Source of the DNA: Microbispora sp. ZYX-F-249 | Lineage (GTDB): Bacteria > Actinomycetota > Actinomycetes > Streptosporangiales > Streptosporangiaceae | Assembly: GCF_039649665.1 (NCBI RefSeq) | Contig: NZ_JBDJAW010000012.1 | Location: forward strand, 124,001 to 188,000 | DNA: 64,000 bases | Direction: 5' to 3' | Shown here: positions 1 to 64,000 of the stretch, piece by piece | Numbering within the stretch: position 1 is the first letter of the stretch | How the letters are laid out: each line of letters opens with the position of its first letter | The notes under the pieces: model-generated | What the model was told of the DNA's origin: nothing | Databases searched by the model: none | The model's input: the letters and a program-made list of their open reading frames with translations, nothing else | Position numbers and translations under genes: made by a program

Positions 1-249
1 GCGGCCGGGATCTCGGCCAGCCGCCTGGGCCACCTTTTCTCCGCCGAGCTCGCCCTGCCGTTCCCTCCGTACCTGCGCTGGGCCCGGCTGCGCCGCGCCG
101 TGGAACTGGTGGCCGGCGGGGCGAGCCTCACCCAGGCCGCGCACGGGGCCGGCTTCGCCGACAGCTCCCACCTGACCCGCGTCACCCGGGAGATGTTCGG
201 GCTGGCCCCCTCCCACCTGCTCGCCGCCCTGTCCCCGCCCGCGCCCTGA
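1..249 (+). CDS. AraC-family transcriptional regulator, C-terminal part (cut by window edge)
   Basis: The open frame enters from the left edge and ends at TGA 247-249, giving 82 residues. It holds the second half of an AraC helix-turn-helix domain. The stretch LRWARLRRAVELVAGGAS is followed by LTQAAHGAGFADSSHLTRV and ends in the typical F-G-x-x-P-S signature (FGLAPSHLL). The sensor domain and the first helix-turn-helix lie outside the window, so ligand and target are unknown. It is transcribed toward the desaturase-like gene that starts about 60 bp downstream, but co-transcription cannot be judged. Confidence 0.85.
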   Translation, partial: AAGISASRLGHLFSAELALPFPPYLRWARLRRAVELVAGGASLTQAAHGAGFADSSHLTRVTREMFGLAPSHLLAALSPPAP

Positions 250-307
250 GCGAGGCCGGCGGATCCGTCCAAGCCCGCCGGGCCGCGTCTCCCCCAGCCT
301 GGACGGC

Positions 308-1251
308 ATGCATCGCACCATCAGCCGCACCAACAACCGCACCGTGGACCCGGCCGTTCAGGCCGTGATCCGCTACGGCTACGTGCCGTTCATGCTCGTC
401 GGCGTCGACGGCGCCGGCGTCGCCCTGGCCGCGGCCGGCGCCGCCGAGCTCTGGCTGCTCGGCCTGCTGCTCCTGGCGGTCGGCTGCTCGTTCGCCGCCG
501 AACGCCTGCTGCCGTACGAGGACGCCTGGAACGCCCCGCTGTCCGGGGACGGGCGGCGCGACGCCGTCCACGCCTTCGTCAACGAGAGCCTGCTGCTCGT
601 CGGTGTGGCGGCCGTCCCGCTGCTGGCCGCCCACGTCACCGTCGTCGGGCTGTGGCCGCGTTCCTGGCCCTTCGTCGTGCAGGTGACGGCCGCCGTGCTG
701 GTCGCCGATCTGGGGATCACCCTGGTGCACTACGCCAGTCACAAGGTCGGCGTGCTGTGGCGCTTCCACGCCGTCCACCACTCGGTGAGACGGTTCTACG
801 GCTTGAACGGGCTGATGAAGCACCCTGTGCATCAGACGGTGGAGACGACCGCCGGGGTCGCCCCGTTGTTGCTGATCGGCCTGCCCGTCGAGGTGGCCTC
901 CGTGCTGGCGCTCGCCGTGGCGGTCCAGTTGCTGCTGCAGCATTCCAACGTCGACTACCGCGTCGGAGCGGCCAGGTATGTGCTGGCGTTGAACGAGGGG
1001 CATCGCTTCCACCACCTCAAGTGGGCCGGCGTCGGGGATGTCAACTTCGGCCTGTTCACCCTCGTCTGGGACCACCTGCTCGGCACCTTCTCCTACGACC
1101 CCGCCCGCCGGTTCTCCTCCGAGCTGCTCGGCATGGCCGCCAAACCGGGCTACCCCACCGGCTATCTGCGCAACTGGCCGAGCCCTTCCGCGCCTCGGGC
1201 GCCTGTCACGCCGAGCCGTCCCGGCCCGGTTCTACTCCTGCCGGGACGTGA
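308..1251 (+). pseudogene. Sterol desaturase / fatty-acid hydroxylase family membrane protein, apparent frameshift near its 3' end
   Basis: From ATG 308 the protein has several hydrophobic segments and the di-iron histidine clusters of the family: HYASH near residue 144, HAVHH near 155 and HRFHH near 236. The family hydroxylates or desaturates lipids in the membrane. The 308 frame runs through the opposite-strand TetR gene to 1987, giving an implausible 559 residues with a low-complexity tail. One base away, the frame continues as AQLAEPFRA and stops at TGA 1249-1251, which resembles the usual family ending (GYL-x-QL-x-x-PFR). A single missing base around 1168 would explain this and give a normal protein of about 313 residues ending tail-to-tail with the TetR gene. 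It may be a real mutation or a sequencing error. Confidence 0.6.
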
Positions 1252-1945
1252 TGGGAGCCGCGCCGGCCTGGATTCCGTCCAGGAGCCAGTCGAGGCCGAT
1301 GGTGAAGCTGGTGTCCCAGTCGCCGTCGGCGACCAGGGGGCCATGGGCGGCGAGAACGGGATAGTCGCCGCTCTTGGCGCGGAAGAGATCCCGGGCGGCC
1401 TGTCCCGCGGCGTGCTCGCCCCGCGCCGTCCAGGTCGTCTGCATGAGCGCGGACCCGATGACATAGTTGGACAGCCCGTACGCCGCGGCGGTCAGGTGGG
1501 GTTCGGCGACCCCGGCCCGCACGAGGGTGGCGTACAGGAACTCGCTGCGGGCGAGCACGTTGGGACCGAGCATGGGGCGGCCCAGCAGCGCCGCGGACCA
1601 GGGGTGGTCCAGGAGGACGGCGCGCCACCCGGTGATCAGGGCGGTGACGTCGGCGCGCCAGCCTCGGCCGGCCTCCCCGGGGATCTCGACCGCCGCGAAG
1701 ATCGCGTCGAGGGCGAGGTCGAGGACGTCGTCCTTCGTCTTCAGGTGCCAGTACAGCGTCGTCGAACCGGTGCCGAGGCGTTCGGCGAGCCGCCGCATGG
1801 TCAGCCGGTCGGCGCCCTCCTCGTCCAGGAGGGCGACGGCCTCCTCGACGATCCGGTCCCGGCTGAGCGGCGGCGCCTCACGCGCCGCCCGCGTGGGCGG
1901 CCGCAGCCACACCTCTCCGGCCGATCCCGAGCCTTTCCCCGCCAC
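1232..1945 (-). CDS. TetR-family repressor with TetR_C-type ligand domain
   Basis: The protein has 237 residues. The GTG start at 1945 has an AGGAGG about 8 bases upstream. The N-terminal helix-turn-helix covers roughly residues 30-75 (IVEEAVALLDEEG, then MRRLAERLGTGSTTLYWHLK). The C-terminal domain ends in FTIGLDWLLDGI, typical of the TetR/tetracycline-repressor subgroup. It is divergent from the ABC-F gene at 2052. The 106-bp gap contains a palindrome at 1991-2015, so it probably represses itself and the ABC-F gene in response to an antibiotic. The ligand is not visible. Its 3' end overlaps the probable end of the desaturase gene by about 20 bp. Confidence 0.9.
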   Translation of the reverse strand: MAGKGSGSAGEVWLRPPTRAAREAPPLSRDRIVEEAVALLDEEGADRLTMRRLAERLGTGSTTLYWHLKTKDDVLDLALDAIFAAVEIPGEAGRGWRADVTALITGWRAVLLDHPWSAALLGRPMLGPNVLARSEFLYATLVRAGVAEPHLTAAAYGLSNYVIGSALMQTTWTARGEHAAGQAARDLFRAKSGDYPVLAAHGPLVADGDWDTSFTIGLDWLLDGIQAGAAPITSRQE

Positions 1946-1990
1946 TTCGCGTCCTCCTCGTCGCCGGGAGCGAGTCTAGTATGGTGATCG

Positions 1991-2015
1991 GCTACCGGAC
2001 CAATGATCCGGTGGC
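1991..2015. promoter_or_regulatory. Candidate TetR operator between the repressor and ABC-F genes
   Basis: ACCGGA (1994-1999) and TCCGGT (2007-2012) form a perfect inverted repeat around a 7-base centre. The flanking GC at 1991-1992 and 2014-2015 extends the symmetry past one mismatch. It is the only clear dyad in the divergent intergenic region. Assignment to the TetR at 1232-1945 is inference from position. Confidence 0.55.
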
Positions 2016-2051
2016 CGGAACGCCGATCCGGAGAGGCGGTAGGGGACGACG

Positions 2052-3680
2052 ATGGCGGGACACGTGGAGGTGGACCGGCTCACCTACGTGCTGCCGCACG
2101 GACGGCTGCTCCTGCACGAGGTGTCCTTCCGGGTCGGCGACGGAGTCAAGGCCGGGCTGGTGGGGCCGAACGGCGCGGGCAAGACGACCCTGCTGCGGCT
2201 CATCAGCGGGGACCTGCGCCCGGACGACGGCCGGGTGGTTCATTCGGGCGGGCTCGGCGTGATGAGGCAGTTCATCGGCGGCGTCCGCGACGAGCGCACC
2301 GTGCACGACCTGCTGCTGTCGGTCGCCCCCGAGCGGGTCCGGGCCGCGGCGGCGGCCCTGCGGCGGGCGGAGTCGGCGTTGGCGGCGGGTGAGAGCGAGG
2401 CGGCACAACTGGCCTACGCGCAGGCGATCAGCGACTACGCCGACGCCGGGGGTTATGACATGGAGGTGGTCTGGGACACCTGCGCGACGTCGGCGCTCGG
2501 CCTGCCGTACGACGTGGTCCGGCGACGGCCGGTGGGCTCGCTGTCGGGCGGGGAGCAGAAGCGTGTCGTGCTGGAGGCGCTGCTGCGCGGCCCGGACCAG
2601 GTGCTGCTGCTGGACGAACCGGACAACTACCTGGACGTGCCCGCCAAGCAGTGGCTGGAGGGCCGGCTGCGTGCCACGCCCAAGACGGTGCTGCTGGTCT
2701 CCCACGACCGGCGGTTGCTCGCCGAGGCCGCGGACCGCATCGTCACGGTGGAGTCGCGCGGTGTGTGGGTGCACGGCGCCGGCTTCGCCACCTACGCCCA
2801 GGGCCGCCGCGACCGCATCGACCGGCTGCGGGAGCGGCGGCGCCGCTGGGACGAGGAGCACGCCAAGCTCCGGCGCCTGGTGCAGACCCTGCGGCAGACG
2901 GCGGCCGGCAACGACGCGGTGGCCTCGGCCTACCGGGCCGCCCGCACCCGGCTGGAGCGGTTCGAGGAGGCGGGCCCGCCCGAGCGTCCGCCGAGGCGGC
3001 AGAACGTCCGGATGCGGCTGCGCGGCGGCCGGACCGGCAAGCGGGCGGTCGTCTGCGAGGGCGTGGAGCTCACCGGGCTGATGCGGCCGTTCGACCTGGA
3101 GATCTGGTACGGCGAGCGCGTCGGCGTCGTCGGGTCGAACGGCTCGGGCAAGTCCCACTTCCTGCGGCTGCTGGCCGAGGCCGGCGGCGGCGCCGTCGCC
3201 ACGGTGCGCCACAGCGGTTCCGTACGGCTGGGCGCCCGGGTGGTGCCCGGCCACTTCGTGCAGACCCACGCCCGGCCCGACCTGCACGGCCGCACCCCCG
3301 CCGAACTGGTGACAGCCGGGCACGCGCTCACGCTGAACGACGCGATGGCGGCACTGGCCCGTTATGAGCTCGCGCCGGCCGCCGAGCAGCGGTTCGAGAC
3401 CCTGTCCGGCGGGCAGCAGGCACGGCTGCAGATCCTGCTGCTGGAGCTGTCCGGTGCGACGCTGCTGCTGCTCGACGAGCCGACCGACAACCTCGACCTC
3501 GCCAGTGCCGAGGCCCTGCAGCAGGGGCTGGCGTCCTTTTCCGGCACGGTCCTGGCCGTCACGCACGACCGCTGGTTCGCCGCCGACTTCGATCGCTTCC
3601 TCGTCTTCGGCGCCGACGGAACGGTGTACGAAAGCGCCGAGCCGATGTGGGACGAGGCCCGGGTCCGGCGCGGCCGTTAG
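2052..3680 (+). CDS. ABC-F family ATPase, probable ribosome-protection antibiotic-resistance protein
   Basis: This 542-residue protein has two ABC cassettes and no membrane domain, the layout of ABC-F proteins that act on the ribosome. Cassette 1 has Walker A GPNGAGKT (38-45), signature LSGGEQ (164-169) and Walker B LLLDEPDNYLD (186-195). Cassette 2 has GSNGSGKS (361-368), LSGGQQ (451-456) and LLLLDEPTDNLD. A basic linker of about 60 residues (250-310) corresponds to the P-site tRNA-interaction motif. The DEPDNYLD variant in cassette 1 departs from the usual DEPTNHLD. The adjacent TetR and operator fit an inducible resistance gene of the macrolide/lincosamide/streptogramin/pleuromutilin type. 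The actual drug cannot be read from sequence. Confidence 0.85.
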   Translation: MAGHVEVDRLTYVLPHGRLLLHEVSFRVGDGVKAGLVGPNGAGKTTLLRLISGDLRPDDGRVVHSGGLGVMRQFIGGVRDERTVHDLLLSVAPERVRAAAAALRRAESALAAGESEAAQLAYAQAISDYADAGGYDMEVVWDTCATSALGLPYDVVRRRPVGSLSGGEQKRVVLEALLRGPDQVLLLDEPDNYLDVPAKQWLEGRLRATPKTVLLVSHDRRLLAEAADRIVTVESRGVWVHGAGFATYAQGRRDRIDRLRERRRRWDEEHAKLRRLVQTLRQTAAGNDAVASAYRAARTRLERFEEAGPPERPPRRQNVRMRLRGGRTGKRAVVCEGVELTGLMRPFDLEIWYGERVGVVGSNGSGKSHFLRLLAEAGGGAVATVRHSGSVRLGARVVPGHFVQTHARPDLHGRTPAELVTAGHALTLNDAMAALARYELAPAAEQRFETLSGGQQARLQILLLELSGATLLLLDEPTDNLDLASAEALQQGLASFSGTVLAVTHDRWFAADFDRFLVFGADGTVYESAEPMWDEARVRRGR

Positions 3681-3701
3681 GGCACGCCCCGGGGCTGCCG
3701 T

Positions 3702-4025
3702 TCAGGACACGCAGATGCAGAACTCGTTGCCTTCGGGGTCTCGCCAGACCTGCCAGAGGTTCTCGTGCATCTCCCCCACGGGGGTGGCTCCGAGCGCGGC
3801 GGCGCGGGCGACCGCGCCGGGAAAGTCGTCGGTGACCAGGTCCAGGTGGATGCGGTTCTTCGCGGTTCCGGGCTCGGGGACCCGTTGCAGGGCCAGGCCG
3901 GTGCCGAGACTGATCCAGTCGTCCTCGCGGCGGGTGACGTCCCGTTCCAGAAGCCGGCTCCAGAATCCGGCGAGGCCGTCGAGGTCGTTGGCGTCGATGA
4001 CCACGCCACCCACGCGAATGCTCAT
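3702..4025 (-). CDS. VOC (glyoxalase/bleomycin-resistance fold) protein
   Basis: A single-domain protein of 107 residues from ATG 4025. The open frame extends upstream to 4154, but that part is low-complexity and overlaps the next gene's leader. Family features are VGGVVIDANDLDGLAGFWSRLL at the N-terminus (beta1-alpha1) and the C-terminal WQVWRDPEGNEFCICVS, where the Asp-Pro-x-Gly-Asn-x-Phe motif closes the domain. VOC members bind a metal or a small hydrophobic ligand; no substrate can be named. It converges on the ABC-F gene with about 20 bp between stops. Confidence 0.8.
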   Translation of the reverse strand: MSIRVGGVVIDANDLDGLAGFWSRLLERDVTRREDDWISLGTGLALQRVPEPGTAKNRIHLDLVTDDFPGAVARAAALGATPVGEMHENLWQVWRDPEGNEFCICVS

Positions 4026-4137
4026 TCCTGTCCTCTCGGCGTGCGGGCGATCCCGCCCGGACCGGTTGTCCGGGCCGTTCCGGATCTCGACCATGGCAGA
4101 AGGAGGATCACCCGGGGAAGAGCGGAGAATCGCGAGC

Positions 4138-4632
4138 ATGGATCGGGTTGTCATCCGCCGTCTCGGCGGCGCGGACTGGCGTACCTGGCGCGAGCTCCGG
4201 CTGGCGGCACTCGCCGACGCGCCCGGCGTCTTCCACGGGGACCCGGAAGAGGAACGCGCCTACGACGAGGCGCGGTGGCGGACGTGGGCCGAGGAGGGTG
4301 TCAAGGTGGCCGCGTTCGCCGCGGACCTGCCCGTCGGCGTGGTGGCGGGGCGGGTCCCGGCGGATCGGGCCGGGGCCGTGGAGCTGTCGGGGATGTGGGT
4401 GCGGCCCGAGGTCAGAGGCGGGCGGATCGCCGAGCGCCTGGCGCTGGAGGTGGTGGCCTGGGCGCGGGAGACGGGACGTCCCCGGGTGGAGCTGTGGGTC
4501 ATCTCCGGCAACGGTCCCGCCGAACGCCTCTACCGGCGGCTCGGATTCCGTGACACGGGCGAGTACGAACTTCATCCGCACGACCCCGGCCTGCGCAAGT
4601 ACGTCATGGCCAAGGCCACCGGGGCAGGGTGA
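4138..4632 (+). CDS. GNAT-family N-acetyltransferase
   Basis: A protein of 164 residues from ATG 4138; an in-frame ATG at 4093 is possible but adds a charged, family-atypical leader. The acetyl-CoA-binding core is clear: MWVRPEVRGGRIAERL gives the V-R-P-x-x-R-G-x-G/R-I-A pyrophosphate loop, followed by ELWVISGNGPAERLYRRLGF, the usual beta5-alpha4 ending with N-x-x-A-x-x-L-Y. GNAT enzymes acetylate amines of small molecules or proteins; the acceptor is not evident. It is divergent from the VOC gene at 3702-4025. Confidence 0.85.
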   Translation: MDRVVIRRLGGADWRTWRELRLAALADAPGVFHGDPEEERAYDEARWRTWAEEGVKVAAFAADLPVGVVAGRVPADRAGAVELSGMWVRPEVRGGRIAERLALEVVAWARETGRPRVELWVISGNGPAERLYRRLGFRDTGEYELHPHDPGLRKYVMAKATGAG

Positions 4633-4930
4633 CGCCTTTGCCCGGCGGGCGGCCAGAGCGCGTACACGATGCAGGAGCGGCCACCGTGGCGGTGCACCCC
4701 AGCGATCCGGGATCCGGCTCCCAGGTCTGGACGCGGCGCTTCCACGCGGCCGGCACCATCGCATGGTTGATGTCCGCCGGCCAGCGATCGCTCTCGGAGA
4801 ACATGGGGGGCAGTATCAGCAGGACGAGAACGCCAGCGATCATGGCCGTGGCGCCGTGCCTGAGCAGAACCCCCAGGCCCAGCCCGACGAGACGGAGCCC
4901 ACACTGCCGACAGGACCCCCGCCCGGGCAT
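4604..4930 (-). CDS. Possible small membrane protein (hypothetical)
   Basis: The 470-bp stretch between the GNAT gene and the sensor kinase has one minus-strand reading of moderate quality: 108 residues from ATG 4930. One clear hydrophobic helix, GATAMIAGVLVLLILPPMF, sits at about residues 27-45, followed by a hydrophilic tail. No Shine-Dalgarno sequence is evident, and the last third is rich in Pro, Cys and Thr and looks less protein-like. I do not recognise a family. It ends by overlapping the GNAT gene tail-to-tail by about 29 bp. It may be non-coding. Confidence 0.35.
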   Translation of the reverse strand: MPGRGSCRQCGLRLVGLGLGVLLRHGATAMIAGVLVLLILPPMFSESDRWPADINHAMVPAAWKRRVQTWEPDPGSLGCTATVAAPASCTRSGRPPGKGVTLPRWPWP

Positions 4931-5013
4931 GAGGCCGTGGGCGGCGAGCGCGCGGCGCGGATCGGCCCGTGGGCGTACGTCCCCGGGCCGACGCCGCGTG
5001 AGCGGCCGCCGGT

Positions 5014-5106
5014 TAGTCTCCCGGCATGGATCCCGTAACGGCCGGCCCATCGCCTGCGCGCGTCGCATGCCGCGGCCTTGCCCGAGGAAGGGCACGCCGC
5101 CGATGA
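5014..5106 (+). promoter_or_regulatory. Leaderless-type promoter and 26-codon upstream ORF coupled to the sensor kinase
   Basis: A -10-like TAGTCT (5014-5019) is followed after 6 bases by ATG 5026, the geometry of actinobacterial leaderless transcripts. The small frame encodes 26 residues starting MDPVTAGPS and stops at TGA 5104-5106, overlapping the kinase ATG (5103-5105) as ATGA. A purine-rich AGGAAGGG lies within it before the kinase start. Translation of the small ORF could therefore couple to kinase translation. Inference only. Confidence 0.4.
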
Positions 5107-6275
5107 CGAGAACGAAGGCCATGGCCTGGGCCGGGGGCGCCTCCTACCTCCTCATGGTGGGTCTGCTGGTGGGGGGAGCGCCGCGGGCGCCGGGCATGGT
5201 CCACGCCGCCGGCGCCCTGCTCGCCGTGACCCTGCTCGCCGGCGTGGTGCGGCGGATGCCGCTGCTGGCGCTGGCACTGGCGCTGTTCGGATCCACCGCC
5301 GTGGTGGTGGGCGCCCAGGGCCCCGTCGATGAGCGGCTGGCGGCCTATCAGGGCCGGTTCCTGTCCTATCTGGCGGTGGACCTCGTCCTCGGCTTCGTCG
5401 TCGCCACCTGCGCGCGCCGGGCCTCGATCGCCGCCGTGGCCGTGTCGTTCACCGTGCAGTTCCTGGTGATCGGTGGCTTCGCGCACGGCGACGACCTGAC
5501 CGGCGACGGCGTGATCGCCGTCCTGGCGATGGCCGCGTCGTGCATGGCCGGTCTGCTGAGCCGTGAGCGCCGCGAGCACGCGGCGGCGCTGCGTACGCAG
5601 GAGGTGGCCGAGGCCGTGACCGCGGAACGGCTGCGGATCGCCCGGGAGCTGCACGACATGGTCGCGCACAGCATCGGCATCATCGCCATCCAGGCCGGTG
5701 TGGGCAGCCGTGTCATCCAGACCCAGCCCGCGCAGGCCCAGGAGGCGCTGCGCACCATCGAGGCCACCAGCAGACAGACCCTGTCGAGCCTTCGGCGCAC
5801 GCTTGTGGCGCTGCGTCAGGCCGACGGGGGCGAGACCGCCTCGGCGCAGTCATCGCTGGCGCCCGCGCCGGGCCTGGCGGACGTCGGCCGGCTGGCGGCG
5901 GCGACCGCGGACGCGGGGGTACGCGTCGACGTGCGCCGCAGTGGACGGCGACGGCCTGTGCCCGCCGACATCGATCTGGCCGCCTACCGCATCGTGCAGG
6001 AGGCGCTGACGAACGTGGTCCGTCACGCGGGCACCGGCTACTGCCGGGTGTCCATCGACTACGGGGATGAGGACCTGTCGGTGGAGGTCGTCGACGACGG
6101 CTGCGGTGTCACGGGGAACGTGCCGCCGCACGGTTTCGGCATCGTGGGCATGCGGGAGCGGGCCGCCCTGGTCAACGGCCATCTCAGCGCGGGGCCGCGC
6201 CCCGAGGGCGGCTTCCGGGTGGCGGCCCGGCTGCCGCTGCCCGACCCTTCCCACGCCGCGGTGGAGGCCCGATGA
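5103..6275 (+). CDS. NarL/DesK-type sensor histidine kinase
   Basis: A protein of 390 residues. The N-terminal part (about residues 8-150) has four to six hydrophobic segments and no large extracellular domain, so it probably senses within or near the membrane. The HisKA_3 dimerisation helix contains ERLRIARELHDMVAHS with phospho-accepting His184. The C-terminal HATPase domain has the N-box region AYRIVQEALTNVVRHAG and the G-box PHGFGIVGMRERA. Start choice: ATG 5103 follows AGGAAGGG; the open frame upstream is not family-like. It overlaps the response regulator start (ATGA) and so forms a translationally coupled pair. Confidence 0.9.
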   Translation: MTRTKAMAWAGGASYLLMVGLLVGGAPRAPGMVHAAGALLAVTLLAGVVRRMPLLALALALFGSTAVVVGAQGPVDERLAAYQGRFLSYLAVDLVLGFVVATCARRASIAAVAVSFTVQFLVIGGFAHGDDLTGDGVIAVLAMAASCMAGLLSRERREHAAALRTQEVAEAVTAERLRIARELHDMVAHSIGIIAIQAGVGSRVIQTQPAQAQEALRTIEATSRQTLSSLRRTLVALRQADGGETASAQSSLAPAPGLADVGRLAAATADAGVRVDVRRSGRRRPVPADIDLAAYRIVQEALTNVVRHAGTGYCRVSIDYGDEDLSVEVVDDGCGVTGNVPPHGFGIVGMRERAALVNGHLSAGPRPEGGFRVAARLPLPDPSHAAVEAR

Positions 6276-6937
6276 CCGTCCGGATCCTGCTCGCCGACGA
6301 CCAGCCGCTGGTGCGGTCCGGGCTGCGTGTGCTCATCGCCGACCATCCCGACCTGGAGGTCGTGGGTGAGGCCGCCACGGGCTCCGAGGCGGTGAGGCTC
6401 GTCGGCGACCTCGGCCCCGACGTCGTCGTGATGGACATCAGGATGCCCGGCATGGACGGGATCGAGGCCACCCGGCGGATCACGGCCGGTCCGGCGACGT
6501 CCCGCGTCCTCGTCCTGACCACCTTCGACGAGGACGACCACGTCTACGGCGCGCTGCGGGCCGGCGCGAGCGGTTTCGTGGTCAAGGACATGGCGCTGGA
6601 TGACATCCTCGCGGCGATCCGGGTGGTCGCCGCCGGCGACGCGCTGATCGCGCCGAGTGTGACGCGCCGCCTGATCGCGGAGTTCGCCGGGCGCCCCGGA
6701 GCCGCCAAGGAGCGTCCCCGACGACCGATCGAGGGCATCACCGAGCGGGAACGGGAGGTGCTGACCCTGGTGGGACGCGGCCGGTCGAACACCGAGATCG
6801 CGCAGGACCTGTTCATCACGGTGGCCACCGTCAAGGCGCACGTGTCACGGCTGCTCACCAAGCTCGATGCCAGGGACCGGGTCCAGCTCGTGATCACCGC
6901 CTATGAGATGGGGCTCGTCGGCACCCGGGCGGGATAA
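6272..6937 (+). CDS. NarL/LuxR-family response regulator
   Basis: A protein of 221 residues. The receiver domain spans residues 1-120, with acidic pocket D9/D10, phospho-acceptor D55 in VVVMDIRMPG and a conserved Lys in FVVKD. The C-terminal LuxR helix-turn-helix has ITEREREVLTLVGRGRSN then IAQDLFITVATVKAHVSRL. It is the cognate partner of the kinase at 5103, whose stop overlaps its start. Targets are unknown. The next gene begins on the last base of its stop codon (TAATG), so all three genes are probably one transcript. Confidence 0.93.
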   Translation: MTVRILLADDQPLVRSGLRVLIADHPDLEVVGEAATGSEAVRLVGDLGPDVVVMDIRMPGMDGIEATRRITAGPATSRVLVLTTFDEDDHVYGALRAGASGFVVKDMALDDILAAIRVVAAGDALIAPSVTRRLIAEFAGRPGAAKERPRRPIEGITEREREVLTLVGRGRSNTEIAQDLFITVATVKAHVSRLLTKLDARDRVQLVITAYEMGLVGTRAG

Positions 6938-7665
6938 TGCCGGGCATGTACGGGGAGAGGGCCTCGCGGGTGCCGGGGGCGGTGCTGTGGTGGAGCACCG
7001 CCCCGGGCTCGGCGACCGGCGAGCGGCGAGTGCTGCCGGACGGGTGCATGGACGTGATCTGGGCGGACGGGGCGCTGCTGGTGGCGGGCCCGGACACCGG
7101 CGCGCACGTGGTGCGCGACCGGCCCGGCGTCCGCTATGTGGGGCTGCGCTTCGGCCCCGGCACCGGCCCGGTGGTTCTCGGCGTCCCGGCGCACGAGTTG
7201 CGCGACCGGCGGGTGCCGCTGGCCGACCTGTGGCCCGGCGCCGAGGTACGGCGGCTGACCGAGCGGGCGGGCGAGGCCGCCGGCCGGCACCCGTCGCCGG
7301 ACATGTTCCTTGGCGCGGTCCTGGAGGAGGCGGCGGCGCGCCGGCTCCACGCCGCGCCGCGTCCCGCCGACGCCGGTCTCGTCGGCGCCGTCGTGGACGG
7401 CGTGCGGGCGGGCCTTCCGGTGGCGCGGATCGCCGCCGACGCCGGAGTCGGCGAACGGCGGCTGCACCGCCGGTGCCTGGACGCGTTCGGGTACGGGCCG
7501 CGCACGCTCGGCCGGATCCTGCGGATGAACCGGGCGGTGGACCTGGCCCGCCAGGGCGCCCCGTTCGCCACGGTGGCCGCCGTGGCCGGGTACGCCGACC
7601 AGGCCCACCTGTCGCGCGAGGTGAAGTCGCTGACCGGGGTGACGCTCGGCGCGCTGGCCCGCTGA
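6937..7665 (+). CDS. AraC-family regulator with DUF6597-type N-terminal domain
   Basis: A protein of 242 residues, starting at ATG 6937 (overlapping the response regulator stop) or ATG 6946. The N-terminal half has RVLPDGCMDVIW and YVGLRFGPGTGPVVLGVPAHEL, characteristic of the DUF6597 sensor-like domain found with AraC helix-turn-helix proteins. The C-terminal half carries the AraC DNA-binding domain (VARIAADAGVGERRLHRRCLD, then FATVAAVAGYADQAHLSREVK). The overlap suggests it acts with the two-component system, perhaps as a downstream regulator. Ligand and targets cannot be inferred. Confidence 0.85.
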   Translation: MPGMYGERASRVPGAVLWWSTAPGSATGERRVLPDGCMDVIWADGALLVAGPDTGAHVVRDRPGVRYVGLRFGPGTGPVVLGVPAHELRDRRVPLADLWPGAEVRRLTERAGEAAGRHPSPDMFLGAVLEEAAARRLHAAPRPADAGLVGAVVDGVRAGLPVARIAADAGVGERRLHRRCLDAFGYGPRTLGRILRMNRAVDLARQGAPFATVAAVAGYADQAHLSREVKSLTGVTLGALAR

Positions 7666-7962
7666 GCGTCACCCCGGCCCCGGGGGCGGACCCGGCAGCG
7701 TGATGCCGCTGACCAGGGGGGATGCCGGGTGGCGAGAGTAGACTCCAAGTACTGCCCGAGACAGACGCCAGGTTGCCCAGCCTTCCGCGACAGGTGATGA
7801 GGGGGCCGGTGGAACCCGTGTGCGGGGGCGCCGTGTCGACCAGCCGGATTCGGGGGTCTCGCTGTGACACGCAACTCGTCGACCTGTCCTCTCCGTTCCG
7901 GCGACGGCTGCGGTCTGTCTCGGCGGTCACCAGGTGTCCGGCACCGGGAGCGCTGAGCGGGT

Positions 7963-9405
7963 ATGGCCCGGCTGCTGAGGGAGAGGGCGCGTCCGGCCCG
8001 TGTGCGGGGGCACCGGCACGCGCCCTGGTTCGCGGTGGCGGCGGTGTGCGTCGGTGCGTTCATGGGGCAGTTGGACGCGAGCATCGTCACGTTGATCTTC
8101 CCGGCTCTTCAGCGCGGGTTCCATGCGCCGCTGGCGGCGGTGCAGTGGGTGGCGCTGGCCTATCTGCTCACCGTGGTCGCCTTGCTGGCGGGTGCGGGTC
8201 GCCTGGCCGACGTCGCGGGGCGCAAGCTGGTCTACCTGTACGGGTTCGTCGTCTTCACCGTCGCGTCGGCGGCATGCGGGTTCGCGCCGTCGCTGCCCGT
8301 CCTCGTGGCCTGCCGGGTGGCGCAGGCGGTGGGGGCGGCGATGTTGCAAGCCAACAGCGTGGCTCTGGTGGTGACCAGTGTCCCCCGGCATCGAGCGAGG
8401 GCGGCGCTGGGGGTCCAAGCCGCCGCCCAGTCGCTGGGATTGGCCATCGGCCCGCTGGTGGGCGGACTGATCGTCGCCATGGCCGGCTGGCGCTGGGTCT
8501 TCTGGATCAACGTGCCGGTCGGGCTGGTGGCCGTGCTCGCCGGACGCTATCTGCTTCCTCGCACCCGCGAGCGGGCACACGGCCGCGCCTTCGATCTGGC
8601 CGGCCTGGTGCTGCTCGCATGCGCGACATCGGGCCTGCTGCTGGCCGTCTCGGCGGCGTCCGGAATGGAATGGCCGATGTGGGCGGTCGTCGCTCTGCTG
8701 GCCGTCGCCGCGGCGTCCGCGCTGGCCTTGCGAGCCAGGGAACGGCACGCGGCCGCCCCTCTCCTCGATCCCGCCATGGTGGGCAGACGCGTGGTGGCGC
8801 TGGGGCTGGCCGGCGCGATGTGCGGGTACCTCGTCCTATTCGGCCCGCTGGTGCTCATCCCGCAGGTGCTGCTCGCCGCCGGTCTGAGCGAGCCACACGC
8901 AGGGCTGGTGCTCAGCGCACTGCCGGCGGGGTTCGCACTGGCCGCGCTCGCGGCCGATCACCTGTTGCCGCACCGTTGGGGGAATCGGCCGCGCTGCCTG
9001 GCCGGGGCCGCGGCGGTCGCCGCAGCGGTCGGGCTGGCGGCGATCGCGCCCACCGCTCCCGGTCCGCTGGCCGTTCACCTGACCTTGCTGGGTGCCGGTC
9101 TCGGCGTGTTCGTCCCGGCCAACAACGCCGCCGTCATGGCCGCCGTTCCGACACGGTTGTCGGCGACTGCCGGAGGATTGATCAACATGTCACGCGGTGT
9201 CGGGACCGCGCTGGGCATCGCCGTCGTCACCCTTGCCCTGTACGCCGCGGGAGGACCGGGAACCGCCGGAGCCCGGGTCGCGTTGGCGGTGCTCGGGGGC
9301 GCGGCGCTGACCGCCGCGCTGACAGTGCTCCCGCCAGCGGTCCCGCCAGGGGTTCCGCCGCCCGGGACCGGTGACACCCACGACGGGGCGGACGACCGGC
9401 GATGA
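7963..9405 (+). CDS. MFS drug exporter, DHA2 (EmrB/QacA) family
   Basis: A protein of 480 residues with about 14 hydrophobic segments, the length and topology of DHA2 proton antiporters. Motifs: FMGQLDASIVTLIFPALQ in TM1 (motif D1), GAGRLADVAGRK in loop 2-3 (motif A) and LGLAIGPLVGGLI in TM5 (motif C, drug antiporter signature). The role is proton-driven efflux of amphipathic drugs; the substrate is unknown. The 297 bp upstream hold no recognisable gene, and no neighbouring TetR faces it. After its stop the same frame stays open into a short hydrophobic peptide (see 9508-9600). Confidence 0.9.
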   Translation: MARLLRERARPARVRGHRHAPWFAVAAVCVGAFMGQLDASIVTLIFPALQRGFHAPLAAVQWVALAYLLTVVALLAGAGRLADVAGRKLVYLYGFVVFTVASAACGFAPSLPVLVACRVAQAVGAAMLQANSVALVVTSVPRHRARAALGVQAAAQSLGLAIGPLVGGLIVAMAGWRWVFWINVPVGLVAVLAGRYLLPRTRERAHGRAFDLAGLVLLACATSGLLLAVSAASGMEWPMWAVVALLAVAAASALALRARERHAAAPLLDPAMVGRRVVALGLAGAMCGYLVLFGPLVLIPQVLLAAGLSEPHAGLVLSALPAGFALAALAADHLLPHRWGNRPRCLAGAAAVAAAVGLAAIAPTAPGPLAVHLTLLGAGLGVFVPANNAAVMAAVPTRLSATAGGLINMSRGVGTALGIAVVTLALYAAGGPGTAGARVALAVLGGAALTAALTVLPPAVPPGVPPPGTGDTHDGADDRR

Positions 9406-9507
9406 CCATGGCCGCGGGCGGCCGGCCTCCGCCGGGACCGGTCAGGACCGGGCAGCGCGGGCGACGCGCCGCGCCGCCCGCGCCCTACGAGGCCGGGCCG
9501 ACGGTGC

Positions 9508-9600
9508 ATGGCCCGGCCCTCAGCCGGGGTCATCCGTCTGTCCGCTGTGTTGAGCACGGTCGCCGTGCTCCTCATCATGGTCAGTCTGCTGCCTGGATAG
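9508..9600 (+). CDS. Possible 30-residue single-helix membrane peptide
   Basis: ATG 9508 to TAG 9600 encodes a short peptide with a strong hydrophobic helix, VLSTVAVLLIMVSLLPG, at its C-terminus. It is in the same frame as the MFS gene, whose TGA lies at 9403-9405, so it could also be a read-through or a decayed C-terminal helix. No good ribosome-binding site precedes it. I do not recognise a family. Confidence 0.25.
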   Translation: MARPSAGVIRLSAVLSTVAVLLIMVSLLPG

Positions 9601-9664
9601 GCCGCACGGCCGCCGCCGATCAGGAGGAGCCCGGCGGGCGTGGTGGGCCCGCGAGCGGGGCGGG

Positions 9665-10084
9665 TCAGGTGGCGGGCAGGGCGGTGGGCAGGGCGGCGAA
9701 CAGGTCCACGCCGTTGCCGTCCGGGTCGTGCACCGACGCGTAGCGCTGCCCCCAGAACGCGTCCCACGGCGGCAGGTGTCCCTCGTATCCGGCCTCGACC
9801 AGCTCCGCGTACAGGCGGTCGACCTCCTCGGGGCCGTCGCAGCGGAAGGCGAGCCCCATGCGCGGCCCGCCGCTCGCGGGTGACCAGGAGGGGTCGAACG
9901 AGCGGACGGTGCCGGCGGTGTCCCACGCGAGGCGCAGCCCGCCGGGCAGGGTCACCTCCACGTGGGGCTCGGTGTCGGCCGAGGGCGGGATGTCCAGTCC
10001 GAGCCGGCGGTAGAAGGACAGGGAGGCGGCCATGTCGGTGACGACCAGGCCGATGAGATCGAACGAAGGTGCCATGGCGGCCAC
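9665..10084 (-). CDS. VOC family protein
   Basis: A protein of up to 139 residues; ATG 10075 (MAPSFDLIGL) is the more natural start. The N-terminus FDLIGLVVTDMAASLSFYRRLGLDIP is the classic VOC beta-alpha opening. MGLAFRCDGPEEVDRLYAELVEAGYEG is the second repeat and ASVHDPDGNGVDLFA the closing Asp-Pro-x-Gly-Asn motif. It likely binds a metal or small molecule; the substrate is unknown. It is followed on the same strand (upstream in transcription) by the DUF952 and TetR genes. Confidence 0.85.
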   Translation of the reverse strand: MAAMAPSFDLIGLVVTDMAASLSFYRRLGLDIPPSADTEPHVEVTLPGGLRLAWDTAGTVRSFDPSWSPASGGPRMGLAFRCDGPEEVDRLYAELVEAGYEGHLPPWDAFWGQRYASVHDPDGNGVDLFAALPTALPAT

Positions 10085-10127
10085 GCTAGGGGGCGGGCCG
10101 GTCGGCCGTCTTGAACGAATCGGACGC

Positions 10128-10445
10128 TCAGCGGGAGAAAGGCGTGACGGCCGTGACGGCGGCCACCGGGATCGGCCCGTAGATGTGGGGAAACGCCTCC
10201 TTGCTCCCCTCGGGCACCTCCAGCCTGACCGGGCAGCCGAGCCGGTCCTCGTCGATCTCCAGCAGCACCAGGGGCTCGGCGACGCCGGCGTAGTAGCGGT
10301 TCGCGACCCCTCGCGCCTGGGTCAGGTCGGCGGAGGCGTGGATGTAGCCCTCCTCCGCCAGGGTCCGGCCGAGGGTCGAGACGCGGTATTCGCCCGCCGT
10401 GACGGCCGCGTCCCAGTCGGCGGCCAGCGCGAGATGGAAGATCAT
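10128..10445 (-). CDS. DUF952 family protein
   Basis: A protein of 105 residues matching the small DUF952 family. The opening MIFHLALAADWDAA is typical, as are the internal GYIHASADLTQARGVANRYYAG and the ending EGSKEAFPHIYGPIPVAAV (the family's F-P-H-x-Y-G-P-I/L motif). Function is unknown; the fold resembles RNA/ADP-ribose-binding families. Its ATG overlaps the stop of the upstream TetR gene (10442-10445), so they are co-transcribed and translationally coupled. Confidence 0.88.
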   Translation of the reverse strand: MIFHLALAADWDAAVTAGEYRVSTLGRTLAEEGYIHASADLTQARGVANRYYAGVAEPLVLLEIDEDRLGCPVRLEVPEGSKEAFPHIYGPIPVAAVTAVTPFSR

Positions 10446-11113
10446 GGGCCGACCCTAGCGGGCGGTCCGAGCGCGGCGAGCGCGCGGGCCACCGCCTCCC
10501 TGGCCCGGTCCCTGGAGTCGGGGCGGGCCTCGACGACGTCTTCGACCCACAGTCCCGACAGCAGGCCGGCGACGAAGCGGACCTCCGCCGGCCCGCAGGG
10601 GTAGCCGGCGCGCTCCAGCACCCCGGCGACGACGCCGTCGCAGCCGTCGGTCCAGGCGCGGGCGATGGCCTGCAACGCCGGATCGCGGCCCGCCTGCAGG
10701 TACAGCTCCCACAGGCCGAGCTGGCGCAGCCGGTCGGAGGCGTACACGCCGGTGAGCGTCTCGGCGACCGCGGGCGCCGTACGGCCGTGGAGGCGGTCCA
10801 CCGACTCCCGCATGCGGGCGAGTTCGCGCTCGACGAGCAGGGCGAACGCCTCGGCCAGCAGCTGGTCGCGGCTGCTGAAGTAGTAGGAGGTGGCGGCGAG
10901 GGGAAGGCCGGCCCGGCGGGCGACGGCGCGGTGGGTCACGGCGGCGAACCCGCCGTCGCCGAGCAGGTCGACGGCCGCGTCCAGCAGCGCCTCCCGGCGG
11001 CGTACGGCACGCTCCTGCGGACGCCGCGGCCGCGGGGCGGTGAGCGCCCGCACGGCCACGCCACGTGCGGGGGCCGCCGCCGGTACGGGTACGGGCCGGT
11101 CCTGATCGGGCAC
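10442..11113 (-). CDS. TetR/AcrR-family regulator
   Basis: A protein of 223 residues. I choose GTG 11113 because an AGGGGAGGA lies 7 bases upstream; the longer frame to 11176 adds only Pro/Gly-rich sequence. The helix-turn-helix is near residues 35-80 (RREALLDAAVDLLGDGG, then HRAVARRAGLPLAATSYYFSSRD). The ligand domain contains LGLWELYLQAGRDP and is of the TetR_C type found in many actinobacterial regulators. It is coupled to the DUF952 gene downstream. No obvious divergent target exists: the cupin gene upstream runs in the same direction. Confidence 0.88.
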   Translation of the reverse strand: MPDQDRPVPVPAAAPARGVAVRALTAPRPRRPQERAVRRREALLDAAVDLLGDGGFAAVTHRAVARRAGLPLAATSYYFSSRDQLLAEAFALLVERELARMRESVDRLHGRTAPAVAETLTGVYASDRLRQLGLWELYLQAGRDPALQAIARAWTDGCDGVVAGVLERAGYPCGPAEVRFVAGLLSGLWVEDVVEARPDSRDRAREAVARALAALGPPARVGP

Positions 11114-11263
11114 GCCGTGATCCTCCCCTGGATCGTCGGGGGCTCCCCCGCCGGCCGGTGAGCCGTGCCGGATCACCCTCAGATCGTTCCTGACAAATCA
11201 TGCCCTGCTCGGGGCGGGCCGGGCGGCCGAAGACGCCGGCGCCGAACGCACGCCGTCCCGCCC

Positions 11264-11659
11264 TCAGGAGCCGAGCGCGTGGCCGGTCGTCGCGTCGACG
11301 TGGCCGGGGATCTCGGCGTGGCGGTCGCCGACCGTGGACGTCCCGGTGGGCTCGAACATGAGGATCGCGGCTCCGGTGGGAGCCGACGGCCTGTGCTCGG
11401 TGCCCCGGGGCACGGTGAACACCGACCCCCGGGGCAGCCGGACCGTGCGCTCGCCGCCTGGCTCCCGGACGGAGATGAACAGCTCCCCGCCGAGCACGAG
11501 GAAGAACTCGTCGGTGTGGTCGTGGACGTGCCAGACGTGCTCGCCTTCCACCTTGGCGACGCGTACGTCGTAGTCGTTGACGCGGGTGACGATGCGCGGG
11601 CTCCACAGGGCGTCGAAGGAGGCCAGGGCCTCGCCGAGGGCGATGGGTTCGTTGCTCAC
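11264..11659 (-). CDS. Cupin-domain protein
   Basis: A protein of 131 residues from GTG 11659. Cupin motif 1 is H-x-H-x(4)-E-F (WHVHDHTDEFFLVLGGEL) and motif 2 is PRGTEHRPSAP, together giving the two His, Glu and His of a metal site. Small single-domain cupins may be dioxygenases, isomerases or sensors; no specific substrate is evident. It is divergent from the GlxA-type regulator at 11712 with a 52-bp gap. Confidence 0.85.
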   Translation of the reverse strand: MSNEPIALGEALASFDALWSPRIVTRVNDYDVRVAKVEGEHVWHVHDHTDEFFLVLGGELFISVREPGGERTVRLPRGSVFTVPRGTEHRPSAPTGAAILMFEPTGTSTVGDRHAEIPGHVDATTGHALGS

Positions 11660-11711
11660 GAGTGCATCCTGGCCCCTGCGGCACGACCGGCGTGAGTGCT
11701 AGGAATAGCGC

Positions 11712-12770
11712 ATGGCGCAAGGATCCTCGCACGACACGCGCGGAGCCGGCCCGCACCGGGTCGTCCTGATCGTGGACGAGAACTCCAACCCCTTCGAGCT
11801 GGGCTGCGCGACCGAGGTGTTCGGCCTGCGCAGGCCCGAGCTCGGGCGCGACCTGTACGACTTCCGGCTGTGTTCCCCCGAGCCGCGCACGCTGATGCGC
11901 GACGGGTTCTTCACGCTCGCGGGCGTCGCCGGCCTGGAGGCGGCCGAGTCGGCGGACACGGTGATCGTCCCCAACCGTCCCGACGTCGAGGTGCCGCGCC
12001 GCCCCGCCGTGCTGGACGCGATCCGGCGGGCGCACGCGCGCGGCGCCCGCCTGGTCGGCTTCTGCAGCGGCGCTTTCACGTTGGCCGAGGCGGGGATCCT
12101 CGACGGGCGCAGGGCCACCGCGCACTGGCAGTGGGCGGCTTCCTTCCGGGCCCGATTCCCCGCCGTACGGCTCGAGACGGACGTGCTGTTCGTGGACGAC
12201 GGTGACATCCTGACCTCCGCGGGGAGCGCCGCCGCGCTCGACCTCGGGCTGTACATCGTCCGCCGCGACCACGGCGCGGAGGTCGCGAACTCGGTGAGCC
12301 GCCGGCTCGTGTTCGCCGCGCACCGCGACGGCGGGCAGCGGCAGTTCGTGGAGCGGCCGGTGCCCGCCGTGCCGGACGAGTCGCTGGCGCCCGTCCTGGC
12401 CTGGGCGCAGGAGCGGCTGGACGCCCCGCTCACGGTGTCCGACCTCGCGGCTCGCGCCTCGGTCAGCGCGGCGACGCTGCATCGCCGCTTCCGGGCGGAG
12501 CTGGGCACCACGCCGCTGGCGTGGCTGACCGGGGAACGGCTCGCCCTGGCGTGCCGGCTCATCGAGCGGGGAGAGTCGCGCTTCGAGACGGTCGCGCGGC
12601 GCAGCGGCCTGGGCACGGCCGCCAACCTGCGCACGCTGATGCGCCGCAAGATCGGGCTCACGCCGGTGGAGTACCGGCGCCGGTTCGGCCCGGTGACAGG
12701 CACGGCGACAGGCACGGCGACAAGCCCGGTGACAAGCCCGGTGACAGCGGAGGGTGCGCCGCGGGGGTGA
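11712..12770 (+). CDS. GlxA-type regulator: DJ-1/PfpI amidotransferase-like domain plus AraC helix-turn-helix
   Basis: A protein of 352 residues. Residues about 15-180 form a DJ-1/PfpI domain with the nucleophile-elbow-like Cys in GARLVGFCSGAFTLAEAG and AHWQWAASF, as in GlxA/FtrA-like regulators. Residues about 220-330 are an AraC DNA-binding domain (LTVSDLAARASVSAATLHRRF, then FETVARRSGLGTAANLRTLM). The amidotransferase domain is usually a ligand sensor rather than an enzyme. The C-terminal tail (G-T-A-T-G-T-A-T-S-P-V-T) is encoded by 12-bp tandem repeats and is probably dispensable. The divergent cupin gene is a candidate target. Confidence 0.9.
   Translation: MAQGSSHDTRGAGPHRVVLIVDENSNPFELGCATEVFGLRRPELGRDLYDFRLCSPEPRTLMRDGFFTLAGVAGLEAAESADTVIVPNRPDVEVPRRPAVLDAIRRAHARGARLVGFCSGAFTLAEAGILDGRRATAHWQWAASFRARFPAVRLETDVLFVDDGDILTSAGSAAALDLGLYIVRRDHGAEVANSVSRRLVFAAHRDGGQRQFVERPVPAVPDESLAPVLAWAQERLDAPLTVSDLAARASVSAATLHRRFRAELGTTPLAWLTGERLALACRLIERGESRFETVARRSGLGTAANLRTLMRRKIGLTPVEYRRRFGPVTGTATGTATSPVTSPVTAEGAPRG
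12692..12751 (+). repeat. Tandem 12-bp repeat, about five units, inside the GlxA-type gene
   Basis: Units begin at 12692, 12704, 12716, 12728 and 12740 with consensus GGYGACARGCMC; the last unit is degenerate. They encode a Thr/Pro/Ser/Val tail beyond the AraC domain. Because the unit is a multiple of three, copy changes keep the frame, so length variation between strains is expected. Confidence 0.85.
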
Positions 12771-12773
12771 CGG

Positions 12774-13097
12774 TCAGTGCGCGCCGGACAGGTTGAGCAC
12801 GGCGACCCCGGCGATGATCAGTGCGATGCCGGCGGCCTTGACGAGGTTCATGTGCTCGCCGAGGAACATGGCGCCGATCAGCGCGATCGCGGCGGTCCCG
12901 GTGCCCGCCCAGACCGCGTACGCGATCCCGACGGGCATGCGGAGCTTGAGCGCCCAGGCCAGCAGGACGAACGAGGCGATGTAGCCGACGGCGACCACGA
13001 CGGTCCAGCCCCAGCGGCTGAAGCCGTCGCTGAGTTTGAGCGCGGAGGTGGCCAGGACCTCCGAGGCGATCGCGCCGACGAGCAGGAGCCAGGCCAT
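12774..13097 (-). CDS. Small multidrug resistance (SMR) exporter, EmrE/Qac-like
   Basis: A protein of 107 residues with four transmembrane helices. TM1 contains AIASEVLATSALKLSDGF with the essential Glu (E13). TM2 has YIASFVLLAWAL. TM3 has MPVGIAYAVWAGTGT with the conserved Tyr and Trp. These match the Qac/EmrE branch (E-V-x-x-T-x-x-x-K) rather than the guanidinium exporter Gdx branch, which by my recollection carries a Trp in the TM1 E-V-x-W motif. It works as a dimer exchanging protons for cations. It converges on the GlxA-type gene and lies just beside the guanidine locus at 13.3-22.3 kb. The start ATG is preceded by GGAGAGG. Confidence 0.9.
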   Translation of the reverse strand: MAWLLLVGAIASEVLATSALKLSDGFSRWGWTVVVAVGYIASFVLLAWALKLRMPVGIAYAVWAGTGTAAIALIGAMFLGEHMNLVKAAGIALIIAGVAVLNLSGAH

Positions 13098-13271
13098 GGG
13101 GGAACCTCTCCGAACAAAAACTGTACGCTTGTCCCAATTTTACTCGGCAAGGCGTCGCAGCACCATGGGCGGACCAACCGGGTGCTCCAGGCTTGTGAAC
13201 CGTCGGCCGGGGTCCTGCCGGCCGGGCCAGCGGTGAGGGATGCGTTACGGCGGATGAACGCGCCCGTGACG

Positions 13272-13315
13272 ACGGGGAAACGACGGCCCCGTACATATCT
13301 GTCAACCGACAGAAA
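13272..13315. promoter_or_regulatory. Leader of the APC permease: GC-rich dyad followed by candidate TetR operator
   Basis: TCTGTC (13298-13303), a 4-base centre AACC and GACAGA (13308-13313) form a palindrome 23 bp before the permease start. Its extended flanks (13296-13315) match the longer operator at 15643-15666. A second inverted repeat, ACGGGG (13272-13277) and CCCCGT (13287-13292), sits immediately upstream. Both are probably regulatory; the regulator is most likely the TetR encoded at 14818-15543. Confidence 0.7.
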
Positions 13316-13338
13316 TCCCCCCAGCTCCCGGAGCCACG

Positions 13339-14886
13339 ATGGCCGTCACCGTCCCTCCCTCGCCCCCCACCGACGAGAGCGCCCTGCAGACGTTCGGCTA
13401 CCGCCAGGAGCTGCACCGCAGCATGGGCAGGTACGCCTCGTTCGCCGCCGGATTCTCCTTCATCTCCGTGCTGACCACGGTCTTCCAGTTCTTCGCCTTC
13501 GGGTACGCCTCCGGCGGCCCGGCCTTCTTCTGGACCTGGCCCGTCGTGCTGGCCGGGCAGATCATGGTCGCCCTCTGCTTCGCCGAACTCGCCGCCCGCT
13601 ACCCCATCTCCGGCGCCATCTACCAGTGGTCCAGCCGGCTCAGCACGGCGGCGTTCGGCTGGTTCGCCGGATGGATCATGATCCTCGGGCAGATCGTCGT
13701 GATCGCCGCCGCGGCGCTCGCCCTGCAGGTCGTGCTGCCCGCGATCTGGCCGGGCTTCCAGCTCGTCGGCGGCGACCCCGCGCCCACCACCGCCACCGGG
13801 GCGGCCAACGCCGCCGTCCTCGGCCTCGTCCTGCTCGCGCTCACCACGACCGTGAACGCCGTCGACAACCGCGTTCTCGCCCGGATCAACAGCATCGGCG
13901 TCACCGCCGAGATCATCGGCGCGGTGCTCATCGTGGTGCTGCTGTTCACCCACGCCGAGCACGGCCCCGGCGTCACGTTCAGCACCGGCGGGCACGGCGG
14001 GGCCGTCGGCGCGCTGCTGGTCGGCTCGTTCACCGCCGCCTACGTCCTCATCGGGTTCGACAGCGCGGGCGAGCTGAGCGAGGAGACCCGCAGCCCCCGG
14101 CGGGTCGCCCCGCGCACCATCCTGACCGCGCTCACGGCGGCTGGGCTGCTCGGCGGGCTCATCGTGTTCGCCGGTCTGCTCGCCGCGCCCAGCCTGACCG
14201 ACGGAAGGCTGGCCGCCGAGGGCCTGTCCTACGTGCTCACCAGCAGCCTGGGCGACTGGGTGGGCAAGCTGCTGCTGGCCGACGTGGTGCTGGCGATCAC
14301 CGTGGCGACCATGGCGATCCAGACCGCCGCCACCAGGATGCTGTTCTCCATGGCGCGCGACGGGGTGATGCCGTTTTCCGCCGCGCTGTCCAGGGTCTCG
14401 CCCCGCACCGGCATGCCGACCGGGCCCGCGCTGGTCACCGGAGTGGCCGCCGGGGCCGTCCTGCTGCTCAACTTCGCCTCTCCCGAGGCGTTCCTGGCCA
14501 TCGGCACCACCTGCATCGTGCTGCTCTACCTGGCGTACGCGATGGTGACGGGCCCCCTGCTGGTCCAGCGCCTGCGCGGCGGCTGGCGGGGCGGGGCGCC
14601 GGCCGGGGTCGCCGAGGACGGCAGCCGGCTGTTCAGCATGGGCCGCTGGGGCCTGCCGGTGAACGCGCTGGCCCTTTGTTACGGCCTGGCGATGGCGGTC
14701 AACCTGGCCTGGCCGAGGGCCGAAGTGTACGCCCCGATCACCGGCCACTGGTTCTTCCAGTGGTTCACGCTGCTCTTCCTTGCGGCGGTCGTGGCTCTCG
14801 GCGCGCTCTACCGGCGGCTACGCCGGCCCGCCGCCCTTCTTCCGCAGGTCGGGCAGATCCCCGTCGGCAACACCGGCCAGGCGTAG
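13339..14886 (+). CDS. APC-superfamily permease of the urea/guanidine utilisation locus
   Basis: A protein of 515 residues with about 12 hydrophobic helices. The N-terminal ASFAAGFSFISVLTTVFQFFAFGY and CFAELAARYPISGAIYQWSSRL are typical of amino acid/polyamine permeases of the GABA-permease-like group often encoded beside urea carboxylase. It probably imports guanidine, urea or a related cation. It has its own operator-bearing promoter (13296-13315). Its last 69 bp overlap, tail-to-tail, the 3' end of the TetR gene. Confidence 0.88.
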   Translation: MAVTVPPSPPTDESALQTFGYRQELHRSMGRYASFAAGFSFISVLTTVFQFFAFGYASGGPAFFWTWPVVLAGQIMVALCFAELAARYPISGAIYQWSSRLSTAAFGWFAGWIMILGQIVVIAAAALALQVVLPAIWPGFQLVGGDPAPTTATGAANAAVLGLVLLALTTTVNAVDNRVLARINSIGVTAEIIGAVLIVVLLFTHAEHGPGVTFSTGGHGGAVGALLVGSFTAAYVLIGFDSAGELSEETRSPRRVAPRTILTALTAAGLLGGLIVFAGLLAAPSLTDGRLAAEGLSYVLTSSLGDWVGKLLLADVVLAITVATMAIQTAATRMLFSMARDGVMPFSAALSRVSPRTGMPTGPALVTGVAAGAVLLLNFASPEAFLAIGTTCIVLLYLAYAMVTGPLLVQRLRGGWRGGAPAGVAEDGSRLFSMGRWGLPVNALALCYGLAMAVNLAWPRAEVYAPITGHWFFQWFTLLFLAAVVALGALYRRLRRPAALLPQVGQIPVGNTGQA

Positions 14887-15543
14887 CGCCGCGTCGGCGG
14901 TGGCGGCGGCCAGCGTTTCCAGGACGCCGGCCGCCATCGCGCCCGTGGTGTCCCTGCGGATCAGGATGACGCCCTCGATCAGCGCGAACAGCAGGTCGGT
15001 GCGCAGCGCCCGTTCGGCGGGCGTCAGCGCCGCACCGGCGGAGGTGGCGGCCAGCAGCCGCCCGTAGGTGTCCTTGAGCTCGCCGCGCATGCGCCGGAAG
15101 CCGGCGAACCGCTCGGTGCGCACCTCGGGCAGGAGATAGAGCGCGCCCAGGTTGTGCGGGCCGGAGCACAACAGCCCGGCGTCGCAGTGGCACAGCTGCC
15201 ACAGCCGCTCCTCCGGCGTGGCACCGGTCAGGGCGCGGGCGGCCTCCAGCGAGGGCCGCACCGTGCTCTCCAGCAGTTCGGCGAGGATGTCCTCCTTGCC
15301 GTCGAAGTAGTGGTAGATCGACGCCTGCCTGATCCCGGCCCGCTCGGCCATCGCCCTCGTCGAGGTCGCGGCGTAGCCGTGCGTGGTGAACAATGCCGCC
15401 GCCGCGGTGAGGATCTCCTCGCGCGGGCTCAGGTCGCTGCGCGGGCGCGCGACGGCCCGCGGCCTGCCGACCCTTCGTACGCCGGAGCCGGTCCCCCTGG
15501 AACTGGGCGGGTCGGAAATGGGCAGGTCGGAACGGGCACTCAC
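14818..15543 (-). CDS. TetR-family regulator of the guanidine locus
   Basis: A protein of 241 residues if translation starts at GTG 15543; the frame is open to 15765, and GTG 15564 is also possible, since no ribosome-binding site decides it. The helix-turn-helix is near residues 45-90 (EEILTAAAALFTTHGYAATS, then MAERAGIRQASIYHYFDGKED). It sits between the permease and the enzyme operon, each of which has the same palindrome close to its start, so it is the natural repressor of both. The effector is probably guanidine or a pathway intermediate. Its coding end runs 69 bp into the permease gene on the other strand. Confidence 0.88.
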   Translation of the reverse strand: MSARSDLPISDPPSSRGTGSGVRRVGRPRAVARPRSDLSPREEILTAAAALFTTHGYAATSTRAMAERAGIRQASIYHYFDGKEDILAELLESTVRPSLEAARALTGATPEERLWQLCHCDAGLLCSGPHNLGALYLLPEVRTERFAGFRRMRGELKDTYGRLLAATSAGAALTPAERALRTDLLFALIEGVILIRRDTTGAMAAGVLETLAAATADAALRLAGVADGDLPDLRKKGGGPA

Positions 15544-15612
15544 CCGACGATCGTCGCACACCTCCCCCGGGCCCTCGTGGCTGTGCGATCTCGGTAACGG
15601 ACGGGAAACCTC

Positions 15613-15640
15613 GCGGCGCGTGCGAGGAAACACGCGCCGC
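15613..15640. repeat. GC-rich inverted repeat ahead of the enzyme-operon operator
   Basis: GCGGCGCGTG (15613-15622) and its exact complement CACGCGCCGC (15631-15640) flank an 8-base centre, CGAGGAAA. The repeat ends 2 bp before the operator palindrome at 15643. The permease leader has the same arrangement. It could be a second protein site or an RNA hairpin; it does not carry the ACGR loops of the mini-ykkC guanidine riboswitch. Confidence 0.6.
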
Positions 15641-15642
15641 CT

Positions 15643-15666
15643 AATTTCTGTCACACGACAGAAATT
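15643..15666. promoter_or_regulatory. Perfect 24-bp palindrome, candidate TetR operator of the guanidine enzyme operon
   Basis: Arm AATTTCTGTC (15643-15652), centre ACAC, and the exact reverse complement of the arm (15657-15666). It ends 28 bp before the first start codon and just before the ribosome-binding site CAGGAGA, where bound repressor would block transcription. The core TCTGTC-N4-GACAGA also occurs before the permease. Confidence 0.8.
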
Positions 15667-15694
15667 CCTGCCCCCTCTCACAGGAGACCGTGTC

Positions 15695-16510
15695 ATGGCG
15701 ACCAGTACGACGTACGGCGCGCGAGAGCACGCCCGCGCCCAGGAGGGCACCAGAAGCGACACCATGCCGGTGCTCCCGGCCTCGGACTGGCCCGCCCCGC
15801 CGGACGGCGTCGCCCCCGCCGACCTCGTGTGGGCCGAGACCGTCGCCGGGGGCGGCTACACCCACAAGGTGCTGGCCCGGGGCACCGAACTGCGCCTCAC
15901 CGACCTGGCCGGCGACGCCTGCGCGCACCTGCTGCTCTACGTGGCGGGCCGCCCCTGGGAGCGGCTCAACGTCGCCGACACCGTCAAGGTGCTGTGGAAC
16001 GCCTACCTCGGCGAAGGCCACCTGCTGCTGTCGGACCAGGGCCGCGTGCTGGCCTCCGTCGTCACCGACACCTCCGGCCGCCACGACACCGTGTGCGGGA
16101 CCTCAACCCTGCGGCGCAACACCGAGCGGTACGGCGACGGCACACCGCACGGCCCCGCTCCCGCCGGGCGGGAACTGTTCACGCTCGCCGCCGCCAAGCA
16201 CGGCCTCGAGCGCCGGGACCTGCCCCCGTCGATCTCCTTCTTCCAGGGCGTGCGGGTCGGCCCCGACGGCGGCCTGACCTTCACCGGCTCCGCCGGGGCC
16301 GGCGCGTCGGTCACCCTGCGCGCCGAGATGCCGCTGACCGTGCTCATCGCCAACACCGCCCACCCGATCGACCCCCGTCCGGCCTACACCTGCACACCGA
16401 TGGAGGTCCTGGCCTGGCGCGCCCGGCCCACCGGCCCCGGCGACCCCCTGTGGCAGGCCAGCCCCGAAGGCCGCCGCGCCTTCCTCAACACCGCCGAGGT
16501 GACCCGATGA
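15695..16510 (+). CDS. DUF1989 urea-carboxylase-associated protein; probable carboxyguanidine deiminase subunit
   Basis: A protein of 271 residues, ATG 15695 with CAGGAGA upstream. It belongs to the urea amidolyase-associated (UAAP/DUF1989) family, of which two paralogues always occur with bacterial urea/guanidine carboxylases. Established work on such operons showed that the pair forms carboxyguanidine deiminase (CgdAB), converting carboxyguanidine to allophanate. Shared family motif: VTDTSGRHDTV followed by NTERYG, and SISFFQGVRVGPDG. The length fits the longer (UAAP2-like) member; I do not assign A or B. It overlaps the next gene by ATGA and is the first gene of the operon. Confidence 0.85.
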   Translation: MATSTTYGAREHARAQEGTRSDTMPVLPASDWPAPPDGVAPADLVWAETVAGGGYTHKVLARGTELRLTDLAGDACAHLLLYVAGRPWERLNVADTVKVLWNAYLGEGHLLLSDQGRVLASVVTDTSGRHDTVCGTSTLRRNTERYGDGTPHGPAPAGRELFTLAAAKHGLERRDLPPSISFFQGVRVGPDGGLTFTGSAGAGASVTLRAEMPLTVLIANTAHPIDPRPAYTCTPMEVLAWRARPTGPGDPLWQASPEGRRAFLNTAEVTR

Positions 16511-17118
16511 CCCTCACCGACACACCCGTGCTCGATGTGACCGTGCCCGCCCGCGCCCCCTGGTCGGCGATCGTCCGCGCCGGGCAGGAGCTGACCATCA
16601 CCGACCTCGGCGGCAACCAGGCCGTCGACTGCCTGCTGTACGACGCGCACGACACCGCCGTCCGCTACAGCGCCCCCGACACCGTCCACGCCCAGGGCGG
16701 CATCTTCCTCACCACCGGCAGCGTGCTGATGTCCAACGAACACACCCCGCTGATGACCGTCGTCGCCGACACCTGCGGCCGCCACGACACCGTCGGCGGC
16801 GCCTGCTCCAAGGAGTCCAACACGCTGCGCTACGGGCACCACACCTACTCCCAGCACGCCTGTGTGGAGAACTTCCTCATCGAGGGCGGCCGCCACGGGC
16901 TCGGCAAACGCGACCTGGTGAGCAACATCAACTGGTTCATGAACGTCCCGGTCGAGCCCGACGGCACGCTCGGCATCGTCGACGGCATCTCCGCCCCCGG
17001 CCTCGCCGTCACCCTGCGCGCCGAGACCGACGTGCTGGTCCTGGTCTCCAACTGCCCGCAGATCAACAACCCGTGCAACGGCTTCGACCCCACGCCCGTG
17101 CGGATGACGGTCCGATGA
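16507..17118 (+). CDS. DUF1989 urea-carboxylase-associated protein, second paralogue; probable carboxyguanidine deiminase subunit
   Basis: A protein of 203 residues starting inside the stop of the preceding gene. It repeats the same family signatures: VADTCGRHDTVGGACSKESN followed by TLRYG, then SNINWFMNVPVEPDG and a C-terminal LVLVSNCPQINNPCNGFDPT. It is the shorter, UAAP1-like partner and presumably forms a hetero-oligomer with the product of 15695-16510. Role by family: hydrolysis of carboxyguanidine so that allophanate can reach the hydrolase at the end of the operon. Its stop overlaps the start of the carboxylase (ATGA). Confidence 0.87.
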   Translation: MTLTDTPVLDVTVPARAPWSAIVRAGQELTITDLGGNQAVDCLLYDAHDTAVRYSAPDTVHAQGGIFLTTGSVLMSNEHTPLMTVVADTCGRHDTVGGACSKESNTLRYGHHTYSQHACVENFLIEGGRHGLGKRDLVSNINWFMNVPVEPDGTLGIVDGISAPGLAVTLRAETDVLVLVSNCPQINNPCNGFDPTPVRMTVR

Positions 17119-20100
17119 ACACTCTCCTCGTCGCCAACCGGGGCGAGATCGCCGTCCGCGTCATCGCCACCGCCCGCCGCCTGGGCCTGCGCACCGTCGC
17201 CGTCTACTCCGACGCCGACCGGGGCGCCGCCCACGTCCGCCTGGCCGACCACGCCGTACGGCTCGGCCCCGCCCCCGCCCGCGAGAGCTACCTGGACGCC
17301 GGCCGGGTGCTGCGGGCCGCGCTGGACAGCGGCGCGGACGCCGTCCACCCCGGTTACGGCTTCCTGTCCGAGGACGCCGCCTTCGCCCGGCAGGTCGAGG
17401 CCGCCGGGCTGGCCTTCGTCGGCCCCACCCCCGAGCAGCTCGACCTGTTCGGCGCCAAGCACACCGCCCGCGCCGCCGCCGAGCGGGCCGGCGTGCCCCT
17501 GCTCCCCGGCACCAGTCTGCTCCCCGACCTCGACGCCGCCCTGCGCGCCGCGCGGGACATCGGCTACCCGGTCATGCTCAAGGCCACCGGCGGAGGCGGC
17601 GGCATCGGCATGCGCGCCTGCCGCGACGCCGGTGACCTGGCCGAGGCGTGGCAGAGCGTGCAGCGCACGGCCGCCGCGAGCTTCGCCTCGGCCGGGCTGT
17701 TCCTGGAACGCCTGGTCGAGGGCGGCCGGCACGTCGAGGTCCAGGTGTTCGGCGACGGCATGGGCGGCGTCGTCACGTTCGGCGATCGCGACTGCTCGCT
17801 GCAGCGGCGGCACCAGAAGGTGCTGGAGGAGGCCCCCGCCCCCGGACTGCCGCCGCGGGTGCGGGCCGGGCTCGCCGACAGCGCCGCCGGCCTGTGCGCC
17901 TCGGTGCGTTACCGGTCGGCGGGCACGGTCGAGTTCATCTACGACCCGGCACGCGGCGAGCCGTACTTCCTGGAGGTCAACACCCGGCTGCAGGTGGAGC
18001 ACCCCGTCACCGAGGCGATCTACGGCGTCGACCTGGTCGAATGGATGCTGCGCCTGGCCCAGGGCGACGTGAGCCACGTGCACGCCGCCCTGCGCAACCC
18101 GCCCCGGGCCGCCGGCAACGCCGTCGAGGCCCGTGTGTACGCCGAGGACCCCAGCCGCGACCACCGGCCCGGCGCGGGCCTGCTCACCCGGGTCGAGTTC
18201 CCCGAGGGCGTGCGGGTCGACGGCTGGGTGGAGACGGGCACGCAGGTGAGCAGCGCCTACGACCCGCTGCTCGCCAAGGTGATCGCGCACGGCGCCGACC
18301 GGGACCAGGCCCTGGACCGGCTGGCCGCGGCGCTGGCCGAGACCCGGATCGACGGCGTCGAGACCAACCTCGGGCTGCTGCGCGCCGCCGTGGCCGATCC
18401 CTGCGTACGGGCGGCCGCGCACGGCACCGCCACCCTGGCCGGGCTCGCCGACGGCTCCCGCCGCATCGAGGTGGTGCGGCCCGGCACCCTGACCACCGTC
18501 CAGGACTGGCCGGGACGGACCGGCTACTGGCAGGTGGGCGTGCCGCCGTCGGGGCCGATGGACGACCGCTCCTTCCGGTACGGCAACACCGCGCTGGGCA
18601 ACGACCCCGGCGCGCCCGGCCTGGAGTGCACGTTGCGCGGCCCGGCGCTGCGCTTCAGCCACGCCACGACCGTCTGCGTCACCGGCGCGCCCGCACCGGT
18701 CACCGTGGACGGCACGCCCGTCCCCCAGTGGGAGCCGGTCACCGTGCCCGCCGGCGGTGTGCTGGACGTCGGCGCCGCCGAAGGGCCGGGACTGCGCGTC
18801 TACCTGCTGATGGCGGGCGGGTTCGACGTGCCCGCCTACCTGGGCAGCGCCGCGACGTTCACGCTCGGGGGGTTCGGCGGCCACGGCGGCCGGGCCCTGC
18901 GCGCCGGGGACGTCCTGCACGGCGGAGGTCTCACCACCCACGCGGGCGTGGAGCCCGGCGGGCGGCCCGAGTTCGGGCACCACTGGCGGATCGGCGTGGT
19001 CGAGGGCCCGCACGCCGACCCCGAGTTCTTCACCGGCGACGACATCCGCGACTTCTGCGCCGCCGAGTGGAAGGTCCACCACAACTCCGCCCGCACCGGC
19101 GTACGCCTGATCGGCCCCAAACCGCGCTGGGCACGCCTCGACGGGGGCGAGGCGGGCCTGCACCCCTCCAACATCCACGACACGCCCTATTCGGTGGGCG
19201 CGGTGGACTACACCGGTGACATGCCGGTCGTGCTCGGTCCCGACGGCCCCTCGCTCGGCGGGTTCGTCTGCCCGGCCACCGTCGTCACCGCCGAACGCTG
19301 GAAACTCGGCCAGCTGCGGCCCGGGGACACCGTCACCTTCGTCCCCGCGCCCTCCGCGGTCGGCGCCCCCGGCGACGGCGGCGTGCTGCACCGCCTGCCC
19401 GAGACCGGCGAGCGGCCCCGCGTCACCTACCGGCGCAGCGGGGACGACAACATCCTCGTCGAGTACGGGCCGATGGTGCTCGACCTGGGCCTGCGCATGC
19501 GGGTGCACGCCCTGTCCGAGGCGCTCGCCGCCCGGGATCTGCCCGGCGTGATCGACCTCACCCCCGGCATCCGCTCGCTGCAGATCCATCTCGACCCGGC
19601 CGTGCTGTCGCAGCGCGACCTGCTGGCCGAGCTGCTGCGGCTCGAGGATGACCTGCCGCCCACGGGGGAGCTGGAGGTGCCGAGCCGCGTCGTCCATCTC
19701 CCCCTGTCGTGGGACGACCCCGCCACCCGGGAGGCGATCGCCCGGTACATGGCGGGGGTGCGTGACGACGCGCCCTGGTGCCCCTCCAACATCGAGTTCA
19801 TCCGCCGGGTGAACGGCCTGGATGACGTGGCCGACGTGCACCGCGTCGTGTTCGACGCCGAGTATCTCGTGCTCGGGCTCGGCGACGTCTACCTCGGCGC
19901 GCCCGTGGCCACCCCGCTCGATCCCCGGCACCGGCTGGTCACGACCAAGTACAACCCCGCGCGCACCTGGACCGCCGAGAACTCCGTCGGCATCGGCGGC
20001 GCCTACCTGTGCGTCTACGGGATGGAAGGACCGGGCGGCTACCAGTTCGTGGGCCGTACGACGCAGGTGTGGTCGAGCTGGCAGCAGCGCGGCGCGTTCC

Positions 20101-20636
20101 GGCCGGGCTTCCCCTGGCTGCTGCGTTTCTTCGACCGCATCCGCTGGTATCCGGTGACGGCCGAGGAACTGCTCGAACTACGGGCCGACCTGGCGGCGGG
20201 GCGGTTCGAACCCAAGATCGAAGAGGGGGTGTTCCGGCTCGCCGACTACCGCCGTTTCCTGGCCGAGCACGCCGAGTCCATCGCGGCCTTCCGCGAACGG
20301 CAGGCCGCCGCCTTCGCCGCCGAACGCGCGGCCTGGCAGGCGGCGGGCGAGTTCGACCGGGCGGAGCAGTCCCAGGGCCCGGCCGAGACCGAGCTGGAGC
20401 TGCCACCGGGGTGTGCGGTGGTGGAAGCGGAGTTCACCGCGAGCGTCTGGCAGGTCGGCGTCACGCCGGGCCGGCGGGTCGCGGCGGGGCAGCCGCTGGT
20501 CGTGCTGGAGGCGATGAAGATGGAGTCCGCCGTCCCGGCCCCCGCCGGCGGCGTCGTCGAACGCGTCCTGGTCGCCCCCGGGGACCAGGTGGAGGCGGGC
20601 GCCCCGCTGGTGGTGCTGAGGAGCGATCGTGGCTGA
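17115..20636 (+). CDS. Biotin-dependent urea/guanidine carboxylase, probably guanidine-type
   Basis: A protein of 1173 residues. The biotin carboxylase domain (1 to about 445) has the glycine loop KATGGGGGIGMRA and FLEVNTRLQVEHPVTE. The carboxyltransferase part of fused KipA/KipI-like domains follows (about 455-1000; PGTLTTVQDWPGRTGYW, GDDNILVEYGP), then the family-specific YNPARTWTAENSVGIGG region. The biotin carrier domain ends the protein, with LEAMKMESA carrying biotin-Lys1135. It carboxylates its substrate with ATP and bicarbonate. The residue in VGAVDYTGDMP is Asp698; by my recollection an Asp/Asn difference in this active-site region separates guanidine from urea carboxylases. The two DUF1989 partners also favour guanidine. 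No allophanate hydrolase is fused to it, unlike yeast urea amidolyase. Confidence 0.92.
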   Translation: MNTLLVANRGEIAVRVIATARRLGLRTVAVYSDADRGAAHVRLADHAVRLGPAPARESYLDAGRVLRAALDSGADAVHPGYGFLSEDAAFARQVEAAGLAFVGPTPEQLDLFGAKHTARAAAERAGVPLLPGTSLLPDLDAALRAARDIGYPVMLKATGGGGGIGMRACRDAGDLAEAWQSVQRTAAASFASAGLFLERLVEGGRHVEVQVFGDGMGGVVTFGDRDCSLQRRHQKVLEEAPAPGLPPRVRAGLADSAAGLCASVRYRSAGTVEFIYDPARGEPYFLEVNTRLQVEHPVTEAIYGVDLVEWMLRLAQGDVSHVHAALRNPPRAAGNAVEARVYAEDPSRDHRPGAGLLTRVEFPEGVRVDGWVETGTQVSSAYDPLLAKVIAHGADRDQALDRLAAALAETRIDGVETNLGLLRAAVADPCVRAAAHGTATLAGLADGSRRIEVVRPGTLTTVQDWPGRTGYWQVGVPPSGPMDDRSFRYGNTALGNDPGAPGLECTLRGPALRFSHATTVCVTGAPAPVTVDGTPVPQWEPVTVPAGGVLDVGAAEGPGLRVYLLMAGGFDVPAYLGSAATFTLGGFGGHGGRALRAGDVLHGGGLTTHAGVEPGGRPEFGHHWRIGVVEGPHADPEFFTGDDIRDFCAAEWKVHHNSARTGVRLIGPKPRWARLDGGEAGLHPSNIHDTPYSVGAVDYTGDMPVVLGPDGPSLGGFVCPATVVTAERWKLGQLRPGDTVTFVPAPSAVGAPGDGGVLHRLPETGERPRVTYRRSGDDNILVEYGPMVLDLGLRMRVHALSEALAARDLPGVIDLTPGIRSLQIHLDPAVLSQRDLLAELLRLEDDLPPTGELEVPSRVVHLPLSWDDPATREAIARYMAGVRDDAPWCPSNIEFIRRVNGLDDVADVHRVVFDAEYLVLGLGDVYLGAPVATPLDPRHRLVTTKYNPARTWTAENSVGIGGAYLCVYGMEGPGGYQFVGRTTQVWSSWQQRGAFRPGFPWLLRFFDRIRWYPVTAEELLELRADLAAGRFEPKIEEGVFRLADYRRFLAEHAESIAAFRERQAAAFAAERAAWQAAGEFDRAEQSQGPAETELELPPGCAVVEAEFTASVWQVGVTPGRRVAAGQPLVVLEAMKMESAVPAPAGGVVERVLVAPGDQVEAGAPLVVLRSDRG

Positions 20637-22314
20637 GACGACAGCTGAGACGACAGCTGGGACGGCACTGGAACGGGCCCGCAGGGCCTACGCCCGGATC
20701 ACCGAGACCGGCCGCGGCGAGATCTGGATCGACCTGCGGCCACAGGCCGAGGTGGAGGCCGAGGCCGCGGCCGTGGACGCCCGCGTGGCGGGCGGCGAGC
20801 ACCTCCCCCTCGCGGGCCGGACGCTGGCCGTCAAGGGCAACATCGACGTGGCCGGGCTGCCGACCACCGCCGGCTGCCCGTCCTACGCCTACCTGCCGGA
20901 CGCCGACGCCCCCGCCGTGGCCGCCCTCCGCGCGGCCGGCGCGATCGTGCTGGGCACCACCAACCTGGACCAGTTCGCCACCGGGCTGGTCGGCACCCGC
21001 AGCCCGTACGGCGCGGTGCGTGCCGCCGCCGACCCGGCGCGGATCTCCGGCGGGTCCAGCTCGGGCTCGGCGGTCGCCGTCGCGCTCGGCCTGGCCGACC
21101 TCGCGCTCGGCACCGACACCGCGGGCTCGGGCCGGGTCCCGGCCGCCTTCAACGGCATCGTGGGGCTCAAGCCCACCCGCGGCCTGATCCCCACCGGCGG
21201 CGTGGTCCCTGCCTGCCGGAGCCTGGACTGCGTCAGCGTCTTCGCCCGGACCATCCCCGAGGCCCAGCGGGCCCTGGCCCTCATGACGGATTCTCCGGCG
21301 GGGCCCGCGCCGCGCCCTGCCCGCCGCCCTGCCCGCCGTCCGGGGCCGTGGCGGGTGGCCGTGCCCGCCACCGCCGACCTGGGCGAGCTGGCCCCGGGCT
21401 GGGCCGAGGCGTTCGAGGACGCGGCCGGCGGGCTGGCCTCGGCGGGCGTGGAGATCCGCCCGATCGACCCCGCTCCCTTCCTTGAGGCCGCCACGCTGCT
21501 CTACCAGGGGGCGTTCGTCGCCGAGCGGTACACCGCGGTCGGCGCGTTCGTCGAGAAGGGCGGCCCGGACCTGGATCCCACCGTCGCCTCCATCATCACC
21601 GCGGCCCGTGACCTGCCCGCCCACCGCCTGTTCGCCGATCGGGAACGCCTGGCGGAACTCCGCGCGCGGGCCATGTCCCTGCTCGGGGACTGCGACGCCC
21701 TGCTCCTGCCGGTCACTCCCCGCCACCCCACCCTGGCGCAGGTCGCGGCCGACCCCGTCGGCGTCAACGGCGACCTCGGCCGCTTCACCAACTTCGTCAA
21801 CCTCTTCGACATGTGCGCGCTGGCCGTGCCCGCCGGGCAGGTGGACGGGCTGCCGTACGGGGTGATGCTGGCCGGGCGGGCCCACGCCGACGACGACCTG
21901 GCCGCCGTCGCCCGGCTGCTCCGGCCGGCCGCCCGCCTGGCGGTGGTCGGCGCGCACCTGTCGGGGCAACCGCTCAACCACGAGCTCACCGCGCGCGGCG
22001 GCCGCCTGGTGGCCACCACCGGCACCGCCGCGCGCTACCGGCTGCACGCCCTGAGCACCGACCCGCCCAAACCCGGGCTCGTACGGGTCGCCGAGGGCGG
22101 CGCGGCCGTCGAGTGCGAGGTGTGGGAACTGCCCGCCGACGGGCTGGGCGACCTGCTCGCGGCCCTCCCCCGCCCGATGACGCTGGGCCGGGTCGAACTG
22201 GCCGACGGCACGGACGTGCCCGGTTTCCTGTGCGCCCCGGAGGGGCTGCGGGGCGCCGCCGACATCACCGCGTACGGGGGGTGGCGCGCTTACTTGCGAT
22301 CGGTCCGCGGCTGA
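20629..22314 (+). CDS. atzF: Allophanate hydrolase (amidase-signature family)
   Basis: A protein of 561 residues from GTG 20629, with GAGGAG upstream, overlapping the carboxylase stop. The amidase catalytic triad is visible: Lys in LAVKGNIDVAG, then SGGSSSGSA and the nucleophile region TDTAGSGRVPAAFNGIVG. The C-terminal domain (about 450-561; GQPLNHELTARGGRLVATT, YRLHAL, PGLVRV) is the allophanate-hydrolase-specific accessory domain. It hydrolyses allophanate to ammonia and CO2, the last step of guanidine/urea assimilation. The first codons contain a duplicated 12-base unit (GCTGAGACGACA, twice) giving A-E-T-T-A-E-T-T. It is the last gene of the operon. Confidence 0.92.
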   Translation: MAETTAETTAGTALERARRAYARITETGRGEIWIDLRPQAEVEAEAAAVDARVAGGEHLPLAGRTLAVKGNIDVAGLPTTAGCPSYAYLPDADAPAVAALRAAGAIVLGTTNLDQFATGLVGTRSPYGAVRAAADPARISGGSSSGSAVAVALGLADLALGTDTAGSGRVPAAFNGIVGLKPTRGLIPTGGVVPACRSLDCVSVFARTIPEAQRALALMTDSPAGPAPRPARRPARRPGPWRVAVPATADLGELAPGWAEAFEDAAGGLASAGVEIRPIDPAPFLEAATLLYQGAFVAERYTAVGAFVEKGGPDLDPTVASIITAARDLPAHRLFADRERLAELRARAMSLLGDCDALLLPVTPRHPTLAQVAADPVGVNGDLGRFTNFVNLFDMCALAVPAGQVDGLPYGVMLAGRAHADDDLAAVARLLRPAARLAVVGAHLSGQPLNHELTARGGRLVATTGTAARYRLHALSTDPPKPGLVRVAEGGAAVECEVWELPADGLGDLLAALPRPMTLGRVELADGTDVPGFLCAPEGLRGAADITAYGGWRAYLRSVRG

Positions 22315-22327
22315 CGCGGCGGGCCCT

Positions 22328-22373
22328 CCGGGCCGGGCACTCCGGGCCGGGGACGCCGGGCCGGGGACGCCGG
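22328..22373. repeat. Three 14-bp GC-rich tandem repeats between convergent genes
   Basis: Three units beginning CCGGGCCGGG start at 22328, 22342 and 22356; the second and third are identical (CCGGGCCGGGGACG), and a partial fourth follows. They fill the 59-bp gap between the allophanate hydrolase stop and the P450 stop. Each unit contains the self-complementary CCGGGCCGG-like core and could act as a terminator for either strand; no U-tract is present. Confidence 0.7.
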
Positions 22374-23579
22374 TCACAGGGTCACCGGCAGCGCGGTCAG
22401 CCGCCATGTGCCGGGGTCGGGGGCGCGCAGTTCGTCGATCGGGGCGGCCGGGGCCAGGCCGGGGAAGCGGCGCAGCAGCGCGGTGATCGCGGCCTGGGTC
22501 TGCACGCGGGCGAGGGAGGCGCCCAGGCAGAAGTGCGGCCCGTGGGCGAACCCCAGGTGGCCCGCGCCGGGCGAGCGGGTCACGTCCAGCCGGTCGGGGT
22601 CGTCGAACACCCGGGGGTCGCGGTTGGCCGCGGCGATCAGGGCGGTGACCTTCGCGCCCTCCGGCACGGTCACGCCGTACAGCTCGACGTCCCGACGGGC
22701 GTGGCGCGGGATCGCCAGCAGCGTGGGACCACACCAGCGGATCAGCTCCTCGACGGCGGCCGGCGCCAGCGCGGGATCGGCGCGCAGGGCGGCCGACTGG
22801 GCGGGGTGGGACAGCAGGGCGGCCACGGCGTTGGCGATCAGCGTGGTCGGCGTCTGCCCGGCGAGGACCAGGTGCCAGACCAGCGTGACGATCTCGGTGT
22901 CGCTCAGCCGGTCCCCGCCCTCGGCCCCGTCCTCGCCGTGGGCGCGGACGAGGTCGGCCAGCACGCCTCCGCACGCGTCCGGCTCGGCGCGTGCCGCGGC
23001 GACGGCGGCCTTGGCGCCGGCGATGATGCCGGGGATGGCCCGGGCGAAGTCCCCGCCCGCTCCGGCGGCGACGGTGGCGCCCCATTCGCGCCAGTGCGGG
23101 CGGTCCCGTTCGGGGATGCCGACCAGGGCGCAGATGACGTCCATCGGCAGCGGCCGGGCGAAGTGGCGCAGCAGGTCGGCCTGCCCGCCTTCGGCGTGCG
23201 CGGGCAGGTCGTCGAGCAGGGCGCCGACGATGGCGTCGATCCGGGGCCGGAACTCCGCCGCGCGGCGGGGGGTGAAGGCCGGGGCGGCCAGTCTGCGCAG
23301 CCGGGCGTGCTCGGGGCCGTGCATCTCGCTCATGGTCCGCATGTACGGCAGGCAGTCGCCGGGGACCGGCGGGCGCATGAAGCTGTCGGCGGTGAGGGCG
23401 AAACGGGCGTCGCCGAGCATCGCCCGCGCGCCGTCGTGCCTGGTCAGCGCCCATATGGGGCCGAGGCCGGGGATGAGCAGCCGCGCGAGCGGCGCGGCCT
23501 CCCGCGCCCGTCCGTACGCGGTGAAGGGGTCGCGCAGGACCTCGGGATCGGTGAGGTCCACCTCGGGCAGGGAAATCAC
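22374..23579 (-). CDS. Cytochrome P450 (bacterial class I)
   Basis: A full-length P450 of 401 residues. I choose GTG 23579, which has GGAG six bases upstream, over TTG 23585. The I-helix has VLAGQTPTTLIA (acidic residue replaced by Gln, Thr kept), the K-helix ExxR is EELIR and the heme loop is FAHGPHFCLGASLAR with Cys351 as iron ligand. HGPEHARLRRLAAPAF is the C-helix motif. The redox partner is not encoded nearby. It is divergent from a TetR gene and the shared promoter carries a clear palindrome (23601-23621), so expression is probably inducible. The substrate is unknown. Confidence 0.93.
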   Translation of the reverse strand: MISLPEVDLTDPEVLRDPFTAYGRAREAAPLARLLIPGLGPIWALTRHDGARAMLGDARFALTADSFMRPPVPGDCLPYMRTMSEMHGPEHARLRRLAAPAFTPRRAAEFRPRIDAIVGALLDDLPAHAEGGQADLLRHFARPLPMDVICALVGIPERDRPHWREWGATVAAGAGGDFARAIPGIIAGAKAAVAAARAEPDACGGVLADLVRAHGEDGAEGGDRLSDTEIVTLVWHLVLAGQTPTTLIANAVAALLSHPAQSAALRADPALAPAAVEELIRWCGPTLLAIPRHARRDVELYGVTVPEGAKVTALIAAANRDPRVFDDPDRLDVTRSPGAGHLGFAHGPHFCLGASLARVQTQAAITALLRRFPGLAPAAPIDELRAPDPGTWRLTALPVTL

Positions 23580-23587
23580 GGGCAACT

Positions 23588-23636
23588 CCAGATGTTAATC
23601 CCAGATGTTCATGTCATCTGGATGGCGACGGTATCT
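23588..23636. promoter_or_regulatory. Divergent P450/TetR control region with palindromic operator
   Basis: CCAGATG (23601-23607) and CATCTGG (23615-23621) form a perfect 7-bp inverted repeat around TTCATGT. A third copy of the half-site with two more matching bases, CCAGATGTT, lies at 23588-23596 next to the P450 ribosome-binding site. A -10-like TATCTT (23631-23636) could serve the TetR gene, so the dyad would cover its -35 region. Confidence 0.65.
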
Positions 23637-23682
23637 TGGGCCTCGCCGTACGGCAAGCGGGCGTACACGGACGAGGAGATCG

Positions 23683-24753
23683 ATGGAACGCCTCACGAGG
23701 GCCGAGCTTCAGGCGCGCAACCGGGCCAGGGTGCTGGCCGCCGCCCGGGAGGAGTTCGCCGAGCGGGGGTTCCGCGACGCCAAGGTCGACGCGATCGCCG
23801 ACCGGGCGGGACTCACCCGTGGCGCGGTCTACTCCAACTTCCCCGGCAAGCGGGCCCTGTACTTCTCGGTGCTGGCCGATCTGGCCGAGCGGGAGGCCGC
23901 CGTAGCCACCGTGGACGGGGCGGTGTCCGGAGCGGGCACGGCCCGGGAGGCGCTCGCGGCGTTCGCCCGCGCCTGGGTCGCCCGGCTTCCGCTGGCCACC
24001 GAAGGCCCGGCCAGGCTCGGTATGGACCTGATGCCGGAGGTGCTCGCCGACCAGCGGGTGCGCCGGCCGTTCGCGCAGCTGATGAAGCTGAACGCGATCG
24101 TGCTCGGGCTCGCGCTCGAGGGTCTGTGCGGGCCCGGGCGGCGTCTGGTGCGGGTCGCGGAGACGGCCCTGACCACCCTGTACGGCGCGAGCCAGATGGC
24201 CGACGCGGCGCCCGGGTTCTCCGAGCCGTTCGACGTCGTCGCGGCGTGCGCCGCCCTGGCGGACCTGGACCTCGGCGACCGGTGGGACGCCCCCCATCTG
24301 CCGTTCGTCCCCCGCGCGCGGCCCGGTGACGGGCCGTGGTCGCCGCCGCCCGCGGTGGACGCGCTGGGTGGCGGGCCGGCCCCGCTCGCCCGCGACGGCG
24401 TGGTGGCGGTCCTCGGGCTGCACCGCCTGGGGGCCGTGGAGGAGGCGGTGCGGGCCACGCCGCCCGCCGGCGAGGTCACCGTGGTCCTGGTCACCGGCGA
24501 CCCCGGCGAGCTGGGGCCGCTGGCCCGGCTCACCCTCGCCGAGCTGCGTTTCTGCCTGCGCCGCGCGTTACCCGCGCCGGCCTGGCCGCGCCTGCGCGTG
24601 GTGCACGACGAGGAGGGGGCCGTCGCGGCGGCGGCCGGGGTGACCGCCGTGAGCGACGGGACCGAGGCGGCCGTGCGGGTGCGGTCGGGCCGCGTGGTCG
24701 CCCGCGCGGACGGGTACGGCGCCTGTCACGCCGCCGCCTCCGCCGAACCCTGA
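23683..24753 (+). CDS. TetR-family regulator with a C-terminal redoxin-like domain
   Basis: A protein of 356 residues, about 150 longer than a standard TetR. ATG 23683 follows GAGGAGATCG. Residues 10-60 are the helix-turn-helix (NRARVLAAAREEFAERGF, then AIADRAGLTRGAVYSNFPGKR). Residues about 70-205 are a TetR ligand domain. From about 225 to the end, VVAVLGLHRLGA, VTVVLVTGDPGELG, LRVVHDEEGAVAAAAGV and VRSGRVVARADGYG follow the strand order of a peroxiredoxin/thioredoxin-like fold, but without a visible CxxC or peroxidatic Cys. This could be a degenerate sensor domain. It is divergent from the P450, its likely target. The fold is inferred by eye. Confidence 0.85.
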   Translation: MERLTRAELQARNRARVLAAAREEFAERGFRDAKVDAIADRAGLTRGAVYSNFPGKRALYFSVLADLAEREAAVATVDGAVSGAGTAREALAAFARAWVARLPLATEGPARLGMDLMPEVLADQRVRRPFAQLMKLNAIVLGLALEGLCGPGRRLVRVAETALTTLYGASQMADAAPGFSEPFDVVAACAALADLDLGDRWDAPHLPFVPRARPGDGPWSPPPAVDALGGGPAPLARDGVVAVLGLHRLGAVEEAVRATPPAGEVTVVLVTGDPGELGPLARLTLAELRFCLRRALPAPAWPRLRVVHDEEGAVAAAAGVTAVSDGTEAAVRVRSGRVVARADGYGACHAAASAEP

Positions 24754-24787
24754 CCGCGCGGGCGCGGACACTTGGCGCGACGGTCGA

Positions 24788-25861
24788 ATGCGTGTTCTAC
24801 TGAACCTCATGCGTCGCGACGCCACTACCCGTGCGGGGGACCAGAGCCCGGCGCGGCCCCGAGCGCATGAGACGGTGCAGGAGCCGCTCGTCGGTGCGGG
24901 CGGTGAGGCGGCCGCGGCCCGCCCGCGCATCGAACGGCAGGCCGTCACCCGCGTCTTCGACGGCATCACCTGCTACGAGGTGCCGGCCCGCGCGGCGCTG
25001 GAGCGGGTGCCCGAGGCCGCCGAGCTGCCCTTCGCGTGGGGCGCGAGCCCCTATCGCGGCTGCGAGGCGGGCTGCGGCTACTGCACCGCCCGCCGCGGTC
25101 ACCGCTACCTGGGCCTGGACCCCGGCACCGACTTCGCCACGAAGATCGTGGTCAAGACCGACCTGGCCCGCCGCCTGCGGCGCGAGCTCGCCTCCCCCCG
25201 CTGGGGCGGCGATCCGGTCGCGCTGGGCCTCACCGGCGACTGCTACCAGCCGGCCGAGGAGATCTACCGCCTGATGCCCGGTGTCATCCGGGCCCTCGCC
25301 GACGCGGCCAACCCGTTCACCGTGCTCACCAAGAGCCCCCTGGTCCTGCGCGACCTGGACCTGTTACGCGACGTCGCGAAGGTGACCCAGGTCGGCGCCC
25401 TGGTGTCGGTCGGGTTCGTCGACGATCGCGTGCGGCGCGCCGTCGAGCCGGGCGCCGCGACTCCGCAGCGGCGCCTGGAGATCTGCGCCGCGCTGAACGA
25501 GGCAGGCATTCCCTGCGGCGTGCTGATGGCCCCGATCCTGCCGCTCATCACCGACTCCACCGACCACCTGCTGGCGACCGTACGGCGGGCGGCCGAGGCG
25601 GGCGCGGTCAGCGTCACGCCCATCGTGCTGCGCCTGCCGGCGGGGGCCCGGGAGTGGTACCTGCGGTGGCTGGAGCGCGAGCACCCCGGTCTCGTGCCGC
25701 GTTACCAGGCGCTGTACGGCAGGGGCCAGGTCGCCGAGGAGGGTTACCGCCTGCGGATCGCCGAGCAGGTGCGGGCCCTCGCCGAGACCTACGGCATCGG
25801 CAGGGACGCCCGGCGCTGGCGGCGGCGGCGCTCTCCCGCCCGCCAGCTCGCCCTCGTCTGA
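24788..25861 (+). CDS. Radical SAM protein of the SplB-like Rv2578c family
   Basis: A protein of 357 residues from ATG 24788, or 350 from ATG 24809. The 4Fe-4S cluster motif is CEAGCGYCTARRGH (C-x3-C-x2-C). GASPYRGCEAGCGYC and DPGTDFATKIVVKTDLARRLRREL match, by recollection, the mycobacterial Rv2578c group, as do the later GLTGDCYQPAEEIYRLMPGVI, LTKSPLVLRDLDLL and YRLRIAEQV. The reaction is not established; the family is distantly related to spore photoproduct lyase. It stands alone between a TetR gene and a divergent TetR. Confidence 0.9.
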   Translation: MRVLLNLMRRDATTRAGDQSPARPRAHETVQEPLVGAGGEAAAARPRIERQAVTRVFDGITCYEVPARAALERVPEAAELPFAWGASPYRGCEAGCGYCTARRGHRYLGLDPGTDFATKIVVKTDLARRLRRELASPRWGGDPVALGLTGDCYQPAEEIYRLMPGVIRALADAANPFTVLTKSPLVLRDLDLLRDVAKVTQVGALVSVGFVDDRVRRAVEPGAATPQRRLEICAALNEAGIPCGVLMAPILPLITDSTDHLLATVRRAAEAGAVSVTPIVLRLPAGAREWYLRWLEREHPGLVPRYQALYGRGQVAEEGYRLRIAEQVRALAETYGIGRDARRWRRRRSPARQLALV

Positions 25862-25914
25862 ATCCTCGGGCGACCCGAGCCGTCGCCGGTCCCGTACCGC
25901 CCGGGCCCTGGGAA

Positions 25915-25959
25915 GGCCGGGCCGTGACAGGCCGGACCATGACAGGCCGGGCCGTTCAG
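25915..25959. repeat. Three 15-bp tandem repeats ahead of a gene end
   Basis: Units start at 25915, 25930 and 25945; the first reads GGCCGGGCCGTGACA, the second differs at three positions and the third diverges at its end. The array lies between the radical SAM stop and the TetR stop and overlaps the latter by a few bases. It may serve as a terminator for convergent transcription. No other role is visible. Confidence 0.65.
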
Positions 25960-26600
25960 GCGGTGGGGCGGACGGCATAGCCGCCGAGGGAGGGTTCCAG
26001 GAGGCCGAAGGCGGCGTCGATGTAGCCGGTGAGAGCCGTCTCGATCTCCGCGTCGTCCTGGCCCGCGATGGCGCGGCGGAGCGTCTCGTCGAACAGCAGC
26101 CGGTGGACGCCGCCGAGCTGGGCGGCGGCCACCCGGGGCAGGATGTCGCCGGGCCCGGCGCCGGTCTCGGCGGCCAGCGCGTCGGCCAGGGCCTTCTCGC
26201 GCTCGTCGTGGAACTCCCGCAGCCGGGCCGTGAGGGCCGGGCTAGCGGCGATCATCCGGGCGAACGCGGCACCGGAGAAGCCGATGACCGGGTCGTGCCC
26301 GGCGACCGCGGCGAGGTAGGCGCGCCGGAGTGCGGCCAGGGCGGATTCGCCGGGCGCCCTGTCGCGGACGGTCCGGGCCAGGGACCGCACGAAGTCCTCG
26401 CTCAGGTCGAAGACCAGATCCTCCTTGCGCGGGAAGTAGTTGGTGACCGTCATCTTGGCCACCTGTGCCGCCTGCGCCACTTCGGCGATCGTCACCTTGT
26501 CGAAGCCGCGCTCCAGGAACAGCCGGGTGGCCTCGTGGGAGATCTTCTCCCTGGTCTGCCGCTTCTTCAGCGCTCTGAGGCCGGTCTTCTCCGTGTCCAT
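25956..26600 (-). CDS. TetR-family regulator divergent from the sigma factor-vat-vgb operon
   Basis: A protein of 214 residues, ATG 26600 with AAGGTGGG upstream. The helix-turn-helix spans residues 16-62 (TREKISHEATRLFLERGFDKV, then VAQAAQVAKMTVTNYFPRKED). The ligand domain resembles the common TetR_C group with a C-terminal GYIDAAFGLLEPSLGG. It faces the sigma factor gene across a 114-bp AT-richer region, so it is the probable repressor of sigma factor, vat and vgb. A streptogramin as inducer would be logical but is not shown by the sequence. Confidence 0.9.
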   Translation of the reverse strand: MDTEKTGLRALKKRQTREKISHEATRLFLERGFDKVTIAEVAQAAQVAKMTVTNYFPRKEDLVFDLSEDFVRSLARTVRDRAPGESALAALRRAYLAAVAGHDPVIGFSGAAFARMIAASPALTARLREFHDEREKALADALAAETGAGPGDILPRVAAAQLGGVHRLLFDETLRRAIAGQDDAEIETALTGYIDAAFGLLEPSLGGYAVRPTA

Positions 26601-26714
26601 GTGCCCACCTTACATGGAATCGACCTAAAATTAGAGTTGACATGATTGTAGGTTGGACATAAGTTCTGACCTACCCGCGATCCGGGCTCGTGCGACACCG
26701 AAGGGACCCCGCTT
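26601..26714. promoter_or_regulatory. Divergent promoter region of the TetR and sigma factor-vat-vgb operon
   Basis: This gap is clearly richer in A/T than its surroundings. On the plus strand TTGACA (26637-26642) is a perfect -35 box; the best -10 options, CATAAG (26658-26663) and TAAGTT (26660-26665), are weak. GTAGGT (26648-26653) and ACCTAC (26669-26674) make an imperfectly spaced dyad that overlaps this promoter and could bind the TetR product. Confidence 0.5.
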
Positions 26715-27668
26715 TTGACCACTGCCGCGCTCCCCGCCAGCCCCGCCCGCCATCCGAAGGGAGCCGTGGACATCGACCCGGTCAAGGAGTATCTCCGGCA
26801 GATCGGGCGCACCCCGCTGCTCACCGCCGCGCAGGAGGTGGAGCTGGGCGCGCGCATCGAGGCCGGCCGGCTCGCCGCGGAGCGGCTGGCCGCCGATCCC
26901 GGCGGCCAGGCCGAACGGTGCGAGCTGGAGCGGCTGGCCGCCGACGGCCGCCGCGCCAGGGATCACATGGTCGAGGCCAACCTGCGGCTGGTCGTGTCGA
27001 TCGCCGGACGCTACGCCGCCAGGGGCGGGCTGCCGCTGCTGGACCTGGTGCAGGAGGGCACCATCGGCATGATGCGCGCGGTGGAGAAGTTCGACCACCG
27101 GCGCGGACTGAAGTTCTCCACCTACGCCACCTGGTGGATCAAGCAGGCGATCGGCCGCGCGCTCGCCGACCAGAGCCGGACGGTGCGCCTCCCCGCACAC
27201 GTGGTCGAGGATCTCAACCGGGTCCTGCGTGCCCGGCACGTGCTTCAGCGAAACCTGGGCCGCGCGGCCACCCCCGTGGAGCTCGCGGCCGAGCTCGGCC
27301 TGACACCCGAGAAGGTCGAGCAGTTGCTGCGGCATGCCCGCGAGCCGATCTCGCTGCACACCCCCGTGGGCGACGACGGCGCCGAGCTGAGCGACCTTCT
27401 CGCCGACGACGCGCCCGGTCCCGCGGCCGAGGTGGCCGCTTCCTCACTCCGCCGTGACCTGGAGGCGGTGCTGGCGACGCTGAGCGAGCGGGAGGCGGCC
27501 GTCATCACTCAGCGGTACGGCCTGGCCGACGACAGGCCGCGGACCCTGGACGAGATCGGCCGGACGTTCGGGGTGACCCGGGAACGCGTCCGCCAGATCG
27601 AGGCCAAGGGCATGCGCAAGCTGCGCGAGCCGGCCCGCGCCCGCGCCCTGGCCGGCCTCCTCGCCTGA
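26715..27668 (+). CDS. Sigma-70 family RNA polymerase sigma factor (group 2/HrdB-like)
   Basis: A protein of 317 residues from TTG 26715, with AAGGGA 8-9 bases upstream; GTG 26766 is an alternative. Region 1.2 is DPVKEYLRQIGRTPLLTAAQE; region 2 has ANLRLVVSIAGRYA and LVQEGTIGMMRAVEKFDHRRGLKFSTYATWWIKQAI (split only for citation); region 4.2 has LDEIGRTFGVTRERVRQIE. It is therefore a primary-like, non-essential type sigma factor, not an ECF. It is the first gene of an operon with vat and vgb (24 bp, then overlapping genes), which is an unusual partner for resistance enzymes. Repression by the divergent TetR is likely. Confidence 0.92.
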   Translation: MTTAALPASPARHPKGAVDIDPVKEYLRQIGRTPLLTAAQEVELGARIEAGRLAAERLAADPGGQAERCELERLAADGRRARDHMVEANLRLVVSIAGRYAARGGLPLLDLVQEGTIGMMRAVEKFDHRRGLKFSTYATWWIKQAIGRALADQSRTVRLPAHVVEDLNRVLRARHVLQRNLGRAATPVELAAELGLTPEKVEQLLRHAREPISLHTPVGDDGAELSDLLADDAPGPAAEVAASSLRRDLEAVLATLSEREAAVITQRYGLADDRPRTLDEIGRTFGVTRERVRQIEAKGMRKLREPARARALAGLLA

Positions 27669-27692
27669 CCTCCCCCTCGAAAGGACTCCTCT

Positions 27693-28349
27693 GTGACACC
27701 CGACCCCAAGACCGTGCATCCGCTGCCCGCCCACGAGCGGGTGGTCTTCCTCAAACCGCTGGTCAGCTCGCCGGCCATCGAGGTGGGTGAGTACACCTAC
27801 TACGACGACCCCGACGGCGCGACCGAATTCGAGCACCGCAACGTGCTGTACGCCTACGGGCCGGAGCGGCTGATCATCGGCAGGTACTGCGCCATCGCCT
27901 GCGGCACCCGGTTCCTGATGGCCGGCGCCGACCACCCGGCGATGGGCGTGTCCACCTTCCCGTTCACCATGTTCGGCGGCGAGTGGACCGAACGCACCCT
28001 CGACATCGTCACCGGCATGCCCAGCCGCGGCGACACGGTTATCGGCAACGACGTCTGGTTCGGCTACCAGGCCACGGTCATGCCCGGGGTGACCATCGGC
28101 GACGGCGCGATCATCGCCACCGGCGCCGTGGTCACCGCCGACGTCCCGCCCTACACCATCGTCGGCGGCAACCCGGCCAGGCCCATCCGCCGCCGCTTCG
28201 CCGACGACGACATCGAACGACTGCTGCGGGCCGCCTGGTGGGACTGGCCCGTCGAGCTGGTGACCGAGCACGCCCGCGTCATCATGGCCGGCACCCCCGC
28301 CGACATCGCCCGCATCGCCGCCGAGCACGGACTGGAGAAGAGCCTTTGA
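27693..28349 (+). CDS. vat: Streptogramin A O-acetyltransferase (Vat family)
   Basis: A protein of 218 residues, GTG 27693 with AAAGGA upstream. It is a left-handed beta-helix (xenobiotic acetyltransferase) enzyme. [20 protein letters not shown] contains catalytic His81, matching His82 of Vat(A) by my recollection. [40 protein letters not shown] and [13 protein letters not shown] are the hexapeptide-repeat coils and acetyl-CoA end. It inactivates group A streptogramins by acetylating a hydroxyl. It is the middle gene of the sigma factor-vat-vgb operon, and its stop overlaps the TTG of vgb. Confidence 0.92.
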
Positions 28350-29245
28350 CCCACGTGACGATCACGGAGCACGCCGTGGCCGGCCCCGACGCCGGGCCGT
28401 ACGCGATCACGACGGGGCCGGACGGCGCGCTGTGGTTCACCATGGTCCACAGCAGCCGGATCGGCCGGCTGATCCCCGGTTCCGAGCCGGCGAGCCACGA
28501 ACTCGGCCCCGGCCGCGGGCCGACGATCATCGTCCCCGGCCCGGACGGCGCGCTGTGGTTCACCGAATACCAGGCACATCGGATCGGGAGGATCACCACC
28601 GGCGGCGTCGTCGACGAGTTCGCCCTGCCCACGCCCGGCTGCGGTCCGTTCGGCATCGCCCCGGGACCGGACGGCGCGCTGTGGTTCACCGAGACCGCGG
28701 CCGACCGCATCGGCCGCATCACCCCCGACGGGCAGGTGACCGAGTTCCCGCTGCCGGTCGCCGGCGGATTTCCCTCCGCCATCGCCGCCGGGGGCGACGG
28801 CGGGTTGTGGTTCACCCTGAACCAGGCCGGAGCCCTCGGACGGATCGGCACGGACGGCGCGATCAGCCTCCACGCGCTGCCGACCAAGGACGCCGCGCCG
28901 GTGGGGATCGCCGCCGGCCAGGACGGCGCCCTCTGGTTCGTGGAGATCGCCGCGGGCCAGATCGGCCGGATCACCCCCGACGGCCGCATCACCGAGTTCC
29001 CGCTGCCCGATCGGACGGCCCGGCCGCACGCCGTCACCACCGACGCCGGCGGCGTCCCGTGGTTCACCGAATGGGGCACGGGCCGCGTCGGCGCCGTCGC
29101 CGCCGACGGCACCATCGAGGTGTACGGCCTGCCCACCCCCGGGTGCGAGCCCCACGGCATCACCCTCGGCCCGGACGGCGCGCTGTGGACGGCACTGGAG
29201 ATCGGCGCGCTGGCCCGCATCGCCCCGGCCCACGGCCGGACCTGA
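28346..29245 (+). CDS. vgb: Virginiamycin B lyase (streptogramin B resistance)
   Basis: A protein of 299 residues from TTG 28346 (overlapping the vat stop) or GTG 28355. It is a seven-bladed beta-propeller with repeats such as [10 protein letters not shown] and RIGRITPDG. The catalytic set known from VgbB is in register: His228 and Glu242 in [18 protein letters not shown], then Glu268, His270 and Glu285 in [19 protein letters not shown]. It linearises type B streptogramins by C-O bond elimination. Together with vat it inactivates both halves of the synergistic pair. It is convergent with the WYL regulator, with 17 bp between stops. Confidence 0.93.
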
Positions 29246-29262
29246 AAGGACGCCCGGGCCCG

Positions 29263-30222
29263 TCACCTTCGGCGCCGTCCGGCCGCCCGGGCGAAGCGGG
29301 CCGACAGCGTGCGCAGGTGGCGGGCGAGTTCCGGCGGCGACTCGACGTCGAAGTCGACCCCGAGCGTGCCCACCGCGAGCGCGACCAGCTCGAGTGAGTC
29401 GGAGGCCAGTTCCAGCACGCAGGTGTCGTCGTCGACGGGAGTGACGATCCCGTCGACGCGCCCGGCGACCCGGGAGGCGGGCGCGTACACCCGCAGCCGC
29501 GAGCGATACGGCCAGATCTCGTGGCCGATCGATCTGCGCAGGTAGGCCGCCACGTCGCCGCCGGGTGGATCACGATGGGCGAAGCGGGGCCCGTTGGGCG
29601 TGCGCAGCGAGATCCGGTCGGCCCGGAAGGTGCGCCAGCCGGCCCGGTCGGCGTCCCAGGCGACCAGGTACCACCTGCGGCCCCAGGCGACCAGGCGGTG
29701 GGGTTCGGCGATCCGGGTGGACCGGCCCCCGTGGTGGCCGGCGTAGTCGAAGCGGAGCGTCTCGGCGGCGCGGATCGCGGCGGAGATCGCGGTGAGGACG
29801 GCCGCGTCCACCGTGGGCCCGCCGCGCGGCGGGATCGCGACCATGGCCTCTTCCAGGGTCTGGACCCGGTGGCGCAGCCGGGACGGCAGGACGTGCTCGA
29901 CCTTGGTCAGCGCGCGCAGCGCGGCTTCCTCGATCCCGCTGACGCCGCTCGCGGCGCCGGTGCGCAGCCCGACGGTCACCGCCACCGCCTCCTCGTCGTC
30001 CAGCAGCAGCGGAGGCAGCGAGGCGCCGGCTCCGAGCCGGTAGCCACCGGCCGGGCCCAAGGCGGCGTGGACCGGATAACCCAGCTCGCGCAGCCTTCCC
30101 ACGTCGCGCCGCACCGTACGGGTCGTGACGTTCAGGCGTTCGGCGAGCTCGGCGCCCGGCCAGTCGCGGCGCGACTGCAGCAACGACAACATCCGGAGCA
30201 GACGGGCGGAAGTGTCCGACAT
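29263..30222 (-). CDS. WYL-domain, DeoR/HTH_11-type transcriptional regulator
   Basis: A protein of 319 residues from ATG 30222. The N-terminal helix-turn-helix is [40 protein letters not shown] in outline ([16 protein letters not shown] recognised), followed by [17 protein letters not shown]. The WYL domain has [25 protein letters not shown] and a WCX extension to the C-terminus. These regulators sense nucleotides, nucleic acids or other ligands and often repress a divergent gene. Here that gene is the epoxide hydrolase at 30285, and the 62-bp gap contains a small dyad. Confidence 0.9.
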
Positions 30223-30244
30223 CCGTCCATATTTACCTGAGTGC

Positions 30245-30261
30245 AGGACCGCGGCTGTCCT
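30245..30261. promoter_or_regulatory. Small dyad in the WYL regulator/epoxide hydrolase promoter region
   Basis: AGGAC (30245-30249) and GTCCT (30257-30261) are inverted around a 7-base centre, 24 bp before the hydrolase start. This is a weak candidate site for the divergent WYL regulator. Confidence 0.3.
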
Positions 30262-30284
30262 CCATAGGCGCAACGCTTGCGGCC

Positions 30285-31433
30285 ATGAGCACACCGGAAC
30301 CCTTCCGCGTCGACATCCCGCAGACCGACCTCGACGACCTGGCCGCCCGCCTGGCCCGCACCCGCTGGCCCGACGAGCTTCCCGGCGTCGGCTGGTCGTA
30401 CGGGGTGAACAAGGACTACCTCATGGAGCTGGCCGGCCACTGGCGCACCGGCTACGACTGGCGCGCGCACGAGGCCCGCCTCAACGAGGTCCCGCAGTTC
30501 ACCACCGAGATCGACGGCCAAACCATCCATTTCCTGCACGTCCGCTCCCCCGAGCCCGACGCCACACCGCTCATCGTCACGCATGGGTGGCCGAGCACGG
30601 TGTACGACTTCCTGGACATCCTCGGGCCGCTGACCGACCCGCGGGCGTACGGCGGAGACCCGGCCGACGCCTTCCACGTCGTCGCGCCCTCGGTGCCGGG
30701 CTTCGCGTTCTCCGGTCCGACCCGCGAGACCGGCTGGGGCGTCGGCCGCGTCGCGCGGGCCTGGGCCGAGCTCATGCGCCGCCTGGGATACGACCGGTAC
30801 GGCGCCCAGGGGGGCGACTTCGGCAGCATCGTCTCCCCCGAGCTCGGCCGGATCGCACCGGAGCACGTGATCGGCGTGCACGTCAACGCGCTGGTCAACG
30901 CCTCGACGGCGACCGGCCCCGGCGTGCTGGACAAGCTGTCCGGTGAGGAACGCGAACAGGCGGAGCGCAACCGGAAATGGTGGTACGCCCACTCCGGCTA
31001 CGCCACCCAGATGTCCACCCGGCCGCAGACGCTGGCCTACGCGCTCAACGACTCCCCCGCCGGGCAGCTGGCCTGGAACCTGGAATGGTTCGTGGACTGG
31101 GACCCCACCCGTACGGAGCGCACCCCCGTCGACCGCGACACCGTCTTGACCAATGTCACGATCTTCTGGCTGACCGCGACCGCGGGATCGGCCGCGCGGC
31201 TGTACTTCGAGAGCGCGTCGGAGGCCTGGGGCCGGCGGCCGGCGCCCTCACCGGTCCCGACGGGAGTGGCGAACTTCCTGGGCGACCGCGCGATCCGCGG
31301 GCTGGCGGAGCTGTCGAACACCGTCACGCACTGGTCGCGGTTCCCCCGCGGCGGTCACTTCGCCTCGCTGCAGGCGCCCGACCTGCTGGTCACCGACATC
31401 CGGGACTTCTTCCGGAGCCTGCGGGCCCGGTAG
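30285..31433 (+). CDS. Epoxide hydrolase (EHN-domain, alpha/beta hydrolase fold)
   Basis: A protein of 382 residues. The N-terminal EHN domain opens with [22 protein letters not shown] and contains [12 protein letters not shown]. The hydrolase core has oxyanion motif HGWPST (100-105), nucleophile Asp178 in GAQGGDFGS and catalytic His358 in [14 protein letters not shown]. Soluble microsomal-type epoxide hydrolases convert epoxides to diols; the physiological epoxide is unknown. It is divergent from the WYL regulator. After its TAG the same frame stays open for 33 codons of protein-like sequence ending at TAA 31533-31535. Confidence 0.92.
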
Positions 31434-31449
31434 CCGGAGGGGCCTCCGG
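31434..31449 (+). terminator. Hairpin directly after the epoxide hydrolase
   Basis: CCGGAG (31434-31439) and CTCCGG (31444-31449) can pair around GGGC immediately after the stop codon. No T-run follows. It is a possible terminator of the kind common in GC-rich actinomycetes. Confidence 0.4.
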
Positions 31450-31564
31450 GGGAGCGGGAGGTCGCCCGCCTCGTCGCCGCGCTCGACGCGGCCCGCCGCC
31501 TGCCGGACCCCGGCGGGTCAGGCACCGAGGGGTAAATAGGTCGACGTCGGGCGCGGAAGGTCGC

Positions 31565-31576
31565 TACCGTCCCGCC
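31565..31576 (+). promoter_or_regulatory. Leaderless-type promoter of the dioxygenase-like gene
   Basis: TACCGT (31565-31570) fits the actinobacterial -10 pattern TAnnnT and lies exactly 6 bases before ATG 31577, so the transcript would start at or next to the start codon. No ribosome-binding site is present, which supports this reading. Confidence 0.5.
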
Positions 31577-32338
31577 ATGGCTGCGTTCAGCGAGACCGAC
31601 CTCGACCGCTTCGTCTCCGACGGGTTCCTCAAGGTGGAAGAGGCCTTCCCCCGCCAGACCGGGGACCGGATCAGGCAGCAGCTGTGGCGGCAGATCGGGT
31701 TGTCCCCCGACCGGCCGGAAGACTGGAGGCGGCCGGTGGTGTGGGCGGCCCCCGACCCGACGGGGCAGGGCCCGTCCGGGGAGGCGATGCGAAGCCCGCG
31801 CCTCGCCGAGGCGCTGGACCTGATCGCCGGCAAGGGCGGCTGGGAGCCGCGCGGCACCATCGGCAACACGCCGGTCCGCTTCCCGCACCCCTCCGACGCC
31901 GGGGACACCGGCTGGCACATCGACCAGAACGACCCCGGACCGGCCGGCGCCTGGGGAACGGTCACGCTCAGGTCCCGCACCATGCTCGTGCTGGTCCTGC
32001 TGTCGGAGGTCGGCCCCGACGACGCGCCCACCCGCATCAGGGCCGGATCCCACCTCGACACCGCCCGCGTGCTGGAGCCGCACGGCGAGCAGGGGCTGGA
32101 GTTCTTCGCCTCCGGCCCGCTGCTGGACGAGGCGAGCGCGCACCGCCCCGAGACCTACGCCACGGGACTGCCCGGCGACGTCTACCTGTGCCATCCGCAC
32201 CTCGTCCACGCCGCCCAGCCTCACCACGGGACGCGGCCGCGTTTCATGTCCCAGATCCCGTTCTTCCTGACCGATCCGCTGGCCCCCGGCGACGCCACAC
32301 CCCTCGCGCGGGCCGTACGGCTCGGCCTCGGCGGCTGA
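31577..32338 (+). CDS. Phytanoyl-CoA dioxygenase (PhyH)-family Fe(II)/2-oxoglutarate oxygenase
   Basis: A protein of 253 residues. FVSDGFLKVEEAFPRQTGDRIRQ is the usual PhyH opening. The iron facial triad is visible as HxD in TGWHIDQ and the distal His in CHPHLVHAAQPHHGTRPRFMSQ, where the following Arg would bind 2-oxoglutarate. Such enzymes hydroxylate or halogenate small molecules or lipids; no substrate is evident. It appears to be transcribed alone from a leaderless-type promoter. Confidence 0.87.
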   Translation: MAAFSETDLDRFVSDGFLKVEEAFPRQTGDRIRQQLWRQIGLSPDRPEDWRRPVVWAAPDPTGQGPSGEAMRSPRLAEALDLIAGKGGWEPRGTIGNTPVRFPHPSDAGDTGWHIDQNDPGPAGAWGTVTLRSRTMLVLVLLSEVGPDDAPTRIRAGSHLDTARVLEPHGEQGLEFFASGPLLDEASAHRPETYATGLPGDVYLCHPHLVHAAQPHHGTRPRFMSQIPFFLTDPLAPGDATPLARAVRLGLGG

Positions 32339-32553
32339 GCGGAGCGGGGCCGGGCCGGCAAGCTCTCCCTCCGGCCACACCCGGCGTCGCATTCGCTGCC
32401 GGAGCCGGCAGCCGCCGCTCGGCCGTACCCTGAACGCCGGGGAAAGCGTCGTTCTGTGCTGCCCGGCCGTCGGCCGGGACGACAGCGGGCGTGCCCGGCC
32501 GCCCGCCGTCGACTGAGCACGACACGAGACGAAACGAGAGGTGCAGCACGACC

Positions 32554-33249
32554 GTGGACCGCGACGCCGTCGTACTGGACGACCCGGTGGGCGAATCGCT
32601 GCGCGGTCACCACGCGCATCTCGCCCGACGGCTCGGCGGGGCCGCCACTTACCTGCCGGAGGTCGCGACCTTCTCCACGGTCACGGCAGACCCGCGTGCG
32701 GAGGAATGGGCCGACCTCGCCCGGCTGCTCGGCCGGGGGGAGCTCGCCGACATGTTCAGCTCCCCGGCCTCGCCGCCGCGGGACTGGGAGCCGGTCTTCG
32801 TGCTGGAAGGCCGCCAGATGGTCTGGCCCGGCGGCCGGCCCGACCACCCCGGCGCCGACGACCTCGAAGTGGTCGAGCTGGGCGCAGGCAGCGTGCCCGA
32901 GATGCTCGGCCTCGTCGCGCGGACCCGGCCGGGGCCGTTCTGGCCGCGCACCCGCGAACTCGGCACCTACCTCGGCGTCCGCGAGAACGGGACGCTGGTG
33001 GCGATGGCGGGCGAGCGGCTCCGGCCACCGGGCTGGACCGAGATCAGCGCCGTCTGCACCGCCCCCGAGGCGCGCGGGCGAGGGCTCGCCGCCCGCCTGG
33101 TCAGCGCGCTCGTCGCGCGTGTCGTGGCCCGCAACGATCGGCCGTTCCTGCACGTGGCCGAGGCGAACACCGGCGCGATCGCCCTCTACGAGCGGCTCGG
33201 ATTCGACACCCGAAGGCCCGTGACGTTCCGGGGGTTCCGCACGCCGTGA
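32554..33249 (+). CDS. GNAT-family acetyltransferase (FR47-like)
   Basis: A protein of 231 residues if GTG 32554 is used; GAGAGG lies 12 bases upstream, and ATG 32491 would add 21 atypical residues. The C-terminal half carries the FR47-type acetyl-CoA site: EISAVCTAPEARGRGLAARL then FLHVAEANTGAIALYERLGF. The N-terminal half (residues 1-110) is a variable domain with WEPVFVLEGRQMVWPGG. The acceptor substrate is unknown. About 215 bp separate it from the dioxygenase gene; no other gene is visible there. Confidence 0.87.
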   Translation: MDRDAVVLDDPVGESLRGHHAHLARRLGGAATYLPEVATFSTVTADPRAEEWADLARLLGRGELADMFSSPASPPRDWEPVFVLEGRQMVWPGGRPDHPGADDLEVVELGAGSVPEMLGLVARTRPGPFWPRTRELGTYLGVRENGTLVAMAGERLRPPGWTEISAVCTAPEARGRGLAARLVSALVARVVARNDRPFLHVAEANTGAIALYERLGFDTRRPVTFRGFRTP

Positions 33250-33301
33250 CGGCCTGCGGGTGAGGCCTCGGCCGCGCGCCACGGACCCGCCGGGCGGGCG
33301 G

Positions 33302-33739
33302 TCAGGCGGGCTCCCCCACCAGCGTGGTGACGAGCCGGAACACCTCGGTGGTGTCGGCCACGCCGCCCACGATGATGATCTTCAGACTCGCCCGCTCCTC
33401 GTCGTAGACGGTCTCGACGCGCAGGGGGCGGTCGGCGGGGGAACGGCTCGCGGTGGCCGCCATCAGCATGTTGCCCAGGGTCGTCATCTCGTCGGGGGCG
33501 ATGGCGTCGATCTGGACGATGCTCGAGGCCTCGACGTGACGGCGCCGCCGGGCGGTCTCGGCGGCCGGCGGCTCGGCCGGATGGCCCAGGAACGCCTCCA
33601 GGTCCTCGCGGGCGATGCGGTACTGCTTGCCGATGCGCACCGCCTTCAGCCGCCCGTCGCGCACGTAGTTGCGCACGGTCTTCACGTGCAGGCCCAGCAG
33701 GTTCGCCACCTGCTCCACCGAGTACGGCTGCTGCGGCAT
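33302..33739 (-). CDS. Excisionase/MerR-like helix-turn-helix (HTH_17) DNA-binding protein
   Basis: A protein of 145 residues. The N-terminus is a winged helix-turn-helix of the excisionase type: YSVEQVANLLGLHVKTVRNYVRDG, then LKAVRIGKQYRIAREDLEAFL. After a basic Ala-rich linker (ETARRRRH), the C-terminal half (IVQIDAIAPDEMTTLGNMLM, VYDEERASLKIIIVGGV, ADTTEVFRLVTTLVG) looks like a small alpha/beta domain that may sense a ligand or mediate oligomerisation. Target unknown. It has no phage or plasmid neighbours, so it is likely a chromosomal regulator. Confidence 0.85.
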   Translation of the reverse strand: MPQQPYSVEQVANLLGLHVKTVRNYVRDGRLKAVRIGKQYRIAREDLEAFLGHPAEPPAAETARRRRHVEASSIVQIDAIAPDEMTTLGNMLMAATASRSPADRPLRVETVYDEERASLKIIIVGGVADTTEVFRLVTTLVGEPA

Positions 33740-33869
33740 CCCACTCCCCTCCGTCCGGCTCCCCCACGTACCCTATCCAGCTGTCCGAAGAGGCAGGTTG
33801 GGGAGTTCTGAGGGCATGAGCGGCCAAGGTCGCGAGCGGGACCGGCGACCCGGGAGGTAGTCTGCGTTC

Positions 33870-34049
33870 ATGTTCCACCGCAAACCCATCGAAGAGCGCA
33901 TCGCCGAGCGTGTCGCCAAGCGCCCTCCGCTCAAGGAGGGCAAGCACTTCGAGCACCGCCCCGCGCTGATCGTGTTCTGCGTGGTCATCGCGCTCGTCGC
34001 GCTGAAGATCGTGGGCGCCTTCGCTCTCATGAAGTGGGGCGTCCAGTAG
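33870..34049 (+). CDS. 59-residue single-pass membrane protein (short gene)
   Basis: ATG 33870 to TAG 34049. The N-terminal 35 residues are charged and helical (KPIEERIAERVAKRPPLKEG), followed by a clear transmembrane helix, ALIVFCVVIALVALKIVGAF. GGGAGG lies 11 bases upstream, and TAGTCT (33858-33863) sits exactly 6 bases before the ATG, which also fits a leaderless start. Codon use is strongly GC3-biased like its neighbours, supporting a real gene. I do not recognise a named family. It lies between a divergent HTH_17 regulator and the DUF551-like gene. Confidence 0.75.
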   Translation: MFHRKPIEERIAERVAKRPPLKEGKHFEHRPALIVFCVVIALVALKIVGAFALMKWGVQ

Positions 34050-34093
34050 GACGCCGCCGCACTGGCCGTACCCGACGAAGGATCGGAGCTGGG

Positions 34094-34516
34094 ATGGACA
34101 TGCGCACGGAGGTCGAGTGGGTGGACTCGCGGGAGAGGCTGCCGCAGGAGGGAATGCCCGTGGCCGCCGCGATCGCGGGCCGTTTCGCGTCCGGCGACGC
34201 GGACGAGTGCGATCCGGGCGCCGGACAGGACTTCTGGCTGGTGCGGCCGATGTACTTCACCACCCGTCACATCGGTGAGGACGGGCGTGAGTACCGCGAC
34301 TGCTTCGTCGACTCTGACGGCATCGTCCGCCCGCCCTACGGCCGGGACCGTGACGACCCGCAGGACCCCGGCGACCCGCAGTACTGTGACGACCCGATCA
34401 CCCACTGGGCCGAGTTGCCCACCCTGCCGGGCACGACCGTGCACTACCTGATGGGCGAGGAGGCGAGGACCGCTCGCGCGAACGCCTCGGGTGAGGGGAT
34501 GTCAGCGCGGTCATAG
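34094..34516 (+). CDS. Hypothetical soluble protein with DUF551-like opening
   Basis: A protein of 140 residues from ATG 34094 (or 34100); GGAGCT precedes it. It opens with EVEWVDSRERLPQEGMPV, resembling the W-x-S/D-x-x-x-x-L-P-x-x-G motif of DUF551-like proteins. It is very acidic in the middle (YGRDRDDPQDPGDPQYCDD) with WAELP later, and has no membrane segment or signal. It probably follows the 59-residue membrane protein in one transcript (45-bp gap). Function is unknown. Confidence 0.75.
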   Translation: MDMRTEVEWVDSRERLPQEGMPVAAAIAGRFASGDADECDPGAGQDFWLVRPMYFTTRHIGEDGREYRDCFVDSDGIVRPPYGRDRDDPQDPGDPQYCDDPITHWAELPTLPGTTVHYLMGEEARTARANASGEGMSARS

Positions 34517-34540
34517 CGCGCTCGCGGACGCCGTCAGCCA

Positions 34541-34560
34541 CGCCCGGCGCCGGCCGGGCG
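34541..34560. terminator. Hairpin between convergent genes
   Basis: CGCCCGGC (34541-34548) and GCCGGGCG (34553-34560) form an 8-bp perfect stem with a 4-base loop in the 50-bp gap between two gene ends. It could terminate transcription from both sides. No T-tract is seen. Confidence 0.55.
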
Positions 34561-34566
34561 AGCGGA

Positions 34567-35781
34567 TCAGGCCTCCAGGGCGCTGCCCTTCTGCCACTTG
34601 CTGAACGGCATCTGCCAGAACCCCCAGCCGTTGTTCCACTCCAGGGCCCGGTCGGTGCCGACGATCTTGACGACGTCGCCCCGGTGGAAGTTGTCGTAGA
34701 ACCACTTGGCGTCGCTGGGGTGGGCGTTGATGCACCCGTGGCTCACGTTGGCCCGGCCCTGCGAGCCGACCGACCACGGTGCGCCGTGGACGTACTCACC
34801 GCTGTTGGAGATGCGGACGGCGTGGTTGACGACCTCCTTGTAGTACCCGGGGTCGCCCTCCTTCTTCCCGGGGGAGATCATCGTGACCGGGTTGCCGCGT
34901 TCCATGGTCAGGTGGACGCCGCTGGTGGTGGTGTACTCGCGGGTGGTCGCCTTGCCGGCACTGATCTTCATGGTCTTCACGACCTTGCCGTCGCGCCGGA
35001 CCACCATCATGTGGGTCCTGGTGCTGACCGAGCTGATCCAGGCCGCGCCGATCTTGATGGTCGTGCTGTGGTCCTCGACGCCGTAGGTGTCCTGCCCGGC
35101 TTTCACCCCGGTCAGGTGCGCGGTGAACTTGACCTTCTGGTGCGCGGGCCAGTACTTGGCCGTCCGGTAGATGACGAACTTGTCGTCGATCCACCGCCAG
35201 GCGCCCTTGACCGGCTTCTCCGCGTCCACTTCGAGGGCCTGCTCCACGGCGGCCTTGTCCTGCACCGGCGCGTTGAACCTCACCATGATCGGCATTCCGA
35301 CGCCGACGGTCTCCCCCTTGATGCCGGGGGTGACGTCCACGACCTCCAGCCCGACCTTGGGCTTGAGCGTGGTGAAGCGGCTGGTCGCGGTCGCGGGGCC
35401 GCCCTGGCCGGTGGCCTTGGCCGACACCGTGTATCTGCTGGAGGGCTTGAGCGGCTGCTTGGAGGTCCACTTGGTGCGGGTGGCGTCGAACTCGCCCTCG
35501 AGCGTCTCGCCGCCCGCCTGGACCGTGACCTCCTCCAGCGCGCCGTTGGCGGCGGTGACGACCACGGTCTTGTCGGGACGCACCTTGGCGCTGCCCGTCG
35601 CGGGGCTGATCTTGATGGCGGGAGCCGGGACGGCGGGCGCGGCGCCGTCGCCGGAGCCCCCGGAGCCGCCGCCGGTCGAGCCTGGCGCGTCCGATCCACC
35701 GGAACACGCCGACAGAGCCGCGGCCAACGTCACGGCGACTGCGGCGATCGGCCACCTCGAGCGACTACCAGTGCTCAGCAC
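34567..35781 (-). CDS. Lipoprotein L,D-transpeptidase with Ig-like domains
   Basis: A protein of 404 residues, GTG 35781 with GGGGGAG 8 bases upstream. The signal peptide ends in lipobox LSAC with lipidated Cys26, then a Gly/Ser-rich spacer. Two bacterial Ig-like domains follow (about 50-245). The YkuD catalytic domain (about 250-380) contains HGAPWSVGSQGRANVSHGCI with nucleophile Cys350, and a Trp-rich C-terminal subdomain (WNNGWGFWQMPFSKW) typical of Ldt(Mt2)-like enzymes. It makes 3-3 cross-links in peptidoglycan and is the target of carbapenems. It stands alone. Confidence 0.93.
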   Translation of the reverse strand: MLSTGSRSRWPIAAVAVTLAAALSACSGGSDAPGSTGGGSGGSGDGAAPAVPAPAIKISPATGSAKVRPDKTVVVTAANGALEEVTVQAGGETLEGEFDATRTKWTSKQPLKPSSRYTVSAKATGQGGPATATSRFTTLKPKVGLEVVDVTPGIKGETVGVGMPIMVRFNAPVQDKAAVEQALEVDAEKPVKGAWRWIDDKFVIYRTAKYWPAHQKVKFTAHLTGVKAGQDTYGVEDHSTTIKIGAAWISSVSTRTHMMVVRRDGKVVKTMKISAGKATTREYTTTSGVHLTMERGNPVTMISPGKKEGDPGYYKEVVNHAVRISNSGEYVHGAPWSVGSQGRANVSHGCINAHPSDAKWFYDNFHRGDVVKIVGTDRALEWNNGWGFWQMPFSKWQKGSALEA

Positions 35782-35923
35782 AACTACTACTCCCCCATGA
35801 GCGCGAAGGGCACCATAAGACCTTATTCGGGGTTGCCTCTTATGTTGTCATTTTCTCCTGCGCTAAGGTCACATTTCGGTCGCTTCTCCGGTGGAGTCGT
35901 CTCTGCTGACGGTAAGGTGCGGG

Positions 35924-36733
35924 TCAAGACTGATCAAGCACCCAGTCAGCATCCGCCGTGGCGAGGGCCTGCACGTCCGCGTACGACGGGAGGCCGGCGG
36001 GGACGTCCCCGCCTCCGGCGACCGCCCGGGCGGTCTCGGCCACCGCGTGCAGGGCGGCCCGCAGCAGCAGCGACCCGGTGCTGATCCGCCTGACGCCGAG
36101 CGCACCCAGACCCGCGACCGTGTGGCGGCCGGGCAGGAACAGCACGTTGAGCGGCAGATCGGCCGCGTCCACCAGCGCCCGCACGTCGTCGTCGGCGGCC
36201 ACCCCGGGAACGAACACGCCGTCGGCCCCGGCCTCGGCGAAGGCCCGCAGCCGGGCGATCGTCGCCCGCAGGTCCCCGGCCCCCAGCCAGTAGGTGTCGG
36301 TGCGGGCGTTGACGAACAGCTCCGGCGCCCGCGCCTTGACCGCCGCGATCGTCTCGCACCGCTCGCCGAGGTCCGCCAGCGTGCCGTCCGGCCGGCCGTC
36401 CTCGATGTTGACCCCGGCCACGCCCAGGGCGGCCAGGCCGGCGGCGATCTCGGCAACCCCTTCCGGCGTGTCCGCGAAGCCGCCCTCGATGTCCACCGAC
36501 ACCGGGCACGGCAGCCCGGCCAGCCGCGCGGCCAGCGCCAGCGTCTCCGCCGCGGTGTCGCCCGTCGCGTCGGGCTTGCCCGCCGCCGCGGCGACGCCGA
36601 GGCTCGTGGTGCCGATCGCGGCGAACCCGGCGGCGGCCAGCACGGCCGCCGAGGCGTGGTCCCAGGCGTTGGGCAGCACCAGGGGGCGCTCGGCGTGATG
36701 GAGCGCCCGGAACGTCTCGGCGTGCGTGCTCAT
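35924..36733 (-). CDS. Isocitrate lyase/PEP mutase superfamily protein
   Basis: A protein of 269 residues, ATG 36733, overlapping the stop of the upstream P450 gene (ATGA). It opens with HHAERPLVLPNAWDHASAAVLAAAGF, then VSVDIEGGFADTPEGV (metal-binding Asp/Glu), GVNIEDGRPDG and VNARTDTYWLG, the set of motifs of the 2-methylisocitrate lyase/PEP mutase family. The usual lyase K-K-C-G-H loop is absent, as in carboxyphosphonoenolpyruvate-type or oxaloacetate-hydrolase-like members. The reaction is not assigned. Confidence 0.87.
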   Translation of the reverse strand: MSTHAETFRALHHAERPLVLPNAWDHASAAVLAAAGFAAIGTTSLGVAAAAGKPDATGDTAAETLALAARLAGLPCPVSVDIEGGFADTPEGVAEIAAGLAALGVAGVNIEDGRPDGTLADLGERCETIAAVKARAPELFVNARTDTYWLGAGDLRATIARLRAFAEAGADGVFVPGVAADDDVRALVDAADLPLNVLFLPGRHTVAGLGALGVRRISTGSLLLRAALHAVAETARAVAGGGDVPAGLPSYADVQALATADADWVLDQS

Positions 36734-37851
36734 CGGTGTCCTTCCGTCGTGTCGGGGTCGTGCAGGCAGAGCCGGGCGGGCACCCGCAGGTTCGGCGACG
36801 GCTCGTACGGGAGCTCGGGGTCGGCGAGCCGGTGCCCGGCGGCGGCCTCCAGGATGCCCGCGGCCAGGGCGAGCGCGGCGTCCTGCCCGGGGCAGGGCCT
36901 GATCCCGTCGCCGAAGCCCAGGTGCTCGCCACCGATGCGCAGGTGGCCGCCACCGGAGCGCACGTGCCCGCCGCTCCCCTGGCGAGGACGAGCAGGGTCG
37001 AAGCGGTGCGGGTCGGGGAAGACCTCGGGGTCCCGGTTGGCCGCCGCGAGGTCCAGCACGAGGACGGCCCCCGCGGGCACGGGGACTCCCCCGGCCATGG
37101 CGTCCTCGGCCGCCACCCGGCGCGTGAGCCGTACGGGCGGGTCCCACCGCAGGGTCTCGGCCAGCAGCGCCTCGACCGGCCACCGCAGGGCCAGGTCGGC
37201 GGGCATGCGCGTCACCGCGGCGAGGGCGTTGCCCACCAGGCCGGCGGTGGCGTCACAGGCCTGGACCAGCACTCCCGCCACGGCGGCCAGCAGGCCCGGC
37301 TCGGGCGCATCCCGTCCGCCGAGCGCGGCCGCCAGCACGGCCACCGCCGCGTCGGCCGCGTCCCCGGCGGGCGGCGCGGCGGAAACGGCGGGGAGGTGGT
37401 AGGCGGCGGCCATGGCCCTCACCGCGGCGACGACCTCCTCCCGCCGCTCCTCCGGGACGCCGAGCCGCGTGGCGAGGACCCCGACCGGGACGCGGCGGGC
37501 GATCGTGGCCATCACGTCGACGGGCGCCCCGCCCGCCAGTTCGGCGCGCGTCCGCTCCCGGGCCTCGCGGCGCAGCCGTACGGGGTCGAGGGCGTCGAGC
37601 AGCCCCAGCACGCGCGCGCGGCGGCGGGCGTGCGCGGCTCCGTTGCTGAACCTGCTGACCGCTCCCCGCAGCCAGGCCATCCCCGGCCCGGAATCGGTCC
37701 CGAGCGGCGCGGCGGGGGCGGCCGGGACGAGGAAGCGGGGGTCGGCGAGCACGGCACGCACGTCCGCGTGCCGGGTGAGCCGCCGTTCCCGTACGGCGGG
37801 CGGATCTGTCGTCATCGGTGGCCGGGGGCGCGTGGAGGCCGCCCCCTTCAC
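36730..37851 (-). CDS. Cytochrome P450, N-terminally short
   Basis: A protein of 373 residues from GTG 37851 or 361 from ATG 37815; neither start has a convincing ribosome-binding site. The sequence begins at the RRLTRHADVRAVLADPRF stretch, so about 35-40 residues of the usual N-terminal A-helix region are missing. The I-helix has VQACDATAGLVG, the ExxR motif is ETLR in LAETLRWDPPVR, and the heme loop is FGDGIRPCPGQDAAL. A glycine/histidine-rich insert (residues about 300-322: GSGGHVRSGGGHLRIGGEH) precedes the heme loop. It is coupled to the PEP mutase-like gene. It may be a functional short P450 or a damaged one. Confidence 0.82.
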   Translation of the reverse strand: MKGAASTRPRPPMTTDPPAVRERRLTRHADVRAVLADPRFLVPAAPAAPLGTDSGPGMAWLRGAVSRFSNGAAHARRRARVLGLLDALDPVRLRREARERTRAELAGGAPVDVMATIARRVPVGVLATRLGVPEERREEVVAAVRAMAAAYHLPAVSAAPPAGDAADAAVAVLAAALGGRDAPEPGLLAAVAGVLVQACDATAGLVGNALAAVTRMPADLALRWPVEALLAETLRWDPPVRLTRRVAAEDAMAGGVPVPAGAVLVLDLAAANRDPEVFPDPHRFDPARPRQGSGGHVRSGGGHLRIGGEHLGFGDGIRPCPGQDAALALAAGILEAAAGHRLADPELPYEPSPNLRVPARLCLHDPDTTEGHR

Positions 37852-38130
37852 CCCTTCCGTGGTGGATGTCGCCTCCCGGGCAGGCTAGGGCCGTGATCCT
37901 TCGGCTCCGGTCGAACGATGAACGTTTCACGCCTAAATGTGCGATGTGCGGCGTGTGGACCTTTGGGCCTTCTCAAAGATCGGTCCGCGGGTTATCACAG
38001 GGCGGGAGGGCCATCGTGATCCCCTCGTCCTCCTAGAACGTTCCACGGCTTCACGACCGGGCACCACTCGCCGGCCACCCGGCGTCGACATCTCGTACGC
38101 CCACTGGGCACCACCGCGATGGAGGACGGC

Positions 38131-39225
38131 ATGCGCCTGTTACGTACCGTGTTCACCCGATTACTTTTACTCTGTGCGATGGTCGCCGGGGGCGCCGCCG
38201 CCGGGGCGGGGGCCGCGAACGCGGCGGTTCCCGACGTCTGGGGATTCGCCTACGTCGACGTCACCTCCGGCGTGCCGAACCTGGCCTACCAGGCGGGTAG
38301 CTGGGGGGCCGGGCCGACGGTCAGCGTCACGGCCGGCGGCTCCGGCGAATACTTCGTGCGTTTCCCGAAGATCGGCATCCCCAAGGGCGGGATCGCGCAC
38401 GTGACCGCCGTCTCGCAGGCGGCCGAGTGGTGCCAGATCGAGAAGTGGGGGCAGTCCGGCTCCGACGAGATCGTGGCGGTGCGGTGCTACCGGTACGGCG
38501 GCACCCCCGTCAAGGCGAAGTTCTCGATCGTCTTCGCCAGCAGCAGCGGGGCGCTGGCCTCGGCGACGGAGGCGTACGGCTACCTCTACTGGAACGGCAC
38601 GTCCATCGCCTCCGACTACAACTCCGCGCTCGGCGTGAACGCCGTCTTCCCCAACGCGACCGGCGACTGGACGGTCTGGCTGCCCGGGCTCGGCTCCGCC
38701 GTACAGGCGGGCAACATCCAGGTCACCGCGGTCGACTCGAGCAAGCCGGCGCGGTGCAAGGTGGGCGCCTGGAGTTGGGCGCCGTCGGGGCAGAAGATCC
38801 AGGTGCTGTGCCACGACGTGGCCGACAAGCCGTACGACACCGGCTGGACCCTCACCTACCAGCGTGAGCGGGCGGTCACCGGGGCGTACGCGCCGCCCAA
38901 GCTGTTCGCCTACACCTTCGACAACGTCCCGGCCAACCCCGGCCCGTACGCGCCCGCCCCCGCGGGGGTCAACTACAACTCACAGGGCGGGATCAACACG
39001 GTGCGGACGGCCGGGACCGGCATGCGCCTGGCGTTCTTCCCCAAGGTCGGCGTGACGCCCAACAACGTGCAGGTGACGGCATACGGTCCCGGTCCGTATT
39101 TCTGCAACCTGCTCACGCTGTGGACGACCTACGGCTCCGACGTCTACGTGCGTGACGTGGTCTGTTACAAGGGCACCACCCAGGTCGACCAGCCGTCGTT
39201 CGTGACCTACGTCTCGCAGTACTGA
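38131..39225 (+). CDS. Secreted protein of three Cys-paired repeats, copy 1
   Basis: A protein of 364 residues from ATG 38131; GGAGG at 38121-38125 decides this over ATG 38119. The signal peptide (1-31) ends at ANA. The mature protein consists of three repeats of about 105-110 residues, starting near 36, 146 and 257. Each has an A-Y-x-Y or F-A-Y opening, a N/H-V-x-V-T-A centre and a Cys pair (101/119, 209/227, 325/345) around a K/L-x-x-W stretch. The third ends in FVTYVSQY. I do not recognise the family. It is probably extracellular and beta-rich with one disulphide per repeat. Confidence 0.88.
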   Translation: MRLLRTVFTRLLLLCAMVAGGAAAGAGAANAAVPDVWGFAYVDVTSGVPNLAYQAGSWGAGPTVSVTAGGSGEYFVRFPKIGIPKGGIAHVTAVSQAAEWCQIEKWGQSGSDEIVAVRCYRYGGTPVKAKFSIVFASSSGALASATEAYGYLYWNGTSIASDYNSALGVNAVFPNATGDWTVWLPGLGSAVQAGNIQVTAVDSSKPARCKVGAWSWAPSGQKIQVLCHDVADKPYDTGWTLTYQRERAVTGAYAPPKLFAYTFDNVPANPGPYAPAPAGVNYNSQGGINTVRTAGTGMRLAFFPKVGVTPNNVQVTAYGPGPYFCNLLTLWTTYGSDVYVRDVVCYKGTTQVDQPSFVTYVSQY

Positions 39226-39369
39226 CGGCATCCGCCCGCCGGGCCGGGCCGCGTGGTGGCAGGGTGACGCGGCCCGCGTCCCCTGCCGCCGATGGCCGGG
39301 CACGACCCGCCGGGCCACCGCCGGCGCGGCCTCTCGCACGACTACCGCATCGCCCGTCATGGAGGACAC

Positions 39370-40467
39370 ATGCGCCTGTTACGAACCATGGTCATCCGGA
39401 TACTGCTGATGTGCGCGGTGGCCGCCGCGGCGACCGTCGCCGGGGCGGGGGCCGCGAACGCGGCGGTTCCCGACGTGTGGGGATTCGCCTACGTCAACAC
39501 GACATCCGGCGTGCCGAGCCCGGCCTACCAGGCGGGCAGCTGGGCGCCCGGGCCGACGGTCGGCGTCACCTCCGGCGGCCCCGGTGAGTACTTCGTGCGC
39601 TTCCCGAGGATCGGCATCCCCCGGGGCGGGATCGCGCACGTGACCGCCATCTCGCAGTCGCCGGAATGGTGCCAGATCGAGAAGTGGTGGCAGGACGGCC
39701 CGGACGAGGTGGTGGCGGTGCGGTGCACGCTGTACGGCGGCGGGCACCACGCGCAGACGTTGTTCTCCATCGTCTTCGCCTCCAGCAGCGGGGCGCTGGC
39801 CTCGGCGAGCCAGGCGTACGGCTACGTCTACTGGGACGGCGGATCCATCGCCTCCCACTACAACTCGGCGCTCGCCGCCAACTCCGTCGTCCACACGGGC
39901 ACCGGGGCCTGGACGGTCGTGCTGCCCGGGCTCGGCTCGGCCGTGCAGGCGGGCAACATCCAGGTCACCGCGGTCGACTCGGGCCGGGCGGCGCGGTGCA
40001 AGGTCGGGGCCTGGGACTGGTCCAAGGACGCCCAGAAGATCCGGGTGCTGTGCCACGACGCGACCAACGTGCCGCTCGACACCGGCTGGACCCTCACCTA
40101 CCAGCGGCAGCGGGCGATCATGGGGGCGGCGGTGCCGCCGAAGTACTTCGCCTACACCTTCGACAACGACCCGGCCACCCCCGGGCCGTACGCGCCCGCC
40201 CCCGCCGGGGTCAACTACAACTACACCGGCGCGGTCAACACCCTGACGAGGACCGCGACCGGCCGGCGCTGGGTGGCGTTCCCCTCGGTCGGAGTGCTGC
40301 CGAGCAACGTGCAGGTCACCGCGTACGGCCCCGGGCCGGAGTTCTGCAACCTGGTGACGTTGTGGGTCACGGCCGGCTCCGACGTCCACGTCCGCGACGT
40401 CTTCTGTTACAAGGGGAACGTCAAGGTCGACTCCCCGTCGCTGGTGACCTACACCTCGCAGTACTGA
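39370..40467 (+). CDS. Secreted protein of three Cys-paired repeats, copy 2
   Basis: A protein of 365 residues, ATG 39370 with GGAGG at 39361-39365. It is a close tandem paralogue of the gene at 38131, alignable over its whole length, with the same start MRLLRT, mature start AVPDVWGFAYV and end LVTYTSQY, and the same six Cys. Differences lie mainly in surface-type residues (for example SGSDEIVAVRC versus DGPDEVVAVRC). The similarity includes part of the upstream leader (CATGGAGGAC and GCATGGAGGACGGC contexts), so a recent duplication of gene plus leader is likely. Function unknown; secretion predicted. Confidence 0.88.
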   Translation: MRLLRTMVIRILLMCAVAAAATVAGAGAANAAVPDVWGFAYVNTTSGVPSPAYQAGSWAPGPTVGVTSGGPGEYFVRFPRIGIPRGGIAHVTAISQSPEWCQIEKWWQDGPDEVVAVRCTLYGGGHHAQTLFSIVFASSSGALASASQAYGYVYWDGGSIASHYNSALAANSVVHTGTGAWTVVLPGLGSAVQAGNIQVTAVDSGRAARCKVGAWDWSKDAQKIRVLCHDATNVPLDTGWTLTYQRQRAIMGAAVPPKYFAYTFDNDPATPGPYAPAPAGVNYNYTGAVNTLTRTATGRRWVAFPSVGVLPSNVQVTAYGPGPEFCNLVTLWVTAGSDVHVRDVFCYKGNVKVDSPSLVTYTSQY

Positions 40468-40470
40468 CAC

Positions 40471-40492
40471 GGCCGGGCGGCGCGCGCCGGCC
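40471..40492. terminator. Imperfect GC-rich hairpin between convergent genes
   Basis: GGCCGG (40471-40476) and CCGGCC (40487-40492) can pair, with further G-C pairing inside the 10-base loop. It is placed 3 bp after the secreted-protein stop and before the RecD2 stop at 40518, so it is a candidate terminator. Confidence 0.45.
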
Positions 40493-40517
40493 AGGACACG
40501 CGGAACAGGGCCGCTGG

Positions 40518-42773
40518 TCAGGGCACGCGGAGGCGGTGGGTCAGCCCCGTGTGGCGGCGGCCCGCCCCCCGCGTGCGCACCGCCTGGCCGAGCGCCCGCC
40601 GCGACCCGACGACGACCACGAGCTTCTTGGCCCGGGTGATGGCGGTGTAGAGCAGGTTGCGCTGCAGCATCATCCAGGCGCTGGTGGCCAGCGGGATGAC
40701 CACCGCCGGATACTCGCTGCCCTGGGAGCGGTGGATGCTGACCGCGTAGGCGTGGGCGAGTTCGTCGAGCTCGTCGAAGGAGTAGTCGACGTTCTCGTCC
40801 TCGTCGGTCAGCACGGTCAGCTTGCTCTCCTCGGGGGTGATGGCGGTGACCACGCCGACCGTGCCGTTGAACACCCCCGCCGCGCCCTTGTCGTAGTTGT
40901 TGCGCAGCTGGGTGACCTTGTCGCCGACGCGGAAGACCCGCCCGCCGTACCGGCGCTCGGGCATGCCCTCGCGGGCGGGGGTCAGCGCCTCCTGCAGGGC
41001 GATGTTGAGCGCTCCCGCGCCGGCCGCGCCGCGGTGCATGGGCGCGAGCACCTGTACGTCCCTGCGCGGGTTGAGGCCGAACTTCCTCGGAATGCGCCGG
41101 GCCACCACGTCCACCGTCAGCGCGGCGATCTCCTCGGGTTCCTCGCAGGGGAACAGGAAGAAGTCGGGGAACTCGCGGACCAGCGGCTGCTGCCCGGTGT
41201 TGACGCGGTGGGCGTTGACGACCACGCCGGACTCCTGGGCCTGCCGGAAGATCTGCGTCAGGCGCACCCGGGGGATGGCGGGGGCGGCCAGCAGGTCGCG
41301 CAGCACCTCTCCGGCGCCGACCGAGGGAAGCTGGTCGACGTCGCCGACGAACAGCAGGTGCGCTCCCGGGGCGACGGCCTTGGCGAGCTTGTTGGCCAGC
41401 AGCAGGTCGAGCATGGACGCCTCGTCCACCACGACCAGGTCGGCGTCGAGGGGGTTGTCGCGGTCGAAGGTGGCGTCCCCGCCGGGGCGCAGCTGGAGCA
41501 GCCGGTGCACGGTGGTCGCCTCGTGCCCGGTCAGCTCCGCCAGCCGCTTGGCCGCACGGCCGGTCGGGGCGGCCAGGATGACCTTGGCCCGCTTCGCGCG
41601 GGCGAGGGTCACCACCGAGCGCACGGTGAAGCTCTTGCCGCAGCCGGGGCCGCCGGTCAGCACCGCGACCTTCTCGGTCAGCGCGAGCCGTACGGCCTGG
41701 GCCTGCTCGGGCGCGAGGTCGGCGCCGGTCCGGCCGCGCAGCCAGTCGAGGGCGGCCGGCCAGTCGACGTCCGCGAACACGCCGAGCCGGTCGTGCCCGG
41801 CGGTCAGCAGGGTGCGCAGCGTGCCGGCCAGCGACAGCTCGGCGCGGTGGAAGGGGACGAGGTAGATCGCGGGGACGGTGCTCTCGCCGTCGTCCCCGTT
41901 CTGTTCGCCGTTCCCCCTGGCCGGGATCTCCTCGCGGACCACGCCCTCCTCGGCCACCAGCTCCTCCAGGCAGGCCGTGGTCAGGTCGGCCGGCACCTCG
42001 AGGATCTTCACGGCGTCGGCCACCAGATTGGGCGCGGGCAGGAAGCAGTGGCCGTCGTCGGCGGCCTGGGACAACGTGTAGCGCAGCCCGGCCTTGACCC
42101 GCTCGGGGCTGTCGTGCGGAATGCCCACGGCCTGCGCGATGGTGTCGGCCGTCTTGAAGCCGATGCCCCACACGTCGTCGGCGAGCCGGTAGGGCTCCTT
42201 GCGGACCACGTCGATGGAGTCCTCGCCGTACTGCTTGAAGATGCGCACGGCGATGGAGGTGGACACCCCGACGCCCTGCAGGAAGATCATCACCTCTTTG
42301 ATGATCTTCTGCTCCTCCCAGGCCGCGGCGATCATCTTGGTCCGTTTGGGCCCGAGGCCGGGGACCTCGACCAGCCGCTTCGGCTCCTCCTCGATGACCC
42401 GCAGCGTGTCGGTGCCGAAATGGTCCACGATCCGCTCGGCCATCTTCGGGCCGATGCCTTTGATCAGGCCGGAGCCGAGGTAGCGCTGGATGCCCTGGAT
42501 CGTCGCCGGCAGGACCGTGGTGTACGACCAGACCTCGAACTGCCTGCCGTACTTGGGGTGGGAGCCCCAACGGCCGGTGAGGCGCAGCGACTCCCCCACC
42601 TGCGCCCCGAGCAGGGGCCCGACGACGGTCAGCAGCTCGGTGCCCGACCGTTCGGTGGCGACCCTGGCGATCGTGTAGCCGGTCTCCTCGTTGGCATACG
42701 TGATCCGCTCCAGTACGGCGTCGAGCTGCACGCCGGGCGGCCTGCCCGCGGCGCCTCCGGGAGGATTCGTCAT
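40518..42773 (-). CDS. recD2: RecD2-type SF1B DNA helicase
   Basis: A protein of 751 residues from ATG 42773 (a longer frame reaches 42806). The N-terminal region has an OB-like part and helix-hairpin-helix repeats (LIKGIGPKMAERIVDHFG, VPGLGPKRTKMI, VWGIGFKTADTIAQAVGI) typical of RecD2. Helicase motifs: I LTGGPGCGKSFT, II VVVDEASML, III LLFVGDVDQLPSVGAGEVL, IV-V QIFRQAQES, and VI VSIHRSQGSEYPAVVIP then LLYTAITRAKKLVVVVG. It is a 5'-3' helicase for DNA repair, independent of RecBC in most actinobacteria. It lies downstream of the NmrA-like gene but two strong hairpins separate them. Confidence 0.93.
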   Translation of the reverse strand: MTNPPGGAAGRPPGVQLDAVLERITYANEETGYTIARVATERSGTELLTVVGPLLGAQVGESLRLTGRWGSHPKYGRQFEVWSYTTVLPATIQGIQRYLGSGLIKGIGPKMAERIVDHFGTDTLRVIEEEPKRLVEVPGLGPKRTKMIAAAWEEQKIIKEVMIFLQGVGVSTSIAVRIFKQYGEDSIDVVRKEPYRLADDVWGIGFKTADTIAQAVGIPHDSPERVKAGLRYTLSQAADDGHCFLPAPNLVADAVKILEVPADLTTACLEELVAEEGVVREEIPARGNGEQNGDDGESTVPAIYLVPFHRAELSLAGTLRTLLTAGHDRLGVFADVDWPAALDWLRGRTGADLAPEQAQAVRLALTEKVAVLTGGPGCGKSFTVRSVVTLARAKRAKVILAAPTGRAAKRLAELTGHEATTVHRLLQLRPGGDATFDRDNPLDADLVVVDEASMLDLLLANKLAKAVAPGAHLLFVGDVDQLPSVGAGEVLRDLLAAPAIPRVRLTQIFRQAQESGVVVNAHRVNTGQQPLVREFPDFFLFPCEEPEEIAALTVDVVARRIPRKFGLNPRRDVQVLAPMHRGAAGAGALNIALQEALTPAREGMPERRYGGRVFRVGDKVTQLRNNYDKGAAGVFNGTVGVVTAITPEESKLTVLTDEDENVDYSFDELDELAHAYAVSIHRSQGSEYPAVVIPLATSAWMMLQRNLLYTAITRAKKLVVVVGSRRALGQAVRTRGAGRRHTGLTHRLRVP

Positions 42774-42801
42774 GGGTCGCATTGTCTCCCACCCGGCGGG
42801 G

Positions 42802-42829
42802 CCCACCCGACCGCTACCGGTCGGGTGGG
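42802..42829 (-). terminator. 12-bp perfect hairpin, first of two downstream of the NmrA-like gene
   Basis: CCCACCCGACCG (42802-42813) pairs exactly with 42818-42829 around a CTAC loop. With the hairpin at 42835-42868 it forms a tandem terminator for minus-strand transcription from 43718 toward RecD2. The RecD2 promoter would have to lie within or left of these structures. Confidence 0.7.
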
Positions 42830-42834
42830 GACGG

Positions 42835-42868
42835 GCCGTCCCCGGCCTGCCGGCGGGCCGGGGACGGC
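42835..42868 (-). terminator. 13-bp perfect hairpin, second of two downstream of the NmrA-like gene
   Basis: GCCGTCCCCGGCC (42835-42847) pairs exactly with GGCCGGGGACGGC (42856-42868) around an 8-base loop, 13 bp beyond the end of the NmrA-like gene. No T-run is present, as usual for such GC-rich genomes. Confidence 0.7.
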
Positions 42869-42881
42869 GTTCCCGCGGGTG

Positions 42882-43718
42882 CTACCCGGTGAAGTCCGCG
42901 GCGTGGTCGCGGGCCCAGGTGGCGAAGGTGCGCGGAGCGTGGCCGGTGACCTGCTCGACGACGTCGGTCAGCGGCACGGGGCGGCCGTCGTTGGCCCGCC
43001 AGTAGGCGAGCAGCGCGTCGGCGTACGGACCGGGGATGTAGCCGGCCATCTCCTTCTTCCATTCCCCGGGAGTGACGTGGCCGACGGTGATGGGCCGCCC
43101 GGTGACCTCGGCGAGCCGCTCGATCTGTTGGGTGAACGTGAGGCTCTCCGGGCCGGTCGGATGCAGGCACCGGCCCTGGTGGCGCGGGTCGGTGAGCACG
43201 GTGAAGGCCACCTCGGCGAGGTCCCGTTCGTGGACGGGGTCGGTGTGCGCGCCCGGGTAGGGCAGGCTCACCGGGCTTCCGGCCCTGATGGACCAGGCCC
43301 AGGCGCCCGCGTTGCCGGCGAAGGAGCCGGGGCGCAGGATCGTGGTGGTCAGCGGTGCGGCGAGCAGCGCGGTCTCGACGTCGAGGTGCGACTTGGCCAG
43401 CGGATCGCCGGCCGCGCCGGGGTTCAGCACGGCGGCGGACGACAGCAGGACCACGTGCTCGACGCCGGCCGTGACGGCGGCGTCGGTGAACTCCGCGATG
43501 TGCGAGGCCTCGGCGTACAGGAAGACCTCCCTGACGCCGGCGAGGGCGGCCGGAAAGGTCGCGGGATCGGTGAGGTCGCAGCTGACGGCGGTGACGCCGG
43601 CCGGCGCCCGCAGCCGCCCGGGGTCGCTGGAGGCCACGCGTACGGCGCGTCCGGCCTGAAGCAGCAGGGTCAGCAGGTGGGTGGCGACCGCGCCGCGGCC
43701 TCCGGTGACGAGAATCAT
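42882..43718 (-). CDS. NmrA-like / NAD(P)-binding short-chain protein
   Basis: A protein of 278 residues; ATG 43718 has AGGAG 8 bases upstream and gives the standard start MILVTGGRGAVATHLLTLLL with the G-x-x-G-x-x-x nucleotide-binding loop. Further family features are VRVASSDPGRL, VVLLSSAAVLNPG, TTILRPGSFAGN and YADALLAYW. The catalytic Tyr-x-x-x-Lys of classical SDRs is replaced by SHLDVE-type sequence, as in NmrA/quinone-oxidoreductase-2-like proteins that sense redox state or reduce quinones. It is probably monocistronic, ended by two hairpins. Confidence 0.88.
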   Translation of the reverse strand: MILVTGGRGAVATHLLTLLLQAGRAVRVASSDPGRLRAPAGVTAVSCDLTDPATFPAALAGVREVFLYAEASHIAEFTDAAVTAGVEHVVLLSSAAVLNPGAAGDPLAKSHLDVETALLAAPLTTTILRPGSFAGNAGAWAWSIRAGSPVSLPYPGAHTDPVHERDLAEVAFTVLTDPRHQGRCLHPTGPESLTFTQQIERLAEVTGRPITVGHVTPGEWKKEMAGYIPGPYADALLAYWRANDGRPVPLTDVVEQVTGHAPRTFATWARDHAADFTG

Positions 43719-44140
43719 GGGAATGCTCCTGTGAACGGTACGAATGTAGGTGCGGATGCCTTCCGGGAACGGGGCAGGTTCAGCGGGCGTGGGCTCCACG
43801 GCGCGCGGGCAGCGGGATGCTCATCGCGCATGCGGCGGACGCCGACGGGAAGATCGCCCATGTGGGCGGAGACAGAGGTGAGGACATGGCGGGGCAGACT
43901 CTCCACTGAGAGATCCAGACAGCCTGTACCGAGGCTGTCGTGCCGGCCAGATGTCCCGGCACGCCCGCAAATGAGCGCCGCACCTTACGATCAAGAAGCT
44001 ACCACGGCCGGGGCCGAGACCCGCCACCGAGATCTCCCTTGTGATGTGTCCGCGAACTCCGCGTCGGCGGGGACGCGATTAGGTTTCCGCGCCGCGCCCG
44101 TCTGTACAGGTTGAGAATCGACTCACGGGAGGCCGGCACT
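43719..44140. other. Intergenic region without a convincing gene
   Basis: This 422-bp gap lies between the divergent NmrA-like and DHFR-like genes. Several 60-100-codon frames are open on both strands but none has a family-like sequence, a good ribosome-binding site or a plausible start. A TAGGTT (44081-44086) may be a -10 element for the DHFR-like gene. I see no repeat or RNA structure. Confidence 0.5.
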
Positions 44141-44725
44141 GTGCGGAAACTGATCTTCGGCATGAACGTGACCCTGGACGGCTACATCGCCGCGACCGGC
44201 GACGACATCGGCTGGAGTGGCGGGGACGGACCGGACTCATCGCCGAGCGCCGAGCTGTTCCAGTGGTGGTACGACCAGATGCGGGCGAGCGAACTGTCAC
44301 TGTACGGGCGCAAGCTGTGGGAAACGATGAGCTCCCACTGGCCGACCGGCGACCGGCAGCCCGACGCCACCCCGGCGGAGATCGCGTTCGCGCGCCTCTG
44401 GCGGGACATGCCGAAAGTGGTGTTCTCATCGACGATCGACACGGTCGGCTGGAACACCCGCCTGGTCGCCGGCGACGCGGTCGCCGAGATCGCCCGGCTC
44501 AGGGCCGAGGACGGCGGCCCGATGGACATCGGCGGCGCGACGCTCGCCGGGGCGGCCATGCGGGCCGGGCTGATCGACGAGTACGTGCTGGTCACCGTGC
44601 CGGTCCTGGTGGGCGGCGGCACGCCGTTCTTCACCGCGCTGGACAGCTGGGTGAACCTGAAGCTGGTCGAGACGCGCACATTTCCCGGCGGCGTGGTGCT
44701 GACCCGATACGAGACGAGGCGATGA
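44141..44725 (+). CDS. Dihydrofolate reductase-family protein (RibD C-terminal-like)
   Basis: A protein of 194 residues from GTG 44141, with GGGAGG about 8 bases upstream; TTG 44111 is less likely. It opens with RKLIFGMNVTLDGYIAATGDDIGW, contains LSLYGRKLWETMSSHW and KVVFSSTIDTVGWNTRLV, and closes with DIGGATLAGAAMRAGLIDEYV then VPVLVGGGTPFF. These are the NADPH-binding and core motifs of the RibD_C/DHFR-like superfamily, small reductases with unknown substrates. Its stop is embedded in a strong hairpin at 44720-44752. Confidence 0.88.
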   Translation: MRKLIFGMNVTLDGYIAATGDDIGWSGGDGPDSSPSAELFQWWYDQMRASELSLYGRKLWETMSSHWPTGDRQPDATPAEIAFARLWRDMPKVVFSSTIDTVGWNTRLVAGDAVAEIARLRAEDGGPMDIGGATLAGAAMRAGLIDEYVLVTVPVLVGGGTPFFTALDSWVNLKLVETRTFPGGVVLTRYETRR

Positions 44726-44752
44726 GCACGGGCCGAAGGCCCGTGCTCATCG
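44720..44752. terminator. 15-bp perfect hairpin at the end of the DHFR-like gene
   Basis: CGATGAGCACGGGCC (44720-44734) pairs exactly with 44738-44752 around a 3-base GAA loop; the stem contains the TGA stop (44723-44725). It sits 26 bp from the convergent sigma factor stop and probably acts in both directions. Confidence 0.8.
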
Positions 44753-44778
44753 CTCGTCGACGATGGGGACTTGTCCGA

Positions 44779-45786
44779 TCACAGCGTCGGGGGCAGGCCC
44801 AGCCATGGTTTGCCGGCGGCGTCGAATCCGGTGAGTTCGGCGATCTCGCCGTCGACGATGCGCAGGACCGCGATGGCGAACAAACGGTATTCCGGGTCGT
44901 CGGGGGTGCGGAGATACAGGGCGGCGGCAGGCATGCGGTTGACCGTCGTGGCGACGCCGCGCCAGTCGTCGTGGCCGCGCCGGAAGAGCCCACCGGAGAC
45001 CCAGCCGTCCACCGCGTCCTTGGCCGTGACGGTCACGGTGCCCGGGTCGGGCAGCATCGCGAAGCGCAGGTCGTCGCGCAGCAGGGCCGTCAGCCCGTCG
45101 AGGTCGTTGCGCTCATGGGCGTTCATATACGACTTCACCACGCCGCGCTCGTCATCCGACAGCTCGTGTGTGGTGGGGCTCCGCCAGTCGAGGCGGCGGC
45201 CGGGCAGCTGCTCGCGCATCGTCACGCGCGCCCGCTGCAGTGCGCTGGTCGCCGAGGCGACGGTCAGCTCGAGGGCGTCGGCGGCCTTCGACGCCGGCCA
45301 CCCGAGGACGTCGCGCATGATGAACACCGCCCGCTGCCGCGGCGGCAGGTGCTGGACGGCGACGATCAACGCCAGCTCGATCGTCTCCCGCGCCACCACC
45401 GATTCCTGCGGGTCCTCCGGGAGCATCCGGTCCGGGTAGGGCTGCAGGTAGTGCACTTGCGAGCCCGCGCCCGGCAGCTCGGCGGGGACGGGTGTCCGGT
45501 CGTCGCGTCTGTCCAGGAAGTCGAGGCAGGCGTTCGTCGCGATCCGGTACAGCCAGGTCCGCAGCGCGGCGTGGCCCTTGAACGACTCCCGTTTGTGCCA
45601 CGCCCGCAGGAACGTCTCCTGCGTCATGTCCTGGGCGTCCTCGTAGTTCGCGAGCATCCGGTAGCAGTGCACCTGCAGCTCACGCCGGTAGCGCTCCGTG
45701 ACGAGCGCGAAGTGCGCCGCGTCGTTCGAGCGGGCCGCCGCGATGAACGCGGCCTCGTCGTCGCCCGGCAATTTGGCGTCGGTCAT
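44779..45786 (-). CDS. ECF sigma factor with C-terminal SnoaL-like domain (SigG-like)
   Basis: A protein of 335 residues. Sigma region 2 spans about 14-85 (FALVTERYRRELQVHCYRML, then YEDAQDMTQETFLRAWHKRESF) and region 4 about 140-195 (LPPRQRAVFIMRDVLGWPASKAADAL, cited in part). Residues about 215-335 form a SnoaL/NTF2-like domain (VVKSYMNAHERNDLDGLTALL, then WLGLPPTL). In such ECF families the fused domain replaces an anti-sigma factor, controlling activity by ligand or conformation. No anti-sigma gene is adjacent, consistent with that. It converges on the DHFR-like gene. Confidence 0.92.
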   Translation of the reverse strand: MTDAKLPGDDEAAFIAAARSNDAAHFALVTERYRRELQVHCYRMLANYEDAQDMTQETFLRAWHKRESFKGHAALRTWLYRIATNACLDFLDRRDDRTPVPAELPGAGSQVHYLQPYPDRMLPEDPQESVVARETIELALIVAVQHLPPRQRAVFIMRDVLGWPASKAADALELTVASATSALQRARVTMREQLPGRRLDWRSPTTHELSDDERGVVKSYMNAHERNDLDGLTALLRDDLRFAMLPDPGTVTVTAKDAVDGWVSGGLFRRGHDDWRGVATTVNRMPAAALYLRTPDDPEYRLFAIAVLRIVDGEIAELTGFDAAGKPWLGLPPTL

Positions 45787-45934
45787 GGTCGTCGATCCTT
45801 CCGCTGGTGGCGAGGGGCTACCAGAACTGACGACGTGGCGGAGGATTTCTGAGCGGTGAAGCCGCTGACACCGGACCGCCGCAACTCACGCGCCTGCGCC
45901 GGCTCGCCCGCCGATACACCCGCGCGACCAACCG

Positions 45935-46525
45935 CTAGCGGGGCAGGCGCAGTCCTGCGATGAGGATCCCGGCCAGCCGGCGCGCGTCGTAGCGGGGATC
46001 ACTGTCCGCGCCGATGCAGAGGTTCCCGACGCCGCGCATGAGTTCGATGGCCTCGATGTCGGAGCGGATCTCGCCGGCGGCGGCCGCGGCGTCGAGCAAC
46101 CCGGCGCACACGGGCACGAGCCGGTCGAGGAAGTAGGCGTGCAGCGTCTCGAAGCCCGCGCTGTCGGAGCGCAGCACGGCGGCCAGGCCGTGCTTGGTGA
46201 CCAGGAAGTCGACGAAGAGGTCGATCCATCGCCCGAGCGCGGCGTACGGGGTCTCGGCGGCCGTCAGCAGGGCGGGCCCGGCCTCGGCGCACGCCTCGAC
46301 CTGGTGCCGGTAGACGGCGATGATGAGGTCCGCCCGCGTCGGGAAGTGGCGGTAGATCGTGGCCGTCCCCACGCCGGCCTTGGCCGCGATGTCACGTACC
46401 GGGGCATCCACGCCCGAGGTCACGAAGACCGCGGCGGCCGCGTCGAGCAGGGCCTTCTCGTTGCGCCGGGCGTCCGCACGCCTGGGCCGGGCCGCAGGCG
46501 CCGCGCCCGGGTCGTTGCCGTTCAT
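45935..46525 (-). CDS. TetR-family repressor of the LLM/hydrolase operon
   Basis: A protein of 196 residues, ATG 46525 with GGAGGG upstream. The helix-turn-helix is RRNEKALLDAAAAVFVTSG, then VRDIAAKAGVGTATIYRHFPTRAD. The C-terminal domain has LGRWIDLFVDFLVTKHGLAAVL and a TetR_C_33-like end. It is divergent from the LLM oxidoreductase operon. The intergenic region carries two copies of one palindrome, close to this gene's start, which favours autoregulation plus repression of the operon. Confidence 0.9.
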   Translation of the reverse strand: MNGNDPGAAPAARPRRADARRNEKALLDAAAAVFVTSGVDAPVRDIAAKAGVGTATIYRHFPTRADLIIAVYRHQVEACAEAGPALLTAAETPYAALGRWIDLFVDFLVTKHGLAAVLRSDSAGFETLHAYFLDRLVPVCAGLLDAAAAAGEIRSDIEAIELMRGVGNLCIGADSDPRYDARRLAGILIAGLRLPR

Positions 46526-46555
46526 CGTCGTTCCCTCCGCCGCCGGGCTTGCTAA

Positions 46556-46597
46556 ACGGGACACTGTTCCGTATCGTCAAACGGGACATCGTCCCGC
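46556..46597. promoter_or_regulatory. Doubled palindromic operator between TetR and LLM operon
   Basis: Two 17-bp palindromes, starting at 46556 (ACGGGACACTGTTCCGT) and 46581 (ACGGGACATCGTCCCGC), share the first half-site ACGGGACA. The first pairs at 7 of 8 positions, the second at 6 of 8. Centres are 25 bp apart, about two and a half helical turns, so two dimers would sit on opposite faces. Confidence 0.7.
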
Positions 46598-46718
46598 TTG
46601 TTCATCCTGCCAGATCAGCGGCCCGGTCACCAAGAGCACGCCGCCATGCTCCGGTCGCGATACGCCGTGCGTGCCCACCTTCTCCCCATGTCGGCGCCGA
46701 AAGGACCAAAAAACTCCG

Positions 46719-47597
46719 ATGCCTACCACCTCCCAACCTCGTTTCGGGATCATGACCGCTCCGCAGCAGGTCGGCTACCACGACGTCCTGCGGGTCTGGC
46801 GCGAGGCCGACACGATCCCCGAGATCGAGCACGCGTGGCTGTTCGATCACCTCATGCCGATCGGCGGCGACCCGGACGGGCCCGCCTACGAAGGCTGGAC
46901 GCTGCTGTCGGCGCTCGCCGCGCAGACCCGCCGGCTGCGCCTCGGCGTGCTCGTGACCAGCAACCGCTTCCGGCCGCCGGCGATGCTGGCCAAGATCGCC
47001 GCGACCGTCGACGCGGTCTCCGGCGGGCGGCTCGACTTCGGCATCGGCGCCGGTTCGCGGCCGAGCCACCCTCTGGCCCGCCGCGAGTACGACGCGCACG
47101 GCCTGCCCTTCCATGACGCCGCCCACGCCGTGGAGAGCCTCGCCGAGGCGTGCGCGGTCATCCGGCGGTTGTGGACCGAGACCGAACCGTTCGACTTCCA
47201 CGGCGCCCACGTCCGGCTCAGCGGGGCGTTCTGCAACCCCAAGCCCGTCCAGCGCCCCCACCCGCCGATCCTCATCGGCGGGCGGTCGAGCCCGACGCTG
47301 CGCGTGGTCGCCGAGCACGCCGACATCTGGAACATCCCCGGCGGCGGCGACATCCACGACGTCGCCGGTCGCAGCGCCCTGCTGGACCGCTACTGCGCGG
47401 AGATCGGCCGCGACCCCGCCTCCATCACCCGCTCGATCCATCTGCCCGTCTCCTACGACCGGCCCGCCGCGACCCGGGACGCGATCGGCGAGGCGCTCGA
47501 CGCCGGATTCCGGCACATCGTCCTCGGACTGCCGGCGCCCTATCCCACCGGCGTCGCGCGGTGGGTCGCCGACGAACTCATCCCCGCGAACAGCTGA
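46719..47597 (+). CDS. LLM-class flavin-dependent oxidoreductase
   Basis: A protein of 292 residues from ATG 46719; AAAGGA is about 13 bases upstream, so initiation is not ideal. It has the luciferase-like TIM-barrel pattern: ARLFD-type start here as HAWLFDHLMPIGG, RLRLGVLVTSNRFRPPAMLAKIAATVD (cited as LGVLVTSNRFRPPAMLAK), SGGRLDFGIGAGSRPSHPL and PPILIGGRSSPTLRVVAEHAD. These enzymes use F420 or FMN. The PILIGG-S/T set is common in F420-dependent members, but the cofactor is not certain. It is co-transcribed with the following hydrolase. Confidence 0.9.
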   Translation: MPTTSQPRFGIMTAPQQVGYHDVLRVWREADTIPEIEHAWLFDHLMPIGGDPDGPAYEGWTLLSALAAQTRRLRLGVLVTSNRFRPPAMLAKIAATVDAVSGGRLDFGIGAGSRPSHPLARREYDAHGLPFHDAAHAVESLAEACAVIRRLWTETEPFDFHGAHVRLSGAFCNPKPVQRPHPPILIGGRSSPTLRVVAEHADIWNIPGGGDIHDVAGRSALLDRYCAEIGRDPASITRSIHLPVSYDRPAATRDAIGEALDAGFRHIVLGLPAPYPTGVARWVADELIPANS

Positions 47598-47608
47598 AGG
47601 ACAATCCT

Positions 47609-48538
47609 GTGAACGAATCGCTCATGACCATCGGCGCGCCCACCCCGGTCGTCTCGGTGAAGCCGGTGGCGCTGCCGGCCCCCGGCCGTGGCCAGGACCT
47701 GCACGTACGGGTGTCCGCCCCCACGACCGGGCACGACCTGCCGGTCGTCGTCTTCTCGCACGGCTTCGGCGAGTCGCTCGACGGTTACGCCCCCCTGGCC
47801 GACTTCTGGACCGCGCACGGCTTCGCGGTGATCCAGCCCACCCACCTCGACTCCAGGACGCTGGACCTTCCCCCCGACGATCCCCGTACGCCGCTCATCT
47901 GGCGGTCGCGGGTCGAGGACCTCAAGCGCGTCCTCGACCGGCTCGACCTTCTGGAAGACGCCGTCCCCGGCCTCGCCGGGCGGCTCGACCACGGCCGCAT
48001 CGCCGTCGCCGGGCACTCCTGGGGCGCGCAGACGGCGAGCATGCTGCTGGGCGCGCGGGTCCTCGACGCCGAGGGCGTGCCGGGAGAGGACCTGTCCGAC
48101 CCTCGCGTCACGGCCGGGGTGCTGCTCGCCGTACCCGGCAGGGGCGGAGCGGACCTGACGCCGTTCGCCGCCGAGCACTTCCCGTTCATGAACCCGGGCT
48201 TCGCGGAGATGACCACCCCGGCTCTCGTGGTCGCGGGCGACAAGGACCAGTCCCTGCTGTCGGTACGCGGACCGGACTGGTTCACCGACGCCTACCACAT
48301 GAGCCCGGCCGGCAAGAGCCTGCTCACCCTGTTCGGAGCCGAACACTCGCTCGGCGGGATCTCCGGATACGCCGTCACGGAGACGACGGACGAGAGCCCC
48401 GAACGCGTCGCCCTGCTGCGGACGGTCACCTGGGCCTACCTCCGCCACGCCCTCGGCATCGAGGACTCCGCGTGGTCGGCGGCGCGCACGGCCCTGGCCG
48501 ACGGCGCCCATCAGCTGGGCCGGCTCGAATCCCGGTGA
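47609..48538 (+). CDS. Alpha/beta hydrolase (chlorophyllase/PET-hydrolase-like)
   Basis: A protein of 309 residues, GTG 47609 with GAAGGA upstream, 11 bp after the LLM stop. LPVVVFSHGFGESLDGYAPL carries the oxyanion region, IAVAGHSWGAQTASMLLGA the nucleophile Ser in G-H-S-W-G, VVAGDKDQS the Asp and LFGAEHSLGGISGY the His. No signal peptide is present, so it acts in the cytoplasm on an ester or lactone. With the LLM enzyme it could form a two-step oxidation-hydrolysis (Baeyer-Villiger-like then lactone opening) route; that is inference. It is controlled with its partner by the TetR at 45935. Confidence 0.88.
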   Translation: MNESLMTIGAPTPVVSVKPVALPAPGRGQDLHVRVSAPTTGHDLPVVVFSHGFGESLDGYAPLADFWTAHGFAVIQPTHLDSRTLDLPPDDPRTPLIWRSRVEDLKRVLDRLDLLEDAVPGLAGRLDHGRIAVAGHSWGAQTASMLLGARVLDAEGVPGEDLSDPRVTAGVLLAVPGRGGADLTPFAAEHFPFMNPGFAEMTTPALVVAGDKDQSLLSVRGPDWFTDAYHMSPAGKSLLTLFGAEHSLGGISGYAVTETTDESPERVALLRTVTWAYLRHALGIEDSAWSAARTALADGAHQLGRLESR

Positions 48539-48587
48539 GCCCCGGCCGACGCGCCCGCGGCCCCTCCGTCCCGAGCGGCCGTCGTGC

Positions 48588-49349
48588 CTACTGACGGCCC
48601 GTAAGCATCGCGAGCGCCTGCGACCGCTGGGCGACCAGATCGGCGTAGGTGCCGTCGCGCTCGGCCCACCGGTGCATCAGCACGCCCTCGACGAGGATCT
48701 CGTGCGGGGTGGGCGTGATCTGGAGCAGGTCCATCACCTCGGTGACGAACGCGGTCAGATCGAGCGCGCGGGGGTTGCGCCGAACCTGCTCCGGCGTGGT
48801 GGCGACCGCCGGGGGGACGAGCTCGGCCACCTCGATGCCCGTGCCGTCCAGTTGCGCGCGCAACGCCTCGGAGTAGGCGTGCACGCCGGCCTTTGAAGCC
48901 GCGTAGGTCGGCATGACCGGGAACGGCAGGAACCCGATACCGGAGGTGACGGTGATGATGGTGCCCGCGCCGCGCCCGACCAGGCGCGGGGTGAACGCGT
49001 CGATGACGCGGATGGTGCCGAGGAGGTTGGTGTCGATCATCTGCTGCGCGGCAGCGAAGTGCGCGGGATCGCGCAGGTCCTCGGGTATCCCGATGCCGGA
49101 CATTGTCACGATCGTGTCGAGGCCCGGGTGGCCACGGAGGATCGAGTCGCGGGCATGATCGACGCTGTCCTGGTCGGTCACGTCGATGGGGACGGCGCCG
49201 AACCCCTCGGCTCGGAGCCGGTCGAGCACGTCGGCTCGCCGGCCGCCGGCGATCACGGAGCTGCCGGCTGCGGCGAAGCGGCGAGCGAGCTCGAGACCGA
49301 TTCCCGAGGTGGCGCCGGTGATGAAGACGGTGCGATCGGTGATGTCCAT
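48588..49349 (-). CDS. SDR-family oxidoreductase (DltE-like)
   Basis: A classical short-chain dehydrogenase of 253 residues with AGGAG before ATG 49349. The cofactor loop is TGATSGIG (11-18), DVTDQDS the adenine-site Asp, and the active-site pair YAASKAG with Ser in TSGIGFLPFPVMPTYAASK. VEVAELVPPAVATT follows the usual P-P-x-V loop. The specific substrate is not evident. It is divergent from the truncated MmyB-type regulator, an arrangement commonly seen for intact MmyB/SDR pairs. Confidence 0.9.
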   Translation of the reverse strand: MDITDRTVFITGATSGIGLELARRFAAAGSSVIAGGRRADVLDRLRAEGFGAVPIDVTDQDSVDHARDSILRGHPGLDTIVTMSGIGIPEDLRDPAHFAAAQQMIDTNLLGTIRVIDAFTPRLVGRGAGTIITVTSGIGFLPFPVMPTYAASKAGVHAYSEALRAQLDGTGIEVAELVPPAVATTPEQVRRNPRALDLTAFVTEVMDLLQITPTPHEILVEGVLMHRWAERDGTYADLVAQRSQALAMLTGRQ

Positions 49350-49581
49350 GAAGTACTCCTGCTCGGAATGCGCCGGTCGGCGACAGGCCGGTGGGCGCGG
49401 TCGGGGACGTTCGGGGTCGCGGTTCCCGCCGGCCGCGCGTCACGGGACGACAGGCCGCGCGTCGCCGCTTCCGGCTCCTCCGCCGCGCGGCGACGCTGTC
49501 AGTGTCGGTCCGCTCTCCTGCCGGAGGCAGTGCCCCCGCCTTCCGGGGTCCTGTCAGGGCCCTCCTCGGCCGCAAGGGCCG

Positions 49582-50178
49582 AAAATACGATGGCGAATAC
49601 AGGAATACCTCCTCGGCCTGGCCGCCGCGCGTCCCGGGCCCCGGCGGCGCAGGAAGCCCGAGCGTGTCCCCGCACGGTTGCACCAGCTCCTGGCGAGCGT
49701 GCAGGTTCCCGCCTTCGTGGAGGGCCGCGCGTTCGACGTGCTCGCGTCCAACCGGCTCGCGGTCGCCTTCTCTCCGCGTCTCCGGCCCGGGTACAACCGT
49801 CTGCGGTCCCTGCTGCTGGATCCCGAGGAGCAGGCGTTCCAGCAGAACTGGACGCGCGCCGCGGAAGGCTTCATCGCCGCCTTCAGGAAGTCCGCCGGGT
49901 ACGACGTCGACGATCCCCGGTTCGTGGACCTGGTGGGCGAGCTCGCCCTGTCGAGTGAGCGATTCCGTACCCTCTGGGCGCGCCACGACATCCGCGACAT
50001 CGAGGGCGGCACCACCACCGTGAACCATCCCGTCGTCGGCGAGCTGCGCCTGCACCGGGACAAGCTCCCCGTGGACGACCTGATCCTGGTCCTCTACTAC
50101 GCCGATCAGGGCAGCGAAAGCGATGAGAAACTCCGCCTCCTCGCCTCCGTTTCCCAGGGAACGGCGACATCCCTTTAA
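49582..50178 (+). pseudogene. MmyB-family XRE regulator, 5'-truncated remnant
   Basis: The frame ending at TAA 50176-50178 encodes the ligand-binding part of MmyB-type regulators: EYLLGLAAARPGPRRRRKPE, VPARLHQLLASVQVPAFVEG, FDVLASNRLAVAFSP, LLLDPEEQAFQQNW, LWARHDIRDIEGG and HPVVGELRLHRDKLP. It starts abruptly within the linker after the helix-turn-helix. The 230 bp upstream show no XRE domain in any frame and no start codon with a ribosome-binding site. The DNA-binding domain therefore appears deleted. Within what remains there is no frameshift, so the loss may be recent. Confidence 0.75.
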
Positions 50179-50200
50179 CTTGCCTTGGCTAAGTTAGCAT
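50176..50200. promoter_or_regulatory. Candidate MarR operator and leaderless-type -10
   Basis: TAACTT (50176-50181) and AAGTTA (50191-50196) are inverted around a 9-base centre, in an AT-rich patch unlike its surroundings. TAGCAT (50195-50200) fits a -10 box and lies 8 bases before ATG 50209. A MarR dimer here would block its own promoter. Confidence 0.55.
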
Positions 50201-50208
50201 GTTAAATT

Positions 50209-50652
50209 ATGGGCATGGAGCGAAACCTGAGCCTCAACCTGCATGTGCTCACCGCCCGGCTGGACCGCGCCGCCGACCGGCTCCTCCGGGCGGAGCACGA
50301 CATCTCCTACAGCCGCTTTCTGGCGCTGACCCTGGTGGGCGAACTGGGGGCCTCGACGCAGCGGACCCTCGCCGACTATCTCGGCGTGACCGAGCCGTCG
50401 GTCAGCCGCATGACGTCCGTCCTCGCCGCCGACGGCCTCCTCGACGTCCAGCCCGATCCCGGCGGGGGGAACCGCCGGCGGCTCAGCCTCACCGACGAGG
50501 GGAAGCGGCTGGTGGCCTCCATCCGGCAGGAGTTCGAGGACCGGCTGGCTGCGGTCGTCGCGGAGAGCGGCGTGCCGTACGCCGAGTACGCCGGGCACAC
50601 CGCGCGGCTGCTGGCGACGTTCGACCGGCTGGAGCGGGAGGCGGGCAAGTGA
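50209..50652 (+). CDS. MarR-family regulator
   Basis: A protein of 147 residues from ATG 50209 (or 145 from ATG 50215). It has the winged-helix core RFLALTLVGELGASTQRTLA, then YLGVTEPSVSRMTSVLAADGLL and the wing GGGNRRRLSLTDEGKRL. MarR proteins respond to phenolic or other small ligands or to oxidation. Its stop overlaps the start of the alpha/beta hydrolase (GTGA), so it probably regulates that gene and itself through the dyad at 50176-50196. Confidence 0.92.
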   Translation: MGMERNLSLNLHVLTARLDRAADRLLRAEHDISYSRFLALTLVGELGASTQRTLADYLGVTEPSVSRMTSVLAADGLLDVQPDPGGGNRRRLSLTDEGKRLVASIRQEFEDRLAAVVAESGVPYAEYAGHTARLLATFDRLEREAGK

Positions 50653-51494
50653 GCCGCGACATCGACACCACACCCTTACGCCGGCACACGGCCGTCTCGG
50701 CCGACGGCACGCCGATCGCCTACCGGACGCTCGGCGCGGGCCCCGGCCTCATCCTGGTCGGCGGCAATCTCAAGACCTCCGAGGACTACCTGCCGCTGGC
50801 CTCCTCGCTGGCGAGCTCCTTCACGGTGCACGTCGTCGACCGGCGCGGACGCGGCGACAGCGGCCCCCAGGGACCCGGCTACTCCCTGGCCAGGGAAGTG
50901 GAGGACCTGCGGGCCGTCCAGGAGGCGACCGGGGCACGCCTCGCCTTCGGGCACAGCTACGGCGGGCTCGTCATCCTCGAGACCGCGCGGTCGTTCCCGC
51001 TGTTCGACCGCATCGCGGTCTACGAGCCCGGGGTGCCGTGCGCGCCCGTCCCCACCGCCTGGATGGCGCCGTTCCGGGAACGGCTGGCCGCGGGCGACGA
51101 CTACGGGGCGTTCATCCACTTCATCCAGGGGTCGGGCGGCGCACCGGACTTCATGGCCAAGCTGCCGCACTGGTATCTGCGCATGGTCTTCCGCATCGCC
51201 TTCCGCGGAGCGGCCTGGCAGCGGATGCGGCCCCTGCTGGGCGCCTGCCTGGCCGAACACGAGCAGCTCGCCGCGCAGTACGGCCGGCTCCCCGAGTTCG
51301 CGGACGTCACCGCCCCGGTGCTGATCCTGGTGGGCGGCCGCAGCAAGCCCGCACATCGGGAGGAGTTCGCCATGCTGGCCGGCACCCTTCCCAGCGGCGT
51401 GCTGCGCACCGTCGACGGCCTCGATCACATGGGTCCCTCGGAACGCAAAGCCGCCCCCGCCGTGGCCGAACGGGCTCTGCCCTTCCTCCTGTGA
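50649..51494 (+). CDS. Alpha/beta hydrolase
   Basis: A protein of 281 residues from GTG 50649, which overlaps the MarR stop. The fold is clear: LGAGPGLILVGGNLKTSEDYL (oxyanion side), VDRRGRGDSGPQGPGYSL, nucleophile Ser in LAFGHSYGGLVILE, Asp region in PVLILVGGRSK and His in TVDGLDHMGPS. No signal peptide is seen. Such stand-alone hydrolases act on esters or epoxide-derived compounds. The operon with MarR suggests induction by its substrate or a related toxic compound. Confidence 0.9.
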   Translation: MSRDIDTTPLRRHTAVSADGTPIAYRTLGAGPGLILVGGNLKTSEDYLPLASSLASSFTVHVVDRRGRGDSGPQGPGYSLAREVEDLRAVQEATGARLAFGHSYGGLVILETARSFPLFDRIAVYEPGVPCAPVPTAWMAPFRERLAAGDDYGAFIHFIQGSGGAPDFMAKLPHWYLRMVFRIAFRGAAWQRMRPLLGACLAEHEQLAAQYGRLPEFADVTAPVLILVGGRSKPAHREEFAMLAGTLPSGVLRTVDGLDHMGPSERKAAPAVAERALPFLL

Positions 51495-51610
51495 CGATCC
51501 GGGCGACCGCCGCGGCTCCGCCGGAAGGAGGGCGTGGCCTGGGCCGTCTCCGGGCCGCGGGGGCGGCGGGACGCTAACCTGGTGCGGGTCACGGAAAGGG
51601 GACGACCGGA

Positions 51611-52963
51611 ATGGTGCTGGAGGGGACGGCCCGGGCGCTGCTGCGCAGGCTGGCGGTCGAGCAGGCGGAGGCGCGGGTGCCGTCGCTGGTGGCGGCGATC
51701 GTGCGGGGCGGCGAGATCGCCTGGTTCGGGGCGCGCGGCCGGGTGGACGGCGAACCGCCCACCCGCGACACCCAGTACCGCATCGGGTCCATCACCAAGA
51801 CCCTCGTGGCGACCGTCGTCATGCGGCTGCGCGACGAGGGCAGGCTCGACCTGCTGGACCCCCTGGACAAGCACGTGCCCGGCACTCCGCTGGGCGACGT
51901 CACGGTCGCCCAGCTGCTGTCCCACAGCGGCGGGCTGACCGCGGAGTCGCCCGGCCAGTGGTGGGAGCGCACCCCGGGCGTGCCGGTGGGCGACCTGGTC
52001 GCCGCGCTCGGCCCCGAGACCGCCCGGCACCGGCCCGGCCGCCGCTACCACTACTCCAACCTCGGATTCGCCCTGCTCGGCGAACTGGTCGCGCGCAAGC
52101 GGTCGGCGCCGTGGGACGAGGCCGTACGCGAGGAGGTCCTCGAGCCGCTCGGCATGCGCGACACCACCCCGCGCCCCCGGGCGCCGCACGCCACCGGGTA
52201 CGCCGTGCACCCCTGGGCCGACGCGCTGCTGCCCGAGCCCGAGAACGACCACGGCGCCATGGCCCCCGCGGGGCAGCTGTGGACCACCACCGCCGACCTG
52301 GCCCGATGGGCGGCCTTCATCGGCGGCGACACCGGCGACGTGCTGCGCCCGGCCACGGTCGCCGAGATGCGCGAGCCGGCCGTCGTCGAGGACGGCGACC
52401 TCTGGGTGCGCGGCTACGGGCTGGGCCTGCAGCTCGCCCGGCACGTCGGACCCGGCGGCCCGCGCCGGCTGGCCGGCCACAGCGGGTCGATGCCCGGCTT
52501 CCTCGCCAGTGTGTGGGCCGATCCCGCCGACGGCGTGGCCGTGCTGTGGATGGCCAACAGCACCTCGGGCATGCGCAACCTCGACACCGCCCTGCTGGAC
52601 ATCCTGGCCGAGCACGAGCCGCCGCTGCCGGCCGAATGGTCGCCCTCCCCGGTGGACGAGGACCTGCTGGAGCTGACCGGGCCGTGGTACTGGGGCCCCA
52701 CGCCGTACGTGGTGCGGGTCCTGCCGCACCGGGGCCTGTCGCTGACCCCGGTGAGCGGGCAGGGCCGGGCCTCCCGGTTCGTCCCCCAGGCCGACGGCAC
52801 CTGGCTCGGGCTCGACGGCTACTACGCCGGGGAGACCCTGCGGGTGGTCCGCTCCCCCGGCGGGGTGACCCACCTGGACCTCAACACGTTCGTCTTCACG
52901 CGTGAGCCGTACGACCCGGCGGCCCCGGTGCCGGGCGGCGTCGACCCGGCCGGCTGGCAGTGA
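51611..52963 (+). CDS. Serine beta-lactamase-like hydrolase (class C / esterase family)
   Basis: A protein of 450 residues, ATG 51611 with AAAGGGG upstream and TAACCT (51575-51580) as possible -10. The S-x-x-K motif is SITK (Ser60, Lys63), the second motif Y-S-N is at 148-150 and GHSGSMPGF is the third box. After the catalytic domain comes a C-terminal lipocalin-like part (LTGPWYWGPTPYVVRVLPHRG). No signal peptide is evident, so it is probably a cytoplasmic esterase or peptidase rather than a secreted beta-lactamase. It ends within a 34-bp palindrome shared with the next gene's stop. Confidence 0.9.
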   Translation: MVLEGTARALLRRLAVEQAEARVPSLVAAIVRGGEIAWFGARGRVDGEPPTRDTQYRIGSITKTLVATVVMRLRDEGRLDLLDPLDKHVPGTPLGDVTVAQLLSHSGGLTAESPGQWWERTPGVPVGDLVAALGPETARHRPGRRYHYSNLGFALLGELVARKRSAPWDEAVREEVLEPLGMRDTTPRPRAPHATGYAVHPWADALLPEPENDHGAMAPAGQLWTTTADLARWAAFIGGDTGDVLRPATVAEMREPAVVEDGDLWVRGYGLGLQLARHVGPGGPRRLAGHSGSMPGFLASVWADPADGVAVLWMANSTSGMRNLDTALLDILAEHEPPLPAEWSPSPVDEDLLELTGPWYWGPTPYVVRVLPHRGLSLTPVSGQGRASRFVPQADGTWLGLDGYYAGETLRVVRSPGGVTHLDLNTFVFTREPYDPAAPVPGGVDPAGWQ

Positions 52964-52994
52964 CCGGCCGGGTGACCGGTCACCCGGCCGGTCA
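52961..52994. terminator. 34-bp perfect palindrome spanning both stop codons of convergent genes
   Basis: The 17-base arm TGACCGGCCGGGTGACC (52961-52977) is followed directly by its exact reverse complement (52978-52994). The two ends of the palindrome are the TGA stop of the hydrolase (52961-52963) and, on the other strand, the TGA stop of the ABC permease (52992-52994). A hairpin here would end transcription in both directions. Confidence 0.85.
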
Positions 52995-54188
52995 GGTGGT
53001 GGCCAGCGCGACCGTCGGCGACAGGCGGGCCGCGCGCATCGCCGGATAGAGGCCGGCGAGGGTGCCGATGACGAGCGTGGCGCCGATGGCGCCCGCGAAC
53101 GCCCAGGCCGGGACCACCGGCGGCCAGTCGCGTGACAGCGCGTAGCCGGCGGTGGCCAGGCCGCCCAGCACCGCCCCCACGATCCCGCCGAGCGCCGACA
53201 GCAGCAGCGACTCCGCGAGGAACTGCAGGCGCACCTGCCCCCGGGTGGCGCCCAGCGAGCGGCGCAGGCCGATCTCCTTGCGCCGCTCCAGCACCGAGAT
53301 CACCATCGTGTTGGCCACGCCGACCCCGCCGACCAGCAGTGCGACCGCGCCGAGGCCGAGCAGCAGGTTGGTGAACGCGCTGGCTGCCGCCGCCCGGGCC
53401 GCCAGCGCGTCGGAAGGCCTGCTGACCGTGACCTCCTCCGGGTTCTCCGGGTTGACCGTGCGCGGCAGCACGGCACGTACGGCCTCCACCGACTCCTCGG
53501 TGGACCGCTCGTAGACGGTCGTCGGGTGACCGTCGAAGCCCAGGTACTTCTCCGCGGCCGGGAACCCGACGAGCGCCGAGCGCTCGATCTCCGGGGCGAG
53601 CGGCATCGGGCCGAGGACGCCGACGACGGTGAACCACCGTTCGCCCATCCAGACCTGTACGCCGGTCCTGGAGATGCCGAGCCGCTGCGCGGCTTTGGCG
53701 CCCAGCACGACGGCGGGCCGCGCCTCGGTGGCGGCGTTCAGCCAGGCGCCCTTGACCACCTGGCCCTCCAGGGTGGTGAGCAGGTCGGCGGTCGCGGCCT
53801 GGACGGCGATGCCGCCCGTCACGGCCTCGGGGATGCGGTCGGTGCGCCGGATCGTGGTGTCGACCGCTCCGGTGGCCGAGGCCGTGCGGACCGGTCCGAT
53901 GCGCCGGACCATGCCGAGCGCCTCCTTCGGCAGCTTGGCCTCCTCGCCGAACATCGTCTGCCCCGGCGAGACGGTGAGCATGTTGGTGCCGAGCCGGTCG
54001 AGCTCGCGCAGCAACTGCTCGCGCGAGGAGGCCGAGATGCCCAGAACCGCGATCATCGTGGCGATGCCGATGGCGATGCCGAGCGCGGACAGGACCACAC
54101 GGGCGGGGCGGGTGCGCAGCCCGGCCGCGCCGGTTCGCAGGACGTCGGACGGCCCGAGCCTGGCGGGGGTCAGCCGGTCGCCGGTCAT
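52992..54188 (-). CDS. MacB/FtsX-family ABC transporter permease
   Basis: A protein of 398 residues from ATG 54188, overlapping the ATPase gene stop. TM1 is ARVVLSALGIAIGIATMIAVLGIS, followed by a periplasmic-type MacB_PCD domain (about 55-260) and three C-terminal helices (FTNLLLGLGAVALLVGGVGVAN and LLLSALGGIVGAVLGGLATAGY among them). The motif ERRKEIGLRRSLGATRGQVRLQFLAES, cited here as RRKEIGLRRSLGA, is the FtsX coupling region. With the ATPase and the HlyD-like protein it forms a tripartite-like efflux or envelope-stress transporter. Confidence 0.93.
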   Translation of the reverse strand: MTGDRLTPARLGPSDVLRTGAAGLRTRPARVVLSALGIAIGIATMIAVLGISASSREQLLRELDRLGTNMLTVSPGQTMFGEEAKLPKEALGMVRRIGPVRTASATGAVDTTIRRTDRIPEAVTGGIAVQAATADLLTTLEGQVVKGAWLNAATEARPAVVLGAKAAQRLGISRTGVQVWMGERWFTVVGVLGPMPLAPEIERSALVGFPAAEKYLGFDGHPTTVYERSTEESVEAVRAVLPRTVNPENPEEVTVSRPSDALAARAAAASAFTNLLLGLGAVALLVGGVGVANTMVISVLERRKEIGLRRSLGATRGQVRLQFLAESLLLSALGGIVGAVLGGLATAGYALSRDWPPVVPAWAFAGAIGATLVIGTLAGLYPAMRAARLSPTVALATT

Positions 54189-55039
54189 CGCACCCCTCCC
54201 CTGGTCTCCTGCGCGACGCCGCGCCCGGCGTCGGCGCGGCACTCGGCGTCGGAGTGGTGTTCGGGGGCGGACGCGCCGCCCGGCCGCCCCGGCCCGGGTT
54301 CATCCGCCCGCGCCTTGGGATTGGGACCGGGAGGGCGGCGTCCGATGCCCGCCCCGGCGTCGGCGACGACCCGGCCGTCGCGTACGCGCACCTGCCGGGG
54401 GCACCACTCGGCGATCTCGGGGTCGTGGGTGATGACCGCGATCGTGGTGCCGGAGGCGTGCAGGTCGCGCAGGACCCCCAGCACCTCGGCGCCGGCCGCC
54501 GAGTCCAGGTTGCCGGTCGGTTCGTCGGCCAGCAGCAGCGGCGGGTCGCCCGCCACCGCGCGGGCCACCGCGACCCGCTGTTGTTCGCCGCCGGACAACT
54601 GGTTGGGGCGGTGGCCCAGCCGGTGGCCGAGGCCCACCCGCTCCAGCGCGGCGGCCGCGCGTTCCCGCCGCGCCCGCAGCGGCGTGCCGGTGTAGAGCAG
54701 GCCGTCGGCGACGTTGTCCAGCGCGCTCACCCCGGGCGCGAGGTGGAACTGCTGAAAGACGAAGCCGAGGTGGCGGGCGCGCAGCGCGGACAGCTCGCGG
54801 TCGGAAAGCCCGGCCACGTCGTGCCCGGCGATCCGCACGGTGCCGGTGGTGGGCCGGTCCAGGGTCCCGATCAGGTGCAGCAGGGTCGACTTTCCGGAGC
54901 CGGACGGCCCGGCGATGGCGACCAGTTCGCCGCGTTCGACCAGCAGGTCCACCCCGCGCAGGGCCCGCACGCCGCCGTACACCTTGGTCACCTCGCGCAG
55001 CTCCACCACGTACGGCTGCTCGGACTGCGGGATGCTCAT
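54185..55039 (-). CDS. MacB-type ABC transporter ATP-binding protein
   Basis: A protein of 284 residues. Walker A is AGPSGSGKST, the Q-loop FVFQQFHLAPG, signature NQLSGGEQQRVAVARA, Walker B LLLADEPTGNLD and the H-loop ITHDPEIAEW. It belongs to the LolD/MacB group. A Pro/Asp-rich tail of about 45 residues (GRRPPGPNPKARADEPGPG and after) extends beyond the usual end and is probably disordered. Its start overlaps the stop of the HlyD-like gene upstream and its stop overlaps the permease start, so the operon is tightly coupled. Confidence 0.94.
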   Translation of the reverse strand: MSIPQSEQPYVVELREVTKVYGGVRALRGVDLLVERGELVAIAGPSGSGKSTLLHLIGTLDRPTTGTVRIAGHDVAGLSDRELSALRARHLGFVFQQFHLAPGVSALDNVADGLLYTGTPLRARRERAAAALERVGLGHRLGHRPNQLSGGEQQRVAVARAVAGDPPLLLADEPTGNLDSAAGAEVLGVLRDLHASGTTIAVITHDPEIAEWCPRQVRVRDGRVVADAGAGIGRRPPGPNPKARADEPGPGRPGGASAPEHHSDAECRADAGRGVAQETRGGVR

Positions 55040-56100
55040 GTGGCGGGCACCCCGACCTTCATGCCCTCGGCGAGCCCCGCGCCGGTGATCTCGGCCATGC
55101 CGCTGCCGAAGGCGCCGAGCTCCACCGGGACCAGGCGGGTGGCGCCGCCCTCGACCACCTCGACACCGAAGCCGCCCTCCCGCAGGGCCAGCAGCGCCTC
55201 CACCGGCACGGCCAGCACGTTCTCTCGCCGTTCGCTGACCAGTTCCACCTCGACCGGGGCCTTGTCGAGCCGGGTCTTCGGGGCCTTGCTCAACGTGATG
55301 TCGACGTCGATGGTGCTGCTCTCGTCCTGTCCCTGACCGGACGCGGCCGCCTTGGCCACCGTGCCGACCGAGGTGATCTTCCCGGTGACCCTTTCGCCGC
55401 CGGGCAGCTCCACGGTGACCTTGGCGCCCTTCCTGGCCAGCGTCTGGTCGTCGGTGGACAGGTCCACGTGCACCAGCCGCCGTACGCCCGACACGGTGAG
55501 GGCCGGACGTCCGGGGGTGGTCCTGTCGCCGACCTCGACCTTGGCGTCGGTCACCCGGGCGGCGGCGGGCAGGAAGACCACCTGGGAGGCGTCCACCTGC
55601 CCGGTCTCGGGCAGCCCGACGTCATCCTGCCACTGTTCGACGGCCAGGCGGGTGGCGTAGCTGAAGTAGTCGTCGACGGTCAGATCGTCGCCGTAGCCGA
55701 GGACCTTGAGGTTGCGTTCGAGCTGCTCGACGTCCGGACCGTCGTCGACGCCCTGCCGCAGCGTCCGGTACATCGGCAGCGAGCCGTACATGAGGACGAC
55801 CGGCCTGCGGTCGACCCTGAGCAGCGAACGGCCGCGCCGGATGACGGCGCCCTCGGCGGGCACCCACGTCACGGTGCCGGAGGCGTCGCTGCTCACCTGC
55901 CGCTCCCCCGAGTAGGTCAGCGCCCCCTCCACGGTCTTGGTGTCGACCAGGTCCTGGCGGGTGATCGACGCGGTGGCGGGCACCGGGGGCGCGGAAGGCC
56001 CGGCCGCGCCGGCGCCGTCGCCACCGGACAGGACGACGGCGGTTCCCGCGGCGGCCAGGGCGAGGACGCCGGCGCCCGCGATCACCAGGCCCTTCCTCAC
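55036..56100 (-). CDS. HlyD-like efflux adaptor with peptidoglycan-binding domain
   Basis: A protein of 354 residues from GTG 56100 with GGAGGAAG upstream. An N-terminal anchor (VIAGAGVLALAAAGTAVVLS) is followed by the adaptor part (VEGALTYSGERQVSSDASGTVTW, cited as LTYSGERQVSSDASGTVTW). A peptidoglycan-binding domain, DDGPDVEQLERNLKVLGYG then YFSYATRLAVEQWQDDVGLP, is inserted. The C-terminal barrel contains VPVEALLALREGGFGVEVV. Such actinobacterial adaptors tie MacB-like transporters to the cell wall. It starts inside the stop of the lipoprotein gene. Confidence 0.92.
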   Translation of the reverse strand: MRKGLVIAGAGVLALAAAGTAVVLSGGDGAGAAGPSAPPVPATASITRQDLVDTKTVEGALTYSGERQVSSDASGTVTWVPAEGAVIRRGRSLLRVDRRPVVLMYGSLPMYRTLRQGVDDGPDVEQLERNLKVLGYGDDLTVDDYFSYATRLAVEQWQDDVGLPETGQVDASQVVFLPAAARVTDAKVEVGDRTTPGRPALTVSGVRRLVHVDLSTDDQTLARKGAKVTVELPGGERVTGKITSVGTVAKAAASGQGQDESSTIDVDITLSKAPKTRLDKAPVEVELVSERRENVLAVPVEALLALREGGFGVEVVEGGATRLVPVELGAFGSGMAEITGAGLAEGMKVGVPAT

Positions 56101-56630
56101 GGCTTCCTCCCGGGTGCGAACTCCTCGCAGGCCTTCTGCGCCTCGTCCATCGCCTTCTGCTGGCCCGGCTTCATCTTGACCTGGATCCCCTGGCCAGGGG
56201 CCGGATCGGGCATGTCGATGCCGTGCTCGCGCATGCACTGGGCGAACTTGACCATCCGGTCGCGCATCTCGGGATCGTCGCCGCCGAGCTTGTCGCCGAC
56301 CGCGTCCTTCATGAAGTGCTCGCAGGCCTGCATGGCCTTCTGCGTCTTGGCCTCGTCCCCCTTCTTGCCGATGATGCGGACGCGGCCGTCGGGGTCGGGG
56401 TCGGGCATGTCCACGCCGTGTTCGCGCATGCACTGGGCGAACTTCAGCTGGGCCTCCTGCCGGTCGGCCGGACCCGGCGCGGACGGCTTCGCCGTCGCTG
56501 TGGAGGCGGCGCCGCCGGCGCTGGCGATCCCGTCGTCCGCGGGGGCCGCGCCGCAGGCGGCCAGTGCCAGTGCCAGCGCCGGCGCGAGCCCGAGGGCCGC
56601 TGCCAGGGCACGCGGCGTTCGTATGCGCAT
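56097..56630 (-). CDS. Lipoprotein with two Cys-containing internal repeats
   Basis: A protein of 177 residues. The signal peptide ends in lipobox ALAAC, giving a lipid-anchored Cys at about residue 26, followed by a 35-residue low-complexity spacer. Two repeats follow, each starting with LKFAQCMREHGVDMPDPDP or VKFAQCMREHGIDMPDPAP and ending with a second Cys (MQACEHF, QKACEEF). Paired Cys about 45 residues apart suggest one disulphide per repeat. It heads the efflux operon facing the two-component genes and could sense the envelope stress that the kinase or transporter responds to. The function is not known. Confidence 0.88.
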   Translation of the reverse strand: MRIRTPRALAAALGLAPALALALAACGAAPADDGIASAGGAASTATAKPSAPGPADRQEAQLKFAQCMREHGVDMPDPDPDGRVRIIGKKGDEAKTQKAMQACEHFMKDAVGDKLGGDDPEMRDRMVKFAQCMREHGIDMPDPAPGQGIQVKMKPGQQKAMDEAQKACEEFAPGRKP

Positions 56631-56689
56631 GAGTCGCTCCTCCCTTCCCGGGACCTTCGCCCGGGACGCGGCCCAACTCCAGCGGAGGC

Positions 56690-56746
56690 GGTGCTAAACG
56701 CGGATAAGCGAGATCGGCGGGTCCGGGCTTATCCACGGCTAACACC
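56690..56746. promoter_or_regulatory. Long inverted repeat between efflux operon and two-component genes
   Basis: GGTGCTAAACGCGGATAAGC (56690-56709) recurs in inverse orientation at 56727-56746, with 16 of 20 positions identical and the inner eight (GGATAAGC) perfect. The 17-base centre puts the two sites face to face. Being in the only divergent promoter region of the locus, they are likely sites for the OmpR-type regulator encoded at 56783. Confidence 0.65.
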
Positions 56747-56782
56747 TCCTGCGTCACTCTCGTAGCCGAGCGGGAGGTTGGG

Positions 56783-57436
56783 ATGCGGGTGCTCGTGGTC
56801 GAGGACGAGGAACAGCTGGCCGACGCCGTCGCCCGGGGGCTGCGGCTGCACGCGATCGCCGTGGACGTGGCCTACGACGGCCGGGAGGCGCTGGAGCTGA
56901 CCTCCTACGTCGACTACGACGTGGTCGTGCTGGACCGCGACCTGCCCGACGTGCACGGGGACGAGGTCTGCCGGGAGCTGATCGGCGCGGGCGGGGCGAG
57001 CCGCATCCTCATGCTGACCGCGGCCGGGCGGGTCAGGGACCGGGTCGGGGGCCTGTCTCTGGGCGCCGACGACTACCTGGTCAAGCCGTTCGCGTTCGCC
57101 GAACTGGTGGCCCGGATCCGGGCGCTGGCCCGGCGCTCGTCCCGTGCGGCGCCGCCCGTGCTGGAGCGGGCCGGGATCCGGCTCGACCCCGCCCGCCGTA
57201 CGGTCGTGCGGGACGGGCGTCAGGTGGCGCTGGGCCGCAGGGAGTTCGACGTGCTGCACGAGCTCATGCGGGCGGGCGGCGACCTGGTCACCTCGGCACG
57301 GCTGCGCGCGAACGTGTGGGACGAGCACTCCGAGGCCGGGACGGGCGTGCTGCGCGTCACGATCACCTCGCTGCGCCGCAAGCTGGGCGGCCCTGCTGTG
57401 ATCGAGAACGTGCCGGGCCGGGGGTACCGGCTGTGA
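56783..57436 (+). CDS. OmpR/PhoB-family response regulator
   Basis: A protein of 217 residues, ATG 56783 with GGGAGG upstream. The receiver domain has acidic D8/E9-type pocket (VVEDEEQ), phospho-acceptor Asp51 in VVVLDRDLPDVHG, and LVKPFAFAEL. The C-terminal winged helix has LDPARRTVVRDGRQVALGRREFDVL, cited as VALGRREFDVL, and VTITSLRRKLGG then VPGRGYRL. It is coupled to the kinase by a TGTGA overlap. Its probable targets are its own operon and the divergent efflux operon through the inverted repeat at 56690-56746. Confidence 0.94.
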   Translation: MRVLVVEDEEQLADAVARGLRLHAIAVDVAYDGREALELTSYVDYDVVVLDRDLPDVHGDEVCRELIGAGGASRILMLTAAGRVRDRVGGLSLGADDYLVKPFAFAELVARIRALARRSSRAAPPVLERAGIRLDPARRTVVRDGRQVALGRREFDVLHELMRAGGDLVTSARLRANVWDEHSEAGTGVLRVTITSLRRKLGGPAVIENVPGRGYRL

Positions 57437-58620
57437 CCCGTGCCCTGTTCTTCTGGGGCAGGCTGGGCCTGCGCATGCGGCTCGCCCTGCTGTACGGCGG
57501 GCTGTTCTTCGTGGCGGGGTCGGTGCTGCTGTGGTTCACCCACCTGCTGACGGCCCGCGCGCTCAACCAGCGGTTCGTGGTGGCGGTGGCGTCGAAGGTC
57601 ACCGGCGGGGGCGCCCCCGGCGCCGTCCCGGGGGGCACGCTGCCCGGCGCCGACATGCTCGCGCAGCGGGTGCGCACCGATGTCGAGCAGGGGGCGGCCG
57701 GCGTGCTGAGCGACGTCCTCGGGTCGTCGATGATCGTCATGGTCCTTGTCGGGGCCGTCGCGGTGCTGCTGGGATACCTGGTGGCCGATCGCGCGCTGCG
57801 CCCGCTCGAGCGGGTGACCGAGACCGCGCAGCGGCTGTCGGAGAGCACGCTGCACGAGCGGATCGCGCTGAGCGGCCCCCAGGACGAGGTCAAACGGCTC
57901 GCCGACACCTTCGACGCGATGCTCGACCGGCTGCACCGGGTGTTCGACGCCCAGCGCCGGTTCATCGCCAACGCCTCCCACGAGCTGCGCACCCCGCTCG
58001 CGGTCAACCGTACGGTGCTGGAGGTGTCGCTGGAGGAGCCGGCGGCGTCGGAGGACCTCAAGGCGCTGGCCCGGGCGCTGCTCGGCGCCAACGCCAGGCA
58101 TGAGCGGCTGATCGAGGGCCTGCTCATGCTGGCCCAGTCGGAGCAGGAGCTCACCGCCCGCCGCCCGGTCGACCTGGGGCAGGTCGTCCGTACGGCCATG
58201 GAGCAGATCGACCTGCAGCCGCGCCGCGGGAAGGTGGTCGTCCACGAGGACCTGCGCCGGGCGGTCGCGCACGGCGACCCGCTCCTCCTGGAGCGCTGCC
58301 TGGTCAACCTGCTGGAGAACGCGATCAAGTACAACGTACGGGACGGGGAGGTCTGGGTCCGGCTGCGGGAGGACGAGACCGGGGTGAGCGTGACGGTGGA
58401 GAACACCGGGCCCCTGGTCCCGCCGTACGAGGTGGACGACCTGTTCGAGCCGTTCCGCCGGCTCGGCGGCGACCGCGTCCGCTCCGCCCGGGGGGCGGGG
58501 CTGGGCCTGTCGATCGTCCGGGCCATCGCGGTGGCGCACGGCGGCACGGCGGAGGCGCTCGCCCGGCCGGCGGGCGGCCTGGCGGTGACCGTACGCCTGC
58601 CCGGGCCGGGCCAGGGGTGA
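57433..58620 (+). CDS. Sensor histidine kinase (OmpR-partner type)
   Basis: A protein of 395 residues from GTG 57433, overlapping the response regulator stop. TM1 is LALLYGGLFFVAGSVLLWFTHLL (cited as YGGLFFVAGSVLLWF) and TM2 IVMVLVGAVAVLLGYLVA, with an extracytoplasmic loop of about 55 residues. The HAMP domain follows, then the HisKA box FIANASHELRTPLA with His183. The ATPase domain has N-box LVNLLENAIKYN, G1-like PYEVDDLFEPFRRLGG and G2 GAGLGLSIVRAIAVAHGG. A small sensor loop of this sort usually responds to cell-wall-active compounds. Confidence 0.93.
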   Translation: MTRALFFWGRLGLRMRLALLYGGLFFVAGSVLLWFTHLLTARALNQRFVVAVASKVTGGGAPGAVPGGTLPGADMLAQRVRTDVEQGAAGVLSDVLGSSMIVMVLVGAVAVLLGYLVADRALRPLERVTETAQRLSESTLHERIALSGPQDEVKRLADTFDAMLDRLHRVFDAQRRFIANASHELRTPLAVNRTVLEVSLEEPAASEDLKALARALLGANARHERLIEGLLMLAQSEQELTARRPVDLGQVVRTAMEQIDLQPRRGKVVVHEDLRRAVAHGDPLLLERCLVNLLENAIKYNVRDGEVWVRLREDETGVSVTVENTGPLVPPYEVDDLFEPFRRLGGDRVRSARGAGLGLSIVRAIAVAHGGTAEALARPAGGLAVTVRLPGPGQG

Positions 58621-58662
58621 TCACATCCTGGGTGCCGTACCCACCGTCGCCCGGTCTCTCCC

Positions 58663-58674
58663 TACTCGCGAGTA
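58663..58674. promoter_or_regulatory. 12-bp perfect palindrome upstream of the riboswitch
   Basis: TACTCGCGAGTA is fully self-complementary and lies in an AT-richer patch about 160 bp before the c-di-AMP riboswitch core. It could be an operator for a dimeric repressor acting on the cell-wall hydrolase promoter. No candidate regulator gene is adjacent. Confidence 0.4.
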
Positions 58675-58825
58675 AAATCCGAGTTGTTCTAACTTGACCG
58701 GTTTGACCTGGTCTATTACCTTTTAGGCAGCTCAGGGCGCACTTGCTCATTCAATGGTCAAGAAGCCCTCCTCAGACCGACGCGGCCGGCCGATCCCGGC
58801 TTGCCGCCCGGCCGCCGAGTCCGCG

Positions 58826-58942
58826 TCCGCGCGGAGCCGGGGACCCACCTCTCCTGGGGTGAATCGGCATGCCTGCCGTAGGGCGCCTTCCAGCCCGAAC
58901 CCGTCAGCTAACCCGGTAGGCGGCATGGAAGTAAGGGAGTCC
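58826..58942 (+). promoter_or_regulatory. Cyclic di-AMP riboswitch (ydaO/yuaA type)
   Basis: The leader shows the conserved elements in order: GGAGCCGGGGACCCA (58833-58847), CTGGGGTGAATCGGC (58854-58868), GTAGGGCGCCTTCCAG (58878-58893), CCCGAACCCGTCAGCTAACC (58894-58913) and GGCGGCATGGAAGTAAGGGAG (58919-58939, key bases given in part). Actinobacterial ydaO riboswitches commonly precede cell-wall hydrolase genes and turn expression off at high c-di-AMP. The start codon follows at 58951. Confidence 0.88.
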
Positions 58943-58950
58943 GCCCCACC

Positions 58951-59634
58951 ATGCACGTCCTCAACACCTGTATCCGCGCTGCCCTCGCGAGCACCGCTCT
59001 CGCCTCGGCCGTGCTGGTCGCGGCACCGGCCGCGCACGCCGACAACCCTGCCAGCGGCAAGGGCCCGGCGGCCACGCAGTCCATGGCCGAGATCGCCAAG
59101 ACCCTGCCCAAGGTCAGCGCCGCCGACGTGCTGAGCCTGGCCAAGAGCCAGGTCGGGATCAGCGAGAACGCCTACGGCGGCGGGACGAAGTTCCAGCAGT
59201 GGTACATGTCCACGGCCCGTGCCCGGGAGACCCTCGCCCGCGACGGCGGCACCCTGAAGGCTTACCTGAACGCGCCCTGGTGTGACATGTTCGTCTCCTG
59301 GGTCGGCCACCAGCTCGGCATCGGGCCGGTCATGGGCTCCGACGCCTACACCGTCGAGCACGCCCACTGGTTCGCCGACCACGGCCGCTGGGGCCGCACG
59401 CCCAAGCCGGGCGCGGTGGTGTTCTTCAACTGGAACGGCAGCGAGGACATCGACGACATCGTGCACGTCGGCCTCGTCGTCAAGGACAACGGCGACGGCA
59501 CCATCCGGACCATCGAGGGCAACACCGGCAACGGCGCCGTCGAGGCCCGCACCCGTCCCACCTGGCAGGTGGTGGGGTACGGCTACCCGATGTACCCGGG
59601 CGAAGCCGCCACCGCGGCTGCTGCCGCCTCCTGA
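58951..59634 (+). CDS. Secreted CHAP-domain cell-wall hydrolase under c-di-AMP riboswitch control
   Basis: A protein of 227 residues. The signal peptide (1-30) ends at AHA. The CHAP (amidase/endopeptidase) domain has nucleophile Cys111 in NAPWCDMFVSWVGHQLG, and His172 in DIDDIVHVGLVVKDNG with GTIRTIEGNTG following. It is expected to cleave peptidoglycan cross-links or the glycan-peptide bond during growth or germination. The ribosome-binding site GTAAGGGAG is part of the riboswitch 3' end, so ligand binding can affect expression. A strong hairpin follows the gene. Confidence 0.9.
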   Translation: MHVLNTCIRAALASTALASAVLVAAPAAHADNPASGKGPAATQSMAEIAKTLPKVSAADVLSLAKSQVGISENAYGGGTKFQQWYMSTARARETLARDGGTLKAYLNAPWCDMFVSWVGHQLGIGPVMGSDAYTVEHAHWFADHGRWGRTPKPGAVVFFNWNGSEDIDDIVHVGLVVKDNGDGTIRTIEGNTGNGAVEARTRPTWQVVGYGYPMYPGEAATAAAAAS

Positions 59635-59653
59635 CGGCTGACGCCCCGACCTG

Positions 59654-59684
59654 CGAAGCGCGCCGGTGACCCCGGCGCGCTTCG
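59654..59684. terminator. 13-bp perfect hairpin between convergent genes
   Basis: CGAAGCGCGCCGG (59654-59666), loop TGACC, and the exact complement (59672-59684) lie between the CHAP gene stop and the UvrA-like gene stop. It is a very stable stem and probably terminates both transcripts. Confidence 0.8.
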
Positions 59685-59730
59685 ACATATCGGCGCTTGG
59701 ACGCCCCCGGGCACTCGCCCGTGGCCCCGG

Positions 59731-62133
<2,403 letters not shown>

Positions 62134-62265
62134 GTGTTCAGGCGGGGCCGCCTTCGCGGTCTCCGCCGGCGTCGCCGGACTCGATCCAGCCAGCTTCGGG
62201 CGGCACGTCTGGTTCTCTTCGCCGGCGCGGGCAGCCGCGGAACCCGCGGTGCGGCGTGGCCGGGT

Positions 62266-62676
62266 TCAGCGCGATTCGCTGATGCGGATCATGTTGCCGG
62301 CGGGATCGCGGAAGGCGCAGTCACGGACCCCGTACGGCTGCTCCATCGGCTCCTGCACGACCTCGGCACCGCGGGCCCGCAGCCGATCGAAGACGCCGTC
62401 GAGGTCCCCGGCGGCCAGAACGATCATGGCATAGGTGCCCTTGGCCATCATCTCGGCGATGGTGCGGCGCTCCTCGTCGGTGACGCCGGGGTCGGCGGCC
62501 GGCGGATGCAGGACGATCGACGTGCCGGGCTGGCCGGGAGGGCCGACCGTGATCCAGCGCATCCCGCCGTATCCGACGTCGCCCCGGACCTCGAAGCCGA
62601 GAGCGTCCCGGTAGAAGGCCAGGGCCGCGTCCGGGTCGTCGTGCGGGAGGAAGGCCGAGTGGATGGTCACGTCCAT
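62266..62676 (-). CDS. VOC family protein
   Basis: A protein of 136 residues from ATG 62676. The opening MDVTIHSAFLPHDDPDAALAFYRDALGFEV and the ending YGVRDCAFRDPAGNMIRI (His/Glu-type metal positions replaced) give a single VOC domain. This subtype (with PPAADPGVTDEERRTI and AKGTYAMIVLAAGDLDGVF) is commonly found behind an AraC gene in actinomycetes. The AraC stop is only 5 bp upstream, so they form an operon. Function is unknown. Confidence 0.88.
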   Translation of the reverse strand: MDVTIHSAFLPHDDPDAALAFYRDALGFEVRGDVGYGGMRWITVGPPGQPGTSIVLHPPAADPGVTDEERRTIAEMMAKGTYAMIVLAAGDLDGVFDRLRARGAEVVQEPMEQPYGVRDCAFRDPAGNMIRISESR

Positions 62677-62681
62677 GGCGG

Positions 62682-63131
62682 TCACGCTAGCTGCGGCTCG
62701 GCGAGCCGCGCTTCTCGAATTCTGACCGGCCTGGTCACCTTTTTCGTCACGCATGAGGGCATCCCGGCCGTCGCGCCCCCGGCCTGCCGCCGATAGGTGC
62801 TGGGCGGCACACCGACGAGCTCGGTGAAGCGGGTGCTGAAGGTGCCCAGCGACGAGCAGCCGACCGCGAAGCAGACCTCGGTGACGCTCAGGTCGCCGCG
62901 GCGCAGCAGCGCCATCGCGCGCTCGATCCGCCGCGTCATCAGATACCCGTACGGCGACTCTCCGTAGGCGAGCCGGAACTGCCGGCTGAGGTGCCCGGCG
63001 GACATGTTGACGCCGCGGGCGAGTGCCTCGACGTTCAGCGGCCGGTCGTACTCCCGGTCGATCCGGTCACGGACGCGGCGCAGCAGCGCGAGATCGCGCA
63101 GGTGCTGCTCTGAGGCGGGTCTGCTGCTCAC
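62682..63131 (-). CDS. Small AraC-family regulator (DNA-binding domain only)
   Basis: A protein of 149 residues from GTG 63131. It contains only the AraC double helix-turn-helix (YDRPLNVEALARGVNMSAGH then LSRQFRLAYGESPYGYLMTR, and LSVTEVCFAVGCSSLGTFST then RFTELVGVPPSTYRR), with no sensor domain. Such short members usually pair with the VOC gene that follows; here the gap is 5 bp. It may be activated by direct ligand binding or be constitutive. Confidence 0.9.
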   Translation of the reverse strand: MSSRPASEQHLRDLALLRRVRDRIDREYDRPLNVEALARGVNMSAGHLSRQFRLAYGESPYGYLMTRRIERAMALLRRGDLSVTEVCFAVGCSSLGTFSTRFTELVGVPPSTYRRQAGGATAGMPSCVTKKVTRPVRIREARLAEPQLA

Positions 63132-63231
63132 CCGAGCAGCGTACGTCGTGCCACCGACAACCCGGTGTGCCGACGGCCCACACCTGCCGCCTGGCCTGCG
63201 GCGCCGCCGATGCCACCGGGAAGTCCCGGAT

Positions 63232-63921
63232 TCACGCCGGCCGGGCGAGTTTGGCGGCCACGGCGTCGAGGACCCAGTCCAGGCCGGTCGCGAACGACAC
63301 CTCGGCGTCCACCTCCGTGCCGTCGTGCACGAATCTGGCCAGCGCCGGGAAGCGGCCCGTGGCCAGCATCCGCATCACATGCGGGCCGGAGGCGCGCTGC
63401 CAGTCGCGGTCGGACAGTCCAGTGGCGCGCTCGGCCCGCAGGTTCGCGATCTCGCGCCGGATCGCGCCGGTGAAGTAGGCGCTGACGGTCTCCACGGCGC
63501 GCGTGACGGTCTCCACGTCGGCGACGCCGTCGAAGGAGGCCAGCGTGGCCTCGGTCACGGCGAGGGCGTTCGGGCCCAGGGCCGGACGGCCGCCGAGCAG
63601 GTCGGCCAGCCATTCGTGACGGAGCGCGGCCCGCCTGGTGCGGTGGGCGAGGGTGTGCAGCGCCTTCCGCCAGTCGCCGGGCTGTTCCCCGGGGAGAATC
63701 TCGGCGTAGACCTCGTCCACCATGAGGTCGAACAGCTCCTCCTTGGTGGAGATGTACCCGTACAGCCGCATCGGGCCGACGTCCAGCCGGGCGGCGACCT
63801 TGCGCAGGGACACCGCCTCCAGCCCGCCCTCGTCGGCCAGCGCGATGGCGGCTGCGACCAACTGCTTCCGGTCGAGCGGCGTGGGGCGAGTCTGCGGCTC
63901 CGGCCGGTCCCACACAGTCAT
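63232..63921 (-). CDS. TetR-family repressor divergent from a flavoprotein-like gene
   Basis: A protein of 229 residues from ATG 63921 (the frame is open to 63942). TACGAT (63928-63933 on the minus strand) lies exactly 6 bases before ATG 63921, so a leaderless transcript is likely. The helix-turn-helix is LVAAAIALADEGGLEAVS, then KVAARLDVGPMRLYGYISTKEE. The C-terminal domain ends FATGLDWVLDAVAAKL, as in TetR_C-type repressors that control antibiotic export or modification genes. A dyad at 63942-63970 lies between it and the gene starting at 63975. Confidence 0.9.
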   Translation of the reverse strand: MTVWDRPEPQTRPTPLDRKQLVAAAIALADEGGLEAVSLRKVAARLDVGPMRLYGYISTKEELFDLMVDEVYAEILPGEQPGDWRKALHTLAHRTRRAALRHEWLADLLGGRPALGPNALAVTEATLASFDGVADVETVTRAVETVSAYFTGAIRREIANLRAERATGLSDRDWQRASGPHVMRMLATGRFPALARFVHDGTEVDAEVSFATGLDWVLDAVAAKLARPA

Positions 63922-63941
63922 GGATACATCGTACTGTTGCA

Positions 63942-63970
63942 ATACGCCGTCTCGACAAAATACGGTGTAT
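63942..63970. promoter_or_regulatory. Candidate TetR operator at the right edge
   Basis: ATACGCCGT (63942-63950) and ACGGTGTAT (63962-63970) are inverted around 11 bases, with 8 of 9 positions pairing. It overlaps the possible -10 TACGGT (63961-63966) of the gene starting at 63975 and the TetR promoter on the other strand. Confidence 0.6.
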
Positions 63971-63974
63971 CGAC

Positions 63975-64000
63975 ATGAGACATCGTATCGCCGTGGTCGG
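63975..64000 (+). CDS. Start of a probable FAD/NAD(P)-dependent oxidoreductase (cut by window edge)
   Basis: ATG 63975 begins MRHRIAVVG, a basic start leading into a first beta strand and Gly, as expected of a Rossmann fold such as FAD-dependent monooxygenases. Only nine residues are visible, so this is a suggestion. The position opposite a TetR gene with an operator between them fits the common TetR/FAD-monooxygenase pair of the tetracycline-resistance (TetX) or aromatic type. Confidence 0.4.

Follow-up and report, generated by a model that had tools for sequence, protein, structure and literature searches.

The window, the stretch of 64,000 nucleotides of Microbispora sp. ZYX-F-249 DNA that we analysed, probably contains an AmtR regulon for guanidine assimilation, in which AmtR would repress and GlnR would activate a permease gene and an operon of guanidine-use enzymes. 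We give this reading a probability of about 0.8, which covers the repression, the activation and the enzymes; the release of AmtR by an effector is graded separately below. The AmtR identity, the conservation of the boxes, the carboxylase signature, the GlnR-like boxes and the lack of an Rfam riboswitch at the operon were read directly from the sequence. The features of the locus are as follows.

13266 to 13281, plus strand: GlnR-like box GTGAC-N6-GAAAC, permease promoter
13296 to 13315, plus strand: AmtR box 1 (TATCTGTCAACCGACAGAAA), 23 bp upstream of the permease ATG at 13339
13339 to 14886, plus strand: APC-type permease, presumed guanidine importer (TIGR03428, urea-carboxylase-system permease)
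14818 to 15543, minus strand: amtR, TetR-family repressor, with an assumed GTG start at 15543
15583 to 15631, plus strand: array of GlnR-like half-boxes in 11-bp steps (15583, 15594, 15605, 15616, which is weak, and 15627)
15642 to 15647, plus strand: possible -10 element TAATTT, inferred, which runs into the left arm of box 2
15643 to 15666, plus strand: AmtR box 2 (AATTTCTGTC-ACAC-GACAGAAATT), 28 bp upstream of the enzyme operon ATG at 15695
15695 to 16510, plus strand: DUF1989 protein 1 (UAAP1, TIGR03425), presumed carboxyguanidine deiminase subunit
16507 to 17118, plus strand: DUF1989 protein 2 (UAAP2, TIGR03424), presumed carboxyguanidine deiminase subunit
17115 to 20636, plus strand: biotin-dependent carboxylase with the guanidine signature (D698 at K. 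lactis position 1330, D924 at 1584)
20629 to 22314, plus strand: allophanate hydrolase (amidase and AH_C domain)

As an earlier note on this DNA had described, a TetR gene lies between the two units (14818 to about 15543, minus strand); its 3' end overlaps that of the permease gene (14886) by 69 bp. By sequence, this gene is amtR and the palindrome in front of both units is an AmtR box. The PDB sequence search with its product returned the AmtR structures of M. smegmatis (5e57, 2.3e-40) and C. glutamicum (5dxz, 1.9e-30), with 5dy1, 5dy0, 5mqq and 6gy3 (9e-27) as further best matches, and the next family, Mce3R, followed at 5.5e-12. The structure model had a pLDDT of 90.7, and the 14 best Foldseek matches were all AmtR from M. 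smegmatis or C. glutamicum. The C. glutamicum protein is likewise a TetR-family repressor, its box, tttCTAT-N6-AtAGat/aA (PMC2723105), has the same spacing, and its recognition segment Q53, S55 and Y57 is kept in the window AmtR. The two differ in the half site (CTAT in C. glutamicum, CTGT in the window; PMC2723105) and in that Y58-H59 of C. glutamicum reads H-Y in the window; moreover, C. glutamicum AmtR is a central nitrogen regulator, released by PII.

The exact core TCTGTC-N4-GACAGA was found as TCTGTCAACCGACAGA at 13298-13313 in box 1 and as TCTGTCACACGACAGA at 15647-15662 in box 2, which agrees with the earlier report of a core within 30 bp of the first start codon of each unit (23 bp and 28 bp). 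The same report called 15643-15666 a perfect 24-bp palindrome, which does not hold: both 10-bp arms match exactly, and only 20 of the 24 positions pair because the central ACAC is not self-complementary. In box 1, 14 of 20 positions pair. Read as AmtR boxes, the sites have the form TTTCTGT-N6-ACAGAAA at box 2 and TATCTGT-N6-ACAGAAA, one flank base off, at box 1, so that CTRT/AYAG half sites, a spacing of 6 and TTT/AAA flanks are present at the target promoters. The genome-wide motif search that had been proposed located the exact core twice in the window and twice in the whole genome (8,775,021 bases), at the same sites, and the reversed pattern, used as a control, had no occurrence in the same 8,775,021 bases. 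With up to two mismatches allowed, three matches were found in the window against 1.93 expected, the third (61009-61024) carrying two mismatches, and we build no claim of significance on these. The two sites stand above chance because of the genome-wide count and their conservation in relatives; a chance palindrome was ruled out by this count, by the relatives' loci and by a class sample of 296 genomes.

For the relatives, the loci named L023 to L102 are the best 80 of at least 587 confirmed matches from a scan of genome contigs; they are related genomes, mostly Streptomyces, and their counts are not independent events. Seven were set aside: four amtR loci without the cluster (L069, L078, L082 and L085), one with only weak DUF1989 pieces (L090), and two (L081 and L086) in which the cluster cannot be judged because contigs of about 4.5 kb end beside amtR. 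Among the 73 remaining loci of these best 80, the exact core lies upstream of the enzyme operon in 69 and is one base off in the other four. Of 53 relatives from the same set, 47 have a box in front of the permease; in two of the 47 (L027 and L028) it appears to be the divergent box of the enzyme operon. With these counts, one TetR protein, namely AmtR, very probably binds both sites, as had been predicted earlier.

In the class sample, 28 genomes have AmtR, eight with weak AmtR matches (119 bits or less) being kept among the 268 others. The strict box occurred in 19 of the 296 genomes, 18 of them AmtR genomes (Fisher p 9e-21), and the reversed strict pattern in 1 of 296; in 10 of the 28 AmtR genomes no strict box occurs. 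That some other regulator binds the palindromes, with amtR a mere bystander, is very improbable, although one genome without an AmtR match (G024) carries the strict box once. Against it, the box tracks AmtR genomes (18 of 19), has the geometry of an AmtR box, occurs also in the promoters of AmtR paralogs (G202, G246, G347 and G463), and was not seen, as the exact core, in the seven amtR loci without a visible cluster, two of them on contigs ending at amtR (among the best 80 of at least 587). In G367, the box lies at the enzyme operon and not at amtR, which is about 1.15 Mb away. A looser box score, compared with mononucleotide shuffles, exceeded them in 12 of 22 promoter stretches; the 10 negative stretches include inner second operon promoters, the amtR promoters of G338, G367 and G332, and two of the 14 clusters scored (G287 and G455), which showed nothing beyond shuffles.

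The genes that AmtR would control point to guanidine. The earlier note had assigned the DUF1989 pair and the carboxylase to a guanidine pathway, and this is borne out by the guanidine signature of the carboxylase. The published signature is Asp at K. lactis positions 1330 and 1584 (PMC11410670), and D698 and D924 of the window carboxylase occupy these positions. Both residues are shared by the window and all 71 legible loci among the best 80 of at least 587, nine of the 80 being illegible there. The two DUF1989 genes of the operon, as in the carboxyguanidine deiminase CgdAB, scored above the cut-offs of PF09347, UAAP1 and UAAP2; in the available text of PMC11410670, the CgdA/CgdB assignment rests on clade placement in the DUF1989 tree. 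The permease scored 641 bits against TIGR03428, under the family cut-off of 740.

In the class sample, all 25 AmtR genomes having a carboxylase match possess a copy with D1330, DUF1989 genes lay beside those examined, and amtR lies within about 5 kb of the guanidine operon in 23 of the 25. All seven copies with Asn, the urea residue, are unlinked to AmtR, and neither DUF1989 nor this permease was present near the five of them for which the surrounding stretch was fetched and examined. One genome (G229) has one copy of each kind. The Fisher test of Asp against Asn used 25 and 7 copies, with two Met copies left out. Three of the 28 AmtR genomes have no carboxylase match, nor has any of the eight genomes with weak AmtR matches, whose inclusion would raise the AmtR-only genomes from 3 to 11.

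The reading that the regulon serves urea as annotated has on its side the urea names of TIGR02712, TIGR03424, TIGR03425 and TIGR03428 and the M. smegmatis literature, which, in the text available, labels these genes urea metabolism. We consider it highly unlikely given the published Asp1330 mark (PMC11410670) in every AmtR-genome copy and the seven unlinked Asn copies; for the window enzyme itself, we reject a true urea carboxylase on account of D1330. With D1330 in 25 of 25 AmtR genomes and the Asn copies unlinked, guanidine is probably what the AmtR regulon serves. The link of AmtR with a carboxylase of guanidine signature appears to be new, and it speaks for a second look at actinomycete operons linked to AmtR, whose urea carboxylases may need renaming as guanidine carboxylases.

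Both promoters also carry candidate GlnR sites, an input that the earlier note had missed together with the AmtR identity; its guanidine-type pathway and its single TetR protein for both sites stand. The GlnR consensus is gTnAc-n6-GaAAc (PMC10704036), and sequence matches to it lie upstream of both units. GTNAC-N6-GAAAC occurs exactly twice in the window, both times at this locus, against 0.10 expected; the best pair within the array is GTAAC-N6-GAAAC at 15594-15609. Half-box positions at -64, -53, -42, -31 and -20 from the box core are conserved in 70 promoters among the matches listed, 64 of which reach a GlnR-like score of at least 8/9, compared with 0.5% of mononucleotide shuffles. Since GlnR-like boxes lie upstream in both promoters, the layout suggests a two-input gate of nitrogen shortage and an inducer. 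The possible -10 element is suggested by the CTAA to the left of the palindrome, which is conserved in 69 relatives' sites (among the best 80 of at least 587) and has no mirror on the right. A hairpin at 15613-15640, flagged as terminator-like, was rejected: because its arms carry mismatches in L023 to L026 without visible compensating changes, we give it no role.

For binding, repression, GlnR activation and the enzyme and transport activities, we infer the following course. AmtR would occupy two CTGTC-N4-GACAG boxes, one in the promoter of the permease gene and the other in the divergent promoter of the enzyme operon, and on box 2 it would block transcription because the box overlaps the probable -10 region. 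GlnR would activate under nitrogen shortage through the GlnR-like boxes just upstream, so that expression of the operon would require both a shortage of nitrogen and the release of AmtR. Guanidine would then be imported and carboxylated, and the carboxyguanidine would be deiminated to allophanate, whose hydrolysis would yield ammonia and CO2.

The closest known system is that of M. smegmatis, in which AmtR (MSMEG_4300) controls MSMEG_2184-2189, comprising, like the window, a permease, two unknown reading frames, a carboxylase and an amidase. There, AmtR represses the gene set and GlnR is required (PMC4222082), with a GlnR ChIP peak and a gel shift at MSMEG2184 (PMC3662644); the same combination is proposed for the window. 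A protein repressor at such genes, which the earlier note had found of interest, is thus not new in itself, as AmtR repression of this gene set is already published (PMC4222082). M. smegmatis differs in that amtR lies elsewhere, the permease leads the gene set and the pathway is called urea degradation. Six relatives stand in for this species (best AmtR match 90% among 198 genomes drawn). Their carboxylase has the carboxyltransferase part only, unlike that of the window, D1330 is present in all six, and in five a palindrome of the CTGTC-N4-GACAG type lies some 60 bp upstream of where the permease is estimated to start. For M. smegmatis itself, a JMB abstract of 2016 reportedly gives CTGTC-N4-GACAG as the AmtR motif.

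In Streptomyces relatives, the box and the GlnR-like array match those of the window (among the best 80 of at least 587). In the S. avermitilis cluster (sav6697-6709), amtR is transcribed in the opposite direction (PMC4222082, Table 3). Its permease gene lies elsewhere, and in many Streptomyces loci among the matches listed it is several kb off, whereas in the window it adjoins amtR.

Other operons of this kind are controlled by RNA. Guanidine-I riboswitch operons contain, like the window, a DUF1989 pair, a carboxylase and an allophanate hydrolase. In two genomes of this type (G214 and G280), no more than about 100 bp separate the riboswitch from the first recognised gene downstream, so that it occupies the place taken by the AmtR box in AmtR clusters. 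These genomes differ from the window in using RNA rather than protein control, in having no AmtR match and in their distant carboxylases (47% identity), with Met at 1330. Near the window operon, Rfam 15 gave no match at gathering score, and between 13050 and 15800 none with E up to 1; in eight relatives' loci, the only match at gathering score was a tRNA. On these searches we reject a hidden Rfam riboswitch at the operon.

If the regulon serves guanidine and not urea, the obvious candidates for the AmtR effector change. Because the genes under AmtR look built for guanidine and not for urea, the chemical signal still missing for AmtR could be guanidine itself or one of its products. Neither urea nor amino acids released M. 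smegmatis AmtR, and the available text of that study (PMC4222082) does not list guanidine or carboxyguanidine as compounds tried. A bolder proposal is that AmtR senses guanidine or a direct breakdown product outside Corynebacterium, and that the Corynebacterium form is derived, having lost its ligand-contacting acidic residues and been rewired to PII. We hold it only tentatively; if true, no transcription factor before AmtR would have been shown to respond to guanidine, and AmtR would stand in the place of the guanidine-I riboswitches of other bacteria.

The residues concerned, D128, E147 and E197, are invariant in the 73 guanidine-linked AmtRs (best 80 of at least 587) and present in 15 of 15 from other lineages, with one E147D. 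They are replaced in C. glutamicum and in all seven legible Corynebacterium-like AmtRs (so called from genome sizes of 2-3 Mb and 64-75% identity to C. glutamicum AmtR alone; seven of eight legible, L227 being unreadable). They are also kept in the seven amtR loci without a visible cluster (best 80 of at least 587) and in four of four mycobacterial AmtR paralogs unlinked to the operon, two of them (G246 and G463) from genomes without a carboxylase match; because these unlinked proteins keep them, the residues do not separate guanidine-linked from other non-Corynebacterium AmtRs.

The competing view, to which we give somewhat better odds, just short of even, is that AmtR binds its boxes but does not respond to any small molecule of the pathway, acting as a fixed brake against GlnR or being adjusted by a protein partner or by its own abundance. 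It rivals the effector idea and not the regulon itself. The release of C. glutamicum AmtR by PII (PMC4617892), the failure of urea and amino acids to release M. smegmatis AmtR, nitrogen control that stays intact there without AmtR (PMC4222082) and a reported antisense RNA to amtR all favour it; the short list of compounds named for M. smegmatis, the travelling of AmtR with the guanidine operon and, as a hint only, the pattern of the acidic residues count against it.

Upstream of the regulon, an SMR gene (12774-13097) was considered as a further member and rejected, as it adjoins the permease in L023 only among L023 to L102 (best 80 of at least 587). Its product is Qac-like by NCBIfam scores, all of which are under the cut-off.

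The locus consists of the following units, the operon genes having overlapping ends:

13339-14886, + strand: permease gene, the first unit of the locus
14818 to about 15543, opposite strand to the permease: TetR-family gene (amtR), between the permease gene and the four-gene operon
15695-16510 and 16507-17118, + strand: two DUF1989 proteins, opening the operon
17115-20636, + strand: biotin-dependent carboxylase
20629-22314, + strand: allophanate hydrolase

The core TCTGTC-N4-GACAGA is present twice; counted with the flanking arms, one copy (box 1, 13296-13315) leaves 23 bp to the permease start, and the other (box 2, 15643-15666) leaves 28 bp to the operon start. The earlier note had described box 2 as a perfect 24-bp palindrome; its 10-bp arms are indeed exact, but its centre is non-palindromic, and 20 of the 24 positions pair. 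The genome-wide motif search that the note had proposed (8,775,021 bases) resulted in two exact cores only, both at this locus, in the permease and enzyme operon promoters.

Judged from its sequence and a structure model, the TetR-family protein between the two units is AmtR. Against solved structures, the best match was M. smegmatis AmtR 5e57 (2.3e-40). C. glutamicum AmtR followed (5dxz and further structures, to 9e-27), and the next family came in only at 5.5e-12. AmtR structures also ranked first in a fold search with the model (43 homologues, pLDDT 90.7). A 2016 JMB paper reportedly gives CTGTC-N4-GACAG as the M. smegmatis AmtR motif. The C. glutamicum box, tttCTAT-N6-AtAGat/aA (PMC2723105), has the same geometry as the window box, although CTGT replaces CTAT in the latter. 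Within the recognition segment, Q53, S55, and Y57, named as important in C. glutamicum (PMC2723105), are kept, whereas Y58-H59 is replaced by H-Y, a change that may go with the altered half site. Among cores one base off, three relatives (L031, L065, and L071) have CTAT in one arm, and in L053 the opposite arm carries the mirrored substitution.

Conservation of the boxes was judged in named relatives that the AmtR alignment had retrieved (the best 80 of 587 confirmed matches), 73 of which have a DUF1989 gene. Among these best 80, the exact core lies at most 250 bp before the DUF1989 gene in 69 of the 73 loci, the other four differing by one base, and it is absent from the stretch examined in the seven left-out amtR loci; in two of these seven (L081 and L086) the contig stops next to amtR, so that the cluster is not judgeable. 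Five Streptomyces amtR loci (L069, L078, L082, L085, and L090) have neither a full guanidine cluster nearby nor an exact box in the stretch examined. Among the best 80 of 587, the permease promoter was readable in 53 loci; in 47 of these, the permease box scored at least 14/16, against a maximum of 12 in 1060 shuffled controls. It is also present where the permease sits several kb off; in L027 and L028, it is apparently the same box as that of the divergent enzyme operon.

Of 296 genomes drawn from the class, 19 contain the strict pattern TTTCTRTC-N4-GAYAGAAA, one copy each, and one contains the reversed pattern, used as control. Eighteen of the 19 were among the 28 genomes with an AmtR match of at least 190 bits, and one (G024) was among the 268 others (Fisher p 9e-21); the strict pattern is missing from 10 of the 28. 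In genome G367, about 1.15 Mb separates amtR from the enzyme operon, and the box accompanies the operon, with none at amtR. The palindromic boxes belong to the target genes. By a looser score, a CTRTC-N4-GAYAG-type palindrome (for example, TACCTGTC-N4-GACAGGTA) exceeded shuffles in 12 of 14 other-lineage clusters, located at amtR or 5' of the first gene; those of G287 and G455 had none beyond shuffles. G024, which has no AmtR match, carries a perfect 20-bp AmtR-box-type palindrome, TTTCTATCAATTGATAGAAA (G024:C1:3450716-3450735). A second AmtR type, found in mycobacterial genomes (L175, L189, L190, and L198), carries the strict box in its own promoter; among the genomes with it, G246 and G463 gave no carboxylase match.

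The AmtR repression of this gene set, its GlnR dependence, and the co-occurrence in ten actinobacteria were already published (PMC4222082). A link of AmtR to guanidine or guanidine carboxylase was not found in the literature searched, most subscription journals lying outside it. The value of the finding is the substrate reassignment and the test it suggests.

Going by the carboxylase residues, the pathway probably handles guanidine, not urea. By the criterion of PMC11410670, Asp must stand at K. lactis position 1584, and Asp at 1330 separates guanidine carboxylases from urea carboxylases. The window carboxylase has both (D698 at 1330, D924 at 1584), and the same two residues are present in all 71 legible named loci among the best 80 of 587 relatives. 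A carboxylase was matched (E up to 1e-200) in 33 of the 296 drawn genomes, and AmtR is present in 25 of the 33 (Fisher p 3e-26). All 25 carry an Asp copy, within about 5 kb of amtR in 23 (exceptions G338 and G367); the AmtR genomes G246, G332, and G463 have no carboxylase match at that threshold. Of seven Asn copies in the draw, six are in AmtR-less genomes and one is in G229, whose genome has a separate AmtR-linked Asp copy as well. The DUF1989 genes and this permease were absent in five of five Asn loci examined (6 to 14 kb each); at the Asn locus of G005, the carboxylase gene reaches the contig end. M. smegmatis itself was unmatched among the sampled genomes, so six relatives (AmtR 79 to 90% identical) were used; the carboxylase Asp was found in 6/6, and in 5/6 a palindrome precedes the permease, with roughly 60 bp to its estimated start. 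At loci of the mycobacterial family (L174, L176, L182, L193, L195-L197, L199, and L219-L224), the match of the guanidine-type carboxylase to the window enzyme is confined to the carboxyltransferase part. Neither a biotin carboxylase nor a biotin carrier was matched next to it, and the enzyme would therefore need both from elsewhere.

In two AmtR-less genomes (G214 and G280), the carboxylase copies are distant and have Met, and DUF1989 genes are present. There, a guanidine-I riboswitch takes the position that the AmtR box has elsewhere, at most about 100 bp 5' of the first recognised gene. Rfam found no riboswitch at gathering score near the operon; with the limit relaxed to E of 1, 13050-15800 still gave no match, and eight relatives' loci gave only a tRNA. 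A guanidine-III riboswitch lies elsewhere in the source genome (L173:2083-2154, that is, G000:C63:18582-18653; 38.7 bits, cut-off 36), preceding a CBU_0592-family membrane protein. Of 36 genomes checked for guanidine-III, 24 had a match, which exceeded the cut-off in 23; in none of the 24 did it share a contig with the carboxylase at a distance of 100 kb or less. The window also holds a c-di-AMP (ydaO/yuaA) riboswitch at 58803-58936 (85.4 bits).

A search with GTNAC-N6-GAAAC, following the GlnR consensus (PMC10704036), gave exactly two sites in the 64-kb window, 13266-13281 and 15594-15609, one in each of the two promoters (0.10 expected; 0/100 shuffles hold two). In 70 enzyme promoters, those of the window and of 69 named loci (among the best 80 of 587), GlnR-like half boxes recur at -64, -53, -42, -31, and -20 from the AmtR core, with an array score of at least 8 of 9 in 64/70 versus 0.5% of mononucleotide shuffles. 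Directly left of the palindrome, CTAA is conserved, with no mirror on the right; joined to the palindrome arm, it gives TAATTT. This may be a -10 element, proposed from conservation because a sigma-70 consensus scan of the region gave no promoter. As a second input, GlnR would activate from upstream, and AmtR would cover the -10 region. For the same genes in M. smegmatis, nitrogen control is lost without GlnR, and derepression occurs without AmtR (PMC4222082); ChIP and gel shift showed GlnR binding upstream of MSMEG2184 (PMC3662644). Between the GlnR-like boxes and box 2 lies a 10-bp GC-rich inverted repeat (15613-15640), with mismatches accumulating in the arms in L023-L026.

As for what releases AmtR, binding of M. 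smegmatis AmtR was unaffected by 0.5 to 5 mM urea or amino acids according to section 10 of PMC4222082, where guanidine goes unmentioned, and a PII protein releases C. glutamicum AmtR (PMC4617892). Three acidic residues, D128, E147, and E197, are kept in 73/73 named guanidine-linked AmtRs (best 80 of 587) and in 15/15 from other lineages, one with E147D; they are replaced in C. glutamicum AmtR and in 7/7 legible Corynebacterium-like AmtRs. A guanidinium ligand would suit these residues, and such a role would agree with their loss in AmtRs for which PII took over. AmtRs without a link to this operon retain them as well. The proposal that AmtR responds to guanidine or to a product of the pathway is tentative, with the odds somewhat against it.

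Among relatives L023-L102 (best 80 of 587), only L023 has a small multidrug resistance gene beside the permease. In the window, this gene (12774-13097, Pfam PF00893) is divergent from the permease, and its NCBIfam scores, none of which reaches the cut-off, point to a Qac/EmrE-like protein; it adjoins a gene for an AraC-type regulator with a DJ-1/PfpI domain (11712-12770).
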